DNA of 64,000 nucleotides, from the NCBI GenBank assembly GCA_021463865.1, contig JAJTXY010000006.1, positions 1-64,000 of the forward strand, written 5' to 3'. Positions within the stretch are counted from its first letter, which is position 1; each line of letters opens with the position of its first letter. Below, in pieces: positions 1 through 64,000 of the stretch. Made by a program: the position numbers and the translations under genes. The notes beneath the pieces were generated by a model. It was not told the DNA's origin. It saw only the letters and a program-made list of their open reading frames with translations, and searched no databases. This DNA comes from Anaerolineae bacterium. GTDB taxonomy: Bacteria > Chloroflexota > Anaerolineae > Aggregatilineales > J027.

Positions 1-86
1 CCGCTCACGCCACCGTTCACTGGCAGTTTGATGTCACGCAGGCACGCACTAAGTTGTCGCGCTTATATCCTGAACTACTTTCTTGA
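1..86 (+). CDS. C-terminal fragment of a possible DDE transposase
   Basis: An open frame enters from the left edge (codons from base 3) and stops with TGA at 84-86. The visible end reads HWQFDVTQARTKLSRLYP followed by ELLS. A tail of the type W-F-T...AR-KL-LYP recalls the C-terminus of IS630-like DDE transposases, from memory of that family. Only 27 residues are visible, so the assignment is tentative. It could equally be the end of an ordinary gene. Confidence 0.3.
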   Translation, partial: AHATVHWQFDVTQARTKLSRLYPELLS

Positions 87-130
87 TGCACTACTAGGGA
101 GGTGGTTAATCAAAACAGGGTTATACGACG

Positions 131-1402
131 ATGGCCTATCGAAAAATGATGCTGATCAGCCTGATATGTTTGATGCTAGGGGGTATCTTTTCCGCTAGAG
201 GAGTTGTGGCGCAGTCGGACAGCGATCATTTGCCCCCCGTCGCTTGGCTTGAATTGAATCAAGAGGGCAGCACATTACGCCTTTTCCAATCGGAAACTGG
301 TGTGTCAATCGTCTCAAATGAGGACATTCGATGTGCAGCTTTTTCCCCACAGCAGACCCATATCGCCTATTTAACTTCCAAAACAGTAGCGGTGATGCGA
401 TTAAGTGACCATGAAACAATTCTCAATTTACCTGTGGATGGTCTCACGAGACCCGATTTGCATCTCTTTATTGGTGGTCGGCCATGTCCCATCTGGTTGG
501 ATGAAACATCGCTCGTTTTCTCAACCGTAGACTTTGCCGAGCCGTATGGAATGCCCGCCTACAATCTTTTTCACTTGGAAATCAATACCGCCGAATTAAC
601 CGAGGTGTTGGCTTTTGGTAAAAATGGCGCGATTGTCCCAAGCCCGAATCGTCAATATCTGGTCATTTTGAAACCCGGTGAATATTCCGATCCAGATAAA
701 CCCGGTGAAATAAGCGTTATTGACGCAACCACCTTCCAACCCGTCAACGATGGTTTTGAGTTTCCTACCGTTGCAACCGCCGCCGAATATTTGTGGGTTC
801 CCACGATTTTCTGGAAGGCGGATAGCACTAGTTTTGCATTCGGTCTGCCTGACCCCGATCTGATCTATAATCTTGAGCAAACGCCCCCTTCCAACATTTG
901 TTATATGACGGTAGATGACCAATCCACCCGCTGCCAAGAATACGCTTTTGAGTTTTGGGGGATGCCAGTTTTTAATGACCAACTGACACGGGTTGCCTAT
1001 GCTCAACGTTCTGGGTCGGGGGTAAACGAAGAGTCACATCTGGTCTACGGTGAATTTTCGCCAGAGTCACCTCAAGAATTATCAGAAATCGCGTTTTCCA
1101 CGACAAGCGGGATGCCGATTCTGTGGTTGGACGAGGATAATCTTTTATTTAAGGAATATGCTTTACCCGATTTAAGCGTTGCCAATTTAACAACAGGCGA
1201 AGCGCGGCAATGGCTCGATGAAACTTCGGAGATTGAACAGCCTGTTATCGCATTGCAGCCACTCAGTGATGGTCTATACATGCTGGCAGTGGGTGACTAT
1301 CGTGAACCCCATACGATTGGTTTCTACAATGCAGCGGATGGGACGTTTACAAAACTGGCGGAGGTGGATAGCCTCAGCACGATTGTTTTTGTCGATCATT
1401 GA
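131..1402 (+). CDS. Secreted beta-propeller-like protein of unknown function
   Basis: A 423-residue protein with an N-terminal signal peptide: positive MAYRK, then a hydrophobic stretch of about 18 residues ending near VVAQ. It is therefore probably exported. The body is rich in short beta-type blocks with recurring Asp/Trp turns (for example WLDETSLVF and WLDEDNLLF), as in WD40-like/TolB-type propellers that report values along a chain. No catalytic motif is recognised. A weak AGGG at 115-118 precedes the start, and a stronger GGGAGG at about 98-103 is too far away to be clearly its ribosome site. It is followed by a 78-base gap and the CoiA-like gene on the same strand. Exact function unknown. 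Confidence 0.7.
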   Translation: MAYRKMMLISLICLMLGGIFSARGVVAQSDSDHLPPVAWLELNQEGSTLRLFQSETGVSIVSNEDIRCAAFSPQQTHIAYLTSKTVAVMRLSDHETILNLPVDGLTRPDLHLFIGGRPCPIWLDETSLVFSTVDFAEPYGMPAYNLFHLEINTAELTEVLAFGKNGAIVPSPNRQYLVILKPGEYSDPDKPGEISVIDATTFQPVNDGFEFPTVATAAEYLWVPTIFWKADSTSFAFGLPDPDLIYNLEQTPPSNICYMTVDDQSTRCQEYAFEFWGMPVFNDQLTRVAYAQRSGSGVNEESHLVYGEFSPESPQELSEIAFSTTSGMPILWLDEDNLLFKEYALPDLSVANLTTGEARQWLDETSEIEQPVIALQPLSDGLYMLAVGDYREPHTIGFYNAADGTFTKLAEVDSLSTIVFVDH

Positions 1403-1480
1403 CTCACCCAAACTATGGGGCTATGGTGGCATCCCCTAACAGCGGTATACTGAGGAGGTAATCAAACGAGACAAATATCT

Positions 1481-2527
1481 ATGACCCAACAACCATCGCG
1501 CCCTTCCAATCTCCCATCCTTTTCGCATCAAGACCAGCCCATGTATGGTTGGGCGCTGGACAGTCACAAACGCCCTGTCCCGATTTCGTTGGCGGGGCGT
1601 GGCGCACAGGGTTATACCTGCCCCATTTGTAACGGCCCAATGATTGCCAAAAAGGGCGACATCAAGCAGCATCATTTTGCCCATGAATTCGAGAGTCTGC
1701 CGGAATGTACCCCTGAAAATGTTGCCAAAAAGATCGCCGGGACGTGGTTGGTGTTGGAATTGGGCGAACACATGGCCCATAAGAAGCCCTTTCCTCTCCA
1801 ATGGCAGATGTATGGTGAGAGCTACCGTGTCAATCTTTTAAAGGATGTCACTGCCATTCAAGAGCATATCGAGTTTGGCAAAACCGAAGCCGATATTGCG
1901 CTGATGCAAGGCGAAAAATGGGATCATCCCTACGCCGTGTTTATGCTCAATTTGGACAGCAAGCGCGACCCACTGATCTATACTCAATTTACCGCGCAAT
2001 CCATCCCGGTGATTAGCTTGCCCTCCGATCAATTTCGCAGTGGACAGGTCACGCTGAAATCATTATTGGAAGCTGCTGAGGTCTATGGCGGATGGTGGCT
2101 GTTGGAAGAAAGTGAGCGCCTGCCAGAACGGTTGGAAAATGACCCCAACACCATTCGCCAAATTTTAGGTCGCTCGGTTGTCCAACCGCCCTATCGTTTT
2201 TGGGGGCCATTGGTCAGCCTCTATGGGCAGCACCATGTGTTACGGGTCGGCGCGAATTTGGTATGGCTGCCACCAGAATTGTGGCAAATCGCTGTCGGTG
2301 GAACACGCAACCGCATGAGCGAAGATTTGATTATCACCACACAAGAATGGCCGCAAAAAGATGGTAGTGTCATCGCGCTCTATTATGTCAATTTACGTAA
2401 TGCCGACTTCGCGGTTGCTATTCGCCGTTTCCGCTCTGGTGAAGATGTGCGGGCGAACTTGCCTGCCCAATATCGGATGCGCCGAACGACTGCCGAAGAA
2501 GTGGCTCGCGCCCTAATCGCAAACTAA
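1481..2527 (+). CDS. CoiA-like protein (competence/nuclease-type zinc-binding protein)
   Basis: A 348-residue cytoplasmic protein. Near residues 46-69 it carries CPICNGPM followed by a spacer and HHFAH, the hallmark N-terminal metal-binding region of CoiA-like proteins. In firmicutes CoiA acts in recombination of incoming DNA during transformation. The middle region (EFGKTEADIALM, YAVFMLNL) fits a PD-(D/E)xK-like nuclease core as in that family, but I cannot confirm the catalytic residues by eye. The strong AGGAGG at 1453-1458 lies 22 bases before the ATG, which is unusually far. No other competence gene is nearby, so its role here (DNA uptake, repair or defence) is open. Confidence 0.6.
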   Translation: MTQQPSRPSNLPSFSHQDQPMYGWALDSHKRPVPISLAGRGAQGYTCPICNGPMIAKKGDIKQHHFAHEFESLPECTPENVAKKIAGTWLVLELGEHMAHKKPFPLQWQMYGESYRVNLLKDVTAIQEHIEFGKTEADIALMQGEKWDHPYAVFMLNLDSKRDPLIYTQFTAQSIPVISLPSDQFRSGQVTLKSLLEAAEVYGGWWLLEESERLPERLENDPNTIRQILGRSVVQPPYRFWGPLVSLYGQHHVLRVGANLVWLPPELWQIAVGGTRNRMSEDLIITTQEWPQKDGSVIALYYVNLRNADFAVAIRRFRSGEDVRANLPAQYRMRRTTAEEVARALIAN

Positions 2528-2619
2528 CATTTTACCCTCTCTTAACCGAATCGTTTGACCATTCCACAATTTACCTGTACGATTTCAGGTGTACCATTTG
2601 TACCTCTGGGAGTCGTCTT

Positions 2620-3258
2620 GTGGCGTCATCAGAACATCATCGCTTGCTTGAAGAAGCGATTCAATATATTCACTCTGGCAATCCAACCGAAGGGCGGCGT
2701 TTACTGCAACAAATCGTGGCGGAAGATGCCAACTTTGTGGCGGCATGGTTATGGCTGGCCTCGGTTGCTACTACGCGGGATGAACGTGTGACGGCCCTTC
2801 GGCGGGTTCTGCAAATTGAACCCAATAATGAGACCGCACGGGCAGCCCTCCAACAACTAGGGGAGACTTTTTATTCTGATGACCCATTAGCGGCGGCTTT
2901 TGCTCCCCGTCAGTCCAAACAGCCATTTTTTTCGCAGCAAGATGTAGTGATCGTGGGAGTTGCGATTGTGCTGATGCTGGTGGTGGTCTTGGCTGCTGCG
3001 GTGATACGCCAGTCGCAAAACGACGAGCCAACACCGATCCCTGCTACCAAAACCTTTACTCCCAGTCCAAGTTTTACACCGTCCATGACGTTTACGCCGC
3101 GCCCAACCAGTACGCCGATTATCCAAAACACTCTGCCGCCGACATGGACACCTGCTCCGACCTTAACGCCGATACCCTCGCGTACTCTCTATCCAACCTT
3201 TACCCCGCGTCCAACCAGTACACCCATTTCGACGCGGACAGTGGAATTTCTAGGATAG
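2620..3258 (+). CDS. TPR-like membrane protein with Thr/Pro-rich extracellular tail
   Basis: A 212-residue protein in three parts. Residues about 1-75 are a tetratricopeptide-like helical region with the LLQQIVAEDANFVAAWLWLA pattern, probably cytoplasmic. One membrane helix follows at about 108-130. The last 80 residues are built of TPxPTxTP-type repeats and probably lie outside the membrane. The GTG start has TGGGAG at 2607-2612, seven bases upstream. Such Thr/Pro linkers are common in Chloroflexota surface proteins. The histidine kinase gene follows after about 60 bases, so the two may be co-transcribed. Probably a scaffold or surface-anchoring protein; no enzyme motif is present. Confidence 0.7.
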   Translation: MASSEHHRLLEEAIQYIHSGNPTEGRRLLQQIVAEDANFVAAWLWLASVATTRDERVTALRRVLQIEPNNETARAALQQLGETFYSDDPLAAAFAPRQSKQPFFSQQDVVIVGVAIVLMLVVVLAAAVIRQSQNDEPTPIPATKTFTPSPSFTPSMTFTPRPTSTPIIQNTLPPTWTPAPTLTPIPSRTLYPTFTPRPTSTPISTRTVEFLG

Positions 3259-3317
3259 GGCTATAATGAAGGGTGGCGGTCTGATTTTTATGAACATATG
3301 ATGGAGTTAAAAACCGC

Positions 3318-5915
3318 GTGGAACTCGAAGCCTCATCAGTCATAGCCGGTATCATCACCCTGCTCTATTTCGGCTTGCTTGCGATTGTATGGCGCAATCG
3401 GCACAAGATCAGTTCAGCAACTATGCCGTGGCTCATGGGGGTTTTGATATTTGCGACCCTTGCCAGCTTGGTTTCGATTGTGTCGCCCGACAGTGGCGAT
3501 TTTGTGAAAGACCGCCTGACCCAAACTTCACTGGTCATTTATCTTTTGAGTTTCATGCTGGTCGCTTATACTGTTTTGACCCTCATTTTTTTTCTGAAAA
3601 AGCGCCAAATCGCCTTGATCGCCCTTGTATTGGGGCTTGGCTGGTGTGTGGCGTTGGTCGGATTAGGGGTATTCGGTGAATCACCCCTCGGCGCTGAAAA
3701 TTGGATTGCCGACCTCATTGATGATCCCGACCCGGCTGGTCTGATTGCGATTGGTGGCTGGGGGGTGATTGCCGTCATTTTGTTAGGACTGTCATTCCAA
3801 CGCTTTTATGCCGCCGGATTACCCGAAGTCGCCAACCGTGCCTTGTTTTGGGCGCTGGTTGTGCCATTTGTATTGACCGGGGCTGTTTTAAACTCTAGCC
3901 ACGCCGAATTTTTACGTGAGGTTGGGTGGGTAGTTCAATTGCTTGGTGTTGCGGGTGTTGTGTATGGTGTGATCCAATTGCGCGTCGTAGACATCCGCCA
4001 AACGATTCGCCTCAGCACGGTTAATTTAGTCCTAACACTCATCACGGCTGTATTGATCTGGGGTGTGCTGCTCATCGCCGACGAAATCAAAGCGGACGAA
4101 GTGGATAACCGTCGCATTGTGCTGGTCGGTTTAGCACTAATTACCGCCGCCCTCTATGGCCCCCTGTATTTGATTTCGCAGGCACTTTCCGCCCGTCTGA
4201 TCCGCCAAGATGTAGATGATGTTGGTTCCGAAGTGCGCCGTTTTGTAGAAACCATTACGGGCGTAGTAGAAATTGATGAATTGGCCCAAGTGGTCATGAA
4301 TACCTTGCGTGATGTGGTGCGGGTGCGGCGTGGGGCACTGCTGATTGTTTCGGCAGGGGAACATTCCAACACGCTGCGCATTGAGCCGCACAAAGTCTCA
4401 TTGGGTGAAGTTCCCCCAACACAGGGGTGGCTGAGTGTCGAAAGCCCCATCCACAGCCATTTTATTAAACATCGTCTTCCCCTACTCCAATTCGACCTCG
4501 ATTACGCCAAAGAATATAGCGAAGTGATTCCAGTCGAGCGTGAATTTTTCCGTCAGTTACGGATGGCGGCTTTTGCCCCGATTATGGTACAAGGGCGGCT
4601 GATTGGTGTATTGGCGTCCGGGCCGAAATTGAACGATGCTCCATTTTCGGCCAGTGATCTTGAACTGCTGACGACTATTGCCAATCAGACTGGCATTGCC
4701 CTACGCAACTCGCGGTTAGTGGACGATCTACGCAAGCGGGAACATGATGTCGCCGAAAGCAACAAACGCCTCGAAGCTGCCAAACGTCAACTAGAAGCCC
4801 TCGACGCGGTAAAAACCGACTTTATCACCATCGCCAGTCACGAACTGCGTACCCCACTGGCCCAAATTCGGGGTCATACCGATATTATTGAAGCCCTCAA
4901 TGAACAGGGCATCCTCGACCAAGATCAATTGACCGGGTTAACGGCAAATCTGCGCCGGGCCGCTGACCGCCTCGAAACCCTGATCGGTGATATGTTGGAT
5001 GTTAGCCAGCTTGACCTGAGCGCGATGGATTTGCGGTTTGCCCAGACCACCATTGAAAATGTAGTGCGTTTGGCAATTGAACCTCTACAAGAAAGCATAC
5101 GCAACCGTAAACAGTCTTTGACAGCACGGGGTTTGCGCGGCCTACCCGTTATCGAAGCCGATATGCAGCGTTTGGTGCAGGCTATTCGCAATGTGGTCTT
5201 AAACGCCGTTAAATTTACCCCCGATGGTGGACGCATTGACATCATTGGCAGCTTGGTCTCGAATACGCAAACGGGCAGGGATGAAATTCAAATCGCTATC
5301 AAGGACTCCGGCATAGGGATTGATCCCAAAAACCACGAGGCCATTTTTGAAAAATTCTTCCGCACTACTGACCCCGGTCTGCACTCGACGGGCACGACGA
5401 AATTTATGGGGGCTGGCCCCGGCTTGGGGTTGACCATTGCGCGTGGTGTAATTACAGGGCACGGCGGACGGGTTTGGGCTGAAAGTGAAGGCTTTGACCC
5501 CGATAAACTCCCCGGCAGTACCTTCTATATTGTCCTGCCCATCACCCCGCCGGAAGGTGGACGCCGTGTAATGACGTTCTCTGGTGGCACCCCCACTGCT
5601 CGTCCAACACAGCCCAAGCCACCTGCGGGTTTAGCCGAATTAGCTAAAGAACCCGCTAGACCGGTGATAGCGGCATCCGTTGCACCGCCACCCGAAAAAC
5701 CTGTTGAGCCAGTGGAAGCTGATGAAGTGGAGGACAAAGAAGCTCCCTTTATTGAACCGAACCCGACTATCATCAATCCGGCGGCGAGTCGGGTTGGCCT
5801 GACATCGGCGGCCAAAGCAGCAGCAGAGGAAGCATTGGCCGAGGTAGAAGCCTCAATGGATGTAGATTTAGATGAGGCTCTCCCGGAAAACGATGATGAT
5901 GACAGCAAATGGTAA
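3318..5915 (+). CDS. Membrane sensor histidine kinase (7TM-GAF-HisKA-HATPase)
   Basis: An 865-residue sensor kinase. Roughly seven to eight membrane segments fill residues 5-275. They are followed by a GAF-like region at about 300-460 and a short coiled coil. The phosphoacceptor H-box is SHELRTPLAQI, with His at residue 508. ATP-binding motifs follow: N-box (RNVVLNAVKFTP), G1 (KDSGIGI), F-box (FEKFF) and G2 (GPGLGLTIARG). The last 120 residues are an Ala/Pro/Glu-rich, probably disordered tail. It would autophosphorylate in response to a membrane or small-molecule signal. No response regulator lies next to it, so it is an orphan. The GTG start is supported by GGAG at 3302-3305. A perfect TATAAT at 3262-3267 has no convincing -35 box. 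Its stop lies 3 bases from the convergent mscS stop. Confidence 0.88.
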   Translation: MELEASSVIAGIITLLYFGLLAIVWRNRHKISSATMPWLMGVLIFATLASLVSIVSPDSGDFVKDRLTQTSLVIYLLSFMLVAYTVLTLIFFLKKRQIALIALVLGLGWCVALVGLGVFGESPLGAENWIADLIDDPDPAGLIAIGGWGVIAVILLGLSFQRFYAAGLPEVANRALFWALVVPFVLTGAVLNSSHAEFLREVGWVVQLLGVAGVVYGVIQLRVVDIRQTIRLSTVNLVLTLITAVLIWGVLLIADEIKADEVDNRRIVLVGLALITAALYGPLYLISQALSARLIRQDVDDVGSEVRRFVETITGVVEIDELAQVVMNTLRDVVRVRRGALLIVSAGEHSNTLRIEPHKVSLGEVPPTQGWLSVESPIHSHFIKHRLPLLQFDLDYAKEYSEVIPVEREFFRQLRMAAFAPIMVQGRLIGVLASGPKLNDAPFSASDLELLTTIANQTGIALRNSRLVDDLRKREHDVAESNKRLEAAKRQLEALDAVKTDFITIASHELRTPLAQIRGHTDIIEALNEQGILDQDQLTGLTANLRRAADRLETLIGDMLDVSQLDLSAMDLRFAQTTIENVVRLAIEPLQESIRNRKQSLTARGLRGLPVIEADMQRLVQAIRNVVLNAVKFTPDGGRIDIIGSLVSNTQTGRDEIQIAIKDSGIGIDPKNHEAIFEKFFRTTDPGLHSTGTTKFMGAGPGLGLTIARGVITGHGGRVWAESEGFDPDKLPGSTFYIVLPITPPEGGRRVMTFSGGTPTARPTQPKPPAGLAELAKEPARPVIAASVAPPPEKPVEPVEADEVEDKEAPFIEPNPTIINPAASRVGLTSAAKAAAEEALAEVEASMDVDLDEALPENDDDDSKW

Positions 5916-5918
5916 AAC

Positions 5919-6971
5919 CTAAGCGAATTCGACCCCGTAGTGGCTGAGGATTTTTAATACCAGCAAATTGATGTCCTGTTGAATCGCTTGGAAGGCTTCA
6001 GTTTTGGAAACACTGAAATAAGCCACCACACGAATTTGGAGGGCGGCCCCCTCAATCGCAATAAATTGGACAACGGGCGATTCAGCGATGATTCGCTCGT
6101 GTGCATTTAGAGTGGTGCGGATGCTGTTGATCACCCCCAAGACTTTTTCCGGCGGGGTGTCGCGTTTGATATTAAGCGTCATCTCCAAGCGTCGTTTGTT
6201 TAAACGTGACCAATTGATAACACTCGAATTGGCAACATCCCGATTGGGGACAAACACCAATGACTGGTCATATTTGCGAATACGGGTGGTGCGGAAACCT
6301 AAGCCCTCGACTGTGCCCTCGCTATCTTTGACGATGACGTGATCCCCCACTTGAAATGGGGAATCGGCCATAATCACAAAATAGCCGATGAGGTTCGATA
6401 GGGCATCTTGGGCAGCCAGCGCAATCGCCAAGCCCGTAATGCCCAATCCGGCTACCAGTGTACTTAGGTTGTAGCCAAACTGCTCCATCACCAGTACGAT
6501 GCCAAAAATCAGCACCAGTGCCCGCCCAATTTGCCGTAAAAAGCGGGCCACATTGGCATCAATGCGTTTGATGCGGTTGCGCTGTGCCTCTAGTGAATCT
6601 ACCAGCACATCAATCGAACGATACATTCCCCAGAAGATGATGCCCGTCACAATGGCAATGAAAACTTGGTCAGAGACCGCGCTGATTTCCGGCCCAATTT
6701 CCAAGACATCCAGCGCAGTCCAAAAGCCAATAATTGTGACCAGCAGTTGGGCGGGCGTATCAAATGCCATCACCAAGCGATCATCAAGGGTGGTTTTGCT
6801 GCGCCCCATCAGTTTGGCAACCAAGACCAATAGGCGGTCAACCACTTGACGCGCCAACAGGGTCAGCAAAAACAACCCGATTGCCAGCACAATCCGCACT
6901 GTATCATCGGAAAGACCCAAGCTGAGGGTGTGATTTAGAAAATATTCGAAATCTTTTTCTATCCTGTCCAT
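5919..6971 (-). CDS. mscS: MscS-family small-conductance mechanosensitive channel
   Basis: A 350-residue membrane protein. The hydrophobic N-terminal half carries about four to five helices. The pore-lining helix is rich in Gly/Ala (GLGITGLAIALAAQDALSNL), and the beta domain that follows (FQVGDHVIV..EGTVEGLGFRTTRIR) is the MscS signature. The soluble C-terminal domain completes the cage. Such channels release solutes on hypo-osmotic shock. It lies ten bases downstream of the LapA-like gene and is probably co-transcribed with it. It converges on the histidine kinase with only three bases between stop codons. Confidence 0.9.
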   Translation of the reverse strand: MDRIEKDFEYFLNHTLSLGLSDDTVRIVLAIGLFLLTLLARQVVDRLLVLVAKLMGRSKTTLDDRLVMAFDTPAQLLVTIIGFWTALDVLEIGPEISAVSDQVFIAIVTGIIFWGMYRSIDVLVDSLEAQRNRIKRIDANVARFLRQIGRALVLIFGIVLVMEQFGYNLSTLVAGLGITGLAIALAAQDALSNLIGYFVIMADSPFQVGDHVIVKDSEGTVEGLGFRTTRIRKYDQSLVFVPNRDVANSSVINWSRLNKRRLEMTLNIKRDTPPEKVLGVINSIRTTLNAHERIIAESPVVQFIAIEGAALQIRVVAYFSVSKTEAFQAIQQDINLLVLKILSHYGVEFA

Positions 6972-6981
6972 CGGCGGTTAG

Positions 6982-7299
6982 TTATTTGTTTGGGTCAGTG
7001 CTCGTAAGATTCGCTTCTTGCAGCACTTCTTCCGCCGTCGTCTTGGCTACCGATGCGATTTCTTGTTTCAGTTTTTCCTTTTCCTGTTTTTCTTTGCGGC
7101 TCTCATACATAAAGTCCAAAATTCTTGGCCCAAAGATACCTAAGAAAACACCAATCAAGGTTGAAATCAGGATGGCTACGGTCTGTGGAACGGATTCTTC
7201 GATAAACAAAAATTTGACAGTCGCATCTTGGGTATTTTGCGCCAAGAAGATGATGAGGAGCAAAAGCAGCAACAAACCCAAAACAGTTCGACGGTTCAT
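6982..7299 (-). CDS. LapA/DUF1049-like small membrane protein
   Basis: A 105-residue protein with two hydrophobic helices (about residues 5-22 and 40-60) separated by a short loop (QNTQDATVKFLF). This is the layout of the LapA/DUF1049 family. A charged, Lys/Glu-rich coiled-coil tail (RKEKQEKEKLKQEIA) follows on the cytoplasmic side. In proteobacteria LapA is linked to envelope assembly; in this lineage its role is not known. It is the first gene of a two-gene unit with mscS, which fits an envelope or osmotic-stress role. The start ATG at 7299 faces the divergent Liv operon. Confidence 0.75.
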   Translation of the reverse strand: MNRRTVLGLLLLLLLIIFLAQNTQDATVKFLFIEESVPQTVAILISTLIGVFLGIFGPRILDFMYESRKEKQEKEKLKQEIASVAKTTAEEVLQEANLTSTDPNK

Positions 7300-7388
7300 G
7301 ACCCTCGTTTCCTTTCAATGGTTGATAGCACATTCCCAATACTCTACACCATTCATCAAAACCTGACTAGCGGCGGCTAAACCCGTGT

Positions 7389-7416
7389 TTGACTTTTGGC
7401 GTGAATCGTCTACAAT
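7389..7416 (+). promoter_or_regulatory. Predicted sigma-70-type promoter of the Liv operon
   Basis: TTGACT at 7389-7394 and TACAAT at 7411-7416 are separated by 16 bases, a good match to the -35/-10 consensus. They lie about 44 bases upstream of the livG start and point towards it. Confidence 0.6.
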
Positions 7417-7459
7417 GTGGACAACTTAGAGTTTTTGGGTTTAGAGGAACTTAGAAAAT

Positions 7460-8311
7460 ATGCCCCCGGCGGAAAATGGCGCTTCCAGCGACCCAATCTT
7501 GCATGTTGAAAAAATATCACTCAGTTTTGGCGGCATCAAAGCCATCCAAAATGTTGATTTTAAGGTAAACCCCGGCGAAATTTTTGCGATTATCGGCCCC
7601 AATGGTGCGGGCAAAACCAGTACCATCAACAGCATTAGCGGTTTTTATCATCCTCAGCAGGGTCGGATTCTCTTTGAAGGCCGCGATATTACCAACCTGC
7701 CCACCTACAAGCGTGCTCCATTGGGAATTGCCCGCACCTTTCAAAATATCGCCCTCTACACCCACATGACCACCCTCGATAACCTGATGGCGGCACGGCA
7801 CATCTTTATGAAATCCGGCCTCATCAGCGGCGCGATCTATTGGGATGTATTCAAATTTTTGCCGCCTAATCTGCGTGATTCCATTGGGAAATATTGGAAG
7901 CCTGCTATTCAAGAAGATATTGAAAATCGGGCCATCGTGGAAGAAGTGATTGATTTCCTAGAAATGAACCATGTCCGCAAGCGCACTGTCGGCACGTTAG
8001 CCTACGGCTTACGTAAACGGGTCGAATTAGGCCGTGCATTGGTGCTGCAACCTAAATTATTACTGCTAGATGAGCCAATGGCGGGTATGAATGTCGAAGA
8101 AAAAGAAGATATGGCCCGCTTTATCCTCGATATTCACGATTACAACGGCACGACGATTGTGTTGATTGAACACGATATGGGCTTGGTAATGGATATTGCG
8201 GATCGCATTGTGGTGTTGGATTTTGGTCAAAAGATTGCCGAAGGCACACCCGACGAAATCCGCCGTGATCCCAAAGTGATTGAAGCCTATTTGGGTGAAG
8301 AGACCGTTTAA
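7460..8311 (+). CDS. livG: ABC transporter ATP-binding protein, LivG type
   Basis: A 283-residue ATPase of a branched-chain-amino-acid-type (HAAT) ABC importer. Walker A is GPNGAGKT at residues 46-53. The signature region is LAYGLRKRVELGRAL, the variant typical of LivG rather than LSGGQ. Walker B is LLLLDEPMAGM and the switch His lies in IEHDMGL. It acts at the inner face of the membrane with LivF to power substrate uptake. The first gene of the operon, it has an AGAGGA ribosome site at 7443-7448. The helical insert before the signature is longer than in E. coli LivG. The substrate may not be branched-chain amino acids, given the acyl-CoA ligase next door. Confidence 0.9.
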   Translation: MPPAENGASSDPILHVEKISLSFGGIKAIQNVDFKVNPGEIFAIIGPNGAGKTSTINSISGFYHPQQGRILFEGRDITNLPTYKRAPLGIARTFQNIALYTHMTTLDNLMAARHIFMKSGLISGAIYWDVFKFLPPNLRDSIGKYWKPAIQEDIENRAIVEEVIDFLEMNHVRKRTVGTLAYGLRKRVELGRALVLQPKLLLLDEPMAGMNVEEKEDMARFILDIHDYNGTTIVLIEHDMGLVMDIADRIVVLDFGQKIAEGTPDEIRRDPKVIEAYLGEETV

Positions 8312-8338
8312 ATAAATCTTTCTTTTTGAGGGCTTGTG

Positions 8339-10342
8339 ATGACGAATAATGCAATTCCGAACGACCCAATCGGCCCGTTGACTCCTGATGGCGATACCGT
8401 GCCCAAAAATTTTCTGAAAACTGCGAAAAAACTCGGTGATCAGGTGGCGATGCGCAAAAAACGCTTTGGTATCTGGCAGGAACACACATGGAATGACAGC
8501 TTCCAGCATGTTCATGATTTTTGTTTGGGGCTAGTCAGCATGGGTCTTCAGCACGGTGACAAAGTAGGTATCGTGGGCGATAACGACCTCGAATATTATT
8601 GGGCCGAACTCGCCGCCCAATCAGCGGGTGCTATCACCATCGGCATTTTCACCGATGCTACCCCCCGCGAACTGGAATACTTACTGAACAACTCCGAAGC
8701 CTCGTTTTTGGTCGCCCAAGATCAAGAACAGGTAGATCACGCCCTCGAAATCCGCGAAAAAGTGCCCAATATCAAGCGGGTCATTTATTGGGACGAAAAG
8801 AGCTTGCGCGGTTATCACGACGATTGGCTGATTTCATTTAGCGGCGTTGAGGCGTTAGGTCGAGAATATACCAAAACCCATCCCGGCATTTATGAAGAAT
8901 TGGTGTCGCAAGGCAAAGGCGATGATATTGCCATTCTAAGCTATACCAGCGGCACGACCAGCCTGCCCAAAGGCGCAATGATTTTGCACCGCAACCTCAT
9001 CTATGGGTCACGTCATGTATATACTATTATGCCAGTTGATCAAAATGACGATTATGTCTCGTTCAGCCCACTGGCATGGATTACCGAGCAATCACTTGGC
9101 CTAACCTATCATGTGATGTATGGGACAGTGATTAATTTCCCTGAAAAAGCCGAAACCGTGCAGCAGGATATTCGGGAAATTGCCCCCGTCACACTCCTTT
9201 TCCCTAGTCGTCTTTGGGAAAGTTTGGTTAGTATCGTGCAAGCGCGAATGGATGACTCTTTTTGGATTAACCGTTGGCTCTATAAACGCTTTTTGCCGAT
9301 TGGCTATAAACTGGCTGAAATCGAGGAACAAGGCAAACATCCCGGCCCGCTGATGCAGCTTTTACGATTCATCGGCGAGTTCGCTTTGTATCGCCCGTTG
9401 CGTGATAAATTAGGCCTCTCACGGATTCGTTATGCTTATACCTCCGGTGCGGCTCTCAGCCCCGATGTGCTGCGTTTCTTCCGCGCCATCAATGTTGACC
9501 TACATCAACTCTACGGATCAACGGAGTGCCAAACGCACACTGTCCATTATCCCGGCGACGTGCGCATGGGGACTGTCGGCAAGGCCCCACCAACGGTTGA
9601 GGTCAAATTGGGTGAGGGTGGCGAGATCATGGTTAAAAGCCGCAGCGTGTTTGCTGGCTACTATAAAGATGACGATAAGACCCAAAAAGCCCTAACCCCG
9701 GATGGGTGGTTTAAGACAGGGGACGCGGGCTATGTGGATGATAATGGGCATCTCATTTACCTTGACCGCGTATCTGACCTGATCACCCTTGCTAGTGGCG
9801 AACATTTTAGCCCTCAATATATCGAAGGCCGCCTCAAATTTAGCCCCTATATTTATGACACAATGGCGGTTGGTGGCTTCGATATGCCGTATGTGAGCGC
9901 CCTGATCACCCTCGATTTTGAAAACGTGGCACGCTGGGCTGAAAAACGGGGTCTTTCTTTTACCACGATGGTTGATCTTTCGCAGCGTGATGAGATTGCC
10001 GAACTCATCATGGAAGATGTTAACCGCACCAACAAGACCCTGCCGCCGCCTGCCCGTATCCGCCGATTTGTCATTTTGCCGCGTGCTTTTGACCCGGATG
10101 AAGAAGAACTCACCCGTACCCGCAAACTGCGCCGTCGGTTTATGGAACAAAAGCATGGTGACGTCTTAAACGCGATCTACGGTGGCGCATCCATGCTGCT
10201 TGTCCGTTCCGAAGTCCGCTATCGGGATGGTCGCGTGGGTCATACCGAAACCGAAGTGCGTGTACGCAATGTTGGCGATACCCAAGACCTGCCTGTGGTC
10301 AAATTGGGTGGTTTTGAATCGCCTCAAATGGCAGGTGATTAG
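8339..10342 (+). CDS. AMP-forming long-chain acyl-CoA synthetase
   Basis: A 667-residue adenylate-forming enzyme that activates a carboxylic acid to its acyl-CoA through an acyl-AMP intermediate. The phosphate-binding motif YTSGTTSLPKG lies near residue 203. The adenine/AMP motif region is YGSTECQTHT, followed by the D-x-G motif (WFKTGDAGYVD) and the hinge (YLDRVSDLI). The C-terminal catalytic Lys region is shorter and less canonical. ATG at 8339 is preferred over the GTG three bases earlier because GAGGG at 8328-8332 is then well spaced. It sits between livG and livH, which suggests that the transporter imports an acid this enzyme activates. Confidence 0.88.
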   Translation: MTNNAIPNDPIGPLTPDGDTVPKNFLKTAKKLGDQVAMRKKRFGIWQEHTWNDSFQHVHDFCLGLVSMGLQHGDKVGIVGDNDLEYYWAELAAQSAGAITIGIFTDATPRELEYLLNNSEASFLVAQDQEQVDHALEIREKVPNIKRVIYWDEKSLRGYHDDWLISFSGVEALGREYTKTHPGIYEELVSQGKGDDIAILSYTSGTTSLPKGAMILHRNLIYGSRHVYTIMPVDQNDDYVSFSPLAWITEQSLGLTYHVMYGTVINFPEKAETVQQDIREIAPVTLLFPSRLWESLVSIVQARMDDSFWINRWLYKRFLPIGYKLAEIEEQGKHPGPLMQLLRFIGEFALYRPLRDKLGLSRIRYAYTSGAALSPDVLRFFRAINVDLHQLYGSTECQTHTVHYPGDVRMGTVGKAPPTVEVKLGEGGEIMVKSRSVFAGYYKDDDKTQKALTPDGWFKTGDAGYVDDNGHLIYLDRVSDLITLASGEHFSPQYIEGRLKFSPYIYDTMAVGGFDMPYVSALITLDFENVARWAEKRGLSFTTMVDLSQRDEIAELIMEDVNRTNKTLPPPARIRRFVILPRAFDPDEEELTRTRKLRRRFMEQKHGDVLNAIYGGASMLLVRSEVRYRDGRVGHTETEVRVRNVGDTQDLPVVKLGGFESPQMAGD

Positions 10343-10367
10343 AAAATAATTTGGAGAGTTATTCTTT

Positions 10368-11648
10368 ATGTCGGATGTAAATATAGTCGGCCAGAGCCTT
10401 TTTAATATCATTCAATTCACGGTCTGGGGTATCCTCAGCGGCGGCATTTACGCGCTGGTGGCCCTCGGCATCGTCATCATCAATAAAGCCTCCGGGGTAT
10501 TTAATTTCGCACATGGCTGGTTGATGTTCATTGGTGGCCTCTTTTTTTGGCAAGTCTTTCAAAATGGCGCATCCGACCAAGTGACGGTTGGCCTTAGTTT
10601 GGCAACCGCGATTTTGGTCGTTGGTGGGGTCATGAGTATGGGGATTGGCGCAGTCGTCGTCCGACCTGAAACGAGCAGCACAACCGAAGGGTGGCAGGCC
10701 CGTCTTGAAAAAATCGGGCGCAAATGGCTGACGACCCTCACCAGCCGCCGTTTTCTAATCGCCCTAATACCCGCATTGATTGCCGCTGTGGTCATGGCGT
10801 TTTTGCTTAATCAAGAAGATTCCAAAATCCTGCGCGGCGCGATGGCAGGCATTGTCGGCAGTATTCTCATCGGCATGTTTGTCGAACGCTTCACCATTCG
10901 CCCCCTTCTGGGTCAGCCCCTGTTGACGGCGATTTTGATGACACTGGCGATTGGATTCATTATTCAAGGCGCAACCCAACTCATTTGGGGGGCAGACGAG
11001 CGCCCCATTCCAGTGTTTGTTGAAGAAAGTGAAAGTAAACCGATTTCCGTGCCGACTGGGATTGATGAGAATGGCAACACCATCTACACCGTGATTGGTT
11101 ACGATATTTTGCCCCCGCGTGCCCTGCCGGATTATCAGGTGGATACCGAGAGCGCATTGGGTGAATCACTGCGTTTTCCCCGCAATCTGACATGGGGTTT
11201 TGCGATTGCCATTGCGACCTTTCTGGCCTTTGTGTGGCTGTTCCAATATACCTCCATCGGTTTGGCAATGCGGGCTACCGCCGAAAATCAAGTTCTGGCT
11301 GAAAGTGTCGGTCTACGAGTCCGCCTGATTCTCGCTATTGTGTGGGGTACAGTTGCCGTCATGGCAGGCATCGCCGGAGTGATTCAAGGCACCGGCGGGT
11401 CAGGACTCAGTGCCCTCGTCATTCCTGCGCTGGCTCTGCGTGTGTTCCCAGCTGTGTTGTTGGGTGGAATGGATTCCGTCACGGGTGCGCTCGTTGGCGG
11501 GGTCATTATCGGGATTGTTGAACAACTGAGCATCCTGTTTATTTCAACCACTGCTGCCCAAGAATTTGCCCCGTTTATCGTGTTGATTACCGTTTTATAC
11601 TTTAAGCCAACTGGCCTCTTTGGTCAGAAGCGCATTGATCGTGTGTAG
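10368..11648 (+). CDS. livH: ABC transporter permease, LivH type
   Basis: A 426-residue integral membrane permease of the HAAT family, with about nine to ten hydrophobic segments. Conserved features include GGIYALVALGIVIINKASGVFNFAHG near the N-terminus and the cytoplasmic coupling loop (TSIGLAMRATAENQVLAESVGL). It is longer than E. coli LivH (308 residues). The extra length comes mainly from an insert at about residues 100-135 and a periplasmic loop at about 210-265. It forms the channel with LivM. It lies 25 bases after the acyl-CoA synthetase gene and 14 bases before livM. Confidence 0.88.
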   Translation: MSDVNIVGQSLFNIIQFTVWGILSGGIYALVALGIVIINKASGVFNFAHGWLMFIGGLFFWQVFQNGASDQVTVGLSLATAILVVGGVMSMGIGAVVVRPETSSTTEGWQARLEKIGRKWLTTLTSRRFLIALIPALIAAVVMAFLLNQEDSKILRGAMAGIVGSILIGMFVERFTIRPLLGQPLLTAILMTLAIGFIIQGATQLIWGADERPIPVFVEESESKPISVPTGIDENGNTIYTVIGYDILPPRALPDYQVDTESALGESLRFPRNLTWGFAIAIATFLAFVWLFQYTSIGLAMRATAENQVLAESVGLRVRLILAIVWGTVAVMAGIAGVIQGTGGSGLSALVIPALALRVFPAVLLGGMDSVTGALVGGVIIGIVEQLSILFISTTAAQEFAPFIVLITVLYFKPTGLFGQKRIDRV

Positions 11649-11662
11649 GAGATTGATACACC

Positions 11663-12820
11663 ATGCGTCCTAGTGGTACCTATGATGTCAACTACATTCA
11701 AGATCAGGCGCTTGTCCGTACACGGGTAGACCTGTTTTGGGTGGTTTTTTTCCTGCTGTTACTGATCGCCATACCCTTGCTGTCGAGTCAAGGTGGGTTA
11801 GGGGCCAGTATCGTTCCCCTACGCCTCCTAAGCATTTTGACAACAGGCGGTATCTACCTGATCTCTGTAACTGGCCTCAATATTTTGTTGGGCTACAATG
11901 GGCAAATCTCATTGGGGCAGGCTGCCTTCATGATGGTCGGGGCGTACACGTCGGCTCTACTAGTGCGGGATAGTGGATTCTCAATTGTCTTTGCGCTGCC
12001 CATTGCCGCCATAGTTTCAGGCGTGTTGGGGATTCTATTTGGCCTATCTGCCCTGCGTGTCAAAGGCTTTTATCTGGCGATGGCAACCCTCGGCGCACAA
12101 TTTATGATCCCTTGGGCCTTTACCAGTTATGACGCCGAAAAAATCTCCCGCCCCTTCAAATCCATCGGTTTTCTGCATGACTTTTTCCGCAATTTGGATT
12201 TTGGTGGCTCAGAAATGATCGTGCCGAACGCCAGTATTTTGGGCGAGGAATTTACCACCACCCTCGACAAATATTACATTGTGTTGTTTTTTGTGATTTT
12301 TACGTGGATTGCAGCACGCAACCTGTTACGCAGTCGGGTTGGGAGGGCATGGATTTCGATTCGAGATAATGACCTCGCTGCCGAGCAGTTGGGCATCAAT
12401 GTGTTTCGATACAAAATGATGGCCTTTTTTGTCTGTGCGGTCTATGCGGGTATCGCTGGAAGCCTAAAGGCCCATATTGATGGCAACATCACCAAAGACG
12501 CCTATAACATTGAAGTCAGTATCCGTTTGCTGGCGATGTTGGTAATCGGCGGGGCAGGCTTCGCGCTTGGACCAATTTTTGGCGTCGGCTTTTTCCTGTT
12601 TATGGATCGCTATATTGTCCATTGGCTGCGTGATCTATTTGAAAAGCGCATCGTCGAGGTGCTGACGTTTATCAATCCGGCCAACGTCCCCGGCGCCCTG
12701 CCACCTCTATTGTTGGGGATGCTATTGGCGCTGTTTTTAATTTATCAGCCGAGGGGCATCGCGTATCGCTGGGCGATTTTGCAGGCGGCGTGGCGCTTGA
12801 GGCCCTTTACCAAAGTCTAA
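11663..12820 (+). CDS. livM: ABC transporter permease, LivM type
   Basis: A 385-residue membrane permease, partner of LivH. It has the typical LivM core, GLNILLGYNGQISLGQAAFMMVGAY, and the coupling loop RVGRAWISIRDNDLAAEQLGIN, with about ten hydrophobic helices. The ATG at 11663 follows GGAGATTGATACACC, with the ribosome site at the livH stop. The predicted periplasmic loop at about residues 160-200 is longer than usual. It is the last gene before a 129-base gap that precedes the binding-protein gene. Confidence 0.88.
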   Translation: MRPSGTYDVNYIQDQALVRTRVDLFWVVFFLLLLIAIPLLSSQGGLGASIVPLRLLSILTTGGIYLISVTGLNILLGYNGQISLGQAAFMMVGAYTSALLVRDSGFSIVFALPIAAIVSGVLGILFGLSALRVKGFYLAMATLGAQFMIPWAFTSYDAEKISRPFKSIGFLHDFFRNLDFGGSEMIVPNASILGEEFTTTLDKYYIVLFFVIFTWIAARNLLRSRVGRAWISIRDNDLAAEQLGINVFRYKMMAFFVCAVYAGIAGSLKAHIDGNITKDAYNIEVSIRLLAMLVIGGAGFALGPIFGVGFFLFMDRYIVHWLRDLFEKRIVEVLTFINPANVPGALPPLLLGMLLALFLIYQPRGIAYRWAILQAAWRLRPFTKV

Positions 12821-12949
12821 GCTATAATCAATCCGATGAGTCAAGAGGTTCCATAGACATGATGGAGGGGTGGAGCATCAAGGAAAAAAACTGCCTTTAG
12901 AATTTAGTTTTTGTCCCGTTTAAAAACCGAGTTTAGGAGAAAAGTACCC

Positions 12950-14350
12950 ATGAAAAAGCATTTTGTGATTTTGCTTGTGCTGATTGCGGTGTTGGCGACT
13001 GTCGCCCTGCCCTCGGCATTGGCGAGTCGTTCAACCAACCCGGATCGCAGGGTCAATCAACAGAGCGGACGCGCCGAATGTGCGGTGAATCTGGCGGATG
13101 AAGGCATCAGCGAAGTCTCGTTCTTTCACTTTGGCGACCTCAGCGGCCCCTATCGGCCTATCAGCCAGCCGCTGGTTGCCGGGCTGACCGATGCGATGGC
13201 CTACTTCAATTCTGAAGAAGGCGGTGGTGGTTTGTGCGGCGCTCAAATCACGATGGTTTATGAAGACACCGGCGGTGATGCGGCGAAGGCCACCGAATAC
13301 TGGGCCGACTTCACCTCACGTGAAGGCAATGAGAAACCACGCATCATTTTCCTGTACTCCAGCACAGACGCCGAAAATCTGCGCGAACAAGCCGCCGAAC
13401 TCAAGATGCCGATTCTGTTGGCAGCAGGCAGCGAAAAATCACTCTATGGTGAAGACCAGACCCCCGGATGGGTGTTTGCCGCGATTCCTTCCTATGCCGA
13501 TCAGATGGGCCTGTTCTGTGAATATGTGGCTGAAAATTGGGAAGCAATGGGTATGGAAGGCACACCTACGATTGGACACCTAAGCTGGAATATCGCTTTT
13601 GGTCAATCCAGTGACACGGCGGAAACTCGTGCCTACTGTGAGAGTCTGGGTGTTGGTTATGCCGGTGCTGAATACTTCCTGCCGATTGGTACTCCCGACC
13701 TGTCCGGTCAATTGAAGATTCTCACGGACGCTGGCGCGAATATCATCTACACAACCACACTGGCAACTGGTTCAAGTCAAGTCATCCGCGCTATCGTGGG
13801 TGCTGGTTTGCAGGGTCAGATACTTGTGGGTGGCCCAAACTGGATTTTGGACACCTCGGTCTACGGTCTAGCGGGTGCGGATTCCGATGGTGTTGTTGGT
13901 ACTCTGCCCTATCTATGGTGGGATCAATTGGACAACCCCGGTGTTCAGATTGTGAATAACGCATGGGTCACCAATCGTCTTTCCGTCGCAACCAACGACG
14001 AAGAGCGCACCGCTGCCTTCCTTACCCGTAATATTGCCTATCTGACTTCATGGGCCTTGCTCGATCTGTGGATTGATGTCATGACCCGTGCCATCAACGA
14101 AGCGGGTAGTTTTGAGGCGGTAACAGGCGAAACCCTCTATAATGTGCTCAATGCTGGTTATCAATACAGTGCGATGCAGGGGATGGTTGAATATGCCTTT
14201 GATGCCAATACCCGTTCGCAAACCCATGCCTACGTTGGGGCAATTGATTTTGTAGAGCGTGATGGACAAGTCCAACCCACCATTGGCCCACTGACCGAAC
14301 TGCGCGAACTGCCCGATTTGCGCGTCGGCGGTGCGGATGTACCCCAATAA
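12950..14350 (+). CDS. livK: Extracellular substrate-binding protein of the Liv-type ABC transporter
   Basis: A 466-residue exported binding protein of the Leu/Ile/Val-binding (Peripla_BP_6) fold. It captures the substrate outside the membrane. The signal peptide starts MKKHFVILLVLIAVLATVAL. The start at 12950 is chosen over an in-frame codon 39 bases earlier because AGGAG at 12935-12939 is ten bases upstream and the signal peptide then begins directly. Mature motifs include FGDLSGPYRPISQPLVAGL and the inter-lobe region VGAGLQGQILVGGPNW. It has no lipobox. It is longer than LivK of E. coli (about 370). A strong hairpin follows the stop. Confidence 0.85.
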   Translation: MKKHFVILLVLIAVLATVALPSALASRSTNPDRRVNQQSGRAECAVNLADEGISEVSFFHFGDLSGPYRPISQPLVAGLTDAMAYFNSEEGGGGLCGAQITMVYEDTGGDAAKATEYWADFTSREGNEKPRIIFLYSSTDAENLREQAAELKMPILLAAGSEKSLYGEDQTPGWVFAAIPSYADQMGLFCEYVAENWEAMGMEGTPTIGHLSWNIAFGQSSDTAETRAYCESLGVGYAGAEYFLPIGTPDLSGQLKILTDAGANIIYTTTLATGSSQVIRAIVGAGLQGQILVGGPNWILDTSVYGLAGADSDGVVGTLPYLWWDQLDNPGVQIVNNAWVTNRLSVATNDEERTAAFLTRNIAYLTSWALLDLWIDVMTRAINEAGSFEAVTGETLYNVLNAGYQYSAMQGMVEYAFDANTRSQTHAYVGAIDFVERDGQVQPTIGPLTELRELPDLRVGGADVPQ

Positions 14351-14367
14351 ATAATTGACACTTCTAC

Positions 14368-14408
14368 TAAGGGAGGGGTTTATAACTCCTCCCTTATGGG
14401 ACATTTTT
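14368..14408 (+). terminator. Intercistronic hairpin after the binding-protein gene
   Basis: Bases 14368-14380 pair with 14384-14396 (13 bp with one G-U pair) around a three-base loop. TTTTT lies at 14404-14408, seven bases after the stem. It lies 18 bases after the livK-type stop and 14 bases before livF. It probably acts as a partial terminator or 3' mRNA stabiliser that keeps the binding protein more abundant than LivF. Confidence 0.6.
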
Positions 14409-14421
14409 GAGGCAAAAATAG

Positions 14422-15216
14422 ATGTTAGAAGTCAACAATATTGAAGTGATTTATAGTAGCGTGATTCTGGTGCTGCGGGGCATCTCATTTAAAGTGCAGT
14501 CGGGTCAAGCCATCGCGTTGATGGGGCCGAATGGCGCAGGCAAAAGCACCACCCTCAAAGCCATTAGCGGCCTCTTGCACAGCGAAGACGGTGAGGTGAC
14601 ACGCGGTTCGATTACTTGGGAAGGCCAGCGCATTGACGGCCAATCCGCCGAAGATATTGTGCGCAAGGGCATCTTCCAAGTCATCGAAGCTCGTCCCCTG
14701 TTCCGCCACCTGACTGTTGAGGAAAATCTGCGCGTCGGCGGTATGGTCTATCAAGGTGGGCGTGAAACCAAACGCGATCTAGAAAAAGTGTATGATTATT
14801 TCCCCCGCCTGCGTGATATGCGTGGACGTACCAGCGGGTATCTCTCCGGTGGTGAGCAGCAAATGTTGGTCATTGGTCGCGCTTTGATGGGCCACCCTAA
14901 ATTGATGATGCTGGATGAACCGTCGTTGGGATTAGCCCCGTTGCTGGTTCAAGAAATTTTTACGATTGTGAAGCAAGTTCGCCAACAAGAAGGGCTTTCG
15001 GTTCTGTTGGTTGAGCAAAATGCCCGTGCCGCGCTCGATTTAGTGGATTATGGTTATGTTATGGAAAATGGGCGCATTGTGTTGGATGGCACGAAAGAAC
15101 AATTAATTTCCAACGAAGACATCAAAGAGTTTTATCTGGGCCTCGGTCAAAAAGGCGAGCGCAAGAGCTACCGCGAGGTCAAACATTATAAACGACGCAA
15201 ACGCTGGCTTGGCTGA
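14422..15216 (+). CDS. livF: ABC transporter ATP-binding protein, LivF type
   Basis: A 264-residue ATPase, partner of LivG. Walker A GPNGAGKS lies near residues 35-42, the signature is YLSGGEQQML, Walker B is LMMLDEPSLGL, and the switch His is replaced by Gln-Asn (VEQNAR), as is usual in LivF. The last 25 residues are very basic (KGERKSYREVKHYKRRKRW), an extension beyond E. coli LivF. It completes a full HAAT importer encoded in one run. The HAD gene starts 18 bases downstream on the same strand. Confidence 0.9.
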   Translation: MLEVNNIEVIYSSVILVLRGISFKVQSGQAIALMGPNGAGKSTTLKAISGLLHSEDGEVTRGSITWEGQRIDGQSAEDIVRKGIFQVIEARPLFRHLTVEENLRVGGMVYQGGRETKRDLEKVYDYFPRLRDMRGRTSGYLSGGEQQMLVIGRALMGHPKLMMLDEPSLGLAPLLVQEIFTIVKQVRQQEGLSVLLVEQNARAALDLVDYGYVMENGRIVLDGTKEQLISNEDIKEFYLGLGQKGERKSYREVKHYKRRKRWLG

Positions 15217-15233
15217 TTACCTCCGAAAAATCC

Positions 15234-16388
15234 ATGCGAAATATCCTGTTATTTGATGTAGATGGCGTTCTGATTTATCCAGAGGGCTATAAGGTGGCCC
15301 TGCGCCGCACCATTGATTATTTTGGGTCGTTGATGGGACATCCTCCCATTCATTTTACCGACGATGAAATTTCGATTTTTGAAGCCTGTGGACTAACCAA
15401 TGAGTGGGATTCAGCGGCCTTCGCGGTTGGCTTGATGTTGACACAGGCCCTTGCCGAACATCCAAATTTACAAGCCGATACACTCGAAGGCACATTCGCC
15501 AATATCCGGCAAGCTGCCAATGTCAATCCCCGTCCCGATTTTGTGAGCCATGTGCGGCAGGTGGCGGCGCGGAATCATAATGGTGATGCCCCTACTCCCC
15601 ACGCTCTAGCCTATTTGCAGGAATCCGCTAAACATCCCTTTTTGCCACTGTTTTTGGGCGATATTTATTCCCTCGACACCCCGACCACCCGCATTCAGCA
15701 GGTGCATACATTGGGAAGTGACGGTTTTGCCAAGACCTATGACCTGCCTGCCCCATTTGAGAGCGAAAGCACCCTCTTTGTTTATGATGTGCCCCTGTTG
15801 AGTGAATCCAGCAAAGCCATCCTGTTCAATTGGCGCGAATACCCCGGCCACGATTTTGTAGTATTTACGGCCCGTCCTAGTTTGCCTCCCCGCGATGCCG
15901 ATTCTAGCCCAATCGGGTATGCCCCCGAAGGTGATTTCGCGGTGGAATTGCTCGGTTTCCATAATGTGCCCTTGATTGGCGCAGGCCGGATGCAGTGGTT
16001 AGCTTCGCATTATCAGCGTACCCCCGGCGAATATATCAAACCCTATCCGGTGCAGGCATTGGCGGCGATTGGGGCAGCGATTTCTGGCAACGAATCTGAA
16101 TCGCTCCATGCAGCAGCGATTTTATTTGAGCAAAAACGCCTGACTGGGCCGTTAGTCGAATTGACCCACCAACCCAATCGTGTCACCGTCTTTGAAGATT
16201 CGACAGGCGGTATCCGTGCTACCCGTCTAGCAGTGGAATTATTGCGTGAGGCAGGCGTCGAAATCGAATTTCAAGCGATGGGCGTTTCCCCCCATGCTGA
16301 TAAACAAGCCGCATTACGTCAGGTGGCAAATCGGGTTGTGGATGATGTCAACGAGGGCCTAAATGCCATCATTAACATGGTAGAATAG
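15234..16388 (+). CDS. HAD-superfamily hydrolase-like protein
   Basis: A 384-residue protein. The N-terminal motif I is FDVDGVL with the Asp pair at residues 8 and 10, the catalytic nucleophile and acid of HAD phosphatases. A late TVFEDSTGGIRA segment fits motif IV (Asp of the Mg site). The large region between, with a distinct middle part at about 100-290, is longer than in simple HAD phosphatases and may be a cap domain. The substrate cannot be deduced. It lies 18 bases after livF, so it may be co-transcribed. The his operon nearby lacks a recognised histidinol-phosphate phosphatase, but nothing directly links this protein to that step. Confidence 0.7.
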   Translation: MRNILLFDVDGVLIYPEGYKVALRRTIDYFGSLMGHPPIHFTDDEISIFEACGLTNEWDSAAFAVGLMLTQALAEHPNLQADTLEGTFANIRQAANVNPRPDFVSHVRQVAARNHNGDAPTPHALAYLQESAKHPFLPLFLGDIYSLDTPTTRIQQVHTLGSDGFAKTYDLPAPFESESTLFVYDVPLLSESSKAILFNWREYPGHDFVVFTARPSLPPRDADSSPIGYAPEGDFAVELLGFHNVPLIGAGRMQWLASHYQRTPGEYIKPYPVQALAAIGAAISGNESESLHAAAILFEQKRLTGPLVELTHQPNRVTVFEDSTGGIRATRLAVELLREAGVEIEFQAMGVSPHADKQAALRQVANRVVDDVNEGLNAIINMVE

Positions 16389-16414
16389 GCTATGAAAATC
16401 AGCCGGAGGTAGCC

Positions 16415-16615
16415 ATGCAAATCCAAGTTCAAGAAAATTTGGTTCAAAAACTTGAGGAATTAGCCCAACAGCAACATCGCCCCATTGATGAACTTGTAGC
16501 AGACGCAATTCAACAATATATCACACGCCTAGATGACGAAGCCCAATTCAGAGCAGATGTACGAGCCGCTATGAAAGAGCATGAATGGTTGCTCAATGAG
16601 CTTGCAAAGCAATGA
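16415..16615 (+). CDS. Antitoxin partner of a Doc-type toxin
   Basis: A 66-residue, helical protein (VQENLVQKLEELAQQQHRPI, then DELVADAIQQYITR) with the look of a ribbon-helix-helix/CopG-like DNA-binding antitoxin. The ATG has a GGAGGT ribosome site at 16403-16408. Its stop overlaps the start of the Doc-like gene by four bases (ATGA), the standard antitoxin-first arrangement. It would bind and neutralise the toxin and repress the operon. Confidence 0.75.
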   Translation: MQIQVQENLVQKLEELAQQQHRPIDELVADAIQQYITRLDDEAQFRADVRAAMKEHEWLLNELAKQ

Positions 16616-17001
16616 CTCGGTATTTGACGATAGATGAAGTTCTTGTTATCAACGAAGAAGTTTTGGGTGGTGAAGTCCGTCTTCGGGATAAAGGACTGCT
16701 TGAATCCGCTGTAGCAAGGCCGATGGCAAGCGCTTTTGGTGAAGATGCGTATCCAAGTCTATTTGAAAAAGCAGCGGCACTGCTAGATTCGTTAAGCCGT
16801 AATCATCCTTTTGTAGATGGCAATAAACGTACCGCAACTATAGCCCTTGATCAATTTCTTAAAAAGAATGGTTGGCTACCTAAATGGAATCCCACCGATG
16901 CCCTTCAATTTATTTTGGCAGTAGCACAGGGTCAGCGCACCATCGCTGAAATTGCCGAATGGCTTGCCAACAACACCGAGCCAATCACCCCACCCAGATA
17001 A
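16612..17001 (+). CDS. doc: Doc/Fic-type toxin
   Basis: A 129-residue protein of the death-on-curing family. The Fic motif HPFVDGNKRTA is at residues 65-75, with catalytic His65 and the Asn-Lys-Arg nucleotide-binding segment. Doc of phage P1 phosphorylates EF-Tu; other Fic proteins AMPylate targets. The N-terminal LTIDEVLVINEEVLGGEVRL and length are typical of Doc. It is translationally coupled to the upstream antitoxin. It ends four bases from the convergent hisE stop, so the pair has settled directly against the his operon. Confidence 0.88.
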   Translation: MTRYLTIDEVLVINEEVLGGEVRLRDKGLLESAVARPMASAFGEDAYPSLFEKAAALLDSLSRNHPFVDGNKRTATIALDQFLKKNGWLPKWNPTDALQFILAVAQGQRTIAEIAEWLANNTEPITPPR

Positions 17002-17005
17002 AACC

Positions 17006-17293
17006 TCATCGCACTTTGTGCCGCTTATCCAATTCCGCTGCAATATCCTCCGGTGTGAGATTAAATTGGGCCAACAGCACCAGACAGTGATAGGTCAAAT
17101 CAGCCATTTCGGAAATCAGGCGTTCTTGACCCTGACCCTTTGCCGCTAACACCACTTCTACCGCTTCTTCGCCGACTTTTTTGATGATTTCGTCCTCTCC
17201 CGCTTCAAACAATGAATTGGTATATGAGCCGGGTTTGGGGTTGGCCCTGCGGTCTTGGATAATGTCAAAAACACGTTCTAGGGTATCACTCAC
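17006..17293 (-). CDS. hisE: Phosphoribosyl-ATP pyrophosphatase
   Basis: A 95-residue enzyme hydrolysing phosphoribosyl-ATP to phosphoribosyl-AMP and pyrophosphate, step 2 of histidine synthesis. The all-alpha MazG-like fold is seen in the acidic helices [20 protein letters not shown] and [12 protein letters not shown], whose Glu/Asp residues bind Mg. The length is typical of a stand-alone HisE. Its start overlaps the hisI stop by four bases. It is the last gene of the his operon. Confidence 0.93.
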
Positions 17294-17610
17294 GAAAGTT
17301 CCTCCAATGCGCGGTAAAAACAGCTATACGCCCCTGTATGACAGGCCGGGCCAGCCGGGGCAACTTTAATTAAAAGTGTGTCGGCGTCGCAATCCACGCG
17401 GATTTCAACCACCTTTTGTATATTGCCACTGGTTTCGCCCTTGTGCCAAATTTCTTGGCGACTGCGACTCCAAAAAACGGTTTCGCCCGTCTTGATGGTT
17501 TTTTGCAAAGATTCGCGGTTCATCCATGCCACCATTAAAACTTGACCCGTGCCATCATCTTGCACGACGGCAGGCAGCAGGCCGTTTTCATCCCATTTCA
17601 GGTTGTCCAT
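17290..17610 (-). CDS. hisI: Phosphoribosyl-AMP cyclohydrolase
   Basis: A 106-residue zinc enzyme opening the purine ring of phosphoribosyl-AMP, step 3 of histidine synthesis. It shows the family motifs [28 protein letters not shown], the metal-binding DCDADTLL and GPACHTG. It is a separate gene here rather than the HisIE fusion of enterobacteria. Its start overlaps the 3' end of hisF by 23 bases and its end overlaps hisE by four. Confidence 0.93.
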
Positions 17611-18379
17611 CTGGTACGGCCTCCGTCAAGCGCACTGGTACGCCATTTTCATGTAAATAGGTTTTTAAATCGTGAATGCTGAGTTCTTGATAATGGAACA
17701 GACTGGCGGCAAGCACGGCTTCGGCTTTCCCTTCGGTGAAGGCGGGTAGAAAATCCTCTTTTTTGCCTGCCCCCCCCGATGCAATCACCGGAATATTGAC
17801 CGCCTCAGCGATGGCACGGGTCAGCTTCAAATCATACCCGATTTTTGTGCCATCCCGATCCATGCTGGTCAGCAAAATTTCACCCGCCCCCATTTGTTCG
17901 CCGCGCATGGCCCATTCAACCGCGTTGATGCCGGTTGGGGTGCGTCCACCTGCGACATAGACCTCAAAAAAATCGCCATTCCACCGCGCATCAATTGCCA
18001 AGATGATGCACTGCACGCCGAAACGTTCCGCCCCTTCGCTGATAATTTCGGGGTCACGCACGGCGGCGCTGTTGACCGACACCCGATCCGCCCCCGCCAG
18101 CAAGGTTGCCCGCATATCTTCAACCGTGCGGATACCCCCGCCCACACTAAAGGGGATAAAAATTGAATCGGCAACGCGACGCACCACATCCAGCATGGTG
18201 TCGCGTTTTTCATGGGTGGCGGTGATGTCCAAAAAGACCAGTTCATCTGCCCCGGCAGCGTCATAAATCATGGCCTGTTCTACCGGGTCACCTGCATCAC
18301 GCAGATTCACAAAATTGATGCCTTTGACCACCCGCCCATCTTTTACATCAAGGCAGGGAATGATTCGTTTTGCTAGCAT
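17588..18379 (-). CDS. hisF: Imidazole glycerol phosphate synthase, cyclase subunit
   Basis: A 263-residue (beta/alpha)8-barrel that, with HisH, converts PRFAR and ammonia into imidazole glycerol phosphate and AICAR. The start [20 protein letters not shown] contains the catalytic Asp of strand 1, and the second catalytic Asp lies in [10 protein letters not shown]. Phosphate-binding loops FSVGGGIR and [12 protein letters not shown] are present. It is about ten residues longer than usual. It follows the unknown orf by nine bases rather than following hisA directly. Confidence 0.95.
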
Positions 18380-18388
18380 AGAAATACC

Positions 18389-18835
18389 TCATTGAATAGC
18401 CCCTGATAAGATTGCTATTTCGATAATCGTCGTTGGAAAGGATGCGATAAAGAAAAATGCCAATAGCGCTTTTTTATTGAACATCAAAAATTCGGGTATT
18501 TGTGGTTTGCCCAATATTGTGCGATCAATTGACCTGTTTCCAATACATCCAGTTAATTCAATCTCGCCGTATTCGTTTAAATCCAGACGCGCATTCACTT
18601 TTTTGAGTGTAGTTGTAATCATCAAATAATTGATAGGAAACCCGATGATTCCGACATAAGCTAACAGCACTGCTCTAAAGAAGAACAATTGTACTGCATT
18701 TCCTGTGTCATTAATCGCGTGCCCGGAGAGCTTGAACTCGGTTTGACTATTGCGTGAGATGATCCATCCCCTTTGTTTAAACTCATCGGCAATTTTCTCA
18801 AAGAATATCATTTGAAGGGACACATAATTGGACAT
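18389..18835 (-). CDS. Unknown two-helix membrane protein inserted in the his operon
   Basis: A 148-residue protein not recognised from any his operon. It has a soluble N-terminal part with an aromatic/Ser pattern (KQRGWIISRNSQTEFKLSG), a hydrophobic segment at about residues 50-72 and another near 123-142. A beta-rich linker with KVNARLDLNEYGEIEL lies between them. The ATG directly follows the hisA stop (TGA, A, ATG), so translation is coupled. Base use looks more AT-rich than in the flanking his genes. It could be a recent insertion riding on his expression, or a membrane partner. No histidine-pathway motif is seen. Confidence 0.6.
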   Translation of the reverse strand: MSNYVSLQMIFFEKIADEFKQRGWIISRNSQTEFKLSGHAINDTGNAVQLFFFRAVLLAYVGIIGFPINYLMITTTLKKVNARLDLNEYGEIELTGCIGNRSIDRTILGKPQIPEFLMFNKKALLAFFFIASFPTTIIEIAILSGAIQ

Positions 18836-18836
18836 T

Positions 18837-19553
18837 TCACTTTAATGCCTCAAAAACCTCTTCCAACGAGAACACCCCCGCATACAGCGCCCGCCCGATA
18901 ATCACCCCGGCGACTTTGCCAGTGGATTTTAATATGCGAATATCGTCTAACTTGGCGACTCCCCCTGATGCGATGACTTGCAAACTTGTCGCATCAGCAA
19001 GGGCGGCAGTGGATTCCACATTCACCCCCGACAAATCACCGTCTTTGTCCACATCCGTATAAAGGGCGTGTCGAATCCCATCGGCGGCAAGTCGCTGACC
19101 GAGTTCAATCGGCGACCATGTGGATTTTTCCTGCCAGCCATGTGTCGCCACCCGTCCTCCTTTGGCATCCAGCGCGACGACGACCCGTTCCGCCCCAAAT
19201 TTTTGGACAGCTTCGGCGGCAAGTTCGGGCTGCTTGACCAACAGTGTGCCAAAAACCACCCGTTCTGCCCCGGTATCAATGGCCTGCTGTGCGGCATCAA
19301 AATTGCGAAGGCCACCTGCAAATTGCACCGATAATCCTAAATCGGCAATCTGGCGCACCGTGTCAAAAATAGTCGTTTCCGCGCCGAGCGTGCCGTCCAA
19401 ATTGACGATATGCACCCACTCCGCCCCGGCATCCTGCCATTTTTGCGCCATTGCCACTGGGTCATCGCCATAAACTGATTCATGGTTCGGGTCGCCATAG
19501 AGCAACCGCACCACGCGCCCCTGTCGAATATCAATCGCGGGATAGATAATCAA
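18837..19553 (-). CDS. hisA: ProFAR isomerase (HisA)
   Basis: A 238-residue (beta/alpha)8-barrel isomerising ProFAR to PRFAR, step 4 of histidine synthesis. The N-terminus [16 protein letters not shown] carries the catalytic Asp, the second lies in LYTDVDKDGDLSG, and FAGGLRNF and IASGGVAKLDDI bind phosphates. The frame is open 22 codons further upstream. TTG at 19553 is chosen because GGAGG lies seven bases before it, the protein then begins exactly where HisA proteins do, and the TTG overlaps the hisH stop as TTGA. Confidence 0.93.
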   Translation of the reverse strand: MIIYPAIDIRQGRVVRLLYGDPNHESVYGDDPVAMAQKWQDAGAEWVHIVNLDGTLGAETTIFDTVRQIADLGLSVQFAGGLRNFDAAQQAIDTGAERVVFGTLLVKQPELAAEAVQKFGAERVVVALDAKGGRVATHGWQEKSTWSPIELGQRLAADGIRHALYTDVDKDGDLSGVNVESTAALADATSLQVIASGGVAKLDDIRILKSTGKVAGVIIGRALYAGVFSLEEVFEALK

Positions 19554-20158
19554 TGGATGTCCTCCACGAAATTGCGTAGGATGCGTTGGCCGACGTGCTG
19601 GCTTTTTTCGGGATGGCATTGAATTCCAAAAATATTGCCCCGCCCGACCACGCTGGCATAATTCAGCCCATAATCCGTGCTGGCGAGAATATCATTCGGG
19701 TCGGCGGCTTCGACATAATACGAGTGGACAAAATAGGCATAGTCACCTTCATTCACCCCGCGCAATAGTGGGTTCTGCTGGCGGATGTGCAGTTGATTCC
19801 AACCGATGTGTGGCACGAGTGGGCCATTAGGTGGGAATTTGACCACCCGCCCCGGCAGTAATCCCAAGCCTTGATGAATGCCCATTTCTTCGCTGGCCTC
19901 AAATAAATATTGCATCCCCAAGCAGATGCCAAGCAGTGGAATACCCGCTTTGGCTGCTTGGATAATCGGCTCGACAAAACCGGAGTCACGCAAGGCCGCC
20001 ATACCTGCTCCAAATGCTCCCACCCCCGGCAGGACAATTTTATCCGCGCCGTCGAGTTCACTCGGTTTGCTGACGGTTTTCGTTTCCGCCCCGACATGCT
20101 TTAAGGTATTTTGTACACTGCGTAAATTGCCAGCCCCATAATCTACAATGGCGATCAT
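19550..20158 (-). CDS. hisH: Imidazole glycerol phosphate synthase, glutamine amidotransferase subunit
   Basis: A 202-residue class I glutaminase supplying ammonia to HisF. The start [18 protein letters not shown] is typical. The nucleophile Cys lies in [13 protein letters not shown], and the His-Glu pair of the triad in [12 protein letters not shown]. The gene overlaps hisB at its start by four bases (ATGA) and hisA at its end (TTGA). HisH and HisF are not adjacent here: hisA and the unknown orf separate them. Confidence 0.95.
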
Positions 20159-20748
20159 TTGGTCAATGTTCCTTTCGTGCTTGGGATGATTCCTTGTCGG
20201 CGGGGGTCGAGTTCAACCGCACCACGCAGCGCCCGACCTAATGCTTTAAACAATGCTTCGGCTTTGTGATGGTCGTCGCGGCCATAAAAGACCTGTGCGT
20301 GCAAATTCATGCGGGCATGGGTGGCAATGGATTCCAACACATGGGCCACCAGCGAGGTCGGCATTTGCCCGATAACAGGGCTATCAAAATCGGCATGAAC
20401 CACTGTATAGGGTCGTCCACTGAGGTCAATCACGACCTGCGCCAGAGCCTCATCCATCGGAACGAGCGCCGACCCCATCCGCACAATGCCTTTCCGATCC
20501 CCCAGTGCCTCATGTATCGCCTGCCCCAAACAAATGGCGACATCTTCAATGGTGTGGTGCGAATCAATATGTAAATCGCCCTGTGCGAGTATGGTCAAAT
20601 CAAATAGGCCATGTACTGCGACATGATGCAGCATGTGGTCAAAAAAACCGACCTCGGTATTGATATTTGCCTGCCCTGTGCCATCCAATTCGAGGGTTAA
20701 TTCAATCTGTGTTTCTTGGGTGGTGCGTTGAATTTTCGCGTTACGCAT
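20155..20748 (-). CDS. hisB: Imidazoleglycerol-phosphate dehydratase
   Basis: A 197-residue metal-dependent dehydratase making imidazole acetol phosphate. It has the duplicated metal-binding motifs [12 protein letters not shown] and [14 protein letters not shown] in the first half and [16 protein letters not shown] in the second. The frame is open 26 codons further, inside hisC. ATG at 20748 is chosen because [17 protein letters not shown] begins where this family begins; it overlaps the hisC end by eight bases. It is mono-functional: the HAD phosphatase domain fused to it in E. coli is absent. Confidence 0.94.
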
Positions 20749-21859
20749 GGAATTCCTTTCCAATTTGGCGCAGCACGGCGAGTAATTTATCATTTTGGTC
20801 GGGCCGCCCAATGCTAATCCGCACATGGTTTGGCACTTTGCCTTCGTAGTAACGAATCAAAATGCCTTCATTTTCGAGCCGCGTCTGTAATTCTGGAATC
20901 GGCACGCTGGCAACCTTGCAAAAAACGAAATTAGCCGCGCTGGGATAGACATGGATATAGGGAATTGTTTTTAGTTCGGCAATGAGCCGTTCGCGTTCGG
21001 CAATGATTTTTTCGATATTGGCCTGCATGGTGGGCATATCGGTCAGTGTCGCCCGTGCAGCAACATCGGCGGCGGCACTCACATTAAACGGTAGCTTGAT
21101 TTTCCAGAGGTGTTCGATGATTTCCAGCGGATAGATGCCATAGCCAATACGCAGCCCTGCCAAACCCGCCCATTTACTAAAGGTGCGAATCACAATCAAA
21201 TTCGGTGTATCCGGCACCCGCAGCGCATTATTTTCGATCCCCGCGAATTCAAAATAGGCTTCATCCAGAACTACAACCAGTGGTAATTTCAAAAGTCGCT
21301 CCAAAACATCGGGTGGGGTCAGGCTGCCATCGGGATTATTGGGAGAACAAAGAAATAGCAATTTTGCGTTCGTTTCATAGGCGGCTTTTTCAATCGCTTC
21401 CACATCCAGCGAAAAATCAGCGCGACGAGGAATATTGACCGTTTTTGCGCCAAGCCACCCCGCCACCAGCGAATACATGGTGAACGTCGGCGGACAGTTC
21501 AAAATAATATTGCCCGGTTCAAGGAATAACTGCTCGGTGACTTTGATGATTTCGTCGCAGCCCTGCCCGACCAAAATATGTTCAGGGTCAACCCCCGTAT
21601 ATTCCGCCAACCCTGCCCGCAGATAGGGTACTCGCACATCGGGGTAGATATGAGCGCGACCATCCATATTGGCTAGGGCTTCTAACGCTTTGGGGGATGG
21701 GCCAAACGGATTTTCATTCGTATCGAGTTTGATGATTTCGCTGGCGGGGCGACCCATGCGTTCGCTCAATAATTCGAGTGTGCCGCTAGGATACCCATAC
21801 CCCTCCATTGCAGCGATGTCTGACCGGATACGTATTTTAGAGCGTTCGGCGGTTTGCAT
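20741..21859 (-). CDS. hisC: Histidinol-phosphate aminotransferase
   Basis: A 372-residue class I PLP enzyme transferring an amino group from glutamate to imidazole acetol phosphate. The typical [13 protein letters not shown] substrate motif is near residue 45. The PLP lysine lies in [17 protein letters not shown], with the Asp of [11 protein letters not shown] contacting the cofactor and the NNPDG motif in the middle. It begins five bases after the hisD stop. Confidence 0.94.
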
Positions 21860-21864
21860 GGTGA

Positions 21865-23193
21865 CTACTCCTGTATCCGAGCTTCAGCGGCGGCGGCATG
21901 GGCGGTCAATGATTCAGCATGAGCCAGCACCGAGGCGGCTTTGCTCAGTTCAGCGGCGGTGTCATGGTCAAGGCCGATGACACTGGTAATTTTGATAAAG
22001 TCTAAAATATTGAGCGGAGAGGAAAACCGCGCTGTACCCCCGGTTGGCATGACATGGCTCGGCCCTGCCACGTAATCCCCCAACACCTCAAACGACCCCT
22101 CTCCCAAGAAAATACCCCCGGCGTTTTTGACTTCGCCAATCCACGCAAAAGGGTCTTCCAGCAGCAGGCAGAGATGTTCGGCGGCATACTCATTGGCGAC
22201 CTCAAACGCTTCCACGAGGCCATTCACAATGACTACCCCGCCTTGATTGCTGAGGGATTGCGCGATGATGTTGTCGCGGCCTAGATGTTCCAACTGACGG
22301 GTGATTTCGATTTGTACTCGTTTAGCAAGATTGCGGCTGGGGGTGACGAGAATCGCCGAGGCCAGCACATCATGTTCGGCTTGGGCCAATAAATCGGCGG
22401 CGGCAAGGACGGGATTGGCAGACTCATCGGCAATAATCATGGTCTCGGTTGGCCCCGGCAGGCCATCAATCCCCACCACACCAAACACCTGTCGTTTTGC
22501 TAATGTTACAAACAGATTTCCCGGCCCAACGATCTTATCCACACGTGGAATGGTCTGCGTGCCATAGGCCATTGCTGCAATTGCCTGTGCCCCCCCCACC
22601 TTATACACTTTTTTGATGCCACACACCGCCGCTGCTGCTAAGATAACTGGATTGATAGTTCCATCTTTTTGCGGGGGCGTGCAGATAATAAGGTCTTCAA
22701 CCCCTGCGACCAACGCGGGAATGGCGCTCATCAACAGCGAAGAAGGCAGCGGCGCAGTCCCCCCCGGCACATATACCCCGACCTTGTTAATGGGGCGCAA
22801 AATCTGACCCAATCCGTTTTCATACCAGTCCGTCAGGCGTTCGGCTTGCATCCGATGGAAATTTTCGATGCGTTCTGCCGCCAATTGCAAGGCTTCGGCG
22901 ACAATTTGGGGGATGTTTTGTAGTGCATTGTGGATTTCGATTTCGGGCACATACAGGGCATCCAGTTGCACACCATCAATTTTTTGTGTCCAATACCCTA
23001 CTGCGTTGTCCGATCCGTCTCGAATCGCCGTCAAAATCCGACGTACCGCTTCTTCGGGGGTCACTGGCCCATCAAACAATTCTTCTAACCGTTTGCTGAT
23101 AGCGGGTGTCACTTCGGTTTCGTCGGGGGGACGGCGCTGCAAAATTTTGTTCTTGGCTTCGGCTAGTGAATAAATCGGCAGCAAATCAGTCAT
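21865..23193 (-). CDS. hisD: Histidinol dehydrogenase
   Basis: A 442-residue zinc enzyme performing the last two NAD-dependent oxidations to histidine. Motifs include [44 protein letters not shown], the acidic QAEHD catalytic/metal region and [18 protein letters not shown]. The ATG overlaps the hisG stop by four bases, marking translational coupling. Length is normal for the family. Confidence 0.95.
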
Positions 23194-24194
23194 GGTTGCA
23201 CCCCTTGAACAATGGATAATAGACGGCGGCAGCGTTCGGGCCGTTCTTCAAAAATATATGAAACTGGGGTCACGACCACGCCACTGCCCCCAATAGTACG
23301 GAACTGCTGAATGGCGGGATACAAACGGGTATGGGAGACGACAATGCTGACTGACCACCAGTTGCCATGATGGGCTTGTGTCCCAAGCGGCGAGATGGTG
23401 GGCCATTGCAAGCCGCCTAAATCGGGCTGCCCCAAGACCAGATGGGCGACCTCATCCAAGGTCTCCCCCCGCATATTGGCAAAAATCATGTATTTGCCAT
23501 GCGCGTTCATATAGGCTTCGATAAATTCTAGGAGTTGTTCCGTAGCCGCCATGACCGCTGGACGGGTTGCCAATGCGGTGCGGTTGCCAATCAATACGGC
23601 TTGTGAATCCACAATCAGGCCATCTTCCAATGACCGTAGATTATTTTCGCGCAGAGTCGTGCCGCTGCTGGTGATGTCGGCAATAAAATCGGCATACCCG
23701 ATGCTGGGGGCGGCTTCGAGTGCCCCATCCGCACTAACTACCCGTATACCCGAAATGTGGCGCTCCGTTAAAAAACGATCTACCGAATTGCGATATTTGG
23801 TGGCGACCCGCAGTTCATGTTGGGCCGCTTTGCTCGTCAAATCTTGGACGGTATGCACCTCTGTCCATTCCATCGGCACGGCCAGCACTAGCGCGCACTG
23901 TCCATAATCGAGCGCCTCATGCACCAACATCAATTCCTCGGTTTCGCCGCCGAATGCATCATACACCGTGTCATAGCCTGTAATCCCCAAATCCATATCC
24001 CCGGATGCCACGCTGACGGGAACGTCACGGGGACGCATGAACATGACCGTTACCCCCGGTAGGGCGGGAATCGTGGCGGTATATTGGCGCGGATTGGTTT
24101 TGTTGACACGCAAGCCACAGTTGGCAAGGAATTCGAGGGTTTCCCCTTCCATCCGCCCTTTGCTTGGCAGCGCGATTCGTATCTGCTCATTCAT
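23190..24194 (-). CDS. hisG: ATP phosphoribosyltransferase
   Basis: A 334-residue enzyme for the first, feedback-regulated step: ATP plus PRPP gives phosphoribosyl-ATP. The start IRIALPSKGRMEGETLEFL is typical. The phosphate-binding loop region reads ADFIADITSSGTTLRENNL. It is longer than short-form HisG (about 200-220 residues), which needs HisZ. The C-terminal 100 residues fit a regulatory ACT-like domain, so histidine feedback is expected, although the ending (VSYIFEERPERCRRLL) has extra residues. AGGGAG precedes the ATG by about 11 bases. It is the first structural gene after the leader region. Confidence 0.92.
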   Translation of the reverse strand: MNEQIRIALPSKGRMEGETLEFLANCGLRVNKTNPRQYTATIPALPGVTVMFMRPRDVPVSVASGDMDLGITGYDTVYDAFGGETEELMLVHEALDYGQCALVLAVPMEWTEVHTVQDLTSKAAQHELRVATKYRNSVDRFLTERHISGIRVVSADGALEAAPSIGYADFIADITSSGTTLRENNLRSLEDGLIVDSQAVLIGNRTALATRPAVMAATEQLLEFIEAYMNAHGKYMIFANMRGETLDEVAHLVLGQPDLGGLQWPTISPLGTQAHHGNWWSVSIVVSHTRLYPAIQQFRTIGGSGVVVTPVSYIFEERPERCRRLLSIVQGVQP

Positions 24195-24229
24195 TCGACG
24201 TGGTTCTCCCTAATTATGCTGCTCAGATA

Positions 24230-24264
24230 AACAAAAACGCCCCACATCCGGTTGGCGTGGAGCG
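24230..24264 (-). terminator. Intrinsic terminator of the his attenuator
   Basis: On the minus strand, bases 24264-24257 (CGCTCCAC) pair with 24245-24238 (GTGGGGCG). This gives 8 bp with one G-U pair, extendable by a further G-U pair, around a short loop. It is followed at once by TTTTTGTTT (24237-24229). This is a standard Rho-independent terminator between the leader ORF and hisG. Confidence 0.85.
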
Positions 24265-24365
24265 CAGATTTGCTGATTTCGGGTGCGCCCTATTTTGAAA
24301 ATTTTTGCGGGCGCGACACACCATCACCACCGGAAATGAAGCCGGAAGTTATGATGATGGTGATG
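24238..24365 (-). promoter_or_regulatory. Transcription attenuator of the his operon
   Basis: Six pairing segments can be read on the minus-strand RNA. A (24365-24358, within the His codons) pairs with B (24329-24322), eight perfect pairs, extendable with wobbles. C (24314-24309) pairs with D (24290-24285), six pairs. D (24290-24284) alternatively pairs with E (24266-24260), seven pairs with one G-U, which would break the E:F terminator stem. The leader stop codon (24326-24324) lies inside B. This mirrors the A-F logic of the enterobacterial his attenuator. The B:C pairing needed for the full model is weak by eye. Confidence 0.75.
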
Positions 24366-24398
24366 ATACACAGCGATAGAAAGTTGATTTTTTAACAT
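24324..24398 (-). CDS. hisL: his operon leader peptide with five consecutive His codons
   Basis: A 24-codon ORF starting ATG at 24398 and stopping with TGA at 24326-24324. It encodes MLKNQLSIAVY, then HHHHH (24365-24351: CAT CAC CAT CAT CAT), then NFRLHF and RW. Its position between a strong promoter and a terminator-hairpin upstream of hisG identifies it as a ribosome-sensor leader peptide. Ribosomes short of charged His-tRNA would stall there and favour readthrough into hisG. No Shine-Dalgarno sequence precedes it, and the promoter implies a leaderless or nearly leaderless message. It is too short for routine gene calling. Confidence 0.85.
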   Translation of the reverse strand: MLKNQLSIAVYHHHHHNFRLHFRW

Positions 24399-24405
24399 GG
24401 GCGAA

Positions 24406-24434
24406 AGTATAACGTTCGGGTTTTGGGTTGTCAA
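24406..24434 (-). promoter_or_regulatory. his operon promoter
   Basis: On the minus strand, TTGACA (24434-24429) and TATACT (24411-24406) are separated by exactly 17 bases: a perfect -35 and a 5/6 -10. The start point expected 6-8 bases after the -10 falls on or next to the leader ATG at 24398. Confidence 0.8.
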
Positions 24435-24439
24435 TTAGT

Positions 24440-24468
24440 TTGGACAGAATAGACGAATGTGCTAATCT
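24440..24468 (+). promoter_or_regulatory. Predicted promoter of the TIR-fusion gene
   Basis: TTGGAC at 24440-24445 and TAATCT at 24463-24468 with 17 bases between them, 38 bases before the ATG at 24507. It is divergent from the his promoter. The -35 boxes of the two promoters are only five bases apart, so they may compete for polymerase. Confidence 0.5.
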
Positions 24469-24506
24469 TGAACGTATACAAAGACAAACATTAGGGTTGG
24501 AATTTT

Positions 24507-25196
24507 ATGACGGACTATGACCGCGACCCCTTTCGGGATGAATTTGAAGATATAGATGAATTGGAACACCTCAGCGATCTTGAGGATGAGGCAGTCGAGG
24601 CGTTTTGTGTCACCTGCCGTGAAAAAGTCGAAATGCTGAACCCACAGGCGGTTTGGACAAGCAAAGGGCGTCCCGGTACACGTGGCGAATGTCCCACTTG
24701 CGGCGGCACGGTCTATCGCATGGGCAAGACCTCCGCGCACGATTTCACCTCCAAACCAAGCGCGGTGAATGTGGCGGATACACGCGGCATGGGCAAGACC
24801 AAAGCCGCCAAGATCAAAATTGAAGCCGCCACTTATATCGCCGCCGCCGCCACCGATGCTGATTTTGCCAAAAAATTATCCGATGACTTGAAGGCCGTAG
24901 GCATTTCCACTTGGCTGGATGATGGTGACACCCCTGAAAATGTCAATTGGGCAGGTGGGGTACATCCGGCGCTGGAACAATGCAAAAAAATGGTCGTGGT
25001 GCTGTCCCAATTTGCCATTAAGACAGGCAGTGTTGAACAAGCATGGCAATATTTTCGCAGTCAGCGTAAACCCATCATCTTGGCGTTGGTCGAACCCGTT
25101 GAGCCACCGGATGATCTACGCCGCTGTACCCGTTTTGACTGCTATACCGATTATAAAAAGGGTCTGCGACAATTGGTTGAAGCATTATCGAGCTAG
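24507..25196 (+). CDS. Zinc-ribbon (DUF5679-like)/TIR-domain fusion protein
   Basis: A 229-residue protein with an acidic N-terminus (residues 1-30) and a small zinc ribbon. The four metal Cys are at 34, 37, 62 and 65 (CVTC...CPTC), in the pattern of DUF5679. A basic linker follows, then a TIR-like domain at about 104-228 (ISTWLDDGD, VVVLSQFAIKTGSVEQAW). Glu177, two helix turns after the serine-containing VVVLS strand, sits where NAD-cleaving TIR domains have their catalytic Glu. TIR domains act in NAD hydrolysis, often in antiphage systems, or as protein adaptors. No partner effector or sensor gene is adjacent, only a YtxH gene 12 bases downstream. Function unknown. Confidence 0.75.
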   Translation: MTDYDRDPFRDEFEDIDELEHLSDLEDEAVEAFCVTCREKVEMLNPQAVWTSKGRPGTRGECPTCGGTVYRMGKTSAHDFTSKPSAVNVADTRGMGKTKAAKIKIEAATYIAAAATDADFAKKLSDDLKAVGISTWLDDGDTPENVNWAGGVHPALEQCKKMVVVLSQFAIKTGSVEQAWQYFRSQRKPIILALVEPVEPPDDLRRCTRFDCYTDYKKGLRQLVEALSS

Positions 25197-25208
25197 AGGG
25201 AGGACATC

Positions 25209-25451
25209 ATGCGAAAAATCTTAGTTTTTGGGGCAGGATTGCTTGCCGGGGCGATTATCGGCGCGGGGGTGTCGTTGCTCTTAACTCCTGCCTCCGGGGA
25301 TGATCTGCGCGAGGGGACAAAGGATCGTTATAAGCGGGTATTGGAAGAAAGCGCCAAAGCCGCCGCCGAACGTCGTGCCCAACTGGAAGCTGAACTCGCC
25401 GAAATGACCCGCCCCAAGAAAACCGAAAAATCGCAAAATGGCGGCAAGTAA
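25209..25451 (+). CDS. YtxH-like small membrane protein
   Basis: An 80-residue protein with one N-terminal Gly/Ala-rich membrane helix (LVFGAGLLAGAIIGAGVSLL) followed by LLTPASGDDLRE and a charged coiled coil. This is the standard YtxH layout (general stress-type proteins of unknown mechanism). A clear GGGAGGA ribosome site lies just before the ATG. It is probably co-transcribed with the TIR-fusion gene 12 bases upstream. Confidence 0.8.
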   Translation: MRKILVFGAGLLAGAIIGAGVSLLLTPASGDDLREGTKDRYKRVLEESAKAAAERRAQLEAELAEMTRPKKTEKSQNGGK

Positions 25452-25468
25452 AACCTCATGAGGTTTTA
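25449..25468. terminator. Perfect palindrome between convergent genes, likely bidirectional terminator
   Basis: A 20-base perfect palindrome that includes the ytxH stop codon. Read as RNA on either strand it gives a stem (AAAACCTC with GAGGTTTT) ending in U residues. It lies five bases from the 3' end of the convergent gene at 25474, so it can serve both transcripts. Confidence 0.55.
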
Positions 25469-25473
25469 CGCTG

Positions 25474-25971
25474 CTATTTTTCCTCTCTGGCTCGGAAAAG
25501 TTTTGCCATCTCTGATGGAGCATTTGATTCTTCTACCATCATCGTCGCATGACCTGCCAGCCATACTACTTTAGGCAACCATTCATGGCGGAGCAGCATA
25601 CCCCCAAATTGCTCAACGATTCCAAACACATGAACATTGGGATCGTTATTGTCCCAAGCATAGGAAGGATGGCGTTGTAGGAGCATCAAATCTTGTCCTG
25701 TAAATGTACTTTTTGTTCCGTAGGGTTTTGATAAATCATGGCCTATCGCTTCCACTAAACTTGATACCCACACAATTGCGGCATAATCCCAGACTAAATC
25801 GTCATTTCCACAATTGAGATTATGATGCCGCTCTACAACTAGATATTCCTTAAGAGTCCCTAGAGCGACCTTCCCATGATTCCAATCTTCGGACGGGGGA
25901 CAATCATCACCTACAATGCCTACATGGGTTCCAAGAGGTAACAGTTTTTTACGCGGTATTTCCAAACCCAC
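25474..25971 (-). CDS. Hypothetical protein, not recognised
   Basis: A 165-residue protein with no family I can name. It is mixed alpha/beta and rich in His and Trp (RHHNLNCGNDDLVWDYAAIVW; LQRHPSYAWDNNDPNVHVFG), without signal peptide or membrane helix. The proposed GTG start at 25971 follows an AGGGA site. It lies 18 bases after the Uma2-like gene on the same strand, so the two may form a unit. The coding assignment rests on length, position and a terminator-like palindrome at its 3' end. Confidence 0.5.
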   Translation of the reverse strand: MGLEIPRKKLLPLGTHVGIVGDDCPPSEDWNHGKVALGTLKEYLVVERHHNLNCGNDDLVWDYAAIVWVSSLVEAIGHDLSKPYGTKSTFTGQDLMLLQRHPSYAWDNNDPNVHVFGIVEQFGGMLLRHEWLPKVVWLAGHATMMVEESNAPSEMAKLFRAREEK

Positions 25972-25989
25972 TTCATATCCCTGCTATGA

Positions 25990-26643
25990 CTAGACGGAAA
26001 TATTGACCCCGGTCATCTGACTAACCATTTGCAACAGGGTTGTCCCTTGTGGATATTCCTCTTGCCACAGCATCGCCGGGGGGAACGCAAAACCGGGCAG
26101 CAGGGTCGAAAAAATGTGCCCCTCATTATCCAAAGGATTACGATGATAGAGCTTGTCCTCGCCTAACACATAAACATCGGCTTGGCGACGCTGGGGGTCA
26201 AATAGCCAATATTCTTGCACCCCCGCCGCCTCATATTCGGTAAATTTCGCCCCATAATCGCGCTCGGTGCTTTCTGGTGACACGATTTCAATTACCACAT
26301 CCGCAGGGCCATTCAGATACGTGGGAGTAATGCGCTCCCGATGTTCGTTCAAGATAACCATTAAATCAGGTTCACGCGCAGGTTGCTCGTCGCTGATATA
26401 CATTGAAAAAGGGGCAACCATCAGTCGCCCAAGTTTCTTGAAATCGAGGTACAGGCGTAACAAAACAGTCAAGAACATTACCAGTTCTTGATGAATCTCA
26501 TTGTTCGACATATGAACCAATACCCTGCCTATGAGCCATTCGGCGTGCTGCCCATCATACAGCCGAAGATAATCCTCAAATGAGATGTATTCCTGAGAAA
26601 CAGGAGGCGCAGATGTCACATGTTCGACTGTTCTATCCACCAT
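25990..26643 (-). CDS. Uma2-family (DUF820) putative restriction-endonuclease-like protein
   Basis: A 217-residue protein of the Uma2 family, which has a PD-(D/E)xK nuclease fold. Typical segments are FEDYLRLYDGQHAEWLIGRV at the N-terminus, the acidic REPDLMVILNE, the PADVVIEIVSPESTERDYG motif, then KFTEYEAAGVQEYWLFDP. Asp and Glu of these segments are the expected metal ligands, with Lys of the KFTEYE helix. These proteins are very abundant in Chloroflexota and cyanobacteria, and their biological target is not established. Confidence 0.85.
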   Translation of the reverse strand: MVDRTVEHVTSAPPVSQEYISFEDYLRLYDGQHAEWLIGRVLVHMSNNEIHQELVMFLTVLLRLYLDFKKLGRLMVAPFSMYISDEQPAREPDLMVILNEHRERITPTYLNGPADVVIEIVSPESTERDYGAKFTEYEAAGVQEYWLFDPQRRQADVYVLGEDKLYHRNPLDNEGHIFSTLLPGFAFPPAMLWQEEYPQGTTLLQMVSQMTGVNISV

Positions 26644-26694
26644 CTTGACCTCGATTTCCTAACCGTCATCTCAAGCATATCAAATCATGGCAGC

Positions 26695-28578
26695 TTAATC
26701 CAACGGCGTCAACGTTAGCCGATATTTGGCTTCATGCAGGGTAAAGGGTGCTTGGGCGCTTACAATGACTACCGCCCCACCCTCTGGCACATCAATTTCC
26801 ATATCCGACTTGCCTGCCTCAACCGGAACGTACTGGACTTCGTTGGGGTCGCCCAACTTCACCACTGCGATTGACCAATCTTGCCCAACGGTCTGCTGTG
26901 TCCGCAAAAACCCGTCGGCGACCCATTCACTGTCTAGGGTTTCCATGTCATCCATCAGGCCAATTTCGGGAATTTCGATGTCGTCCAGCAAAAATCCCGG
27001 CCCGGTCAGGGCATTGTTGGTGACGTATTCAAAGCGGATTTGGATGACCTGTCCGGCATAACGCGATAGGTCAATTTCATCCGCCAGCCACCCGTCAGAA
27101 TAACCTGTGTAATGCAGACCGGGGGCATCGGTGTAGCCGTCGGGATATTCCATATGCTGGCCCGACAGCGGATCCCAACGCTGCCCATCATTGGTGGAAA
27201 CTAAAACATGCATGTAATCGGGTAGTTCCCCCGTCTCCCACCACACGTTGTAACGCAGGGTTGCGCCGGGCACGCGGGTTAAATCTACAGTACGAGTCAG
27301 GCTGCTGGCCGCCCCAATCGCGTTATACGACCACCACATCCAGTCGCCAGAAGCAGGGGCTATATCCATCAAGGGGGTTTCGGTTGAGCCGCTAAAATTC
27401 AGTTGATACGTACCCGGAAATTCCACCGACAGATAATCGGCTCCATACTGATTGGCGTTGCTATTAAAGATAAATTCGCGTTTGACACTGCCCAAATCAA
27501 TCAACGGCGGGGTCGTGGTCAAGTCATAGGTTTGATAGTAGTAGCGGCCATCGCCCACATAGGGATTATCAAGCAAGCTGGCGATGTACCAATCAATCAT
27601 CAACTCATTCAAAGTCGTGGCTTGCCCGGTTTGTTGCAGCGTATCATAGACTCCAGCAAGCCCATCATGCGGATTTTGCGTGAGCGCCTTGATAAATTCC
27701 GATCCAAACCGCTCATACAGGTAGACCGCAAAGAGATACCCCGCCCCATAATAAGCCGATTGTTCCTCGTAATCCAGCGACCACGAATTGAGCGGCCTAT
27801 TGGTATCGAACATGAACTGCTCGACATTAAAATGATTGACCTCGTTATCCACCACCCCGATGAGATGTTCGGCTAGTTGCGAAAGCCCCTCATCCATCCA
27901 GCGATATTCATTACCATCACGGTTGAACTGAATGAGGTGTTGAAATTCATGGGCCAATGTCGCGTAGTATTGTTCGCTATCCAATGGGTTTTCATTCAGC
28001 ATCATATACACCGCGTCGCGCTGATTGCTGGACGGGCAGATATGTTGGGGGCATTGGTCTTTGGGGCTAAAAAATCCTAACAGGCCGGGATAGAACTCAT
28101 TGACATGCACCAAATGAATCCGGGTGTCGCCATCAATGCCGGGGTTGGCGTTTGGCCCAAAAATCTCGCGGTCAAGCCACCAAACACGCTTGTCAAAATA
28201 ATCCGCCGTCGTCTGCAATTCATCCATGTCTATATCAGTACCCGGCTCAAACCAGAAATAGGCATACTGGCTGCGATAGTAGAGTTCCATCTCATAAATA
28301 TCATGGGGCGATTCCCCCAGCGCAAAGGTCGTTTGATCGCCAATTTGATAGGGGTCGGTGAAAAATGGGCCATACACATCGGCATAGAGTTCCCAACCCC
28401 AGCGTGACCGTGCATCTCCTTCGTGGCGGAGTGGTGAAGGCGCAGGCGCATCGGCCCATGTTAGCCTTTGTTGGCTGCTGTTGGAATCGGCTTTTGCCAT
28501 CATCGTTGATGACAAGACGATAATCAACCCGATGGCCCCCACCCAACGGAGAGATTGACGGACACGCTGTTGAACCAT
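26695..28578 (-). CDS. Secreted zinc metalloprotease, immune-inhibitor-A-like
   Basis: A 627-residue exported protease with a signal peptide (residues 1-31, VGAIGLIIVLSSTMMAKA). The zinc site is LAHEFQHLIQF, with an extended partner segment (WMDEGLSQLAEHLIG) whose Glu is the likely third ligand. The C-terminal half holds a beta-sandwich region with YAGQVIQIRFEYVTN and GFLLDDIEIPEIG, typical of the MAM-like domain after M6-type catalytic domains. It probably digests extracellular protein. It is a paralog of the next gene: catalytic and sandwich segments align throughout. It lies 52 bases downstream of that gene on the same strand. Confidence 0.85.
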   Translation of the reverse strand: MVQQRVRQSLRWVGAIGLIIVLSSTMMAKADSNSSQQRLTWADAPAPSPLRHEGDARSRWGWELYADVYGPFFTDPYQIGDQTTFALGESPHDIYEMELYYRSQYAYFWFEPGTDIDMDELQTTADYFDKRVWWLDREIFGPNANPGIDGDTRIHLVHVNEFYPGLLGFFSPKDQCPQHICPSSNQRDAVYMMLNENPLDSEQYYATLAHEFQHLIQFNRDGNEYRWMDEGLSQLAEHLIGVVDNEVNHFNVEQFMFDTNRPLNSWSLDYEEQSAYYGAGYLFAVYLYERFGSEFIKALTQNPHDGLAGVYDTLQQTGQATTLNELMIDWYIASLLDNPYVGDGRYYYQTYDLTTTPPLIDLGSVKREFIFNSNANQYGADYLSVEFPGTYQLNFSGSTETPLMDIAPASGDWMWWSYNAIGAASSLTRTVDLTRVPGATLRYNVWWETGELPDYMHVLVSTNDGQRWDPLSGQHMEYPDGYTDAPGLHYTGYSDGWLADEIDLSRYAGQVIQIRFEYVTNNALTGPGFLLDDIEIPEIGLMDDMETLDSEWVADGFLRTQQTVGQDWSIAVVKLGDPNEVQYVPVEAGKSDMEIDVPEGGAVVIVSAQAPFTLHEAKYRLTLTPLD

Positions 28579-28630
28579 ACTGTTTACTCACTTATCTCGA
28601 CTGCGGAACCTGTACGCAGTCACGAATAAT

Positions 28631-30580
28631 TTACTGGGCCGTAATGGTCAGGTTGAAATTAGCCGGAATGATGGTGACGGGTGCAAGGCCAGAGACAACC
28701 AGTGTCCAGCCTTTGACATCCCCACCAAGCGGGAGTGTCCATTCACCGGACGGGGCATCCTCAGCAGTGAGCAGTGGCTCAACCGTGATCGTGCCATCCG
28801 CCAGTTCTTGAATCAATTGCAGGGTAAAGGACTGACGCAGCACATTGTCAATCTGTGCCCAGCCTTCAGTTACCCAACTTGCATCTAGGGGTTGCTCAAA
28901 ATCATCGCTGAAGCCGATTTCGGGGATACTGACATCATCCAGCAAGAACCCATCACGCACCACCGCATCATCGGTGATGTATTCAAAACGCAGTTGGATT
29001 TTCTGTCCGGCATAGGCCGAGAGGTCAATCGTTTCCTGCACCCAATCGCCAGATGCCGCCGTATAGCCTGCGCCGTAGCCTGTGTTAAACGGATTTTCAG
29101 TGGTGGTGCGGCTGGTAGCAATGGGTGTCCATGTTGCGCCGCCGTCGGTGCTGACCATCACATAGGCAAAATCCCATAGTTCTTCGATGTTGTACCATGC
29201 CCAAAAGTTGAGGGTAGCACTGCTGACACTGGTCAAATCCACTTCGCGGGTTAGGCGGGCATCGCTGTCATCCACGCGGTTTGACCACATAGCCAATTGA
29301 CCACTATGGGCATCGGTGGGCAGTACAGGCACGGTGTCATTGCCACTAAATTGAATCGTCACCGTTTGGGGATCCGGCCCACCCTTGAGGGTGTAATAAT
29401 TGGTGCCCCACTGATTGACCGATTCATGCTCCATCGTCGTTGGGAGGCCGATTTGCTCTACGCCCCCGGTAATTTCGACCAAATTTGCTAGGTCGGGGTG
29501 GGTATAGACGTATCGTCCGTCACCTACCTTCGCGTCATTGAGGTAATTGGCGGCTATCCACTCCGCAAAGACTTGTGAGGCCGTGATAGGTTCACCTGTC
29601 AGTGGGTCGGTAATGCCGAGTGCATCCAACGTATTCTGGATACTTTGCATCCCATTGGCATCATCAGCCACCATCGTCTTGATGAATTCCATGCCAAAGC
29701 GTTCCAGCAGATAGGCGTTAAACAAAAATGACGCGCCATACACCACGCCTCGGTCATCTTCGGGCCAGTGGGTCAACTGCGTCGAGGGTTCGTTGAGAAA
29801 TGCGGGCGTAAAATCGCTTGGCCCATAGCCTCCAATGAAGGCTGACAGTTCGCTGAGGCCCTCATTGACCCATGAGGTTTCATTGGCATCATTCACCCAA
29901 TGAATCATATGCTGAAATTCATGGGCCAGCACGCCGACATAGTAGGGTGAGCCAATATAAGGCAGCATGGTGTCCAAGTTCACATAGAACATTTCTTTTT
30001 CATTCGATGAGGAAACGGCCTCATTGGGGTATTCTTGCTCACTGTAATAATAGGCCGCGATATAAGCCCCCAACTTGGAGACATGGAGAACATGCAGGCG
30101 GGGGTCGCCATCAATTCCCGGCGACCATTCGCTGCCAAAGACGTCTCGCGCCTGTTGATATACAAGATTAGCAAACTCATCAGCGGCATTCTTCAGGCTA
30201 TCGTAATCAACCGTGTAGCCGCTTTCGACCCACATATAGATGACATCATTCATGTAAACCAACGTGGCGTCTACTGTGAATAACCCTGTCTCATCATTTT
30301 GGGCAAAGAACGGTTCCACATCCCCAATTTGGTACGTTTTGCTAGGGGTGGTCGGCGGCGGAGCAATTTCCCCAACTCCTTTCAGACGTTGGGCAAGATC
30401 AAGCCGATCACGCGGCGGGACGACGGCGGTAGCGAGGGCTTGTTCAGTCAAAAATTGTTTATTGTCCTGCGCTCGCACGGGTGATTGTAGGGTAACAATG
30501 CCAGCGACCATTGCGATGCTGAGACCAAAAGCGGCTAGCCGTTGGGTAAATATGGCAATAGGGGTACGGGGAGTTTTCAC
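28631..30580 (-). CDS. Secreted zinc metalloprotease, paralog of the downstream gene
   Basis: A 649-residue exported protease. GTG at 30580 is chosen because AGAAAGAGG is five bases upstream; the open frame extends ten codons further. The signal peptide ends near SPVRAQ. The zinc site is LAHEFQHMIHW, followed by TSWVNEGLSELSAFIGG. The C-terminal sandwich carries YAGQKIQLRFEYITDD and GFLLDDVSIPEIG, nearly the same wording as the neighbour, so the pair arose by tandem duplication and has since diverged widely elsewhere. It probably acts in extracellular protein breakdown. Confidence 0.85.
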   Translation of the reverse strand: MKTPRTPIAIFTQRLAAFGLSIAMVAGIVTLQSPVRAQDNKQFLTEQALATAVVPPRDRLDLAQRLKGVGEIAPPPTTPSKTYQIGDVEPFFAQNDETGLFTVDATLVYMNDVIYMWVESGYTVDYDSLKNAADEFANLVYQQARDVFGSEWSPGIDGDPRLHVLHVSKLGAYIAAYYYSEQEYPNEAVSSSNEKEMFYVNLDTMLPYIGSPYYVGVLAHEFQHMIHWVNDANETSWVNEGLSELSAFIGGYGPSDFTPAFLNEPSTQLTHWPEDDRGVVYGASFLFNAYLLERFGMEFIKTMVADDANGMQSIQNTLDALGITDPLTGEPITASQVFAEWIAANYLNDAKVGDGRYVYTHPDLANLVEITGGVEQIGLPTTMEHESVNQWGTNYYTLKGGPDPQTVTIQFSGNDTVPVLPTDAHSGQLAMWSNRVDDSDARLTREVDLTSVSSATLNFWAWYNIEELWDFAYVMVSTDGGATWTPIATSRTTTENPFNTGYGAGYTAASGDWVQETIDLSAYAGQKIQLRFEYITDDAVVRDGFLLDDVSIPEIGFSDDFEQPLDASWVTEGWAQIDNVLRQSFTLQLIQELADGTITVEPLLTAEDAPSGEWTLPLGGDVKGWTLVVSGLAPVTIIPANFNLTITAQ

Positions 30581-30860
30581 GTGAACCTCTTTCTGGCGAT
30601 TAAAAAACACTATAGCATAGTTTCTATTGGCTTAATCAACTCCTCATCAATTTTTCGGAGTTTCTCATGCAAGATGTCCAACTGCTCTAACATAAAGCCG
30701 GGAGTGCCACGCTTGGGTATAATTTGCAGTAGTATAGATACTCTGCCTTTTAGCAAGACGATGGGTCAGCATTGAGAGTTCCCAATTAGATTACACCGAC
30801 ATCAGATGGTGGGTTGCCTCTATCCCGTGTTTGTCGCAATAAGAAAGACTGGATGAAACG

Positions 30861-31078
30861 ATGAATACCTTACTAGAAAAAGCCATTGCTGAAATCACCA
30901 AACTGCCGGAGTCGGAACAGGAAGCATTTGCCGCATGGGTGTTAGAAGAATTGGCTTCCGAACGCCGTTGGGACGAAGTATTTGCGAAATCGGCAGACAT
31001 TTTAGCCCTCCTAGCGGACGAGGCATTGGCAGAACATCGAATGGGAAAACCCAGTTACGCGACCCGGATGATCTATGA
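30861..31078 (+). pseudogene. Antitoxin gene with a frameshifted 3' end
   Basis: The first 60 codons (LLEKAIAEITKLPESEQEAF, then AAWVLEELASERRWDE) match a small antitoxin type common next to RelE-like toxins. At 31046-31049 there are four A residues. With five, the frame would continue TQLRDPDDL and stop at TGA 31076-31078, overlapping the toxin ATG (31075) as ATGA, the usual layout. As written the frame runs on to 31103 with an unrelated tail. Either one A was lost in the genome or in sequencing. The N-terminal part is intact, so some function may remain. Confidence 0.65.
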
Positions 31079-31333
31079 TTTCTCGTACTACCGAGCGATT
31101 TAGAAAAGGTCTAGAAAATCTCCCGCCACAGATAAGGCGGCAAGCGAGGCAAACCTATTTATTGTTTAGGGAAAATCCCTATCACCCAAGTTTGCATTTT
31201 AAGCAAATACACCCGACCAAACCAATTTACTCGGCGAGAGTGAGGGGTAGTAGGTCTCCGTGAAGATGATGAAATTGTCTGGTTTTAGATTGGTACGCAT
31301 TCTGATTATGACAAGCTGATCTCGCAGTTTTGA
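31075..31333 (+). pseudogene. RelE/ParE-like toxin pseudogene
   Basis: The first 55 codons (ISRTTERFRKGLENLPPQIR, then HPSLHFKQIHPTKPIYSARV) match a RelE-like mRNA-interferase-type toxin. After about 31245 the frame shifts. The expected continuation appears in another frame as GLREDDEIVWF, then IGTHSDYDKLISQF, ending at TGA 31331-31333. Inside it TAG at 31286-31288 stands where a Trp codon is expected. A frameshift plus a nonsense codon means the toxin is dead, consistent with a decaying toxin-antitoxin locus. Confidence 0.75.
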
Positions 31334-31347
31334 CAAAGGAATTTCGA

Positions 31348-32136
31348 TTGATTAAATCCATTTTGACAAAGGTTCGACTGCCTGAACCCTACCTTCCGCC
31401 TTGGGGAATGCGATTAGCGTTTGGGACGGTCATCATGTTTGTGGTGGCTTTGTTTTTGGGCCTGTTGATTACGACTACCATCCGCGAAGATGACCCCACC
31501 GATGCTCAAGCTCTGTCAATTATTATGGGAGCGGCGATTGGCAGCGTGATGGCCTTGACGCTGGCCTATCAATATAGTAGCGGAGTCATCCTGAAAAAAC
31601 AGGAATCCTCCAAGCGGTATCAGCAGACCGTTGCTCAATCGCTTGGTTTAATTCCCAGCCGCAGCCGTCCCTTTTGGATTGCCTCGCTGTCGGCATTGGC
31701 GGTGGCGATTGTGTTGGATACCGTCACGCTTATTCTGGGTAAATCTGATACCAGTTTACCGCTAGGCCTTGACCGGATGGACGACGCAGATGCCTTGACA
31801 TGGATCATGGCGCTGGTAGTGTTTATTGTTCTCCGCCCTGTCGCCGAGGAAGTCATTTTTCGTGGGATACTCTATCCGGTCATGGTCAAACGCACCCAAG
31901 ATAATCTACAGGCGGTTGTCTGGTCGGCGGTGATATTTGCCCTATTTTATTTTGTCCAAGCCTTTAATTGGGAGATTAGTTGGGAGGTCAGTTATTGGAG
32001 TCTGGCCTATCCCTTGATGCTTGGCCTGACCGCAGGCATTGTTCGCGCTCATACCAAATCTACGACTGCGGCGATTCTTGCAAATGCTATGTTCGGTCTA
32101 TTTTTGATCATGAAAGCCTTACTTACGTTTGCCTAA
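31348..32136 (+). CDS. CPBP-family intramembrane metalloprotease
   Basis: A 262-residue membrane protein with about seven hydrophobic helices. It has the CPBP/CAAX-type motif PVAEEVIFRGILYPVM (the Glu pair and Arg), followed by a later conserved helix rich in small residues (LMLGLTAGIVRAHTKSTTAA). Such proteins process prenylated or bacteriocin-type substrates or act in self-immunity; the substrate here is unknown. TTG at 31348 is chosen because AAAGGA lies seven bases upstream. The open frame begins at a TTG at 31330 that overlaps the dead toxin's stop. Confidence 0.8.
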   Translation: MIKSILTKVRLPEPYLPPWGMRLAFGTVIMFVVALFLGLLITTTIREDDPTDAQALSIIMGAAIGSVMALTLAYQYSSGVILKKQESSKRYQQTVAQSLGLIPSRSRPFWIASLSALAVAIVLDTVTLILGKSDTSLPLGLDRMDDADALTWIMALVVFIVLRPVAEEVIFRGILYPVMVKRTQDNLQAVVWSAVIFALFYFVQAFNWEISWEVSYWSLAYPLMLGLTAGIVRAHTKSTTAAILANAMFGLFLIMKALLTFA

Positions 32137-32152
32137 AATGGAGAAAACCTCT

Positions 32153-32929
32153 ATGACTTATGAAAATATTTTGGCTGAAAAGGTTGAAGGTGGTGTTGGT
32201 CTGATTCGGCTCAACCGCCCCAAAGCCATGAACGCCCTCGACAGCGTTTTAATGTCTGAGTTGGTGCAGGCGCTTAATGAATTTGAGGCTGACCGCGAAA
32301 TTGGCTGCATTGTCATCACGGGCAGTGAAAAGGTCTTTGCTGCTGGTGCGGACATTAAAGAAATGGAAAACGCCACCACCGTCGAGATGCTCACCCGGGA
32401 CAGCATTAGCCTGTGGGATAAGGTTGCGAAAATCAATAAGCCTGTAATTGCCGCCGTGTCGGGCGTGGCGCTGGGCGGGGGCTGCGAATTGGCAATGGCG
32501 TGTGACATGATTGTGGCCTCCACCTCCGCCAAATTTGGACAACCTGAAATCAACTTGGGGGTCATTCCCGGCGCAGGTGGCACCCAGCGACTCACCCGTG
32601 CAGTGGGTAAGGCGTTGGCGATGGAGATGGTGCTGAATAATCGCTGGTTGGAAGCGCAGGAAGCCTATCAATTCGGCTTGGTGAATCGTGTCGTTGCGCC
32701 GGAAACCTATTTGGATGAGGCGCTGAAATTGGCGCGTGATATTGCGGCGCGTGCCCCGGTGGCCGTTCGTTTGGCCCGTGAAAGTGTCAACGCAGCGTTT
32801 GAACTGCCCCTCAGTGAAGGGATTCGGCTGGAACGGCGCAATTTTTATTTCCTATTTAGCACCGAAGATCAAAAAGAGGGCATGAACGCTTTTGTCAATA
32901 AGCGCCCTGCCAAGTGGCTAGGGAAATAG
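32153..32929 (+). CDS. Enoyl-CoA hydratase
   Basis: A 258-residue crotonase that adds water to trans-2-enoyl-CoA in fatty-acid beta-oxidation or related routes. Oxyanion-hole segments AAGADIKEM and GVALGGGCELAMACDMI are present. The two catalytic Glu lie in GGGCELAMA and FGQPEINLGVIPGAGGTQRL, an arrangement closely like mammalian crotonase. ATG at 32153 is chosen because GGAGA is eight bases upstream and the length then matches the family; the frame is open eight codons further. A thioesterase gene follows after four bases. Confidence 0.92.
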   Translation: MTYENILAEKVEGGVGLIRLNRPKAMNALDSVLMSELVQALNEFEADREIGCIVITGSEKVFAAGADIKEMENATTVEMLTRDSISLWDKVAKINKPVIAAVSGVALGGGCELAMACDMIVASTSAKFGQPEINLGVIPGAGGTQRLTRAVGKALAMEMVLNNRWLEAQEAYQFGLVNRVVAPETYLDEALKLARDIAARAPVAVRLARESVNAAFELPLSEGIRLERRNFYFLFSTEDQKEGMNAFVNKRPAKWLGK

Positions 32930-32933
32930 ACTA

Positions 32934-33380
32934 ATGGATGCGCTATTTAATCCAGACCACTTTCGTCACTCGATTTTGATGACCGTCCGTTTTGCGGATT
33001 TGGATGCGTTGGCTCATGTCAATCATGCCGCTTATCTGACCTATATGGAACAGGCCCGCATGTCGTATGCGAAGGACGTGTGGGGGTGGGACGGCGATAT
33101 GAAGAATTTGAGTATCATCGTAGCCCGTGTTGCGGTTGACTATAAAGCGCCGCTGTTCCTGAGTGAGCAGGTACGGGTGTGGACGCGCTGTTCACGTTTG
33201 GGCACCAAAAGTTTTGATCTCGCCTATTTGGTTCAGCGCGAGGGGGAAATCGGCCCAGACAGTATTGTGGCAACCGGGATGACAGGGATGGTCGCGTATG
33301 ATTATGCCACTAGCAAAACTATGGCTTTTCCAACAGACTGGCGCACACGAACTTTAGCCTATGAACCCGCGTTATCTTGA
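32934..33380 (+). CDS. Hotdog-fold acyl-CoA thioesterase (4HBT/YbgC type)
   Basis: A 148-residue hotdog protein. The N-terminal strand and helix FADLDALAHVNHAAYLTYME carry the catalytic Asp of the 4-hydroxybenzoyl-CoA thioesterase type (D-x-D-x-x-x-H-V-N). It would hydrolyse acyl-CoA esters, perhaps to recover CoA. It begins four bases after the enoyl-CoA hydratase stop, so the two form a small acyl-CoA unit. Confidence 0.85.
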   Translation: MDALFNPDHFRHSILMTVRFADLDALAHVNHAAYLTYMEQARMSYAKDVWGWDGDMKNLSIIVARVAVDYKAPLFLSEQVRVWTRCSRLGTKSFDLAYLVQREGEIGPDSIVATGMTGMVAYDYATSKTMAFPTDWRTRTLAYEPALS

Positions 33381-33450
33381 CGGGCAAATGAGGGGCAAGT
33401 AGACTGACTACATCAATTAATGCTGGTTCAAAAGGGGGCGTCGTTTTTTG

Positions 33451-34155
33451 ATGACCGATGAAGACCGAACTATGCGTGAACTACGCTCGGAGGCCGTTGA
33501 GGATTTTGTAAAAGCGGTCTATATGCTGCAACAAGAGCATGAATTAGTCCCAACTACCCTCTTGGCGCAGACTTTGGACATCACGCCCCCGTCTGTCACC
33601 GACATGGCAAAAAAATTGTCGGATACTGAACGACTGCATGAGCCTTTGTTGGTCGTTAAACCCTATCGTGGCGTGCGCCTAACGCCATTGGGAGAACAAG
33701 TCGCGTTAGAGGTTTTACGCCATCATCGGCTATTGGAGTTGTATCTGGTCGAAGCATTAGGGTATAGCTGGGATGAGGTACATGAAGAGGCCGACCGCTT
33801 GGAACATCACATCTCCGAGCGATTTGAGGCGCGTATCGCAGAAGTGCTAGGCAACCCGGTTATTGACCCGCATGGCGACCCTATCCCAACCCTCGAAGGC
33901 AAACTGCCCGGACAGGAACATTTACAGCCACTTTCTGATTGGCCGCAAGACAAACCCGGCGTTGTGGTGCGTTTTCTTGACCAAGCCCCCGAAAAATTGC
34001 AGTATTTTGAAGAAAAAGGCCTAAAACCCGGCGCGATTATTCAGATTACCAAACGTGAACCGTTTGACGGTCTCACCCATGTGTTGATTGATTCTGCCCT
34101 GCACGTCTTGAGCCAAAGCACCACCCAATCCATCTTAATCGCCGAACCACGATAG
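33451..34155 (+). CDS. DtxR/MntR-family metal-dependent regulator
   Basis: A 234-residue regulator. The winged helix at residues 10-70 includes LAQTLDITPPSVTDMAKKL as the recognition helix region. The dimerisation/metal-binding region follows (RHHRLLELYLVEALG and HEEADRLEHHIS), with His and Glu ligands as in DtxR and MntR. The C-terminus (about 160-232) resembles the FeoA/SH3-like domain of the long-form members. It is expected to repress metal-uptake genes when Fe or Mn is bound. No metal transporter gene is adjacent. ATG at 33451 follows AGGGGG at 33433-33438. Confidence 0.85.
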   Translation: MTDEDRTMRELRSEAVEDFVKAVYMLQQEHELVPTTLLAQTLDITPPSVTDMAKKLSDTERLHEPLLVVKPYRGVRLTPLGEQVALEVLRHHRLLELYLVEALGYSWDEVHEEADRLEHHISERFEARIAEVLGNPVIDPHGDPIPTLEGKLPGQEHLQPLSDWPQDKPGVVVRFLDQAPEKLQYFEEKGLKPGAIIQITKREPFDGLTHVLIDSALHVLSQSTTQSILIAEPR

Positions 34156-34253
34156 CCCCATTTGTTAAGCAATCTGAATTGTTGATTTTTCTGTCATGAG
34201 TACAATCATGGACATGAAATTATTGTGCAGTGCAAAAGAAGGGGTGGTTTTTT

Positions 34254-34916
34254 ATGGGTGGTGTTACGATTCAAGATGTTTTACTCCCGCAAGAGGGGCA
34301 AGTTATTTGGGACGGCCTAGTCTATGGCTTGCTGTTTTTTTCGCTCATCGCGCTTTTCATGCTGTCGCAGGGGTCTATGCGGGACACAATAATGATTTCA
34401 GCGGTGGTGATGTTTTGTATTCTGGATAAGACCTATGCGTGGGGTTATATTTTCAAGCCGGATGGGGTATATCCGGGGATGCCAACGGACTGCACCGTAT
34501 ATCCGAAAATCTGTGAACGCGACGTGCGGATTGAAGCCCATTTAGTGCATCTTGGCACGTATCTGATGCGGGTGTTGATGTTCTCATTCCCATTGGTGAT
34601 CGCAGGCCAAACCCGTGTTGGGAAAGCGCGTGTGTTGGCAGCACTCTTGGCGGTCTATGCTGGGGTCTATTCAGCGGCTCGCTGGTATTTTCAACAGCGC
34701 CACGCTGGTGGGGCGGTATTCATGATAGATTGGCTGGAGCCTCAGAATATTTTCCGAAGCTCCATGTTGGTCGTCGGTGTAGGCGCTTTAGCCCATCGCT
34801 GGTACCGCAATCGCTTCCGAAGCATAGACTGGGAGGCAGAAATGCTTGTAGGCGGGGTGCTGGCCTCGGACGACACTGAAATAGAGGTCACGCAGGGCAT
34901 GGACGTGCGGCCCTAG
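34254..34916 (+). CDS. Hypothetical membrane protein
   Basis: A 220-residue protein with about five hydrophobic helices, no signal peptide and no recognised motif. A Cys-containing loop (PTDCTVYPKICERDVRIEAH) lies between the second and third helices. ATG at 34254 is preferred over a GTG 24 bases earlier because AGAAGGGG is then correctly spaced. The last 43 codons overlap the 3' end of the convergent aminotransferase gene by 129 bases. Those residues form a polar tail after the last helix, so the true stop may once have been earlier. Confidence 0.55.
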   Translation: MGGVTIQDVLLPQEGQVIWDGLVYGLLFFSLIALFMLSQGSMRDTIMISAVVMFCILDKTYAWGYIFKPDGVYPGMPTDCTVYPKICERDVRIEAHLVHLGTYLMRVLMFSFPLVIAGQTRVGKARVLAALLAVYAGVYSAARWYFQQRHAGGAVFMIDWLEPQNIFRSSMLVVGVGALAHRWYRNRFRSIDWEAEMLVGGVLASDDTEIEVTQGMDVRP

Positions 34917-35744
34917 CTTGCCATTACCTACAGGCCGCTGATCTACTTCGGTGATGGCGGCCAATTGAACCCCAGTGCCACAGAAGAACGCCTCTTCCGC
35001 CACGTAAAATTCAGTGCGGTCAATGGGGCGTTCAATCACTTCTAGGCCCAATTCTTCGCGTACCAACTGCATAACCGTCATGCGGGTGATGCCTTCCAGA
35101 ATATCGGCATTGACCGGCGGCGTAATCACCTTGTTATTCCGAATAATAAACACATTTTCCGCACTGCCCTCGCCGATATGACCGGATTCGTCCAGCACAA
35201 TCGCTTCATCATAACCATTCATCAGGGCTTCGGATTTGATAAAGGCGGAGTTGATATAGGCTCCGGTAAACTTGCCACGTGCCGGAATCGAAATATCGCT
35301 GATGCGCCTCCAACTGCTGACCGCGACCTTGGTGCCTTCTTCATCACCGAGATAGCTGCCAAACGGGATGCTAAACATCGTGAAGTCGCCTTTGAGATCG
35401 TTTAGGCGTACCCCGATGACATTATCGGATTTATAGACCAGTGGGCGGATGTAGCAGTCTTGCCGGAAGCCTTCCGCTTGCAGCAGATTGAGCAGAATAT
35501 TCACCATGTCATCAATCGTATAGGGCAGATCAATGAGGAGCATTTTGGCTGAGGCAAGGATACGTTTGAAATGATCTCTGGGGCGAAACACATACAATTC
35601 TTCATCGGCTTCGTTCCAATATCCTCGCAGGCCACCAAACGCCCCAGTGCCATAATTGAGGGCGTGGGTCATGACACTGACTTTGGCTTCTTCAATCGGA
35701 ACAATCCGCCCTTCAAAAAATGCGTAACGGTTCTTCACGATCAT
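34788..35744 (-). CDS. ilvE: Branched-chain amino acid aminotransferase
   Basis: A 318-residue class IV PLP aminotransferase exchanging amino groups between glutamate and the keto acids of Val, Leu and Ile. The start YAFFEGRIVPIEEAKVSVMT is typical. The PLP Lys lies in ARGKFTGAYINSAFIKSEAL, followed by the signature DESGHIGEGSAENVFIIR and GITRMTVMQL. The C-terminus runs about ten residues beyond usual and overlaps a convergent gene. AAAAAGGAGA lies directly before the ATG. Upstream is a promoter and an Ile-rich leader ORF. Confidence 0.92.
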   Translation of the reverse strand: MIVKNRYAFFEGRIVPIEEAKVSVMTHALNYGTGAFGGLRGYWNEADEELYVFRPRDHFKRILASAKMLLIDLPYTIDDMVNILLNLLQAEGFRQDCYIRPLVYKSDNVIGVRLNDLKGDFTMFSIPFGSYLGDEEGTKVAVSSWRRISDISIPARGKFTGAYINSAFIKSEALMNGYDEAIVLDESGHIGEGSAENVFIIRNNKVITPPVNADILEGITRMTVMQLVREELGLEVIERPIDRTEFYVAEEAFFCGTGVQLAAITEVDQRPVGNGKLGPHVHALRDLYFSVVRGQHPAYKHFCLPVYASEAIAVPAMG

Positions 35745-35753
35745 TCTCCTTTT

Positions 35754-35792
35754 TCACTGCACGATTTGAGAAATCTTAATACGAATCGGCAT
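35754..35792 (-). CDS. Ile-rich leader ORF upstream of ilvE
   Basis: A 12-codon ORF, MPIRIKISQIVQ, with four Ile codons (ATT, ATT, ATT, ATC) and one Val. It stops with TGA at 35756-35754, nine bases before the ilvE ATG and just ahead of the ilvE ribosome site. It lies between a good promoter and the gene whose product makes Ile, Val and Leu. There is no room for a terminator after it, so any control would be translational (coupling or ribosome-site masking). A chance ORF in an AT-rich leader is possible. Confidence 0.35.
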   Translation of the reverse strand: MPIRIKISQIVQ

Positions 35793-35833
35793 TACCCGAA
35801 ATATTTTTTATGCAAAAATATAATTCACTTAAA

Positions 35834-35862
35834 AGTATAAGATTCCAAGTCAAATTTTGCAA
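35834..35862 (-). promoter_or_regulatory. Predicted ilvE promoter
   Basis: On the minus strand, TTGCAA (35862-35857) and TATACT (35839-35834) are separated by 17 bases. The expected start lies about 80 bases before the ilvE ATG, leaving a leader that contains the Ile-rich ORF. Confidence 0.6.
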
Positions 35863-35896
35863 CGTGTTGAAAGTCACGGATTTTCTAACAGAGGGC

Positions 35897-35929
35897 TAAA
35901 AGGGGTGATCGTATTTTACAACCACCCCT
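35897..35929 (-). terminator. Predicted terminator of the aspartokinase transcript
   Basis: On the minus strand, 35929-35923 (AGGGGTG) pairs with 35907-35901 (CACCCCT), seven perfect pairs with a 15-base loop, followed by TTT. It lies 27 bases after the aspartokinase stop. The U run is short, so efficiency is uncertain. Confidence 0.5.
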
Positions 35930-35955
35930 GTGGGAGAACAGGAGAGCGGATTTAT

Positions 35956-37515
35956 TTACAGCGGAATGACGCGATGCGGCGGATTCCCCCGTTTGTTGGG
36001 TCGGGAGTTCTTGCGGCGGCGATTATTGGGAATGGCGGGAATAGCGGCAGGGGCGGCAGGGTCGTTTTCGGCATAAGGGAGATTAGATTGTACCGATACG
36101 GCGAGGCTATGCAGACGTTTAACGACTCGCGGTGCTTGTTCGGGTGGCAGGGCCAGCAAACAACAGGCGGGTGAACCATGCCCCAACGCCAGCAAATTTG
36201 CCCGTACTGATTTCACTGCTGTCAACACTTGCATGGTTTGTTGGACATCCACCACCCCAATCGCGGCGACAATGGCAATCGGTTCGACACGCCATTCGCC
36301 ATTGGGATAGGCTTCGGCAAAGGCTTCTTGTAAGGCAGCAAGGCTTTCTTGATTGGCGGTACGGCGGGCCGTCGTCGGGATGACATAACACAACAGATGT
36401 CCGGCATGGGCATTGACGGTAATCACGGGTGGGGCGGCTTGTAGCAGCACTTTTTCAAGCACTTGGCTGGCGAGGTCGGTCATAGAGGGCAAGCCGGGAG
36501 CACTGGGTACAGCGTTGGAGGGCGCGAACACCAATAGCCCTTCAATCGAAGTCACAGCGCTAAGATGTTTGGGTTTGCCCGCACTGGCGCTGTTGATGCG
36601 TGTACCGGGGTGGTCGGGGTTGAAGGTATTACACACCCGTAGCGGGATATGCGGACCCATGAGAGGTTCGACACAGCGCGGATGCAGCACCTTTGCGCCA
36701 AAATGGGCAAATTCACTGACCTCTTGATAAGAAATCATGTCAATGACTTTGGCTTCTTTGATCTTACGTGGATCGGCGGACATCACCCCATTTACGTCTG
36801 TCCAAATCCACACATCATTAGCATCAATCAGGCTGCCCAGATAGGTCGCGGAATAATCCGACCCCCCTCGCCCCAATGTCGTGATCTGGCCTTCAGGCGT
36901 CGCGCCGATATAGCCCGTCACGATAGGCACTTGTTTTTGTTCCAATAGCGGGCCGATGATTTTTTGGGCATTGGCACGCGATGGCGCAAAATCCGGTTGG
37001 GCGTTCTGAAAGCGGCGATCTGTCACAATAACCTTGCTGGCGTCTACGGGTTGGGCTGGGATGCCATTCACCCGCATAATCGCGGCTAGAATCCCGACCA
37101 TTAAACGTTCACCCATAGACATCGCGGCGTCACTCAATCGGCTGTCTGCCCCACCCGCAGATGCGATCTCCTCGCACGTCCCGAATAATTCTTCGAGCAG
37201 GCCGTCAATATGAACATCTACTTTATTCAGTTCATCGGCGTGATCGTGGATATTCATAAATTCTTGGGCGGCTTGTTGGTGGCGAGCACGCAACGCATCC
37301 AATTGATGTTTGACCCCGTGTGGGCCATTAAAATCGTGTTTGGTGGCGTGTTCGACCAACTTAACTAGCGAGTTCGTAATCCCACCAATGGCGGAGGTGA
37401 CGACCACCACGTTGTCCCATTTTTGGGTTTCTTTTTGGGTAATTTCCAAGACCTGTCGCACAGCATTGGCGCTGCCCACCGAAGAGCCGCCGAATTTCAT
37501 GACCAGTATCGCCAT
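35956..37515 (-). CDS. lysC: Aspartate kinase
   Basis: A 519-residue aspartokinase phosphorylating aspartate at the entry to Lys, Met, Thr and Ile synthesis. The N-terminal ATP/aspartate motif is MKFGGSSVGSANAV, and GRGGSDYSATYLGSLIDAND is the nucleotide-binding core. The C-terminal 170 residues carry the ACT-type regulatory region (VITVNAHAGHLLCY, SVRANLLALGHG). The last 35 residues are a Pro/Ala- then Arg/Asn-rich tail not typical of the family. AGGAG precedes the ATG. Upstream is an attenuator-like leader with a Thr/Met-rich ORF. In this window it stands alone, without asd or dapA. Confidence 0.92.
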   Translation of the reverse strand: MAILVMKFGGSSVGSANAVRQVLEITQKETQKWDNVVVVTSAIGGITNSLVKLVEHATKHDFNGPHGVKHQLDALRARHQQAAQEFMNIHDHADELNKVDVHIDGLLEELFGTCEEIASAGGADSRLSDAAMSMGERLMVGILAAIMRVNGIPAQPVDASKVIVTDRRFQNAQPDFAPSRANAQKIIGPLLEQKQVPIVTGYIGATPEGQITTLGRGGSDYSATYLGSLIDANDVWIWTDVNGVMSADPRKIKEAKVIDMISYQEVSEFAHFGAKVLHPRCVEPLMGPHIPLRVCNTFNPDHPGTRINSASAGKPKHLSAVTSIEGLLVFAPSNAVPSAPGLPSMTDLASQVLEKVLLQAAPPVITVNAHAGHLLCYVIPTTARRTANQESLAALQEAFAEAYPNGEWRVEPIAIVAAIGVVDVQQTMQVLTAVKSVRANLLALGHGSPACCLLALPPEQAPRVVKRLHSLAVSVQSNLPYAENDPAAPAAIPAIPNNRRRKNSRPNKRGNPPHRVIPL

Positions 37516-37547
37516 CGGGTATGTTCTCCTGCGTTTATATTTGGCCT

Positions 37548-37595
37548 ATATAGCAACAAACGCGACGTGGTTGAGAGTGCTTCACGTCGCGTTTG
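37548..37595 (-). terminator. Attenuator hairpin upstream of lysC
   Basis: On the minus strand, 37595-37583 (CAAACGCGACGTG) and 37569-37557 (CACGTCGCGTTTG) form a perfect 13-bp stem with a 13-base loop. The stem ends in GUUUG and is followed by UUGCU, so the U run is weak but present. It ends 41 bases before the lysC ATG and upstream of its ribosome site. It is probably the terminator arm of an attenuator. Confidence 0.65.
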
Positions 37596-37651
37596 TGGGA
37601 TTTCGTTTGGTTTAGAGACTCTAGGCTCTCACATCCTGCGACCTGAAGCAC
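37577..37651 (-). promoter_or_regulatory. Predicted antiterminator of the lysC leader
   Basis: On the minus strand, 37651-37638 (GTGCTTCAGGTCGC) can pair with 37590-37577 (GCGACGTGAAGCAC): 13 of 14 positions match, with a single G-G mismatch. The second segment covers the inner part of the terminator 5' arm and its loop, so the two structures exclude each other. The first segment lies in the last third of the leader ORF. A ribosome stalled at the upstream Thr/Met codons would leave it free and favour readthrough. Confidence 0.7.
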
Positions 37652-37689
37652 AACATGCCGGTACCCATACCGGTAGTCGAAGTCATCAT
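37621..37689 (-). CDS. Thr/Met-rich leader peptide upstream of lysC
   Basis: An ORF starting ATG at 37689 and stopping with TAG at 37623-37621: MMTSTTGMGTGM, then LCFRSQDVRA. A GTG at 37719 in the same frame would add MKTFGLICTI, giving 32 residues with six Thr, four internal Met and two Ile. Thr, Met and Ile are end products of the pathway that aspartokinase opens, as in the enterobacterial thr leader. No clear ribosome site is seen for either start. The evidence is the codon bias together with the mutually exclusive RNA stems downstream. Confidence 0.6.
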   Translation of the reverse strand: MMTSTTGMGTGMLCFRSQDVRA

Positions 37690-37768
37690 AATCGTACAAA
37701 TGAGGCCGAAAGTTTTCACAGAATATCAATCTCTGCTGAATATGGATTGGAAACAGAATAGCACAGCT

Positions 37769-37797
37769 ATTAGATGAACACAAGCAATTTGGGCCAA
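37769..37797 (-). promoter_or_regulatory. Possible lysC leader promoter
   Basis: On the minus strand, TTGGCC (37797-37792) and TCTAAT (37774-37769) are separated by 17 bases, matching 4/6 and 5/6 consensus positions. The implied start near 37762 lies about 43 bases before the GTG and 73 before the ATG of the leader ORF. Confidence 0.4.
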
Positions 37798-37825
37798 TTG
37801 GACAAACGTGCATGAAATCGCCTTA

Positions 37826-37905
37826 CGTGACAGTCAGAACTTGACTGATTCCATCATGAAATAAGCTCATTCATCGTATCAGTCAGGCGTTACGTAGCTG
37901 TCACG
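37826..37905. repeat. Nested inverted repeat upstream of corA
   Basis: Three nested inverted pairs: CGTGACAG (37826-37833) with CTGTCACG (37898-37905); TGACTGAT (37842-37849) with ATCAGTCA (37878-37885); ATGA (37856-37859) with TCAT (37867-37870). As RNA this gives an interrupted 80-base hairpin. It lies 128 bases before corA and upstream of the lysC leader promoter. It may be a structured leader, a regulator site or a small repeat element. The remaining bases between it and corA show nothing I recognise. Confidence 0.45.
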
Positions 37906-38032
37906 GCATCGTCACGGCCCGCCACCCGCAAGAATCGCGGCGGATTTTGGAAAATATAAGTGCAGGATTTTTCGGAAAGAGGGAGAGGTGTAAAATGACA
38001 GTCGGCAATTATTCCGAAGAAGGGACATTCTT

Positions 38033-39154
38033 ATGACAGCCAGCGAGACCCCCTCCCCTGAAAACATCACCGCTCGTAAGCGGATAACCCAAACGTTGCA
38101 GATTCCGACAACGGAGGTCGGGGCACCGCCCGGTATCCCTGATGATTTGCCTAGCACTGGCCCATCCACTATTCAATTAATCGCCTACAACGCAACCAAG
38201 TTTGAAGAACATCACCTCAATGACCCCGCCACTATTCGGGACTATTTGGGCAATTGGCCGGTGATTTGGGTCAATGTGGATGGGTTGGGAAATCCCGAAC
38301 AGGTGAAAAAGGTTGGGCAGATTTTTGGATTGGGCGAATTGGCGCTCGAAGATGTGGTGTTGGCAAACGAACAGGCCAAAGTCGAACGATATGACCAATA
38401 TTTGTTTATTGTGGCACGGATGGTGGCGCATGGAAGTGACCTTACCAATGAACAGTTGAATATCTTTTTGGGCAAAAATTTTGTCCTCACCTTTCAAGAA
38501 TCCCACCCCGGAGATTGCCTCAATCCAGTCCGCAATCGTATCCGTAAAAGCCTTGACCGCCTGCGCCAAAGCGGGCCAAACTATTTAGTATATGCCTTGT
38601 TGGATGCGGTGATTGATGCCTATTTCCCAATGCTGGAAAGATATGGGGAACGCTTGGAAGAAATTGAAGATTTGCTGTTGCTCCGCCCAGATCGGCAGAC
38701 CATCGCTCAACTTCACTCGATTAAACGCGATCTATTGGTTCTGCGGCGGGCGATTTGGCCCTTGCGGGACGCGATTAACTCCTTATTTCACGACGCACCA
38801 GAATTTGAAGACGAGCAGATTCGTCACTACCTGCGCGATTGTTATGACCATGCCGTCAAGGTGATGGATTTGGTGGAAGTCTATCGGGAAGTATGTGCCG
38901 ATTTACAAGATGTCTATCTCTCCAGTATCGCCAATCGTACCAACGATGTCATGAAGACCTTGACGTTGATCTCGACGATTTTCCTGCCCCTGACCTTTAT
39001 CGCCGGGGTGTATGGTATGAATTTTGATCCTGATACATCTCCATTAAATATGCCAGAACTACGCTGGTATTGGGGTTATCCATTTGCCTTAACGCTGATG
39101 CTGATTGTAGGTGCATCGCTGGCGTTTTACTTCAAGCGGCGCAGTTGGCTATAA
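38033..39154 (+). CDS. corA: CorA-family magnesium/cobalt transporter
   Basis: A 373-residue CorA-type channel taking up Mg2+. The large cytoplasmic N-terminal domain (residues 40-300) is followed by two C-terminal membrane helices. The family signature YGMNF is in FIAGVYGMNFDPD, and the second helix runs YPFALTLMLIVGASLAFYF, ending in basic KRRSW. The first 45 residues are a Pro/Thr-rich extension. GAAGAAGGGA precedes the ATG. The next gene starts nine bases after its stop. Confidence 0.92.
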   Translation: MTASETPSPENITARKRITQTLQIPTTEVGAPPGIPDDLPSTGPSTIQLIAYNATKFEEHHLNDPATIRDYLGNWPVIWVNVDGLGNPEQVKKVGQIFGLGELALEDVVLANEQAKVERYDQYLFIVARMVAHGSDLTNEQLNIFLGKNFVLTFQESHPGDCLNPVRNRIRKSLDRLRQSGPNYLVYALLDAVIDAYFPMLERYGERLEEIEDLLLLRPDRQTIAQLHSIKRDLLVLRRAIWPLRDAINSLFHDAPEFEDEQIRHYLRDCYDHAVKVMDLVEVYREVCADLQDVYLSSIANRTNDVMKTLTLISTIFLPLTFIAGVYGMNFDPDTSPLNMPELRWYWGYPFALTLMLIVGASLAFYFKRRSWL

Positions 39155-39163
39155 TCTCGCCTC

Positions 39164-40621
39164 ATGCGAACAAAACTGACTACCCTTCGACTGTTTGGAT
39201 TTTCGCTCCGCACATTGGGCGTGGGGCTAATCGCATTCATCATTGGCGCAGCGGCCCTGTGGCTTGATCTTGAAAATGATGGCCTCGTCGCCGATTTCTT
39301 GTGGAATGTGACGGGTGAAACCGAGCCGGGGGCACAGCTATTGGGAGGTCTACAATATCTCGCCAATGGCACACGCGCGATGCCCCACCTCGAAAAAAAC
39401 GCCTCGATTGAAAATCTACCCGAAAATCCATTTGGCATTAATGCTTTCCTTGAACTAGAGGCCGAACCGGAAAAGCGCGAACATGCGATGCGATTAATTG
39501 CCGAGGCAGGGTTTGGCTGGCTGCGTCAACAATTTGCATGGGAAGATATTGAGATTGATGCCAAAGGGGATTTTGTAGATCGGCGTAATGACCGGAATTT
39601 TGATGGGGTGGTCAACGAAGCCGACTATATTTCGAGTTGGGATAAATACGACCATATTGTGGATTTGGCTGACCAATATAATGTCGAGATTATCGCTCGA
39701 ATCAGCAGCCCCACGCCGCCGTGGGCCTTGCCATTACCAACCAGTCAATCGCATGGCCCACCCGCCAATATCCAAGATTTTGTGGATTTCGCGGTGACAT
39801 TGGCAGAACGTTATCAGGGTCGAATTACCCATTATCAAATTTGGAACGAACCGAATCTCTATCCTGAATGGGGCGACCAGTTAATCAGCCCTGAAGGATA
39901 TGCTGATTTACTGTGCCGCACCCATGATGCTCTCAAAGCAATTGACCCGAATATCGTCATTTTGACGGGGGCGATTGGCCCAACGGTTGACCACACCGGG
40001 CGGGATGCCTTTGATTTGTTATTTTTGCAGCGCCTCTATGATTTAGGGGCAGACCGTTGTTTTGATATTCTCAGCGCACAGGGTTATGGCCTATTTAGTG
40101 GGCCGACAGATCGCCGGATGCGCCCCTTTACGATGAATTTTGCCCGTCACCAATGGCTGCGGGATATTATGGTCGCCAATGGGGATGCCTATAAACCGAT
40201 TTGGCTGAGTGAAATCGCGTGGAATCCTGTACCAAATGATCCGAATATTTCCGGTTTGGAAACGTATGGGCAGGTGACAATGGAACAGGCGGCTGAATGG
40301 GCACCGCTGGCCTATGAACGTGCCCGTGAAGAATGGCCCTATATCGGGGTGATGAGTTATTGGTTTTTGAAGCGCCCTAGTGAGAGTGAGTCTAATCAAA
40401 GTTGGTACTATTTCCGCATCGTCGAGCCGGATTGGACACCTACGCCAATTTATTACAGCCTGCAAGACTATATTCAATCCGGTGAATGGCAGTATCCTGA
40501 TAAAGCATGGCCGACCAAAGCCCGTGAACGCCTGCCGCAAGTCCTCGTTGCTGGCTTGGCGGTCTTGTTTGCAGGAGCAATCATGGGCGACGCGGTAATG
40601 AAACGATTGGAGCGCCAATGA
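39164..40621 (+). CDS. Membrane-anchored glycoside hydrolase-like protein
   Basis: A 485-residue protein with an N-terminal membrane helix (residues 14-36), an extracellular (beta/alpha)8-type domain and a C-terminal helix (about 460-477). The motif ITHYQIWNEPNLYPEWG places a likely acid/base Glu after Asn, as in clan A glycoside hydrolases such as GH39 and GH5. A second Glu in KPIWLSEIAWNP fits the nucleophile. The substrate is unknown. The stop overlaps the next gene (ATGA), which is a membrane glycosyltransferase, so the pair may make or trim a surface glycan. Confidence 0.75.
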   Translation: MRTKLTTLRLFGFSLRTLGVGLIAFIIGAAALWLDLENDGLVADFLWNVTGETEPGAQLLGGLQYLANGTRAMPHLEKNASIENLPENPFGINAFLELEAEPEKREHAMRLIAEAGFGWLRQQFAWEDIEIDAKGDFVDRRNDRNFDGVVNEADYISSWDKYDHIVDLADQYNVEIIARISSPTPPWALPLPTSQSHGPPANIQDFVDFAVTLAERYQGRITHYQIWNEPNLYPEWGDQLISPEGYADLLCRTHDALKAIDPNIVILTGAIGPTVDHTGRDAFDLLFLQRLYDLGADRCFDILSAQGYGLFSGPTDRRMRPFTMNFARHQWLRDIMVANGDAYKPIWLSEIAWNPVPNDPNISGLETYGQVTMEQAAEWAPLAYERAREEWPYIGVMSYWFLKRPSESESNQSWYYFRIVEPDWTPTPIYYSLQDYIQSGEWQYPDKAWPTKARERLPQVLVAGLAVLFAGAIMGDAVMKRLERQ

Positions 40622-42582
40622 ATCGGGTCATCCGCTGGCTTCCGGTGCTGATTTTGTTGGCGGCAGGTTTCTGGCGGCTTCATTTATTGGAAGCGCAATC
40701 CCTTTGGCACGATGAGGGCAACAGTTTGCGCCTTGCCGAACGCTCACTTCCGGCGTTGGTTGAAGCCAGCAGCCGGGATATTCACCCCCCCGGTTATTAT
40801 ATTGGCCTAAAATGGTGGATGTTTTTCGCGGGCAAAACAGAATTTGGCCTGCGTTCGTTTTCAGCGTTTTGGGGCTTATTGGCGGTGGCAGGGACGTATG
40901 GGCTAGGCCGGCGATTGTATGGCCCACTCGCAGCCAGCATCGCGGCGGCACTGGTCGCAGCCAACCCCTTTGCAGTGTACTACTCTCAAGAGACGCGCAT
41001 GTATGCTCAATTGGGGGCATTGAGCGTCTTAAGTTTCTGGGTGCTGGTCAAAATGCTGCACGCCAGTGACCACCACCGCGCCGAAAATCGCCCCAATCAA
41101 TTTGCCTTCCATATCGCGCCGTGGGCTATCTGGCTCATGATTATTAACACCGTCGGCCTATACAACCACTACACCTATCCCTTTACCATGATTGCACAAG
41201 GCGTGGTGTTTTTGTGGTGGTGGATTCCACGCCGCGACCCACGTGCCCGGAATGTCTATATCGTTCTCAATGTAATTACATTGATGTTTTTTCAGTCGTG
41301 GCTGCCGACAGCCTATAAACAGATTACTTCATGGCCCCAAGCAGGCGACCAAAGCGATTTGATAGACCGCGCTGATCGGGTTTTTACGCTGTTGATCTAT
41401 GGACAAACCGCGACCAATCTTTCCACATTCGCCTATGTTTTACCCATCGGGTTACTCATTTTGGGGGTGCTGCTGCCGGATCGCCGTGCCGGGGCCGAAC
41501 GACCCTCGGTGTTGTGGCGGGTGAGCCTGCCGCTGATTTGGAGTGGACTCAGCATTGGGGCACTGCTGCTATCGGGGGCCTACCGTGAAGCCAATCTGAA
41601 ATTTTTAGTCCCTGCTCAAATGGCGGTTGCATTGATGCTGGGTCGCAGTTTGGAACGTATTGGGGCGGTGATGAGTGGGACTATACACAATGCCCCCTAT
41701 CGGTTGGTGGTGCGTTGGGGCAGTGCAGTGGCTCTTTCGTTGCTCATGATTATTCCCAATATTCAGAATCTCGGCCCGATGTATCACGACGATGCCTATG
41801 CCCGCAGTGATTATCGGCGGATTGCCGAATTGCTGACCAAAAATGTACGCGATGGGGATGCCATTATCTTAAACGCCCCCAATCAGATCGAGGCGTTTGA
41901 TTATTATTATCAGGGTGATGCCCCAGTGTATGGCTTGCCCAAAGGGTTAGGGGGGGATGATGCCGCCACGCAACAGGCCACCCATGATTTAATTGCCGAC
42001 TATCAGCGGATTTATGTGGTGCTGTGGGGACAAAACGAGCGCGACCAGAACGGCATTGTAGAAACCACGCTGGACGAGGGGGCATATGTCATTGGACGGC
42101 AGTGGATTACTGATGTCGAATTAGTACAATATGCCGTTTTGGATGCCCCACCCGCCGAACCATCACAAGTGGTGAATATGCCCTTTGGCGATCAGATCAC
42201 ACTGGTCGGTTATGCGCTCTCAACCGATGGGACGGGTCAACAGATTTTGCCGGGGGATGTGTTGGGGGTGACATTGTTTTGGCGGACAAACGCTCCATTG
42301 GAAAAACGGTATAAGGTGACGGTGCAGCTATTAAACCCCGATGGCACGCTGGCCTCCCAGCATGACAGCGAACCCGCCAATGGACGTGCCATCACCACCA
42401 CATGGCAGGCGGGGCAGACCATTACCGATAATCATGGGATTGTGGTCAAACAGAACGCCGTAACCGGAGTTTATACCCTAATCGTCGCGTTATATGAATT
42501 TGACTCACCGCATACCCGGCTAATTCCGGGTCAAGCCGATGCCAACAATGCCTATCTGTTGACCACTCTGACGCTGCAATAA
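40618..42582 (+). CDS. GT39-like membrane glycosyltransferase
   Basis: A 654-residue protein with about ten to eleven membrane helices in the first 400 residues. The first periplasmic loop has QSLWHDEGNSLRLAE, then DIHPPGYYIGLKWW. The Asp-Glu pair and HPP motif are typical of the protein O-mannosyl/ArnT-like GT-C fold using polyprenyl-phosphate sugars. The C-terminal 250 residues form a soluble extracellular region ending in a beta-sandwich-like part (VTLFWRTNAPLEKRYKVTVQ). It is translationally coupled to the hydrolase-like gene. Its stop directly abuts that of the convergent lipoprotein gene. Confidence 0.82.
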   Translation: MNRVIRWLPVLILLAAGFWRLHLLEAQSLWHDEGNSLRLAERSLPALVEASSRDIHPPGYYIGLKWWMFFAGKTEFGLRSFSAFWGLLAVAGTYGLGRRLYGPLAASIAAALVAANPFAVYYSQETRMYAQLGALSVLSFWVLVKMLHASDHHRAENRPNQFAFHIAPWAIWLMIINTVGLYNHYTYPFTMIAQGVVFLWWWIPRRDPRARNVYIVLNVITLMFFQSWLPTAYKQITSWPQAGDQSDLIDRADRVFTLLIYGQTATNLSTFAYVLPIGLLILGVLLPDRRAGAERPSVLWRVSLPLIWSGLSIGALLLSGAYREANLKFLVPAQMAVALMLGRSLERIGAVMSGTIHNAPYRLVVRWGSAVALSLLMIIPNIQNLGPMYHDDAYARSDYRRIAELLTKNVRDGDAIILNAPNQIEAFDYYYQGDAPVYGLPKGLGGDDAATQQATHDLIADYQRIYVVLWGQNERDQNGIVETTLDEGAYVIGRQWITDVELVQYAVLDAPPAEPSQVVNMPFGDQITLVGYALSTDGTGQQILPGDVLGVTLFWRTNAPLEKRYKVTVQLLNPDGTLASQHDSEPANGRAITTTWQAGQTITDNHGIVVKQNAVTGVYTLIVALYEFDSPHTRLIPGQADANNAYLLTTLTLQ

Positions 42583-43008
42583 TCAACCAAACACATCGGT
42601 TGCGGGTTCGGGCACGGTAAAGGTAAACGTCTCGTGTTTTTCGTCATTGAGATACAGTTCCACCTGATATTTGCCACCCTGCCAATCGGTATCGCTATCG
42701 AGGCTAAAGGTGATGGTGCCGCTGCCTGTCTTGATGATGGTTTCGTCAAGGCGGGTATTCAAAGTTTCGCCGCCGCTTTCCACTAGTGTCCACACGGCTT
42801 TTAATTCGGTATCGTCATCGGCGTTTTTGACTTCGACAAACAGATAAAAAATACTGTCGCGTTCATAGGTATCGGTTCGATTCGTACCGTTTTGGTCGCT
42901 GGTAAGATAGGCGCGTTCAACCTTTGCATTGACTAAACCGCACGCCGTCAAAATCACCAATAAAATCATCATTCCAGAGATGAAAAAATGCTTTTTCACG
43001 AAAGGCAC
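42583..43008 (-). CDS. Lipoprotein of unknown function
   Basis: A 141-residue protein. The signal peptide (KKHFFISGMMILLVI) ends in a lipobox, LTAC, with Cys at residue 23, so the mature protein would be lipid-anchored outside the membrane. The mature part is beta-rich and acidic (FVEVKNADDDTELKAVWTLV), like an Ig-type sandwich. No enzyme motif is seen. The gene converges on the GT39 gene with no bases between the two stops. Confidence 0.75.
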   Translation of the reverse strand: MPFVKKHFFISGMMILLVILTACGLVNAKVERAYLTSDQNGTNRTDTYERDSIFYLFVEVKNADDDTELKAVWTLVESGGETLNTRLDETIIKTGSGTITFSLDSDTDWQGGKYQVELYLNDEKHETFTFTVPEPATDVFG

Positions 43009-43077
43009 TCCTCAGCGCATCAAATTTTCCAGAGTATACTGTAGCGCGTGGATACTGGGTAGCAAGGTTTTCGTTTG

Positions 43078-44223
43078 ATGACACAACTCGTTTTGCTGAC
43101 AAATGATGGGTCGCTGGTGATAGATAATCGCCGGGGTGTTTTTCTACAAGCTGCTACATCCCACCATCAGATTTTGATTGATTTGACGGGTTACACGGTC
43201 TATCCCGGCCTAATCAATGCCCATGACCATCTTGAACTGAATCATTTTCCGCGTACCAAATTTCGAGAGGTCTATCCCAATGCACGCGAATGGAGTGATG
43301 ATGTTTCACTGCATCTTAATTCCTCCCCCTATCTCGAATTACGCACCACCCCTCTCACAGATCGCTGTTTTATCGGTGGCCTGAAAAATCTACTATCGGG
43401 TGTGACGACAGTCGCTCATCATAATCCGCTGCATCCTCCGCTAAAAAGATGGGATTTTCCAGTGCGGGTGGTGAAAAAATATAAGTGGTCACATTCCCTC
43501 TATTTGACCCCTGTCGAGGAAATTCAGTGGAGTTATCACAAAGCGCGGCGACAAGTCTGGATGATTCATGCAGCGGAAGGCACAGACAAAATTGCAGCAG
43601 GTGAATTTGGCGAACTCAATCAATTGGGGGTGATTGGGCCAAACACCGTCTTGATTCATGGCGTGGGATTGACTGACGCCGATACCGAATTGGCAATTGA
43701 ACGCGGGACAAGTTTGGTGTGGTGCCCCTCTACCAATCTTTATCTACTTGGCAAAACTGCCGCCATGCAGCAGTGGACACAAGCTGGGCGGGTAGCGATT
43801 GGCAGCGATTCACGATTGACGGCGGATGGGGACTTGTTGGATGAGTTGAGGGCCGCTTATGCAACAGGCCAAGTAGACGCAGCAATCCTTGTAGCGATGG
43901 TGACCGAATACCCCCGACAGATACTGAAGTTAAAAGAGGGCGGCAGTTTAAAAAAGGGACAATCGGCGGATTTGATTGTACTGCCCTACCATGATAATCC
44001 TGATAAGGCATTGATGAGCGCTAGACGGGCCGATTTATCGCTGGTGATGCGTCGGGGGCAGGTTATGATTGGTGATCCCGAATTAGTCCGACAGTTTCCC
44101 GGCCAATTTGAACGGATAATATTAGATGGACGGGAAAAACTGATGGCGAAAAAATTGGTGGAGAGGGTGCGGCGCTGTACATTACAGGAGCCGGGATTAC
44201 AATTAGACGCAATTTCATCTTGA
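43078..44223 (+). CDS. Amidohydrolase-family protein
   Basis: A 381-residue metal-dependent hydrolase of the TIM-barrel amidohydrolase superfamily. It has the first metal motif INAHDHLELN (HxH), a later His in TVLIHGVGLTDAD, and the conserved Asp in AIGSDSRLTADGD. It ends with the composite beta domain (LKKGQSADLIVLP). It resembles chlorohydrolase/cytosine-deaminase-like members acting on C-N bonds; the substrate is not deducible. ATG at 43078 is taken, with a TTG just before it as an alternative. Confidence 0.8.
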   Translation: MTQLVLLTNDGSLVIDNRRGVFLQAATSHHQILIDLTGYTVYPGLINAHDHLELNHFPRTKFREVYPNAREWSDDVSLHLNSSPYLELRTTPLTDRCFIGGLKNLLSGVTTVAHHNPLHPPLKRWDFPVRVVKKYKWSHSLYLTPVEEIQWSYHKARRQVWMIHAAEGTDKIAAGEFGELNQLGVIGPNTVLIHGVGLTDADTELAIERGTSLVWCPSTNLYLLGKTAAMQQWTQAGRVAIGSDSRLTADGDLLDELRAAYATGQVDAAILVAMVTEYPRQILKLKEGGSLKKGQSADLIVLPYHDNPDKALMSARRADLSLVMRRGQVMIGDPELVRQFPGQFERIILDGREKLMAKKLVERVRRCTLQEPGLQLDAISS

Positions 44224-44246
44224 GACACCATTGAAACGAGGGCATT

Positions 44247-45137
44247 GTGACCAACCTACTTCAACGACTAGGCGGCTTTGCATCTGGTTGGCGTTTGTTG
44301 CAAACAGCGATTGGCACGATTATCAGCGCCATCGGGGTGATTGTGTTCCTCATTCCCTCACAAATTGCGCCGGGGGGTGTTTCCGGTATCGCCATCATTT
44401 TGCATGAGGTCATCGGCACACCTGTCGGGATTATGACCCTAATTTTTAACATCCCTATCCAGATTTTTGCGTATCGGGTGCTGGGGGGAAGCTGGCTCAT
44501 TATCAGCACGATTTTCTCGGTGGTTATTTTCAGTGCCTCAGTCGATATTTTGCCTGCCTTTGTTTCGACACATGGCGTTAGCGAGAATGATTTGCTCAAC
44601 GCAATTTTTGGTGGAATTGTCGGCGGAATTGGCAGCGGCCTCATTTATGGCGCAGGAGCGACGGCGGGAGGCACGGCAACCCTCTCGCGGATTTTGCAGC
44701 ATAGAATGGGCATTCCCCTCAGCAGCGCCTATCTGTATACCGATACCCTGATTATCGGCATGGCGGGGTTGGTGTTTGGGTGGGAAGCCGCCATGTATGC
44801 CATTGTTTCACTATTTATCAGCGGCATGGTAGCGGATTATGTTCTGGAAGGGCCAAGTGTCATTCGTACCGTGACGATTGTGACCGATTATCCCCAAGAA
44901 GTGTCGAAAGCGATTTTGGGGCAATTGGGGCGTGGGGTCACGTCATGGGAAGGCATGGGCATGTTTACCGATCAACCCCACACCGTTTTGTTCGTGACGA
45001 TTGCCCGCCCTCAAGTGGCGACGCTGCGTCATGTGGTTTTCGCCGTTGACCCTAAAGCATTTGTGGTGATCGGGCAGGGACATGTGGCCTATGGTCGTGG
45101 ATTTAAGTCTGCCCCAATTCCTAAAGCCGATAGTTAA
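44247..45137 (+). CDS. YitT-family membrane protein (DUF161/DUF2179)
   Basis: A 296-residue protein. About five to six membrane helices (residues 15-210) contain the repeated YitT motifs QIAPGGVSGIAIILHEVIG and GAGATAGGTATLSRILQH. A soluble C-terminal DUF2179 domain follows (VTIVTDYPQEVSKAILGQLG, then TRPQV-type strands). Function is not firmly known, though membrane transport has been proposed for the family. The GTG start is 23 bases after the amidohydrolase stop. The 3' end overlaps the convergent gene by four bases. Confidence 0.88.
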   Translation: MTNLLQRLGGFASGWRLLQTAIGTIISAIGVIVFLIPSQIAPGGVSGIAIILHEVIGTPVGIMTLIFNIPIQIFAYRVLGGSWLIISTIFSVVIFSASVDILPAFVSTHGVSENDLLNAIFGGIVGGIGSGLIYGAGATAGGTATLSRILQHRMGIPLSSAYLYTDTLIIGMAGLVFGWEAAMYAIVSLFISGMVADYVLEGPSVIRTVTIVTDYPQEVSKAILGQLGRGVTSWEGMGMFTDQPHTVLFVTIARPQVATLRHVVFAVDPKAFVVIGQGHVAYGRGFKSAPIPKADS

Positions 45138-45454
45138 TCGGGCCGGAGTTCGACGATTAGGCCATCGCTCCACTCATATTTGGTGTCCATTTTGGCGGCG
45201 ACAGCAGCAGCAAGTTCGGGTTCAGCATCGCGGTCAATGGCCCGACCTTTGCCTTGATATGTTTGATCGCCCACCCGGACAGAGATTATCGGATCGTGCC
45301 GGATATTTTGTACCCAATGGGCTTTTTCGCGCCCCTCTGCCACGATGTAATACGCTCCGTCATGGCTGACAAACCAGATTTCGATTTCGTGCCGCTTGCC
45401 ACTTTTCCAACCAGTGGTGGTGACATAACAAAATTCGGGTTCTTTTTCGCTCAT
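45134..45454 (-). CDS. Deazaflavin-dependent nitroreductase-like protein
   Basis: A 106-residue split-barrel protein resembling the F420/flavin-dependent nitroreductase (DUF385) family. It has VTTTGWKSGKRHEIEIWFV, then AYYIVAEGREKAHWVQNIRH and DPIISVRVGDQTYQGKG. In this family the core binds the deazaflavin phosphate. The substrate is unknown. It begins five bases after the stop of the upstream hypothetical gene and overlaps the convergent YitT gene by four bases. Confidence 0.75.
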   Translation of the reverse strand: MSEKEPEFCYVTTTGWKSGKRHEIEIWFVSHDGAYYIVAEGREKAHWVQNIRHDPIISVRVGDQTYQGKGRAIDRDAEPELAAAVAAKMDTKYEWSDGLIVELRPD

Positions 45455-45459
45455 GGGGT

Positions 45460-46167
45460 CTACTCCAATGGATACTTGATGATGAGCAGCGGCATATAAA
45501 AGCCGGGTTCACCATATATGGCGGGGTCGGTCATGATAAATTCGGTCAAGGTTTTCGTCGCCGTGTAGGTTTCAATGAAGCCGTATTGATTGGGTCGAAT
45601 TTGAAATCGCTCCCATCCATCTTTTTCAAGGCCATTGCACAGCCAAGAATGGTTTATATCACCAAAATCGCTGCACACCACTTCATAGCCGAGGATTTCC
45701 CCATCCAACACAGACGACCTTTGCCTAATGATATGTGACAGCCCGCGCTCAGGCTCATCCTTTGCGTATTCCTTCAATAAAGGCTGCTCAAAATTTAGGA
45801 ATAGTTCGACAAAATCCTTGTGCAAACCCGCCCCAAGCAGAAATATATTTTCCTTTTTGGGAATGAAGCGGGAGATGAAATCGCGGGCGGTTTCAAGCTG
45901 ATATGTTACATCGGGGAAGCCAATTTCTATGCCAAACTTGTCACTACACCACTGTTCGAATTCTGGTCGAAGGGTGTCGGGAATACCAAAAGCGTCAAAA
46001 TCTTCCTGCGAATTGGCCCAGTAGACAATCGGCGCTATTTTTGCGAGGCAGTGAGACACACTCAAAAGTTTTTCGGGGAGCAACCCGGCAGAGTGCCAAT
46101 CGGTGCGCGTAATGTATTTGGTGATGTAGTAGCCTGCTGAAACATAGTCAGAAAGGTCAATGCTCAT
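45460..46167 (-). CDS. Hypothetical protein, not recognised
   Basis: A 235-residue soluble protein of unknown family. It is rich in aromatic residues, with segments HCLAKIAPIVYWANSQEDFD, KENIFLLGAGLHKDFVELFL and SDFGDINHSWLCNGLEKDGW. No signal peptide, membrane helix or catalytic motif is evident. Its ATG overlaps the stop of the upstream methyltransferase gene by four bases and the nitroreductase-like gene follows after five, so it is a true operon member. It looks like a protein that replies to a query (immunity- or SUKH-like) only in general style. Confidence 0.6.
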   Translation of the reverse strand: MSIDLSDYVSAGYYITKYITRTDWHSAGLLPEKLLSVSHCLAKIAPIVYWANSQEDFDAFGIPDTLRPEFEQWCSDKFGIEIGFPDVTYQLETARDFISRFIPKKENIFLLGAGLHKDFVELFLNFEQPLLKEYAKDEPERGLSHIIRQRSSVLDGEILGYEVVCSDFGDINHSWLCNGLEKDGWERFQIRPNQYGFIETYTATKTLTEFIMTDPAIYGEPGFYMPLLIIKYPLE

Positions 46168-46964
46168 GGCCCATTCTCCCCCCGCGTAAACTCAATCCAA
46201 TAGTGATCCGTCCATGTGCGGAAGGGCCAAGTGTCGGCAAGGTGGGTTTCAGCAGCGATTAAAGGTTTCATGATACGGGGTCGCTTATCCACTACCCCAA
46301 ACGCATCGCTGGGGGGCAAAAATACCCCTAAACCGCGTACTCGCTCGAATTGAAAATAGGGCTGGAAAGCGCGGGCAAATTGGCGGGGTGAGGGGTAATA
46401 AATCGGCAGTTCGCCCCCACCCGGCAAGGTCGCAATCGTTTCGCGTTTAAACCGACGAAAGGCGGTGCGGAAATCCAGATGGAGGCCATGCCAAAGCGTT
46501 TCCCACATACAAAACGGGGAGATGATGCCTAACCCGACGTAGCCTCCCGGTTTAACCGCCTTTGCCAAAAATCGCCCCAACCCGACCCAATCACGGGTGC
46601 AGTTGACCGGGCCAAAATTGCTATACACCCCGTCTACGGGTTCACCATGCCATTCCGGTAAATGATTGAGATCAAATAGCAATGGGGTGACAAGATGGCC
46701 GAGATTGCCAGCTTCTGCTTTGGCCCGCGTTTGTTCCAACATGAACGGACTGATGTCGGCGGCAATGACCTTCACGCCATGTTGGGCCATCCACAGTGCA
46801 TCTATTCCACTGGCACAGCCGATTTCAAAAGCGGTGTCGCCAACTTGGAAGCGGGGTTCGAGCCATGACCAGACCCGTTCCCGCAGCCAACGCGAGACCG
46901 GACTTTCAGCAAAGTCGCGGTCATACACGGCAGCAAGGGTGTCAAACGCGGCGGTATTCGACAT
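46164..46964 (-). CDS. Class I SAM-dependent methyltransferase
   Basis: A 266-residue methyltransferase with the Rossmann-like fold. Motif I is FEIGCASGIDALWMA (SAM-binding Gly-rich loop), followed by VKVIAADISPFMLEQTRAKA, where the Asp contacts the ribose, and GVYSNFGPVNCTRDW as a motif-post-I/IV region. It resembles small-molecule methyltransferases; the acceptor is unknown. It begins two bases after the GH1 gene stop and overlaps the next gene by four bases. Confidence 0.85.
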   Translation of the reverse strand: MSNTAAFDTLAAVYDRDFAESPVSRWLRERVWSWLEPRFQVGDTAFEIGCASGIDALWMAQHGVKVIAADISPFMLEQTRAKAEAGNLGHLVTPLLFDLNHLPEWHGEPVDGVYSNFGPVNCTRDWVGLGRFLAKAVKPGGYVGLGIISPFCMWETLWHGLHLDFRTAFRRFKRETIATLPGGGELPIYYPSPRQFARAFQPYFQFERVRGLGVFLPPSDAFGVVDKRPRIMKPLIAAETHLADTWPFRTWTDHYWIEFTRGENGP

Positions 46965-46966
46965 TT

Positions 46967-48304
46967 TTAGACGGCACGGGCCTTTTCGGTGGCGATTTTG
47001 CGTTTGTAATATTGGGCGCTACGCTTGGGGATACGGGCCTGATTTTCGTAATTGACGTAGTACAAACCGAAACGTTTGCTAAAGCCTTCGGCCCATTCAA
47101 AATTATCCATAAGACTCCACACAAAAAAGCCTTTGAGCGGCACACCCTGTTCAATCGCATTTTCGGCGGCAGCAAAGTGGTCAATCAGATAATTCTCACG
47201 CAGCGGATCATCCACGATCAGGCCATCCGGTGGCGGGTCATCAAAGGCCGCACCATTCTCGGTAATGTAAATCGCTTTGGGATGATATTCCTGATGGATG
47301 CGTACCAGCAGCTTAGTCAGACCCTCTGGATAAATTTCCCAACCCATTGCAGTCGTTTCGACATTCCCCAGCGACGCGGGTAAAAATTGCAGGGGCGACA
47401 AATCCGGCATCCATGAAACCTTATTGCGGGTGTAATAGTTCATGCCGAGGAAGTCAATCGGTTCGGAGGCTTCTTTCACCGCATCGAGATTGATGTCCTT
47501 GAGATTTTCCCCCAACGCTTCCACCATGTCCGCTGGATACTGACCCTTAAAAATCGGGTCAAGAAACCAGCGATTGATAAAGCCGTCGTTCCGCAGAGCC
47601 GCTTTTTGATCATTCTCGCTGTCAGTCGCAGGCTCGGAATAGAGTGTATAGAGGGTAATCCCGGCTTGGCAGTCCTCCGAATTTTCGCGGATGATGGGCA
47701 TCGCCTCACCATGTGCCAGCAAGAGATGATGGGCGGTTTTGTAGGCGGTGGGGATGTCTATAATTCCCGGTGCGTGCTGTCCATAAAAATGCCCGATCAT
47801 GGAATAGACCCACGGCTCGTTGTGGGTAATCCAATTTTTGACGCGATTCCCCAGTCGGCGGGTCACAACATCCACATAATCGGCAAACCACTTCACACTA
47901 TCCGGGTTGGCCCATCCGCCCTCGTCTTGCAAGGCTTGGGGATAATCCCAATGGAAAAGGGTAACAAACGGCTTGATATTGACTTTAAGCAGTTCATCCA
48001 CTAGACGGTCATAAAAATCGAGGCCCAGCGGGTTGACATCGCCTTTGCCTTGCGGAATGACACGCGGCCACGAGATGGAAAAACGATAGCCATCTAAGCC
48101 CATCTCGCTCATTAACTGCACGTCTTCGGGATAGCGGTGATAATGGTCGCAGGCGATGTCGCCGTTATCCCCATTGCGCGTTTTGCCGGGGGTGTGTGAA
48201 AACCGATGCCAGATGGATTCGCCGCAGCCCTCGCTGGTTGTCACCCCTTCAATTTGATAACTGGCGGTGGCGACTCCCCACACAAAATCTTTCGGAAAAG
48301 GCAT
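46967..48304 (-). CDS. bgl: GH1 family beta-glucosidase
   Basis: A 445-residue glycoside hydrolase family 1 enzyme. It starts MPFPKDFVWGVATASYQIEG. The acid/base Glu lies in WITHNEPWVYSM and the nucleophile Glu in AIYITENGAAFDD. Further GH1 segments are FSISWPRVIPQG and WSLMDNFEWAEGFSKRFGLY. It cleaves terminal beta-D-glucosides, such as cellobiose, probably in the cytoplasm because no signal peptide is seen. Length is normal for the family. AAGGAG precedes the ATG by about 11 bases. Confidence 0.95.
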   Translation of the reverse strand: MPFPKDFVWGVATASYQIEGVTTSEGCGESIWHRFSHTPGKTRNGDNGDIACDHYHRYPEDVQLMSEMGLDGYRFSISWPRVIPQGKGDVNPLGLDFYDRLVDELLKVNIKPFVTLFHWDYPQALQDEGGWANPDSVKWFADYVDVVTRRLGNRVKNWITHNEPWVYSMIGHFYGQHAPGIIDIPTAYKTAHHLLLAHGEAMPIIRENSEDCQAGITLYTLYSEPATDSENDQKAALRNDGFINRWFLDPIFKGQYPADMVEALGENLKDINLDAVKEASEPIDFLGMNYYTRNKVSWMPDLSPLQFLPASLGNVETTAMGWEIYPEGLTKLLVRIHQEYHPKAIYITENGAAFDDPPPDGLIVDDPLRENYLIDHFAAAENAIEQGVPLKGFFVWSLMDNFEWAEGFSKRFGLYYVNYENQARIPKRSAQYYKRKIATEKARAV

Positions 48305-48339
48305 ATCGTTTGCTGCTCCTTAATTAGCCGTCAGTTTCT

Positions 48340-49785
48340 TTAGTGGTCATGAACATCCAAATCGCCCGCGCCAAAAATCTGCCCCGGTTGAATCACAATA
48401 GGTGTGCCTAAATCCACTGTCCCCACAAGGTCATAGGTCATGGCTCCGGTAATGCGGACAGGCACCATTTCGCCTTCGGGAACTTCCCCCTGCACCATGA
48501 TATACCCATCAATTTCAGGGGCGTCTCGATAGGAACGGCCTAGTGAAATGGTCTCACCTGTTGGGCCGTCATCATCTTCGACCTCAGCGTGGCCCTCAAT
48601 CAAAACGGGCAGAATCTTGCCAACTTGGGCCTGATTACGCTGCAAACTAATCGGTTGTTGAATCTCCATCAGCTTGTCGCGGCGGGCGATTTTTATGGCA
48701 TCCGCCACTTGATCGGGCAAGTTGGCGCTGGGGGTGCCGATTTCATAGCTATAGGTAAACGCCCCCACACGGTCAAACTGCATATCTTTGATAAACTGCA
48801 CCAGTGTGTCAAATTCCTCGTCGGTTTCACCGGGGTAGCCAACAATAAAGGTGGTGCGGATGGCGAGATCGGGCATGGCGGAGCGCATTTTACCAATGGT
48901 TTCATGTACCCAGTCCACATTGGCAGGGCGGCGCATCCGCAGCAGGGTTTTGCGATGGGCATGTTGCAAGGGGATGTCCAGATAATGCACGATTTGGGGG
49001 TGGGTCGCCATCGTTTCAATCAATTCATCAGTGACATAACCCGGATAAGCGTACATCACGCGCATCCAAGGAACATCCGGCACGGCTTTGACCAATTCTT
49101 TGAGCAGAACCGCCAAGCCATTTTTCAGGCCCAAATCGTAGCCATAGTCAGTGCTGTCTTGGGCAATCAAGATGATTTCTTGCACGCCGTTATCGCGCAG
49201 CAGACGGGCTTCATTCACAATCGCTTCGATAGGACGACTGACGGCGGTGCCCTTGATGGCGGGGATGGCGCAAAACGCACAGGGTCGGCGGCAGCCATCG
49301 GCGATTTTTAGATAGGCACTTGCGCCTTGAATGCTGATACGGGCCGCACCACGTTCATCTTTACCAACGGTTTCGGCATCACTGGGGAGATGATACAGGG
49401 GTTCGGGATGTTTGCGGGTGCGGATACGCTGTACCAAATCCACAATATCCATCCAGCGGCGTGTCCCGATAATACCATCCAGCCCCCGTACTTCTTGGGC
49501 AAGGGTGTCGCCATACCGCTGCGAAAGACAACCCGCCGCAATCAGATATTGGTTGGGCTGTTTGATCGCCGCGAGTTCATTGAGGCTGTTGATGCTTTCT
49601 TCTTTCGCGGGGCCGATAAAGCCACAGGTATTGACGATGAGGACTTCGGCGCGGGTGGGGTCATCAGCGGCCCGCATCCCGGCGTTTTCGAGTAATTGTG
49701 CCATTGATTCGGAGTCTACGGTGTTTTTGGAACAACCAAGACTCATCAAATAATAACAGTCTTTGATGCGACCTGTTTTTGCCAT
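48340..49785 (-). CDS. rimO: Ribosomal protein S12 methylthiotransferase RimO
   Basis: A 481-residue radical-SAM enzyme adding a methylthio group to an Asp of ribosomal protein S12. The UPF0004 domain opens with YLMSLGCSKNTVDSE, and its Cys residues bind one iron-sulfur cluster. The radical-SAM CxxxCxxC is in CRRPCAFCAIPAIKG. The segment RMRRPANVDWVHETIGKMR and the C-terminal TRAM domain follow. SLGCSKN and the overall wording fit RimO rather than MiaB. It lies 35 bases upstream of the GH1 gene on the same strand. Confidence 0.92.
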   Translation of the reverse strand: MAKTGRIKDCYYLMSLGCSKNTVDSESMAQLLENAGMRAADDPTRAEVLIVNTCGFIGPAKEESINSLNELAAIKQPNQYLIAAGCLSQRYGDTLAQEVRGLDGIIGTRRWMDIVDLVQRIRTRKHPEPLYHLPSDAETVGKDERGAARISIQGASAYLKIADGCRRPCAFCAIPAIKGTAVSRPIEAIVNEARLLRDNGVQEIILIAQDSTDYGYDLGLKNGLAVLLKELVKAVPDVPWMRVMYAYPGYVTDELIETMATHPQIVHYLDIPLQHAHRKTLLRMRRPANVDWVHETIGKMRSAMPDLAIRTTFIVGYPGETDEEFDTLVQFIKDMQFDRVGAFTYSYEIGTPSANLPDQVADAIKIARRDKLMEIQQPISLQRNQAQVGKILPVLIEGHAEVEDDDGPTGETISLGRSYRDAPEIDGYIMVQGEVPEGEMVPVRITGAMTYDLVGTVDLGTPIVIQPGQIFGAGDLDVHDH

Positions 49786-49879
49786 AGGAATTTGATTGGA
49801 TAGCCTTCAACTCTTGAGATACAATGCGGATAGCGCAATCATAGCGGATTCCCTTTTTAAATTAAAGTGATGGTTCAAA

Positions 49880-50395
49880 ATGAGCAAAGTTTATGTGGGG
49901 GATTCTCCCATTCAAGGCAAGGGCGTTTTTGCGAAGGTCAATATCGCCAAAGGGGAGCCGATTTTAAAAGCCGACGACTCACATATTGTAGATGAGACTC
50001 ATCCCTTGCGGCCTGAATTGGGCGAATACGAATATCACACCGATTTTATTGCGAACAATGTTACCGTGTTGTGGCAAGAGCCTGAAAAATATACCAACCA
50101 TTCCTGCGACCCCAACACGTTTGTGAAGACCATTAATGGTGCTCGTTATGTAATCGCCTTGCGTCCGATTGCGGCGGGTGAGGAAATCACCTTTGACTAC
50201 CGCATCAATGGACGCGGGGAATATGTCTGGGAATGTGGCTGTGGCAGTCCCCGCTGCCTCAAAACGCTGGATTCCGATTTTTTTAAGATGCCGCTCGATT
50301 TGCAATTGGAATATCTGCCGCTGTTGGATGAGTGGTTTATGGTGGAAGAAGCGCCCAAAATAGAACAACTTTTGCAGCAGGGCCTTAATCGTTGA
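49880..50395 (+). CDS. SET-domain protein-lysine methyltransferase-like protein
   Basis: A 171-residue protein that is essentially one SET domain. It contains SPIQGKGVFAKVNIAKGEPI, the SAM-binding/pseudoknot motifs YTNHSCDPNTFVK and EEITFDYRING, and a post-SET Cys cluster (WECGCGSPRCLKTL). SET enzymes methylate lysines of proteins. Bacterial stand-alone copies occur sporadically, and their targets are mostly unknown. The gene stands alone on the plus strand between rimO and the PhnD-like gene. Confidence 0.85.
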   Translation: MSKVYVGDSPIQGKGVFAKVNIAKGEPILKADDSHIVDETHPLRPELGEYEYHTDFIANNVTVLWQEPEKYTNHSCDPNTFVKTINGARYVIALRPIAAGEEITFDYRINGRGEYVWECGCGSPRCLKTLDSDFFKMPLDLQLEYLPLLDEWFMVEEAPKIEQLLQQGLNR

Positions 50396-50470
50396 TTTGT
50401 CAGGTACGCGAACTTGCTATAGTATTTCAAGTATTCGTCATTATCTCTGTACAAGCAGGAGGGTAGCGCT

Positions 50471-51526
50471 ATTAACCGCAACGTGCGCCATATCTCAGCA
50501 CTTTTCAGCATCGGGCTGATACTCTCAATTGTGTTGGTGGCCTGTGGGGGAGAGGAAACACCCCCGCCACCCACCTTGACGCCTTTGCCACTGCCAACCG
50601 CCACGCCGCGTTCGACTCCCTTGCCAGAAGTGGAACTGCCAGTGATTTTGGGTAGCCCGGACAAACCGATCAACCTCTTATTTGTAATCGCCAGCCCATC
50701 CAGTGGACAAGTGGATGCGCAAGATACCTTGCAGACTCAATTGAATGACCAATTGGGCGAAGCGCTGACAGTCGAGGTAGGAATATTGTCAACACCACGC
50801 GAGGCGCTAGATGCGCTGTGTAACGGGGAAGCTGCTTTGATGTGGGTAGATGTATTCACCTATATCGCGGCGGAACGGGCCTGTGGTGCCTCACCCTTAT
50901 TGGGAGTACGTCAAACGCAACGGGTCGGCGCCAATGGAATTGGGTTCGATTTTGTTTATGATCGCCGCGTGTTGGGGAATGCAGCGACTCCGGCCATGTT
51001 AGCGAACCGTAGAGTTTGCCGAATTGCGGGCGACGAATCACCCGTGAATTGGGTTTATCCAAGTTTGGCCTTACGTGCTGCTGGGGTTGATCCAGTCACC
51101 GGATTGCAGGGAGTGATCGAAGTTGCCGATGCTCAATCGCTGGTGAAGGCGATTTTTGATGAAGAATGTGTGGCGGGGGCAATTCCGAACAACCAGTTGG
51201 ATACATTGGTACGACGATTGCAGCAAGCTACTCCGCCTGTTCAAATCAACTTGCAAGCCACTGCGCTACAGGTGGTGGTCATGCAAGACGGTGATGAGTC
51301 ATGGCCCGAAGTTCCCTATGAGGTCTTGATTGCCTCACCCGATTTTATCCTGCCCGCCTCATTCCGTGATCTGGTCGTAGAATCAATCCAAGAATTGGTT
51401 GAGACAGAAGAAGATGAGGCGCTAAAAGAGCTTGTCCCCTATGCGCAACTGGTCGAACGGACTTCAGCCGACTATGCCGATTTTCGGGCATGGTTAGAAG
51501 CGGCGCGTTGGGGAATGGATAATTGA
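50471..51526 (+). CDS. PhnD-like substrate-binding lipoprotein
   Basis: A 351-residue lipoprotein. The lipobox LVAC follows a hydrophobic signal segment, then comes a Pro/Thr-rich linker and a two-lobe domain like PhnD-type phosphate/phosphonate binding proteins (residues about 60-300, with LCNGEAALMWVDVFTYIAAE). The start is taken as ATT at 50471, because a perfect AGGAGGG at 50457-50463 lies seven bases before it and no ATG, GTG or TTG is near. An in-frame GTG at 50483 is 19 bases from that site. A TATAGT box at 50418-50423 may be its -10. No transporter genes are adjacent, so it may act as a sensor. Confidence 0.72.
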   Translation: MNRNVRHISALFSIGLILSIVLVACGGEETPPPPTLTPLPLPTATPRSTPLPEVELPVILGSPDKPINLLFVIASPSSGQVDAQDTLQTQLNDQLGEALTVEVGILSTPREALDALCNGEAALMWVDVFTYIAAERACGASPLLGVRQTQRVGANGIGFDFVYDRRVLGNAATPAMLANRRVCRIAGDESPVNWVYPSLALRAAGVDPVTGLQGVIEVADAQSLVKAIFDEECVAGAIPNNQLDTLVRRLQQATPPVQINLQATALQVVVMQDGDESWPEVPYEVLIASPDFILPASFRDLVVESIQELVETEEDEALKELVPYAQLVERTSADYADFRAWLEAARWGMDN

Positions 51527-51556
51527 ACTGATAATTTGGGCAGAGTATGTTATTAT

Positions 51557-51581
51557 AGCCGGGATCAAATCCGGCTTTTTT
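51557..51581 (+). terminator. Rho-independent terminator after the PhnD-like gene
   Basis: AGCCGG (51557-51562) pairs with CCGGCT (51571-51576) around an eight-base loop and is followed directly by T6 (51576-51581). It isolates the PhnD-like gene from the downstream glycosyltransferase operon. Confidence 0.85.
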
Positions 51582-51617
51582 GTGCCTACCCTAGCCAGTA
51601 TACCTATTTAAGGGATT

Positions 51618-52577
51618 ATGTCTGATCTTGCAGTGGTGATCGTTAGTTGGAATACTCGTGCCCTCACTTTAGAGGCCATTCGTACCCTATTGGATGATGT
51701 TCAACGCGGCGGCCCCTATGATACCGAAATCTGGGTGGTGGATAATGCGTCCAGTGACGACAGCCCTGCCGCTATTCAAGCTGAGTTCCCCCATGTCAAA
51801 ATCATCGAAAATGCCAAGAACATCGGTTTTGGAGCGGCCAATAATGTTGCGATGCGTGCGATGGGTTTTGGCAAGCGTGGCATAGATGAAAATACCCTCC
51901 CACGTGCTGTCTACTTGCTCAATTCCGACACCCAGACCCGCCCCAACGCCACCAGTATTCTTTTTAATGCCCTGTTTTCATTGCCCGAAGCAGGGGTAGT
52001 TGGCGCACGGCTGACGTATGAAGACGGCGGGTTTCAACACAGCGCCTTTGCTTTTCCCGGCCTCTCGCAGTTATGGATTGACTTGATGCCTGCTCCCGGT
52101 ACGCTTTACAACCGCCGTCTGAATGGTCGTTATCCGCGCAGACTTTATGAGCACCCCAAGCCGTTTCGAGTGGGACATACGCTTGGCGCAACCATGATGA
52201 TTCGGCGCGAAGTCATCCAAAAAACAGGCATGTTTGATGAGCAATTTTTTATGTATGCCGAAGAAGTGGATTGGAGTTGGCGCATCCAAAAAGCGGGATG
52301 GAAAATTTATTGTGTTCCCCAAGCGCATGTCATTCATTTGGAAGGACAAAGTACCCGCCAAGTCCGTCCCGACAGCATCATTAATTTATGGCAGAGTCGC
52401 TTACGGCTCTATCGTAAACATTATCCGATGCTCAAACGACAAGCGGCTCGATGGCTGATCGGGGTGGGGATGCGCCGCAAAATTCGCCAAGCCCGTCGTG
52501 CCTATGCCCTGCGTCAAATCTCGGCAAAAGAGCGCGATACCCTCATAAGCGCCTACGAACAGGTGATGGGTCTATGA
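51618..52577 (+). CDS. GT2 family glycosyltransferase
   Basis: A 319-residue GT-A-fold enzyme transferring a sugar from a nucleotide sugar to a surface polymer. It starts LAVVIVSWNTRALTLEAIRT, with the nucleotide-binding VVDNASSDDSPAAIQ, the DxD-like metal motif in VYLLNSDTQTRP, and the catalytic region FMYAEEVDWSWRIQKAGW. It resembles rhamnosyl- and similar transferases of capsule or cell-wall glycans. It is the first gene of a run through MurA. Its stop overlaps the next start (ATGA). Confidence 0.9.
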   Translation: MSDLAVVIVSWNTRALTLEAIRTLLDDVQRGGPYDTEIWVVDNASSDDSPAAIQAEFPHVKIIENAKNIGFGAANNVAMRAMGFGKRGIDENTLPRAVYLLNSDTQTRPNATSILFNALFSLPEAGVVGARLTYEDGGFQHSAFAFPGLSQLWIDLMPAPGTLYNRRLNGRYPRRLYEHPKPFRVGHTLGATMMIRREVIQKTGMFDEQFFMYAEEVDWSWRIQKAGWKIYCVPQAHVIHLEGQSTRQVRPDSIINLWQSRLRLYRKHYPMLKRQAARWLIGVGMRRKIRQARRAYALRQISAKERDTLISAYEQVMGL

Positions 52578-53338
52578 CGGTTCAATTGGCAGGGGTGATT
52601 TTGGCTCGTAATGAAGCGGTGCATATTCAGGCGTGTATCGAATCTCTAAAATGGACGGATCATGTGGTGGTGTTTGAATCGGGTAGCAGTACCGATAACA
52701 CCATTGAACTCGCCCAAGCAGCCGGGGCAGAGGTGATTAGCCACCCCTTTGAAAATTATTCTAAACAGCGCAGTGCAGCCCTTGCAGCGGTGGAGGCTGA
52801 ATGGGTCTTGTTTGTGGATGCCGATGAACGTGCCACGCCCGAAGTCGAAGCGGAAGTGCGCCGGATCATCGCCAACCCCCAGCATATGGGCTATTGGATT
52901 CCGCGTCACAATTATATTTTTGGCAAGCTGACCCGCTTCACGGGTTGGTATCCCGATTACCAGATGCGCTTATTAAAACGCGATCAGGCTACCTATGACC
53001 CCGAACGTCGCGTGCATGAAGTCCCTATCCTCAAAACGGGCGAACCCGGTCATCTTGAAAATCCACTCATCCACTACAATTATCGAGATATAAATCAATT
53101 TATCGAAAAACAACGGCGCTACGCTCGGTATGATGCCGAGATTATGAAGTCCGAAGGGCAGCGGGCCAAATTTCGCAATTTTATCTTGCAGCCGCTTCGC
53201 CAATTTCGCTGGCGCTATTTAACACTCAAGGGCTATCGTGACGGCCTGCATGGATTACGCCTGAGTCTGTTGATGGCATGGAATGAATTTGACAAATATT
53301 GGCAGTTGCGACGGTTATGGCGAGAGGCGGCTCGATAA
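52574..53338 (+). CDS. GT2 family glycosyltransferase (WaaE/KdtX-like)
   Basis: A 254-residue glycosyltransferase. It contains LAGVILARNEAVHIQACIES, the nucleotide motif VFESGSSTDNTIELA, FVDADERATPEVEAEVRRII (DxD-like) and a later RVHEVPILKTGEPGHLE segment. This wording resembles the LPS-core beta-1,4-glucosyltransferase (WaaE/KdtX) group. ATG at 52574 overlaps the previous stop; the longer open frame upstream belongs to the previous gene's region. The stop overlaps the next start (TAATG). Confidence 0.88.
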   Translation: MTVQLAGVILARNEAVHIQACIESLKWTDHVVVFESGSSTDNTIELAQAAGAEVISHPFENYSKQRSAALAAVEAEWVLFVDADERATPEVEAEVRRIIANPQHMGYWIPRHNYIFGKLTRFTGWYPDYQMRLLKRDQATYDPERRVHEVPILKTGEPGHLENPLIHYNYRDINQFIEKQRRYARYDAEIMKSEGQRAKFRNFILQPLRQFRWRYLTLKGYRDGLHGLRLSLLMAWNEFDKYWQLRRLWREAAR

Positions 53339-54276
53339 TGGAGCAAAATAGTCCTGTGTTGCCCTCAAAAGGCGGGACGGCTACAATTCCAGTTATGACC
53401 GATCAAGTGCTGCCCCGTACTGTTCCAGTAATTGCCCTCCTAACCGATTTTGGCCTACAAGATGGTTATGTCGGTGTGATGAAAGGGGTGATTCTCTCGA
53501 TTTGCCCCACCGCGCAAATTATTGATATTTCACACCATATCGCCCCGCAAGATATTCGACAGGGGGCGTATGTCCTGATGACTGTGTATCGCTATATGCC
53601 ACCGGGTACGATTTTTGTAGGTGTGGTTGACCCCGGTGTGGGTACATCGCGCAAACCTATGGCGGTACAAACGAATCAAGGTATTTTTATTGGCCCGGAC
53701 AACGGTTTATTTAGTTATGTGTTCGGTCAAGTCGAGGTGCAGCAGGCGGTGGCCCTACAAAATCGCCAATATCATTTGCAAGGGATTAGTACCACTTTTC
53801 ATGGTCGGGATATTTTCAGCCCAGTCGCGGCGCATCTCGCTAGCGGTGTGCCCCTTGACCAAATCGGCCCATCCCTGACCAAATCGTTTGAAAAATTACC
53901 GCTGCCCCTGCTGCAAATTGAAGAAGACCATGTACGCGGCGAAGTGCTGTATATTGACCATTTTGGCAATGTCGTCACGAGCATCGGGCGGTTGGTGTGG
54001 GGGTCAGATGATATGCTGCAACTCCATCCCCAATTTGGCGGCACGGCCTTTTCGGAACGGGTAACGGTTGCACCATTTTTCGCCGAGGCCACTGCCGTTG
54101 AAATTGCAGGTCAGTCCTTTGCACCGCTGGGGTTAAGTTATATGGGGGCGCAAAAAGGGAGCATCCTGCCGCTCATTAACAGTGCAGGTCAGCTTGAATT
54201 AGCCGTGAATCAAGGGAGCGCCGCCGAAAAATTGGGGGTGCATGTTGGCGACCTAGTGATTTTGCGTACTGGTTGA
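53338..54276 (+). CDS. S-adenosylmethionine hydrolase (DUF62/SAM hydroxide adenosyltransferase)
   Basis: A 312-residue enzyme of the DUF62 family, splitting SAM with water to adenosine and methionine. The family signature VIALLTDFGLQDGYVGVMKG is followed by DISHHIAPQDIRQGAYVL, DPGVGTSRKPMAVQ and GPDNGLFSYVF. The Asp in TDFG contacts SAM. The C-terminal domain has YIDHFGNVVTSI. ATG at 53338 overlaps the previous stop as TAATG. It lies 16 bases before murA. Its role within an envelope operon is unclear, but it may recycle or limit SAM. Confidence 0.88.
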   Translation: MEQNSPVLPSKGGTATIPVMTDQVLPRTVPVIALLTDFGLQDGYVGVMKGVILSICPTAQIIDISHHIAPQDIRQGAYVLMTVYRYMPPGTIFVGVVDPGVGTSRKPMAVQTNQGIFIGPDNGLFSYVFGQVEVQQAVALQNRQYHLQGISTTFHGRDIFSPVAAHLASGVPLDQIGPSLTKSFEKLPLPLLQIEEDHVRGEVLYIDHFGNVVTSIGRLVWGSDDMLQLHPQFGGTAFSERVTVAPFFAEATAVEIAGQSFAPLGLSYMGAQKGSILPLINSAGQLELAVNQGSAAEKLGVHVGDLVILRTG

Positions 54277-54292
54277 ATCAAAGGAAGGTACT

Positions 54293-55600
54293 TTGACAAT
54301 CCCTGAGCAATTTCTAATTGAAGGTGGCTTTCCGCTACAAGGCCAGATCAAAGCCAGCGGGAATAAAAACGCAGCCTTGCCCTTATTGCCTGCCTGCTTA
54401 TTGACCGATCAGCCCGTTATCTTACGGAATATGCCCGACATTGGGGATGTGCGGATTATGGGCCAACTGCTGCAAAGCGTGGGGGCAGAGGTCGAATGGT
54501 TAGATTCCAGCACCGTGCGTGTCCATGCCAAAGAGATCAAAACACATAAGGCGGATCCCGACCTCGCCAAAAAAATCCGACCCAGTACCCTTTTAGCCGG
54601 AGCGATGTTGGGGCGCACGGGTCAGCTAGATATTGCGGCTCCCGGTGGGGACGTGATTGGGCGGCGGAGGTTAGATGCCCACTTGACGGCGCTGGAAAAA
54701 CTCGGCGCTCATATCGAGTTTGACGGCTCATTCAAGATGAACGCGGATGGGCTGCACGGCGCGACTATTTTGCTTGATGAAGCGAGTGTCACCGCGACGG
54801 AAAACGCAGTTTTGGCGGCGTGTTACGCCAAAGGGACAACCGTCTTACGCAATGCCGCCTCTGAGCCACATGTTCAGCAGTTATGCCTATTTCTAAACCA
54901 GCTTGGCGCAAAAATTGATGGGATTGGTACAAACCAAATCACCATTGAGGGCGTCGAGAGGTTGGACGGCGGGGAGTTCCGCGTCGGGGCGGATTATATT
55001 GAAGTCGGTAGTCTGATTGGGGCAGCCATTGTGACTGGTGGTGAATTACTGATTACCGATGCCGACCCCCAATATTTAGACATGATCGCGCTCGTCTTTG
55101 GCAAATTAGGGGTAACATGGGAAGTGCGCGGCAACGATATTTTTGTGCCACGTGACCAGCACCTGAACATTCAGCGTGATTTTGGTGGCAATATCCCCGA
55201 AATCAAACCGCAAATTTGGCCGGGCTTCCCCACCGATTTGATGAGTATCGCCATTTTGGTGGCAACGCAGTGCGCGGGGGCGGTGTTGTTCCACGAATGG
55301 ATGTTTGAAGGCCGACTCTTTTTCACGGATCGTTTGGTCAATATGGGAGCGCGGATTATTTTGTGTGACCCGCATCGTGTCTTGGTGCAAGGCCCAACGG
55401 CTTTACGCGGCGACCAGACCATCAGCAGCCCCGACATTCGCGCGGGTATGGCGATGGTATTGGCGGCGCTGTGTGCGCGGGGCACGACGGTCATCCGCAA
55501 TATCGTGCAAATTGATCGTGGCTATTCGCAATTGGAAGAAAAATTGGGGGCGCTGGGTGCTCATATTCAGCGCGTACCGATTGGAGCAGCGGTATCTTGA
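54293..55600 (+). CDS. murA: UDP-N-acetylglucosamine 1-carboxyvinyltransferase (MurA) with Asp in place of the catalytic Cys
   Basis: A 435-residue enzyme of the EPSP-synthase fold, making the first committed step of peptidoglycan synthesis from UDP-GlcNAc and PEP. The segments SGNKNAALPLLPACLL and IKPQIWPGFPTDLMSIA are typical. The loop that carries the PEP-modified Cys (Cys115 in E. coli) reads APGGDVIGRRRLD, with Asp at residue 120. Asp variants (as in Mycobacterium and Chlamydia) remain active and resist fosfomycin. The TTG start is preceded by AAGGAAGG. The stop overlaps the next TTG start. Confidence 0.92.
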   Translation: MTIPEQFLIEGGFPLQGQIKASGNKNAALPLLPACLLTDQPVILRNMPDIGDVRIMGQLLQSVGAEVEWLDSSTVRVHAKEIKTHKADPDLAKKIRPSTLLAGAMLGRTGQLDIAAPGGDVIGRRRLDAHLTALEKLGAHIEFDGSFKMNADGLHGATILLDEASVTATENAVLAACYAKGTTVLRNAASEPHVQQLCLFLNQLGAKIDGIGTNQITIEGVERLDGGEFRVGADYIEVGSLIGAAIVTGGELLITDADPQYLDMIALVFGKLGVTWEVRGNDIFVPRDQHLNIQRDFGGNIPEIKPQIWPGFPTDLMSIAILVATQCAGAVLFHEWMFEGRLFFTDRLVNMGARIILCDPHRVLVQGPTALRGDQTISSPDIRAGMAMVLAALCARGTTVIRNIVQIDRGYSQLEEKLGALGAHIQRVPIGAAVS

Positions 55601-56112
55601 CTACCGAAATACCAGCTACCGAAAAAAAAGAACGGGTCTACCGTCCTCTCGGATTAACCATCGGTTTGTTGAGCATCATCCCGCTGTTTGGGATTGAGCC
55701 GATCATATGGTTGTATATTGCCCATCGGTTGAATGTAGATGCCAATGGCATTATCAGCGGTGGCCTTGCGCTGGATTTTTGGCGTTGGGCCGGGGGCATT
55801 GCAGGCGGCCTTGTCTTGATTACCGCGATTATGGCATGGATCGGCAAACCCCGGAGTTCGCAATATCTTATACAAGCCTCGGTCATCGCCAGTTTTCTGT
55901 TGATTATGGTCGCGGCTTGGGTACGCGCTTTTGGCGACTGCACCGGCTGTTTAATGGATGGTGCCACCCAAACTTTTAATGATATTTTTCAATGCAAAAT
56001 CCCGATTCAAATTATCGCCTTTGTTTATTTCATTTTTTATATCAATCGTGCTCCGGCACGTGCTTTTTATACCCAAGTACCGTTACCTCCTTGGAACCCC
56101 GATGAAGAGTAG
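55597..56112 (+). CDS. Hypothetical membrane protein
   Basis: A 171-residue protein with about four hydrophobic helices (LTIGLLSIIPLFGIEPIIWL, AGGIAGGLVLITAIMAWIG, and IQIIAFVYFIFYINRA among them) and polar ends. No family is recognised. A periplasmic loop holds FGDCTGCLMDGAT with paired Cys. The TTG start overlaps the murA stop (TTGA), so expression is coupled to murA. It may belong to the cell-wall operon, but no motif shows a specific job. Confidence 0.55.
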   Translation: MTTEIPATEKKERVYRPLGLTIGLLSIIPLFGIEPIIWLYIAHRLNVDANGIISGGLALDFWRWAGGIAGGLVLITAIMAWIGKPRSSQYLIQASVIASFLLIMVAAWVRAFGDCTGCLMDGATQTFNDIFQCKIPIQIIAFVYFIFYINRAPARAFYTQVPLPPWNPDEE

Positions 56113-56130
56113 CCCAGAAAGGAACTCATA

Positions 56131-56547
56131 ATGAGTCGTGTTATTAACACTGATGGCCCTGCCAAAATCCGGAATCAACATATGCGAACGTGTGCGGAGA
56201 TATTGCGCCATCTGAGCAAGAAAAAAGAGTTTGACGCCGAAACCAAAGACATGATTGCCCAGATTGTGTTTTCGCTACGTGAAGTGAACGATACCATTGA
56301 GCAGTCATCGGAGGCATGGGAAAAGCGCAATTATTGGATGAAGGCCGAAGAATTTCGCCAGCGGTGGACATGGACGGGCAAGATGGCCGATCAAGTGGAA
56401 GACCTTGTTCGTCGGAATAATTGGGAAGCCTTCCCCTCGCTCATGGTCAGCCTTTTTCAACATTTCGGCGAAATCAAAGTGAACAAATTCACCCGCGATG
56501 CTGATACATGGCAAGGGGCGTATGATCGCCTGATGAGTGAGCGTTAG
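56131..56547 (+). CDS. Hypothetical alpha-helical protein
   Basis: A 138-residue soluble, helical protein, rich in Lys, Glu and Trp (EILRHLSKKKEFDAETKDMI, WTGKMADQVEDLVRRNNWEA). No catalytic motif or signal peptide. It is the last gene of the envelope run, 19 bases after the previous stop, with GGAAC before the ATG. Its 3' end overlaps the convergent AAA-protein gene by four bases. It belongs to no family I recognise. Confidence 0.55.
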   Translation: MSRVINTDGPAKIRNQHMRTCAEILRHLSKKKEFDAETKDMIAQIVFSLREVNDTIEQSSEAWEKRNYWMKAEEFRQRWTWTGKMADQVEDLVRRNNWEAFPSLMVSLFQHFGEIKVNKFTRDADTWQGAYDRLMSER

Positions 56548-58346
56548 TGCTGCGATTCGCTTTGCATCGGTTGGTGTTCAAACTGCTGCCTTAAAGTGCG
56601 GATCGCTTCGTTGTTGAGGGTGTGTCCATAGGATGATGAAGCGGCTTTTTCGGGTTGGGATGGCTTTTGGCGTAACTTGCCAAGCGTTTTGAGCCAAAGC
56701 GTGTGATAATGTTCGGCGGTAGCATCGTCATTGCGCGACTGTGCAATCACTGAGAGGCCGCTATAGGCTTCGGACATCACTAGATAATTTTCTAGCTCCT
56801 CGGCCAGCCCTAATTCTATTTGGAAAATCTCGTCAGCGAGATCGTATTTTTGCGAATCCAAATAAAGGTTGGCTAATGATCTAGCAATCCTCAATTGGAG
56901 TTTTTTGATTTCAAGTTCCGGTAAATGAAGGGCAAGCTCAACTTTTTGGGTGGTGGTTAAGGTAAATGCCTGTTCATAAAAGCTGATGGCCTCATTAGTA
57001 GTTGACCACATTGTTTTTTGGGCGCGTTCGCCTGCCTCACACAAATAATTGATAGCTGAGATGATTTCACCTGCCAACCGATAGTGTTCAGCAACCAGCA
57101 AGGCATATTCGGCGACACGATCTCCACAGGCATTAATTAACCATTCAGCGATTTGGTGATGATAAGAACGTCGCGTCTTTTTCAGCACGCTTTCATAGGT
57201 GACATCGCGCAAAATGGCATGTTTAAAAACATATTCCTGTGTCTCAGCAAATGATGATTTTTCGCGGCTAAAGATCATCCCATGCTGGCGTAATGAAGCG
57301 AGTGCCCCCGTGAGATCAGTGACGAACACAGCGCTTTTAATGGTCTGGCCTGTTACTCGCAGCGTTTGCAGTGCTCCATCCCAAAAAGTGGTGCCAATTA
57401 CCGATGCTTGTTGAATGATGGCGCGTTCTTCAGCGGTTAGGGCATCTAAGCGGGCCTGTAAAACCCCTGTTAATGTTGGAGGAACACGCATCATGGCTAA
57501 TTTATCTAACGCGACTGACCAGTGCTCGGCATCAGGAAGAATAATCCCATCGGCGATCATAACTTGAATCAGTTCTTCCAAATAAAACGGATTACCCTCG
57601 GCGTTGCTTACAATCAAATCGCGCAGGGTATCAGGCAGCGATTCAACCTTACGCAAAATTTCTGCCACCAGTTGGCGGCTGTCCCGCGTTGAAAGAGGCC
57701 GTAAATCAATTAATAGATGACATTCTTGGCCTTCCCCCCAATATGGGCGTTTATCATAGAGGGTTGGGCGGGCGAGACATAAAATTAGCAGGGGCAATTG
57801 TAAATGGGTATAGGCGAACTGGCTCACAAAATCGAGCGAAATATCATCGGCCCAATGCACATCCTCCAAAAAAATGACGGTGGCTTGTTGGCACGCAATA
57901 CGCTCAAAAAGTTGGGTCAAATAATTAGGGGCATCTTTTGATTTTTGCTGGGGCGTCTCTTTGAGGTTGGCAAATGCAAAGCCGACCATCTGACCGATGC
58001 CCTGTGTCACATCGGTGATTTCATCTGAGGGCCAATAATTTCCAATACCCGCCTCCATTTTTTCACGGGCTTGTTCGGCACTGTCGGTATCTTGAATGCT
58101 GAAATAGAACTGAAGGAGATCGCGGATCAGGGCATACGGTTGCTTTTCGCTGCTGGGGAAAGCACGACCTTTGAGGCGGAGCACGGAATTGGCCTGTTGG
58201 GTAATCCAGCCACCAAACTCACGCAGTAGACGCGATTTGCCTACTCCGGCGTCACCGCGAATCGTAATTATCTGGGCTTCGCCATCTTCAATTGCCAATT
58301 GATAGGCTTTTTGCAGGTGCAGTATTTCAACATCCCGCCCAATCAT
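56544..58346 (-). CDS. AAA-type ATPase/TPR protein coupled to an adenylate cyclase-like gene
   Basis: A 600-residue protein. An N-terminal P-loop (IRGDAGVGKSRLLREF, Walker A at 31-38) and Walker B (VIFLEDVHWADDISLD) belong to the AAA_16/STAND-type ATPase group. A winged-helix-like part and a C-terminal TPR-type helical region (YRLAGEIISAINYLCEAGER, LANLYLDSQKYDLADEIF) follow. In many bacteria this ATPase is fused behind a class III cyclase; here the two are separate genes with a four-base overlap. It probably binds regulatory partners using ATP. Confidence 0.8.
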   Translation of the reverse strand: MIGRDVEILHLQKAYQLAIEDGEAQIITIRGDAGVGKSRLLREFGGWITQQANSVLRLKGRAFPSSEKQPYALIRDLLQFYFSIQDTDSAEQAREKMEAGIGNYWPSDEITDVTQGIGQMVGFAFANLKETPQQKSKDAPNYLTQLFERIACQQATVIFLEDVHWADDISLDFVSQFAYTHLQLPLLILCLARPTLYDKRPYWGEGQECHLLIDLRPLSTRDSRQLVAEILRKVESLPDTLRDLIVSNAEGNPFYLEELIQVMIADGIILPDAEHWSVALDKLAMMRVPPTLTGVLQARLDALTAEERAIIQQASVIGTTFWDGALQTLRVTGQTIKSAVFVTDLTGALASLRQHGMIFSREKSSFAETQEYVFKHAILRDVTYESVLKKTRRSYHHQIAEWLINACGDRVAEYALLVAEHYRLAGEIISAINYLCEAGERAQKTMWSTTNEAISFYEQAFTLTTTQKVELALHLPELEIKKLQLRIARSLANLYLDSQKYDLADEIFQIELGLAEELENYLVMSEAYSGLSVIAQSRNDDATAEHYHTLWLKTLGKLRQKPSQPEKAASSSYGHTLNNEAIRTLRQQFEHQPMQSESQH

Positions 58347-59107
58347 GCGGGTCTGAATCCCCTCGATTCCACGCTGGCCTGTTTCAAAACTGGGGCGATT
58401 TCACGTAACACAACATACACTTGAATGGGAGCCAACGCGCCTTTAACCATCATGGGTTCAAGGGCTTGCACTTCAAAAAATCCCCGTATATGCAGATAGG
58501 TTTCGTGGGATATCAACACACCACCTGCTGGGGCATGGCTTTCCATGCGGGCGGCCATGTTGATAGCATCTCCCATCGCGGTATATTCCGAACCTGCCTC
58601 GCCACCAACCTCCCCCACTGCCACCAAGCCAGTATTGAGGCCAACCCGTACATTAAAACTATCAATACCCCAGCGTGCGGCAACCTCTTGGGCATATTGG
58701 CGGGCGGCTTGGATAATAGCGAGGGCGCTGCGAACGGCCTGAACCGCGTCATCTTCGTGGGCGATGGGTGCGCCAAAAAAGGCTAACATGCCATCTCCCA
58801 TCAAACGGGCGACATAACCTTGATGCTGTTTTACCACCTCCCCAAAACGAGCTAAGGCGGTGCTGAGGATTTCAAGAGTATCTTCAGGGTCAAGGTGTCC
58901 AAAGGTTTTGGAAGAGGACCCTACATCGGTAAACAGAAAAGTGACCAGCTTGCGTTGCTGATCACTTTCGGATTGTCGTTTTAATGCAGCGAGCTTTTCA
59001 CGGGCAGGGGCCAACATCGTCTCAACGACGCTATCCCCAAGTGTGGCCCGCTGTGCTTCTAGGGTGGCGATGGCCTGTTCTAACTGATGGATTTCATCAT
59101 TATCCAT
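58343..59107 (-). CDS. Class III adenylate/guanylate cyclase domain protein
   Basis: A 254-residue protein. The N-terminal helix (about 1-50) is followed by a class III nucleotidyl cyclase domain, LVTFLFTDVGSSSKTFG, with metal Asp61 and Asp105 in RLMGDGMLAFFGAPIA. The later GLNTGLVAVGEVGGEAGSEY and AMGDAINMAARMESHAPAGG are the typical second half. MVKGALAPIQVYVV closes the fold. It would make cAMP or cGMP, probably regulated through the coupled ATPase. Its stop overlaps the ATPase ATG by four bases. Confidence 0.85.
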   Translation of the reverse strand: MDNDEIHQLEQAIATLEAQRATLGDSVVETMLAPAREKLAALKRQSESDQQRKLVTFLFTDVGSSSKTFGHLDPEDTLEILSTALARFGEVVKQHQGYVARLMGDGMLAFFGAPIAHEDDAVQAVRSALAIIQAARQYAQEVAARWGIDSFNVRVGLNTGLVAVGEVGGEAGSEYTAMGDAINMAARMESHAPAGGVLISHETYLHIRGFFEVQALEPMMVKGALAPIQVYVVLREIAPVLKQASVESRGFRPA

Positions 59108-59123
59108 ACGTTGTTAATTGACC

Positions 59124-60368
59124 CTATCCATTATCTCCATTAGTAGGTAAGGATACAACAGGCATCGTTCCGGTTGAGGTCGAGAAGTTGGCACTACCAG
59201 TGACTCCTGTAACGTTATATTCCATCATGAGGGACTTATAGCCTTCGATATACATCCGCGCACGGGCCTGTTCCAAACGCCACAGCCGATCAATTGAGCT
59301 TTGCAGCGGTGTCAAATCGCCCCGTGTATCTTCAATGGTCTTGCGATAATCCGCCATATCTTTTTCGTGTTTGCGCCAAGCCTCGTCATTGGTCAAGGTG
59401 AACTGCTTCCAACGGCGCTGGTCGTCTTTTACCCAATCATTCCATTCCTCACGGAAGCGCTCCTCTGAAAGACGCTGCATTTCTGAGACTTCATTGATGC
59501 GTCGCTCCAAACGCTCCCCGATGCGCTCAAAATCTTCGACAATCTTCTTCATCTGCCGATAGGTTTCGGCCCATGCTTCAAAGCGTTCCAAGTTACGGCG
59601 GATGTCTTCATCATAAGCCCCGATGTTGCGGGTCAGGTCTTTGATTTGTTGGTCGCGCTGCTGGCTGATGAGATTTTGCTGGTCGAGGAAGTTCTGCATT
59701 TCTTCGCGGCGCATCCGTTCACCGGCTTGGCTTTCGGTAATGCGCTTTTCGGCGGTCAGGGCTAGATTTTCCACCCGTTCGATTTTGAGTTTGACCCCAT
59801 CAATCAATTTCTGCATTTCCGGCAAGCCAGCTTGAATATCAGAAATGCGACGGTTGTCCTGACGGCGCTGTTCCTCCAAAAAGGCGATGCGGCGTTCCGG
59901 CTCTTCAATTTTCTTAGCCATATCTTCAAGGCGCTGCTGCACCGCAGAAAGACTGGCGGCCATACGATCCCGTTCGGCACGGGCGGCCCCCATATCGTCT
60001 TGTTGATGTTCGATGCGATCCAGTCGTTCATTGAGTTCGCGGATGGGGCGGGAGGTCATTTCACGAGCGAATTCATTGCGGCGCTCGGTTTCCCGCTCGG
60101 CGGCAAGGCGTTTGGCTTCGATACCCTCAATCATTTGGCGCATTTCCAACCGCAGTTGTTCCATCATTTCGGCATCACGTTCCGCCGGAATAAATTGGGT
60201 GCGGCTGGTGACCAAATCATTTTCTAGCCCGTTCATCTGACGGGTGAGTTGTTCAATGGTTTCCTGTTGTAAGACCAAGCGTTCTTCTAGCTTGGCAATG
60301 ATGTTTTTGTCGCGGCGGCGTTCTTCGTCCAGCCACTCAATCATACGCATTGCTTGTTGAATATCCAT
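59124..60368 (-). CDS. Long coiled-coil protein
   Basis: A 414-residue protein that is almost entirely coiled coil (residues 1-370), with heptad patterns of Leu/Ile and charged residues such as LEERLVLQQETIEQLTRQMN. The C-terminal 45 residues are Gly/Ser/Thr-rich. No enzyme domain, membrane helix or signal is seen, so it is probably a structural or scaffolding protein of the cytoplasm. It lies 16 bases upstream of the cyclase gene on the same strand, which suggests that the three may form one module. Confidence 0.7.
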   Translation of the reverse strand: MDIQQAMRMIEWLDEERRRDKNIIAKLEERLVLQQETIEQLTRQMNGLENDLVTSRTQFIPAERDAEMMEQLRLEMRQMIEGIEAKRLAAERETERRNEFAREMTSRPIRELNERLDRIEHQQDDMGAARAERDRMAASLSAVQQRLEDMAKKIEEPERRIAFLEEQRRQDNRRISDIQAGLPEMQKLIDGVKLKIERVENLALTAEKRITESQAGERMRREEMQNFLDQQNLISQQRDQQIKDLTRNIGAYDEDIRRNLERFEAWAETYRQMKKIVEDFERIGERLERRINEVSEMQRLSEERFREEWNDWVKDDQRRWKQFTLTNDEAWRKHEKDMADYRKTIEDTRGDLTPLQSSIDRLWRLEQARARMYIEGYKSLMMEYNVTGVTGSANFSTSTGTMPVVSLPTNGDNG

Positions 60369-60481
60369 ACATCACGCCTCTACAACTAAATTTTGCTTTC
60401 CATCAGGACTGGCGTAAAACGCAAAAATTTGAACGGGTATTATACCACCGCTTGCAACAGCCATTGTGTTTTTACTCTGCG

Positions 60482-61450
60482 TTAGCCCCACAGATTGGCA
60501 AGGAACTTCATTTTTTCGATTGTCTGGAAGGATTCCCCACCCTCATGATTGTTATAGTGCCAAACACGGATATCTTTGGGGCCAGCATAGTGATTATAAG
60601 CAGCAAAGACGGTGCGTGGGGGGCAAATGTCATCCATAAGAGCCACCGAAAATAGGGCCTTGGCATGGGCACGCGGCGCTAAATTGACCCCATCAAAATA
60701 GTTCAGGGTGGTAAAAACCGTCTCAATTTTTTCGCGGTGGGTCTTGCAAAAACGAGCGATTTCGGCGTAAGGATGGGTGTCGGTGATTTCGGTGGCTTTG
60801 CGATAATGGCATAGGAATGGCACATCCGGCATGGTGGCTTCAATGGTCGGCTCCAAGCCAGCGACGGCCAGCGCAATGCCTCCACCCTGACTGCCGCCTG
60901 TAACCGCGATATGCTCTTTATCAACGGCGGGGTGAGTACGGGCCGCTTCCACCGCACGCACGGCATCGGTGAACACCCGACGATAGTAGTAAGTCTTGGG
61001 GTTTAAGATACCGCGTGTCATAAAACCGGGGAAATGCGGATTTGCACCATCGGGTTCGGGATCGGGGGTGTCACCCTGCCGCCATGTCGTACCCTGTCCG
61101 CGTGTATCCATAACAAAATGGGCATAGCCCACGCTGGCCCAATGCAGCCAATCAATCGGTAGGCCGCGTCCGCCGCCGTATCCGATAAATTCCACCACGC
61201 AGGGCAGAGGTTCAGTGCGTTGATGGGGCAAAATAAACCAACCCTTAATCGGCTGGCCGCCATACCCGTTATACGTTACGTCAAAGACATCCACCGTTTT
61301 ATAGCCCGCTTCAACCGGCGTGAAGATGGCATTAATGGGAAATTTGCGGGTTTCGGCAAGGGTATCGGCCCAAAAACTATCAAAATCCGGTGATTCGTGA
61401 CGCGATGGATAATATTGTTGAAGTTCTTCAAGTGGTAGGTCTACAAACAT
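60482..61450 (-). CDS. axeA: Acetyl-xylan esterase/cephalosporin-C deacetylase-like protein
   Basis: A 322-residue alpha/beta-hydrolase of the CE7 (AXE1) family, removing acetyl groups from xylan oligomers or related sugars. The nucleophile Ser lies in [15 protein letters not shown] (GGSQGG). [32 protein letters not shown] (acid) and YNNHEGG (His) fit the triad. ATG at 61450 is chosen because GGAGG is eight bases upstream; the ATG at 61456 is only two bases from it. It is probably cytoplasmic. Confidence 0.88.
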
Positions 61451-61506
61451 GAGCATCTCCTCCCTACGGAGATTGGGGAAAGGAAAATAGAAAACGGAAA
61501 AATGAA

Positions 61507-61926
61507 TTAGCTCCCAAGTGTAATATAGACTTCATCCTCTTGCACAGTCACAGGAAAACTTTTGATGGGCAAGGTTTCAATTGCGTCCATTAATTCACCA
61601 AACAATCGGATGCGTGGGTTCTCACTTTTGCTATATTCGGACATCGGTGGCGGCAAAATGGCCTCCCATTCGACCTCACCCGACTCGACGCGATAGGCGG
61701 CCCCATGCAGCGCACACACAATTAAGCCATCAGTGTATTCGCCACGATGCAAAGGCGCTCCGGCATGACCACAGCGATTTTCCAGCGCGTAGATGTTGGC
61801 CCAATGTCGCACGATAAAAATATCGGTATTTTCGACTCGATAGCAGCGGGGCTTATCATGTTCCAGTTCTTCGACATGGCAGACGCGAACCAGTTTTCCC
61901 AAAATTGACCTCACAGTGGATGACAA
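61507..61926 (-). CDS. Rieske-type [2Fe-2S] protein
   Basis: A 139-residue ferredoxin-like protein. The Rieske cluster ligands are C52-G-H54 in [14 protein letters not shown] and C71-x-x-H74 in [15 protein letters not shown]. Such small cytoplasmic Rieske proteins pass electrons to oxygenases or nitrite/nitrate-type reductases. No partner gene is adjacent. A final beta-rich part follows. The gene lies 56 bases upstream of the acetyl esterase, probably in a separate or loosely linked unit. Confidence 0.85.
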
Positions 61927-61990
61927 GCAGCGATGCGCCCATTATTATAATGCCCATACTTTAACCTAGATTTATTGCGAATTGATAAAC

Positions 61991-63103
61991 ATGCCCAAAA
62001 TCGGAATTGACGCCCGCCTACTGTATTATCGGAAAGGCGGTATCTCAGAATATACCCGCCAATTGATTTTGGCCCTCGCAGAATTGGATACCACTTCCGA
62101 CTATGCCATCCTGCATAATTTTCGGGATGCCGGGAATTATGCGGTTGCGTCCAATTTCCACCGCGTGAACCTCTATACCCCCTGCCACCATCGCTGGGAG
62201 CGCACCGCCCTATCGGTAGAATTGGCCCGACATCGGCTGGATGTGCTGCACAGTCCCGATTTTATCCCGCCGCGCCGAGGGGCACGCCGCCATATCATCA
62301 CGATTCACGACCTGCATTTTTTGCATTATCCCCAATTCCAAACCGCCGAAAGCCTGCGTTATTATCGTGACCAAATCCGTTGGGCCGTCTGCCACGCCGA
62401 CCATATTTTTGCCCAGACCGAGACGACCAAACGCGAAATTGTCGAGATGCTGGATGTGCCACCGGAAAAAATCACCGTGCATTTGTTGGGGGTCAATCCG
62501 AACTTTCGTGTTTTGCCAGAAAATGAAATCCAAGCGACCCTTGCCCCCTATGATTTGCCGACTCAATATCTGTTGTTTGTCAGTACGATTGAGCCGCGCA
62601 AAAATATTCCCGGTCTGCTGCGGGCCTATGCCCAATTACGAACGACCCACCCCGACGTGCCAAAATTGGTCATCGGAGGTCAGCGCGGTTGGTTTGCCGA
62701 TCAGGAATTGGCCCCGATTGCGGAACTTGGCCTAACCGAGCATGTGCGGCTGTTTGAGGATGTGCCTTTTGGGGTTTTGCCCGCCTTGTATAATGGGGCG
62801 CGTTTGTTGGTGATGCCGTCGTTTTATGAAGGCTTTGGGATGCCCGCCATTGAAGCGATGGCCTGTGGCACCCCTGTCGTCGTCACCGAACGCGGCGCAT
62901 TGCCAGAAGTGGTCGGCGAACACGGTATCTATGTCAATCCTGATGAGCCGGAAAGTATCATGCAGGGGATCACCCGGTTGTTGGAGGACTCCGCCCTTTA
63001 TGACCGATTGCGCGAAAGTGGTCTGCGACACGCGGCCACTTTTTCTTGGCGTCGGACGGCGGAAATTGCATTGGATGTTTATCGCAAAATAATCGAGTCA
63101 TAA
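61991..63103 (+). CDS. GT4 family glycosyltransferase
   Basis: A 370-residue GT-B-fold glycosyltransferase. It starts KIGIDARLLYYRKGGISEYT (donor/acceptor Gly-rich loop). The middle has STIEPRKNIPGLLRAY, the usual start of the C-terminal domain, and PSFYEGFGMPAIEAMACGTP, the EX7E motif binding the nucleotide sugar. It would extend a surface polysaccharide. ATG at 61991 is preferred over the TTG at 61982 because the protein then starts as related enzymes do. A GT39-type gene follows after six bases. Confidence 0.9.
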   Translation: MPKIGIDARLLYYRKGGISEYTRQLILALAELDTTSDYAILHNFRDAGNYAVASNFHRVNLYTPCHHRWERTALSVELARHRLDVLHSPDFIPPRRGARRHIITIHDLHFLHYPQFQTAESLRYYRDQIRWAVCHADHIFAQTETTKREIVEMLDVPPEKITVHLLGVNPNFRVLPENEIQATLAPYDLPTQYLLFVSTIEPRKNIPGLLRAYAQLRTTHPDVPKLVIGGQRGWFADQELAPIAELGLTEHVRLFEDVPFGVLPALYNGARLLVMPSFYEGFGMPAIEAMACGTPVVVTERGALPEVVGEHGIYVNPDEPESIMQGITRLLEDSALYDRLRESGLRHAATFSWRRTAEIALDVYRKIIES

Positions 63104-63109
63104 ATCGTT

Positions 63110-64000
63110 ATGAAAAAATCGGCGCTGATTGCTCTATTCCTTTGTTACTGCGCGATGGTGGGGTCGGTATGGGTTGCCCATTCGGTATTTGAGAAGCTGC
63201 CCCATCTGGAAGATGAGATGGCCTATCTCTATCAGGCCAAGATTTTTGCGCGGGGTGATACCTATGTGGATGTTCCCCAACCGCTGCGTTCGTATTGGCA
63301 GCCCTTTTTGCTCTCGGAAGATGGCAAACGTTTTGGTAAATATCCCCCCGGTTGGCCTTTGCTGCTGGCGGTGGGGGTCAAACTCAACATGACATGGGCC
63401 ATTAACGCTTGGATTGGCATGTTAAGTGTCGCCCTCACCTATCGACTGGCCCGGGAAGTGTTTAACGAACAGACCGGGGTGGTTGCAGCGGCTCTATTGA
63501 CGATCAGCCCGATTGCCCTGTTGATTAATGGCACCTTGATGGGTCACACCTCCGCCCAATTTTTTACCCTCTTATTCCTATATGGGGCGTGGCAGATCGA
63601 AAAAGGTAAACATCCTTTTGGATGGGCGGCCATTAGTGGCATGTCGTTGGGGATGCTGGTCGCTAATCGGCCTTTAACCGCCGCTGGAGTTGCGGTGCCA
63701 TTGGTGATATACAGCGGCTTGCGAGTGCTGGTGGCGCTGATTCGAACGATTCAGCGGGGGTGGTCAAAACGAAAGACCAACAAGACCCCTGCCCGTCAAT
63801 GGCTCACCGATGAAAACGGACAAGTGATCTGGTGGGCACGCTTGGTAATCCTATACATTCCCCTCACTATTGCGACAGGGGCAGCATATTGGGCGGTTGG
63901 TGAATTGGTGCTGAAAAAAGGCGGCGACCCATTTTGGCCCAAATGGCCTGTCTTGGCAATGGGTGGTGCAATCGGAGTAGCGATGATGGCATGGGTGGTC
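63110..64000 (+). CDS. GT39-like membrane glycosyltransferase, 3' end outside the window
   Basis: An open frame of 297 codons from ATG at 63110 that runs past the right edge. It begins with one hydrophobic helix (ALIALFLCYCAMVGSVWV), then HLEDEMAYLYQAKIFARG, with the Asp-Glu pair in the first loop as in polyprenyl-phosphate-sugar-dependent glycosyltransferases. The KYPPGWPLLLAVGV region and further helices follow. It pairs with the GT4 gene six bases upstream, so the two may act on one lipid-linked glycan. The C-terminus is not visible. Confidence 0.8.
   Translation, partial: MKKSALIALFLCYCAMVGSVWVAHSVFEKLPHLEDEMAYLYQAKIFARGDTYVDVPQPLRSYWQPFLLSEDGKRFGKYPPGWPLLLAVGVKLNMTWAINAWIGMLSVALTYRLAREVFNEQTGVVAAALLTISPIALLINGTLMGHTSAQFFTLLFLYGAWQIEKGKHPFGWAAISGMSLGMLVANRPLTAAGVAVPLVIYSGLRVLVALIRTIQRGWSKRKTNKTPARQWLTDENGQVIWWARLVILYIPLTIATGAAYWAVGELVLKKGGDPFWPKWPVLAMGGAIGVAMMAWVV

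Follow-up and report, generated by a model that had tools for sequence, protein, structure and literature searches.

The aspartokinase gene lysC of this Anaerolineae genome is preceded by an element that is, with high confidence, a ribosome-mediated transcription attenuator of lysC and probably of ilvE as well. In the window, by which we mean the whole 64,000-nucleotide stretch that was analysed, lysC follows a leader ORF with a codon cluster matching the pathway, and a segment of this ORF pairs with an arm of the terminator hairpin in a mutually exclusive manner. The control codons are placed such that stalling would act on this pairing, for the window in a folding model and for recurring leaders on average. 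This anatomy, the alternative pairing, the recurrence of the arrangement and the stall geometry in the window were established by computation. What recurs is a combination of Thr and Met codons, joined by Ile in part of the leaders, those of this genus among them, and a Lys run is absent; this refines the Thr/Met/Ile code of the initial annotation. The attenuator would sense charged tRNA-Thr and tRNA-Met, in this genus perhaps also tRNA-Ile, and when threonine or methionine is short, these Chloroflexota would very probably make more of the enzyme that opens the aspartate pathway.

In the mechanism that we infer, RNA polymerase would start near 37748 and a ribosome would translate the leader. 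With charged tRNA-Thr or tRNA-Met (perhaps tRNA-Ile in the genus) scarce, it would stall among the control codons, and segment 37651-37638 would be free to pair with 37590-37577 during transcription; with the antiterminator paired, no terminator would form and lysC would be read. With the tRNAs charged, the ribosome would cover the segment, hairpin 37596-37556 would form and transcription would end after about 200 bases. This scheme predicts where transcripts start, that they actually terminate, that the leader is translated and how expression responds to each amino acid.

Architecture of the element

The element and the genes behind it consist of the following parts.

37755..37763 (-), candidate extended -10 element TGCTATTCT, read from the sequence
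37621..37719 (-), leader peptide ORF, GTG start with ATG 37689 as alternative; frame without indel in five genus members
37654..37695 (-), control-codon stretch, codons 9-22 (T I M M T S T T G M G T G M), from sequence and the recurrence of Thr and Met upstream of aspartokinases
37658..37673 (-), small palindrome CCGGTATGGGTACCGG, from sequence; paired in the MFE fold
37638..37651 (-), antiterminator strand GTGCTTCAGGTCGC within the ORF, 13 of 14 Watson-Crick pairs with 37590-37577, z -5.4
37577..37590 (-), antiterminator partner GCGACGTGAAGCAC, comprising the terminator 5' arm and part of the loop; pairs with 37651-37638
37556..37596 (-), terminator hairpin, 14 bp including a closing A-T, 13-base loop; from sequence, fold and hairpin finder
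37548..37560 (-), moderately U-rich tail TTTGTTGCTATAT, overlapping the end of the 3' arm; from sequence, too weak for the consensus scan
35956..37515 (-), lysC, aspartate kinase, 519 aa, the regulated gene; NCBIfam asp_kinases TIGR00657, 296.9 bits (cut-off 208.7)
34788..35744 (-), ilvE, branched-chain aminotransferase, next same-strand gene; TIGR01122, 311.5 bits (cut-off 245.55)

The leader ORF runs from GTG 37719 to TAG 37621 (-), opens 204 bases 5' of lysC and encodes MKTFGLICTIMMTSTTGMGTGMLCFRSQDVRA in 32 codons, among them six for Thr (at 3, 9, 13, 15, 16 and 20), two for Ile and four for internal Met. The hairpin arms CAAACGCGACGTG and CACGTCGCGTTTG form a perfect 13-bp stem (37595-37557), and 40 bases separate the hairpin end from the lysC ATG at 37515. 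The 32-codon, six-Thr leader from GTG 37719, the perfect 13-bp hairpin upstream of lysC and the 14-base segment pairing at 13 positions had all been described in the initial annotation; each was confirmed, the last with none of 200 shuffles as strong. Folding of the whole leader gave a z of -2.53, 2 of 200 shuffles being equally good. The palindrome 37658-37673 is a possible pause hairpin, judging by its sequence.

A consensus promoter scan called nothing at 37755-37763. The nine bases of the -10 candidate are identical in G004 and G007, with variants at approximately the same distance in G001-G003, and would place the transcript start near 37748. The overlapping 92-aa ORF (37813-37535, -), which is open and longer than the leader ORF, could be read as the real gene, with the leader frame spurious; it crosses the hairpin, however, and its counterpart in G001 is 80 aa long and bounded differently on both sides, whereas the leader frame is intact in 5/5 genus members, and we give this reading practically no credence.

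A consensus terminator scan (loop of at most 8 bases, 5 T in 8 required) found none at the window hairpin, which it missed because of the 13-base loop and the only moderately T-rich tail. The putative terminator of the window combines a perfect 13-bp stem with a moderate U-tract, and many relatives have a hairpin followed by a T-run. The leader could instead act on translation, stalling opening or hiding the lysC ribosome-binding site, for which the weak U-tract of the window may be cited; translational control by leaders exists in general. However, the hairpin ends 40 bases from lysC, away from the AGGAG, and the T-runs after hairpins in many relatives are a mark of intrinsic termination. We regard translational control as improbable and retain transcription attenuation as the reading of the element.

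The lysC protein has a single match at E<=0.001, its own, in the source genome (97% complete), and the named sequences closest to it come from Chloroflexi and Anaerolineae metagenome assemblies, e.g. CFX5 and CFX10. ilvE is the probable operon partner: it lies 3' of lysC in the window genome, in G009 and in G007, where lysC is split with its start on one contig and the remainder on another. In groups f28 (G170, G205) and f34 (G236, G176), asd (aspartate-semialdehyde dehydrogenase) lies 3' of the aspartokinase; the leader of G176 is too weak for the survey rules given below.

Conservation in the genus and family

The family search covered ten genomes, the window's included. Leader, segment and hairpin are kept in 4/4 other genus members, with the leader frame intact in all five. 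Nine leader codons vary in amino acid within the genus. In the window, six of them encode Thr, Ile or Met; five of these six are confined to the same three residues throughout the genus, and the sixth is Asn in one member. Conservation at the genus level says little, since the leader region is nearly invariant there.

Three other family members (G005, G007, G009) have an orthologous lysC. In G005 (lysC 57% identical) the leader ORF contains ISTTIMMTTGTGMGCSSHVVLMCFLS, in G007, which belongs to another genus, MMQIQLSMTLTTTTTTKGMGTGCTPCVVASLS; a hairpin with six consecutive T comes after each ORF, and its sequence differs from that of the window hairpin. Their segment duplexes do not pass the 5% mark, with 26/200 (G005) and 18/200 (G007) shuffles equally strong. 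G009 keeps a hairpin with a fair tail and has a poorer leader (MYLEMCQATPTMQATSPCWEKSFASLDG, 3 Thr) that fails both survey rules. G006 and G008 have different aspartokinases, without leader. The initial annotation had asked whether relatives lack both the Thr/Met codons and the complementary segments. This is not so: all four genus members keep them, in G005 and G007 a Thr/Met leader precedes a hairpin of new sequence, G009 has a hairpin with a poorer leader, and in the class the arrangement precedes aspartokinases of other families and orders.

Survey of aspartokinases across wider taxonomic ranks

Upstream regions of aspartokinases from the order, the class and the phylum were oriented and their starts set by the N-terminal motif (n=142). 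Two of the source searches contributed their best 30 loci each; 40 upstream stretches were hand-picked from listed matches, followed by 20 lower-scoring f2 copies. Nine loci without the N-terminal motif (L117, L182, L185-L189, L194, L201) were left out of the 142; a set of 149 regions, used with a looser rule, regained seven of them, with L117 and L194 still absent. L014 (start on another contig, L037 in its place), L047 (contig edge), L038-L041 (duplicate G003, G004, G001 and G002 contigs) and L050-L053 (broken pieces or duplicates) were not entered. Under the strict rule, a pair of residues had to fill 7/12 codons of an ORF followed by a terminator hairpin, and all 190 residue pairs were counted. 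Hairpins were located with our own finder, as the consensus scan is too strict for the 13-base loop; its thresholds were set by us and applied identically to shuffled sequences.

Met plus Thr was the commonest of the 190 pairs, with 36 of the 142 regions, followed by Gly plus Thr with 13. Ten dinucleotide-shuffled sets of all 142 regions yielded no Met plus Thr leader, with or without the terminator requirement. Because shuffling also destroys hairpins, which were present in 69 real regions vs 4 to 8 shuffled, the fair comparison is that of the counts without terminator: 36 real vs 0 shuffled under the strict rule and 46 real vs 1 to 6 per shuffled set under the looser Thr/Met/Ile rule. With the terminator, the looser rule found leaders in 41/149 regions vs one match across the ten shuffled sets. 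That a short ORF happens by chance to lie in a conserved spacer beside an unremarkable hairpin could be argued from the near invariance of the region within the genus, where conservation is uninformative; this reading is set against 36 real Thr plus Met leaders vs none in ten shuffled sets of 142, and against recurrence in several families and orders, and we consider it extremely unlikely. The same recurrence, e.g. 36/142 regions vs none shuffled, supports the ribosome-sensing attenuator first proposed in the initial annotation.

By group, leaders under the looser rule were found in 7/10 f1, 7/14 f4, 3/3 f28 and 5/7 f34 regions, and in three of the five records of named relatives of lysC. In the f2 family they preceded none of 25 first aspartokinase copies and 16 of 21 second copies; among the 11 f2 genomes with both copies sampled, eight second copies and no first copy carried one. 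The f2b count represents no blind sample, since f2 copies were added after L093 had shown a leader; the labels f2a and f2b denote match rank, with which the tree described below agrees for its 6 and 14 rows. Under the looser rule no leader was found in f8 (0/11), the remaining sampled families of the class or 18 regions outside the class. As gene controls, ilvB (0/30), thrC (0/28) and hom (0/9) had none under the strict rule, and under the looser rule ilvB had none, hom none and thrC one (G006). A regulon shared with hom and thrC in this genus was rejected, both genes being without leader there.

Pairing of the segment with the hairpin

The segment duplex of the window has an energy of -27.1 kcal/mol (z -5.4; 0/200 leader shuffles as low). 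For individual leaders, the duplex was in the best 5% of their own shuffles in 15/36. The segments and hairpins of 29 non-redundant leaders were compared all against all, with the assignment permuted 5000 times: the energies of own segment-hairpin pairs total -483.6 kcal/mol vs -388.4 (sd 13.3) permuted, with 0/5000 permutations as low. Covariation in related lysC upstream regions, named in the initial annotation as a check, thus came out in favour of own pairs. Pairing with the loop and 3' arm shows a smaller own-pair excess (z -4.1, 0/5000 permutations as low).

The 5' arm pairing is weaker in f2b, where most leaders are weak for it. In the f2b loci L164, L166 and L171-L174, the 3' part of the leader favours the loop and 3' arm over the 5' arm (z -2.6 to -4.5), as it does in L162 (f2b; z -2.7). 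Such pairing possibly represents a different switch topology in f2 second copies.

Modelled effect of ribosome position

For modelling of a stalled ribosome, approximately 30 bases were masked under it and the transcript folded up to the hairpin loop. In the window, upstream pairing of the 5' arm stayed at 0.77 for all ribosome placements between codons 2 and 20 inclusive, fell to 0.41 at codon 22 and lay at 0.05-0.34 over codons 23-29; the six Thr codons precede this switching point. Antiterminator pairing rose again at codons 30-31 (0.54, 0.64), and was 0.19 at the last codon and 0.29 at the stop. In the full-length transcript the terminator was favoured (0.98-0.99) at every ribosome position, and the antiterminator also formed in the ribosome-free intermediate (0.77). 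The switch would therefore have to be kinetic, and because the ribosome-free intermediate forms the antiterminator, translation of the leader would be needed for termination. In G001, G005 and G069 the full-length terminator drops at early ribosome positions.

Upstream pairing was higher with the ribosome at Thr/Met codons than at the last ten codons in 29/36 leaders, and in 23/29 non-redundant leaders (Wilcoxon 5e-4). Group means, Thr/Met vs last ten codons, were 0.75 vs 0.42 for f1 (3 leaders), 0.74 vs 0.54 for f34, 0.65 vs 0.46 for f28 and 0.58 vs 0.42 for f4; in f2b (13 leaders) the effect was weak (0.65 vs 0.61). Within the genus, G000 and G004 showed a strong effect and G002 an intermediate one; G003 (0.58 vs 0.55) and G001 (0.52 vs 0.49) showed almost none.

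Comparison with known regulators

A metabolite riboswitch or T-box, with the ORF incidental, is a rival reading. Lysine riboswitches act on lysC elsewhere (PMC2659441, in the part of the article available), and one Anaerolineae genome has a SAM riboswitch 5' of its aspartokinase (L103). The Rfam scan of the window, however, returned no family over threshold, a lax scan of 37500-37800 gave only four weak matches, all to unrelated families, and the covariance models for the Lysine riboswitch (RF00168), SAM (RF00162) and T-box (RF00230) had no match in the window lysC leader; lysine, SAM and T-box elements were rejected there on this ground. The solution other than a lysine riboswitch envisaged in the initial annotation agrees with the lack of an RF00168 match. 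In 20 further loci, most with leaders, the single Rfam match was SAM in L096 (4153-4268), beyond the two genes and outside the leader, and Thr_leader (RF00506) matched neither the window nor these loci. As the recurring feature is in-frame codon content, we consider a riboswitch or T-box very unlikely, and the element is discussed further as a ribosome-mediated attenuator.

The SAM riboswitch of G241 (L103:1299-1439; RF00162, 72.2 bits) lies directly 5' of the aspartokinase in a leaderless family; judged by this match, it would agree with Met being sensed in the control of aspartokinase.

Attenuation by leader peptides is textbook knowledge, most of it from Proteobacteria, Actinobacteria and some Firmicutes. 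The closest known system is the thr attenuator of E. coli (thrL), which likewise has a Thr-rich leader, an antiterminator and terminator, and a first gene with an aspartokinase; the codons read in thrL of E. coli and related bacteria are those for Thr and Ile. Here, in contrast, the gene is a stand-alone aspartokinase and not thrA, Met is as prominent as Thr, ilvE or asd lies 3' of the aspartokinase, the phylum is another, and RF00506 has no match. The lysine riboswitch RF00168 also acts on lysC via leader RNA, whereas the signal here would be borne by codons, for Thr and Met and not Lys; the SAM (S-box) riboswitch RF00162 is also a Met-linked control and uses an aptamer, whereas the window would have a translated-leader design. 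In Streptomyces lividans, a metL leader with several Met and Thr codons has been proposed before metN (PMC8079986). It shares the short Met/Thr leader; there the gene is for a transporter and the phylum is another, the authors see no typical Rho-independent terminator, and the accessible part of that article yielded no comparative test.

Leader attenuators of Actinobacteria and Firmicutes belong to the same mechanism class outside Proteobacteria, and those in the portions available of these reports sense other amino acids (PMC1262725, PMC2965389, PMC9413887). The accessible text of PMC1262725 gives no conserved RNA structure 5' of threonine, lysine or methionine operons in Actinobacteria. According to the section available of a 2010 survey, none were known outside Proteobacteria and Actinobacteria before its own his leaders, with ermC set aside (PMC2965389), and a 2013 survey, in the part available, suggests that attenuators of the Rfam type may have a gamma-proteobacterial origin (PMC3766115). 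A search of the open-access literature, covering titles and abstract openings with most subscription papers outside it, found neither a Thr/Met leader of an aspartokinase nor an attenuator study in Anaerolineae. What appears to be new is the phylum, the stand-alone aspartokinase, the dual Thr/Met code and the occurrence before two aspartokinase lineages; the mechanism itself is classical. A conserved attenuator in the largely uncultured Chloroflexota would give leader-peptide attenuation a wider range, and a Thr plus Met code would make an enzyme at a branch point responsive to two end products together, Met serving as a stall signal.

Descent of leader and gene

In a tree of 81 aspartokinases, 27 of them labelled with a leader under the strict rule, nine label changes were counted, at least seven of which are forced by well-supported branches; the number is inflated because the strict rule scores weaker leaders as absent. 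The aspartokinase of the window groups with the leaderless f2 first copies and f8, apart from the leader-bearing f4 and f2 second copies. Grouping f1 with f4 (AU p 0.002) or with f2b (AU p 0.0007) was rejected, in tests in which long branches meet and the groups were named after the tree had been seen. The leader arrangement, as read from the sequences, is hence not tied to one aspartokinase lineage and precedes two; this would reflect either replacement of the gene behind a persisting leader or more than one origin of the leader. TTGMGT is common to f1 and f4 leaders. The lineage of the window lysC is divergent from L016, L025, L026 and L203-L216 despite similar leaders.

A wider proposal, for which we see the balance as even, is that in Anaerolineae an undescribed dual Thr plus Met attenuator would be the standing control of the aspartokinase of the threonine/methionine branch. 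It would be bound to function and not to descent; its place before two deeply separated lineages would stem from exchange of the gene behind a retained leader or from several origins, and part of f2 would have shifted the segment from the 5' arm to the loop and 3' arm. The leader could also serve, at the sequence level, to assign each of two aspartokinases to its branch.

Leader-like ORFs upstream of other genes

Upstream of thrC in G006 (L134), a family member with a leaderless aspartokinase, the leader-like ORF MLSVRATTCTTTTVGC precedes a hairpin and T-run, together probably a Thr attenuator of thrC. In G038, the ORF upstream of ilvB (L240) has an Ile/Leu/Val-rich run (LLGILVLIVLIIGLL) close to its end and is followed by a terminator-like hairpin, and is a candidate branched-chain attenuator in the same order. 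Upstream of hom in G007 (L128), an ORF with a four-Ile run, which fails the survey rules, overlaps a weak terminator-like hairpin.
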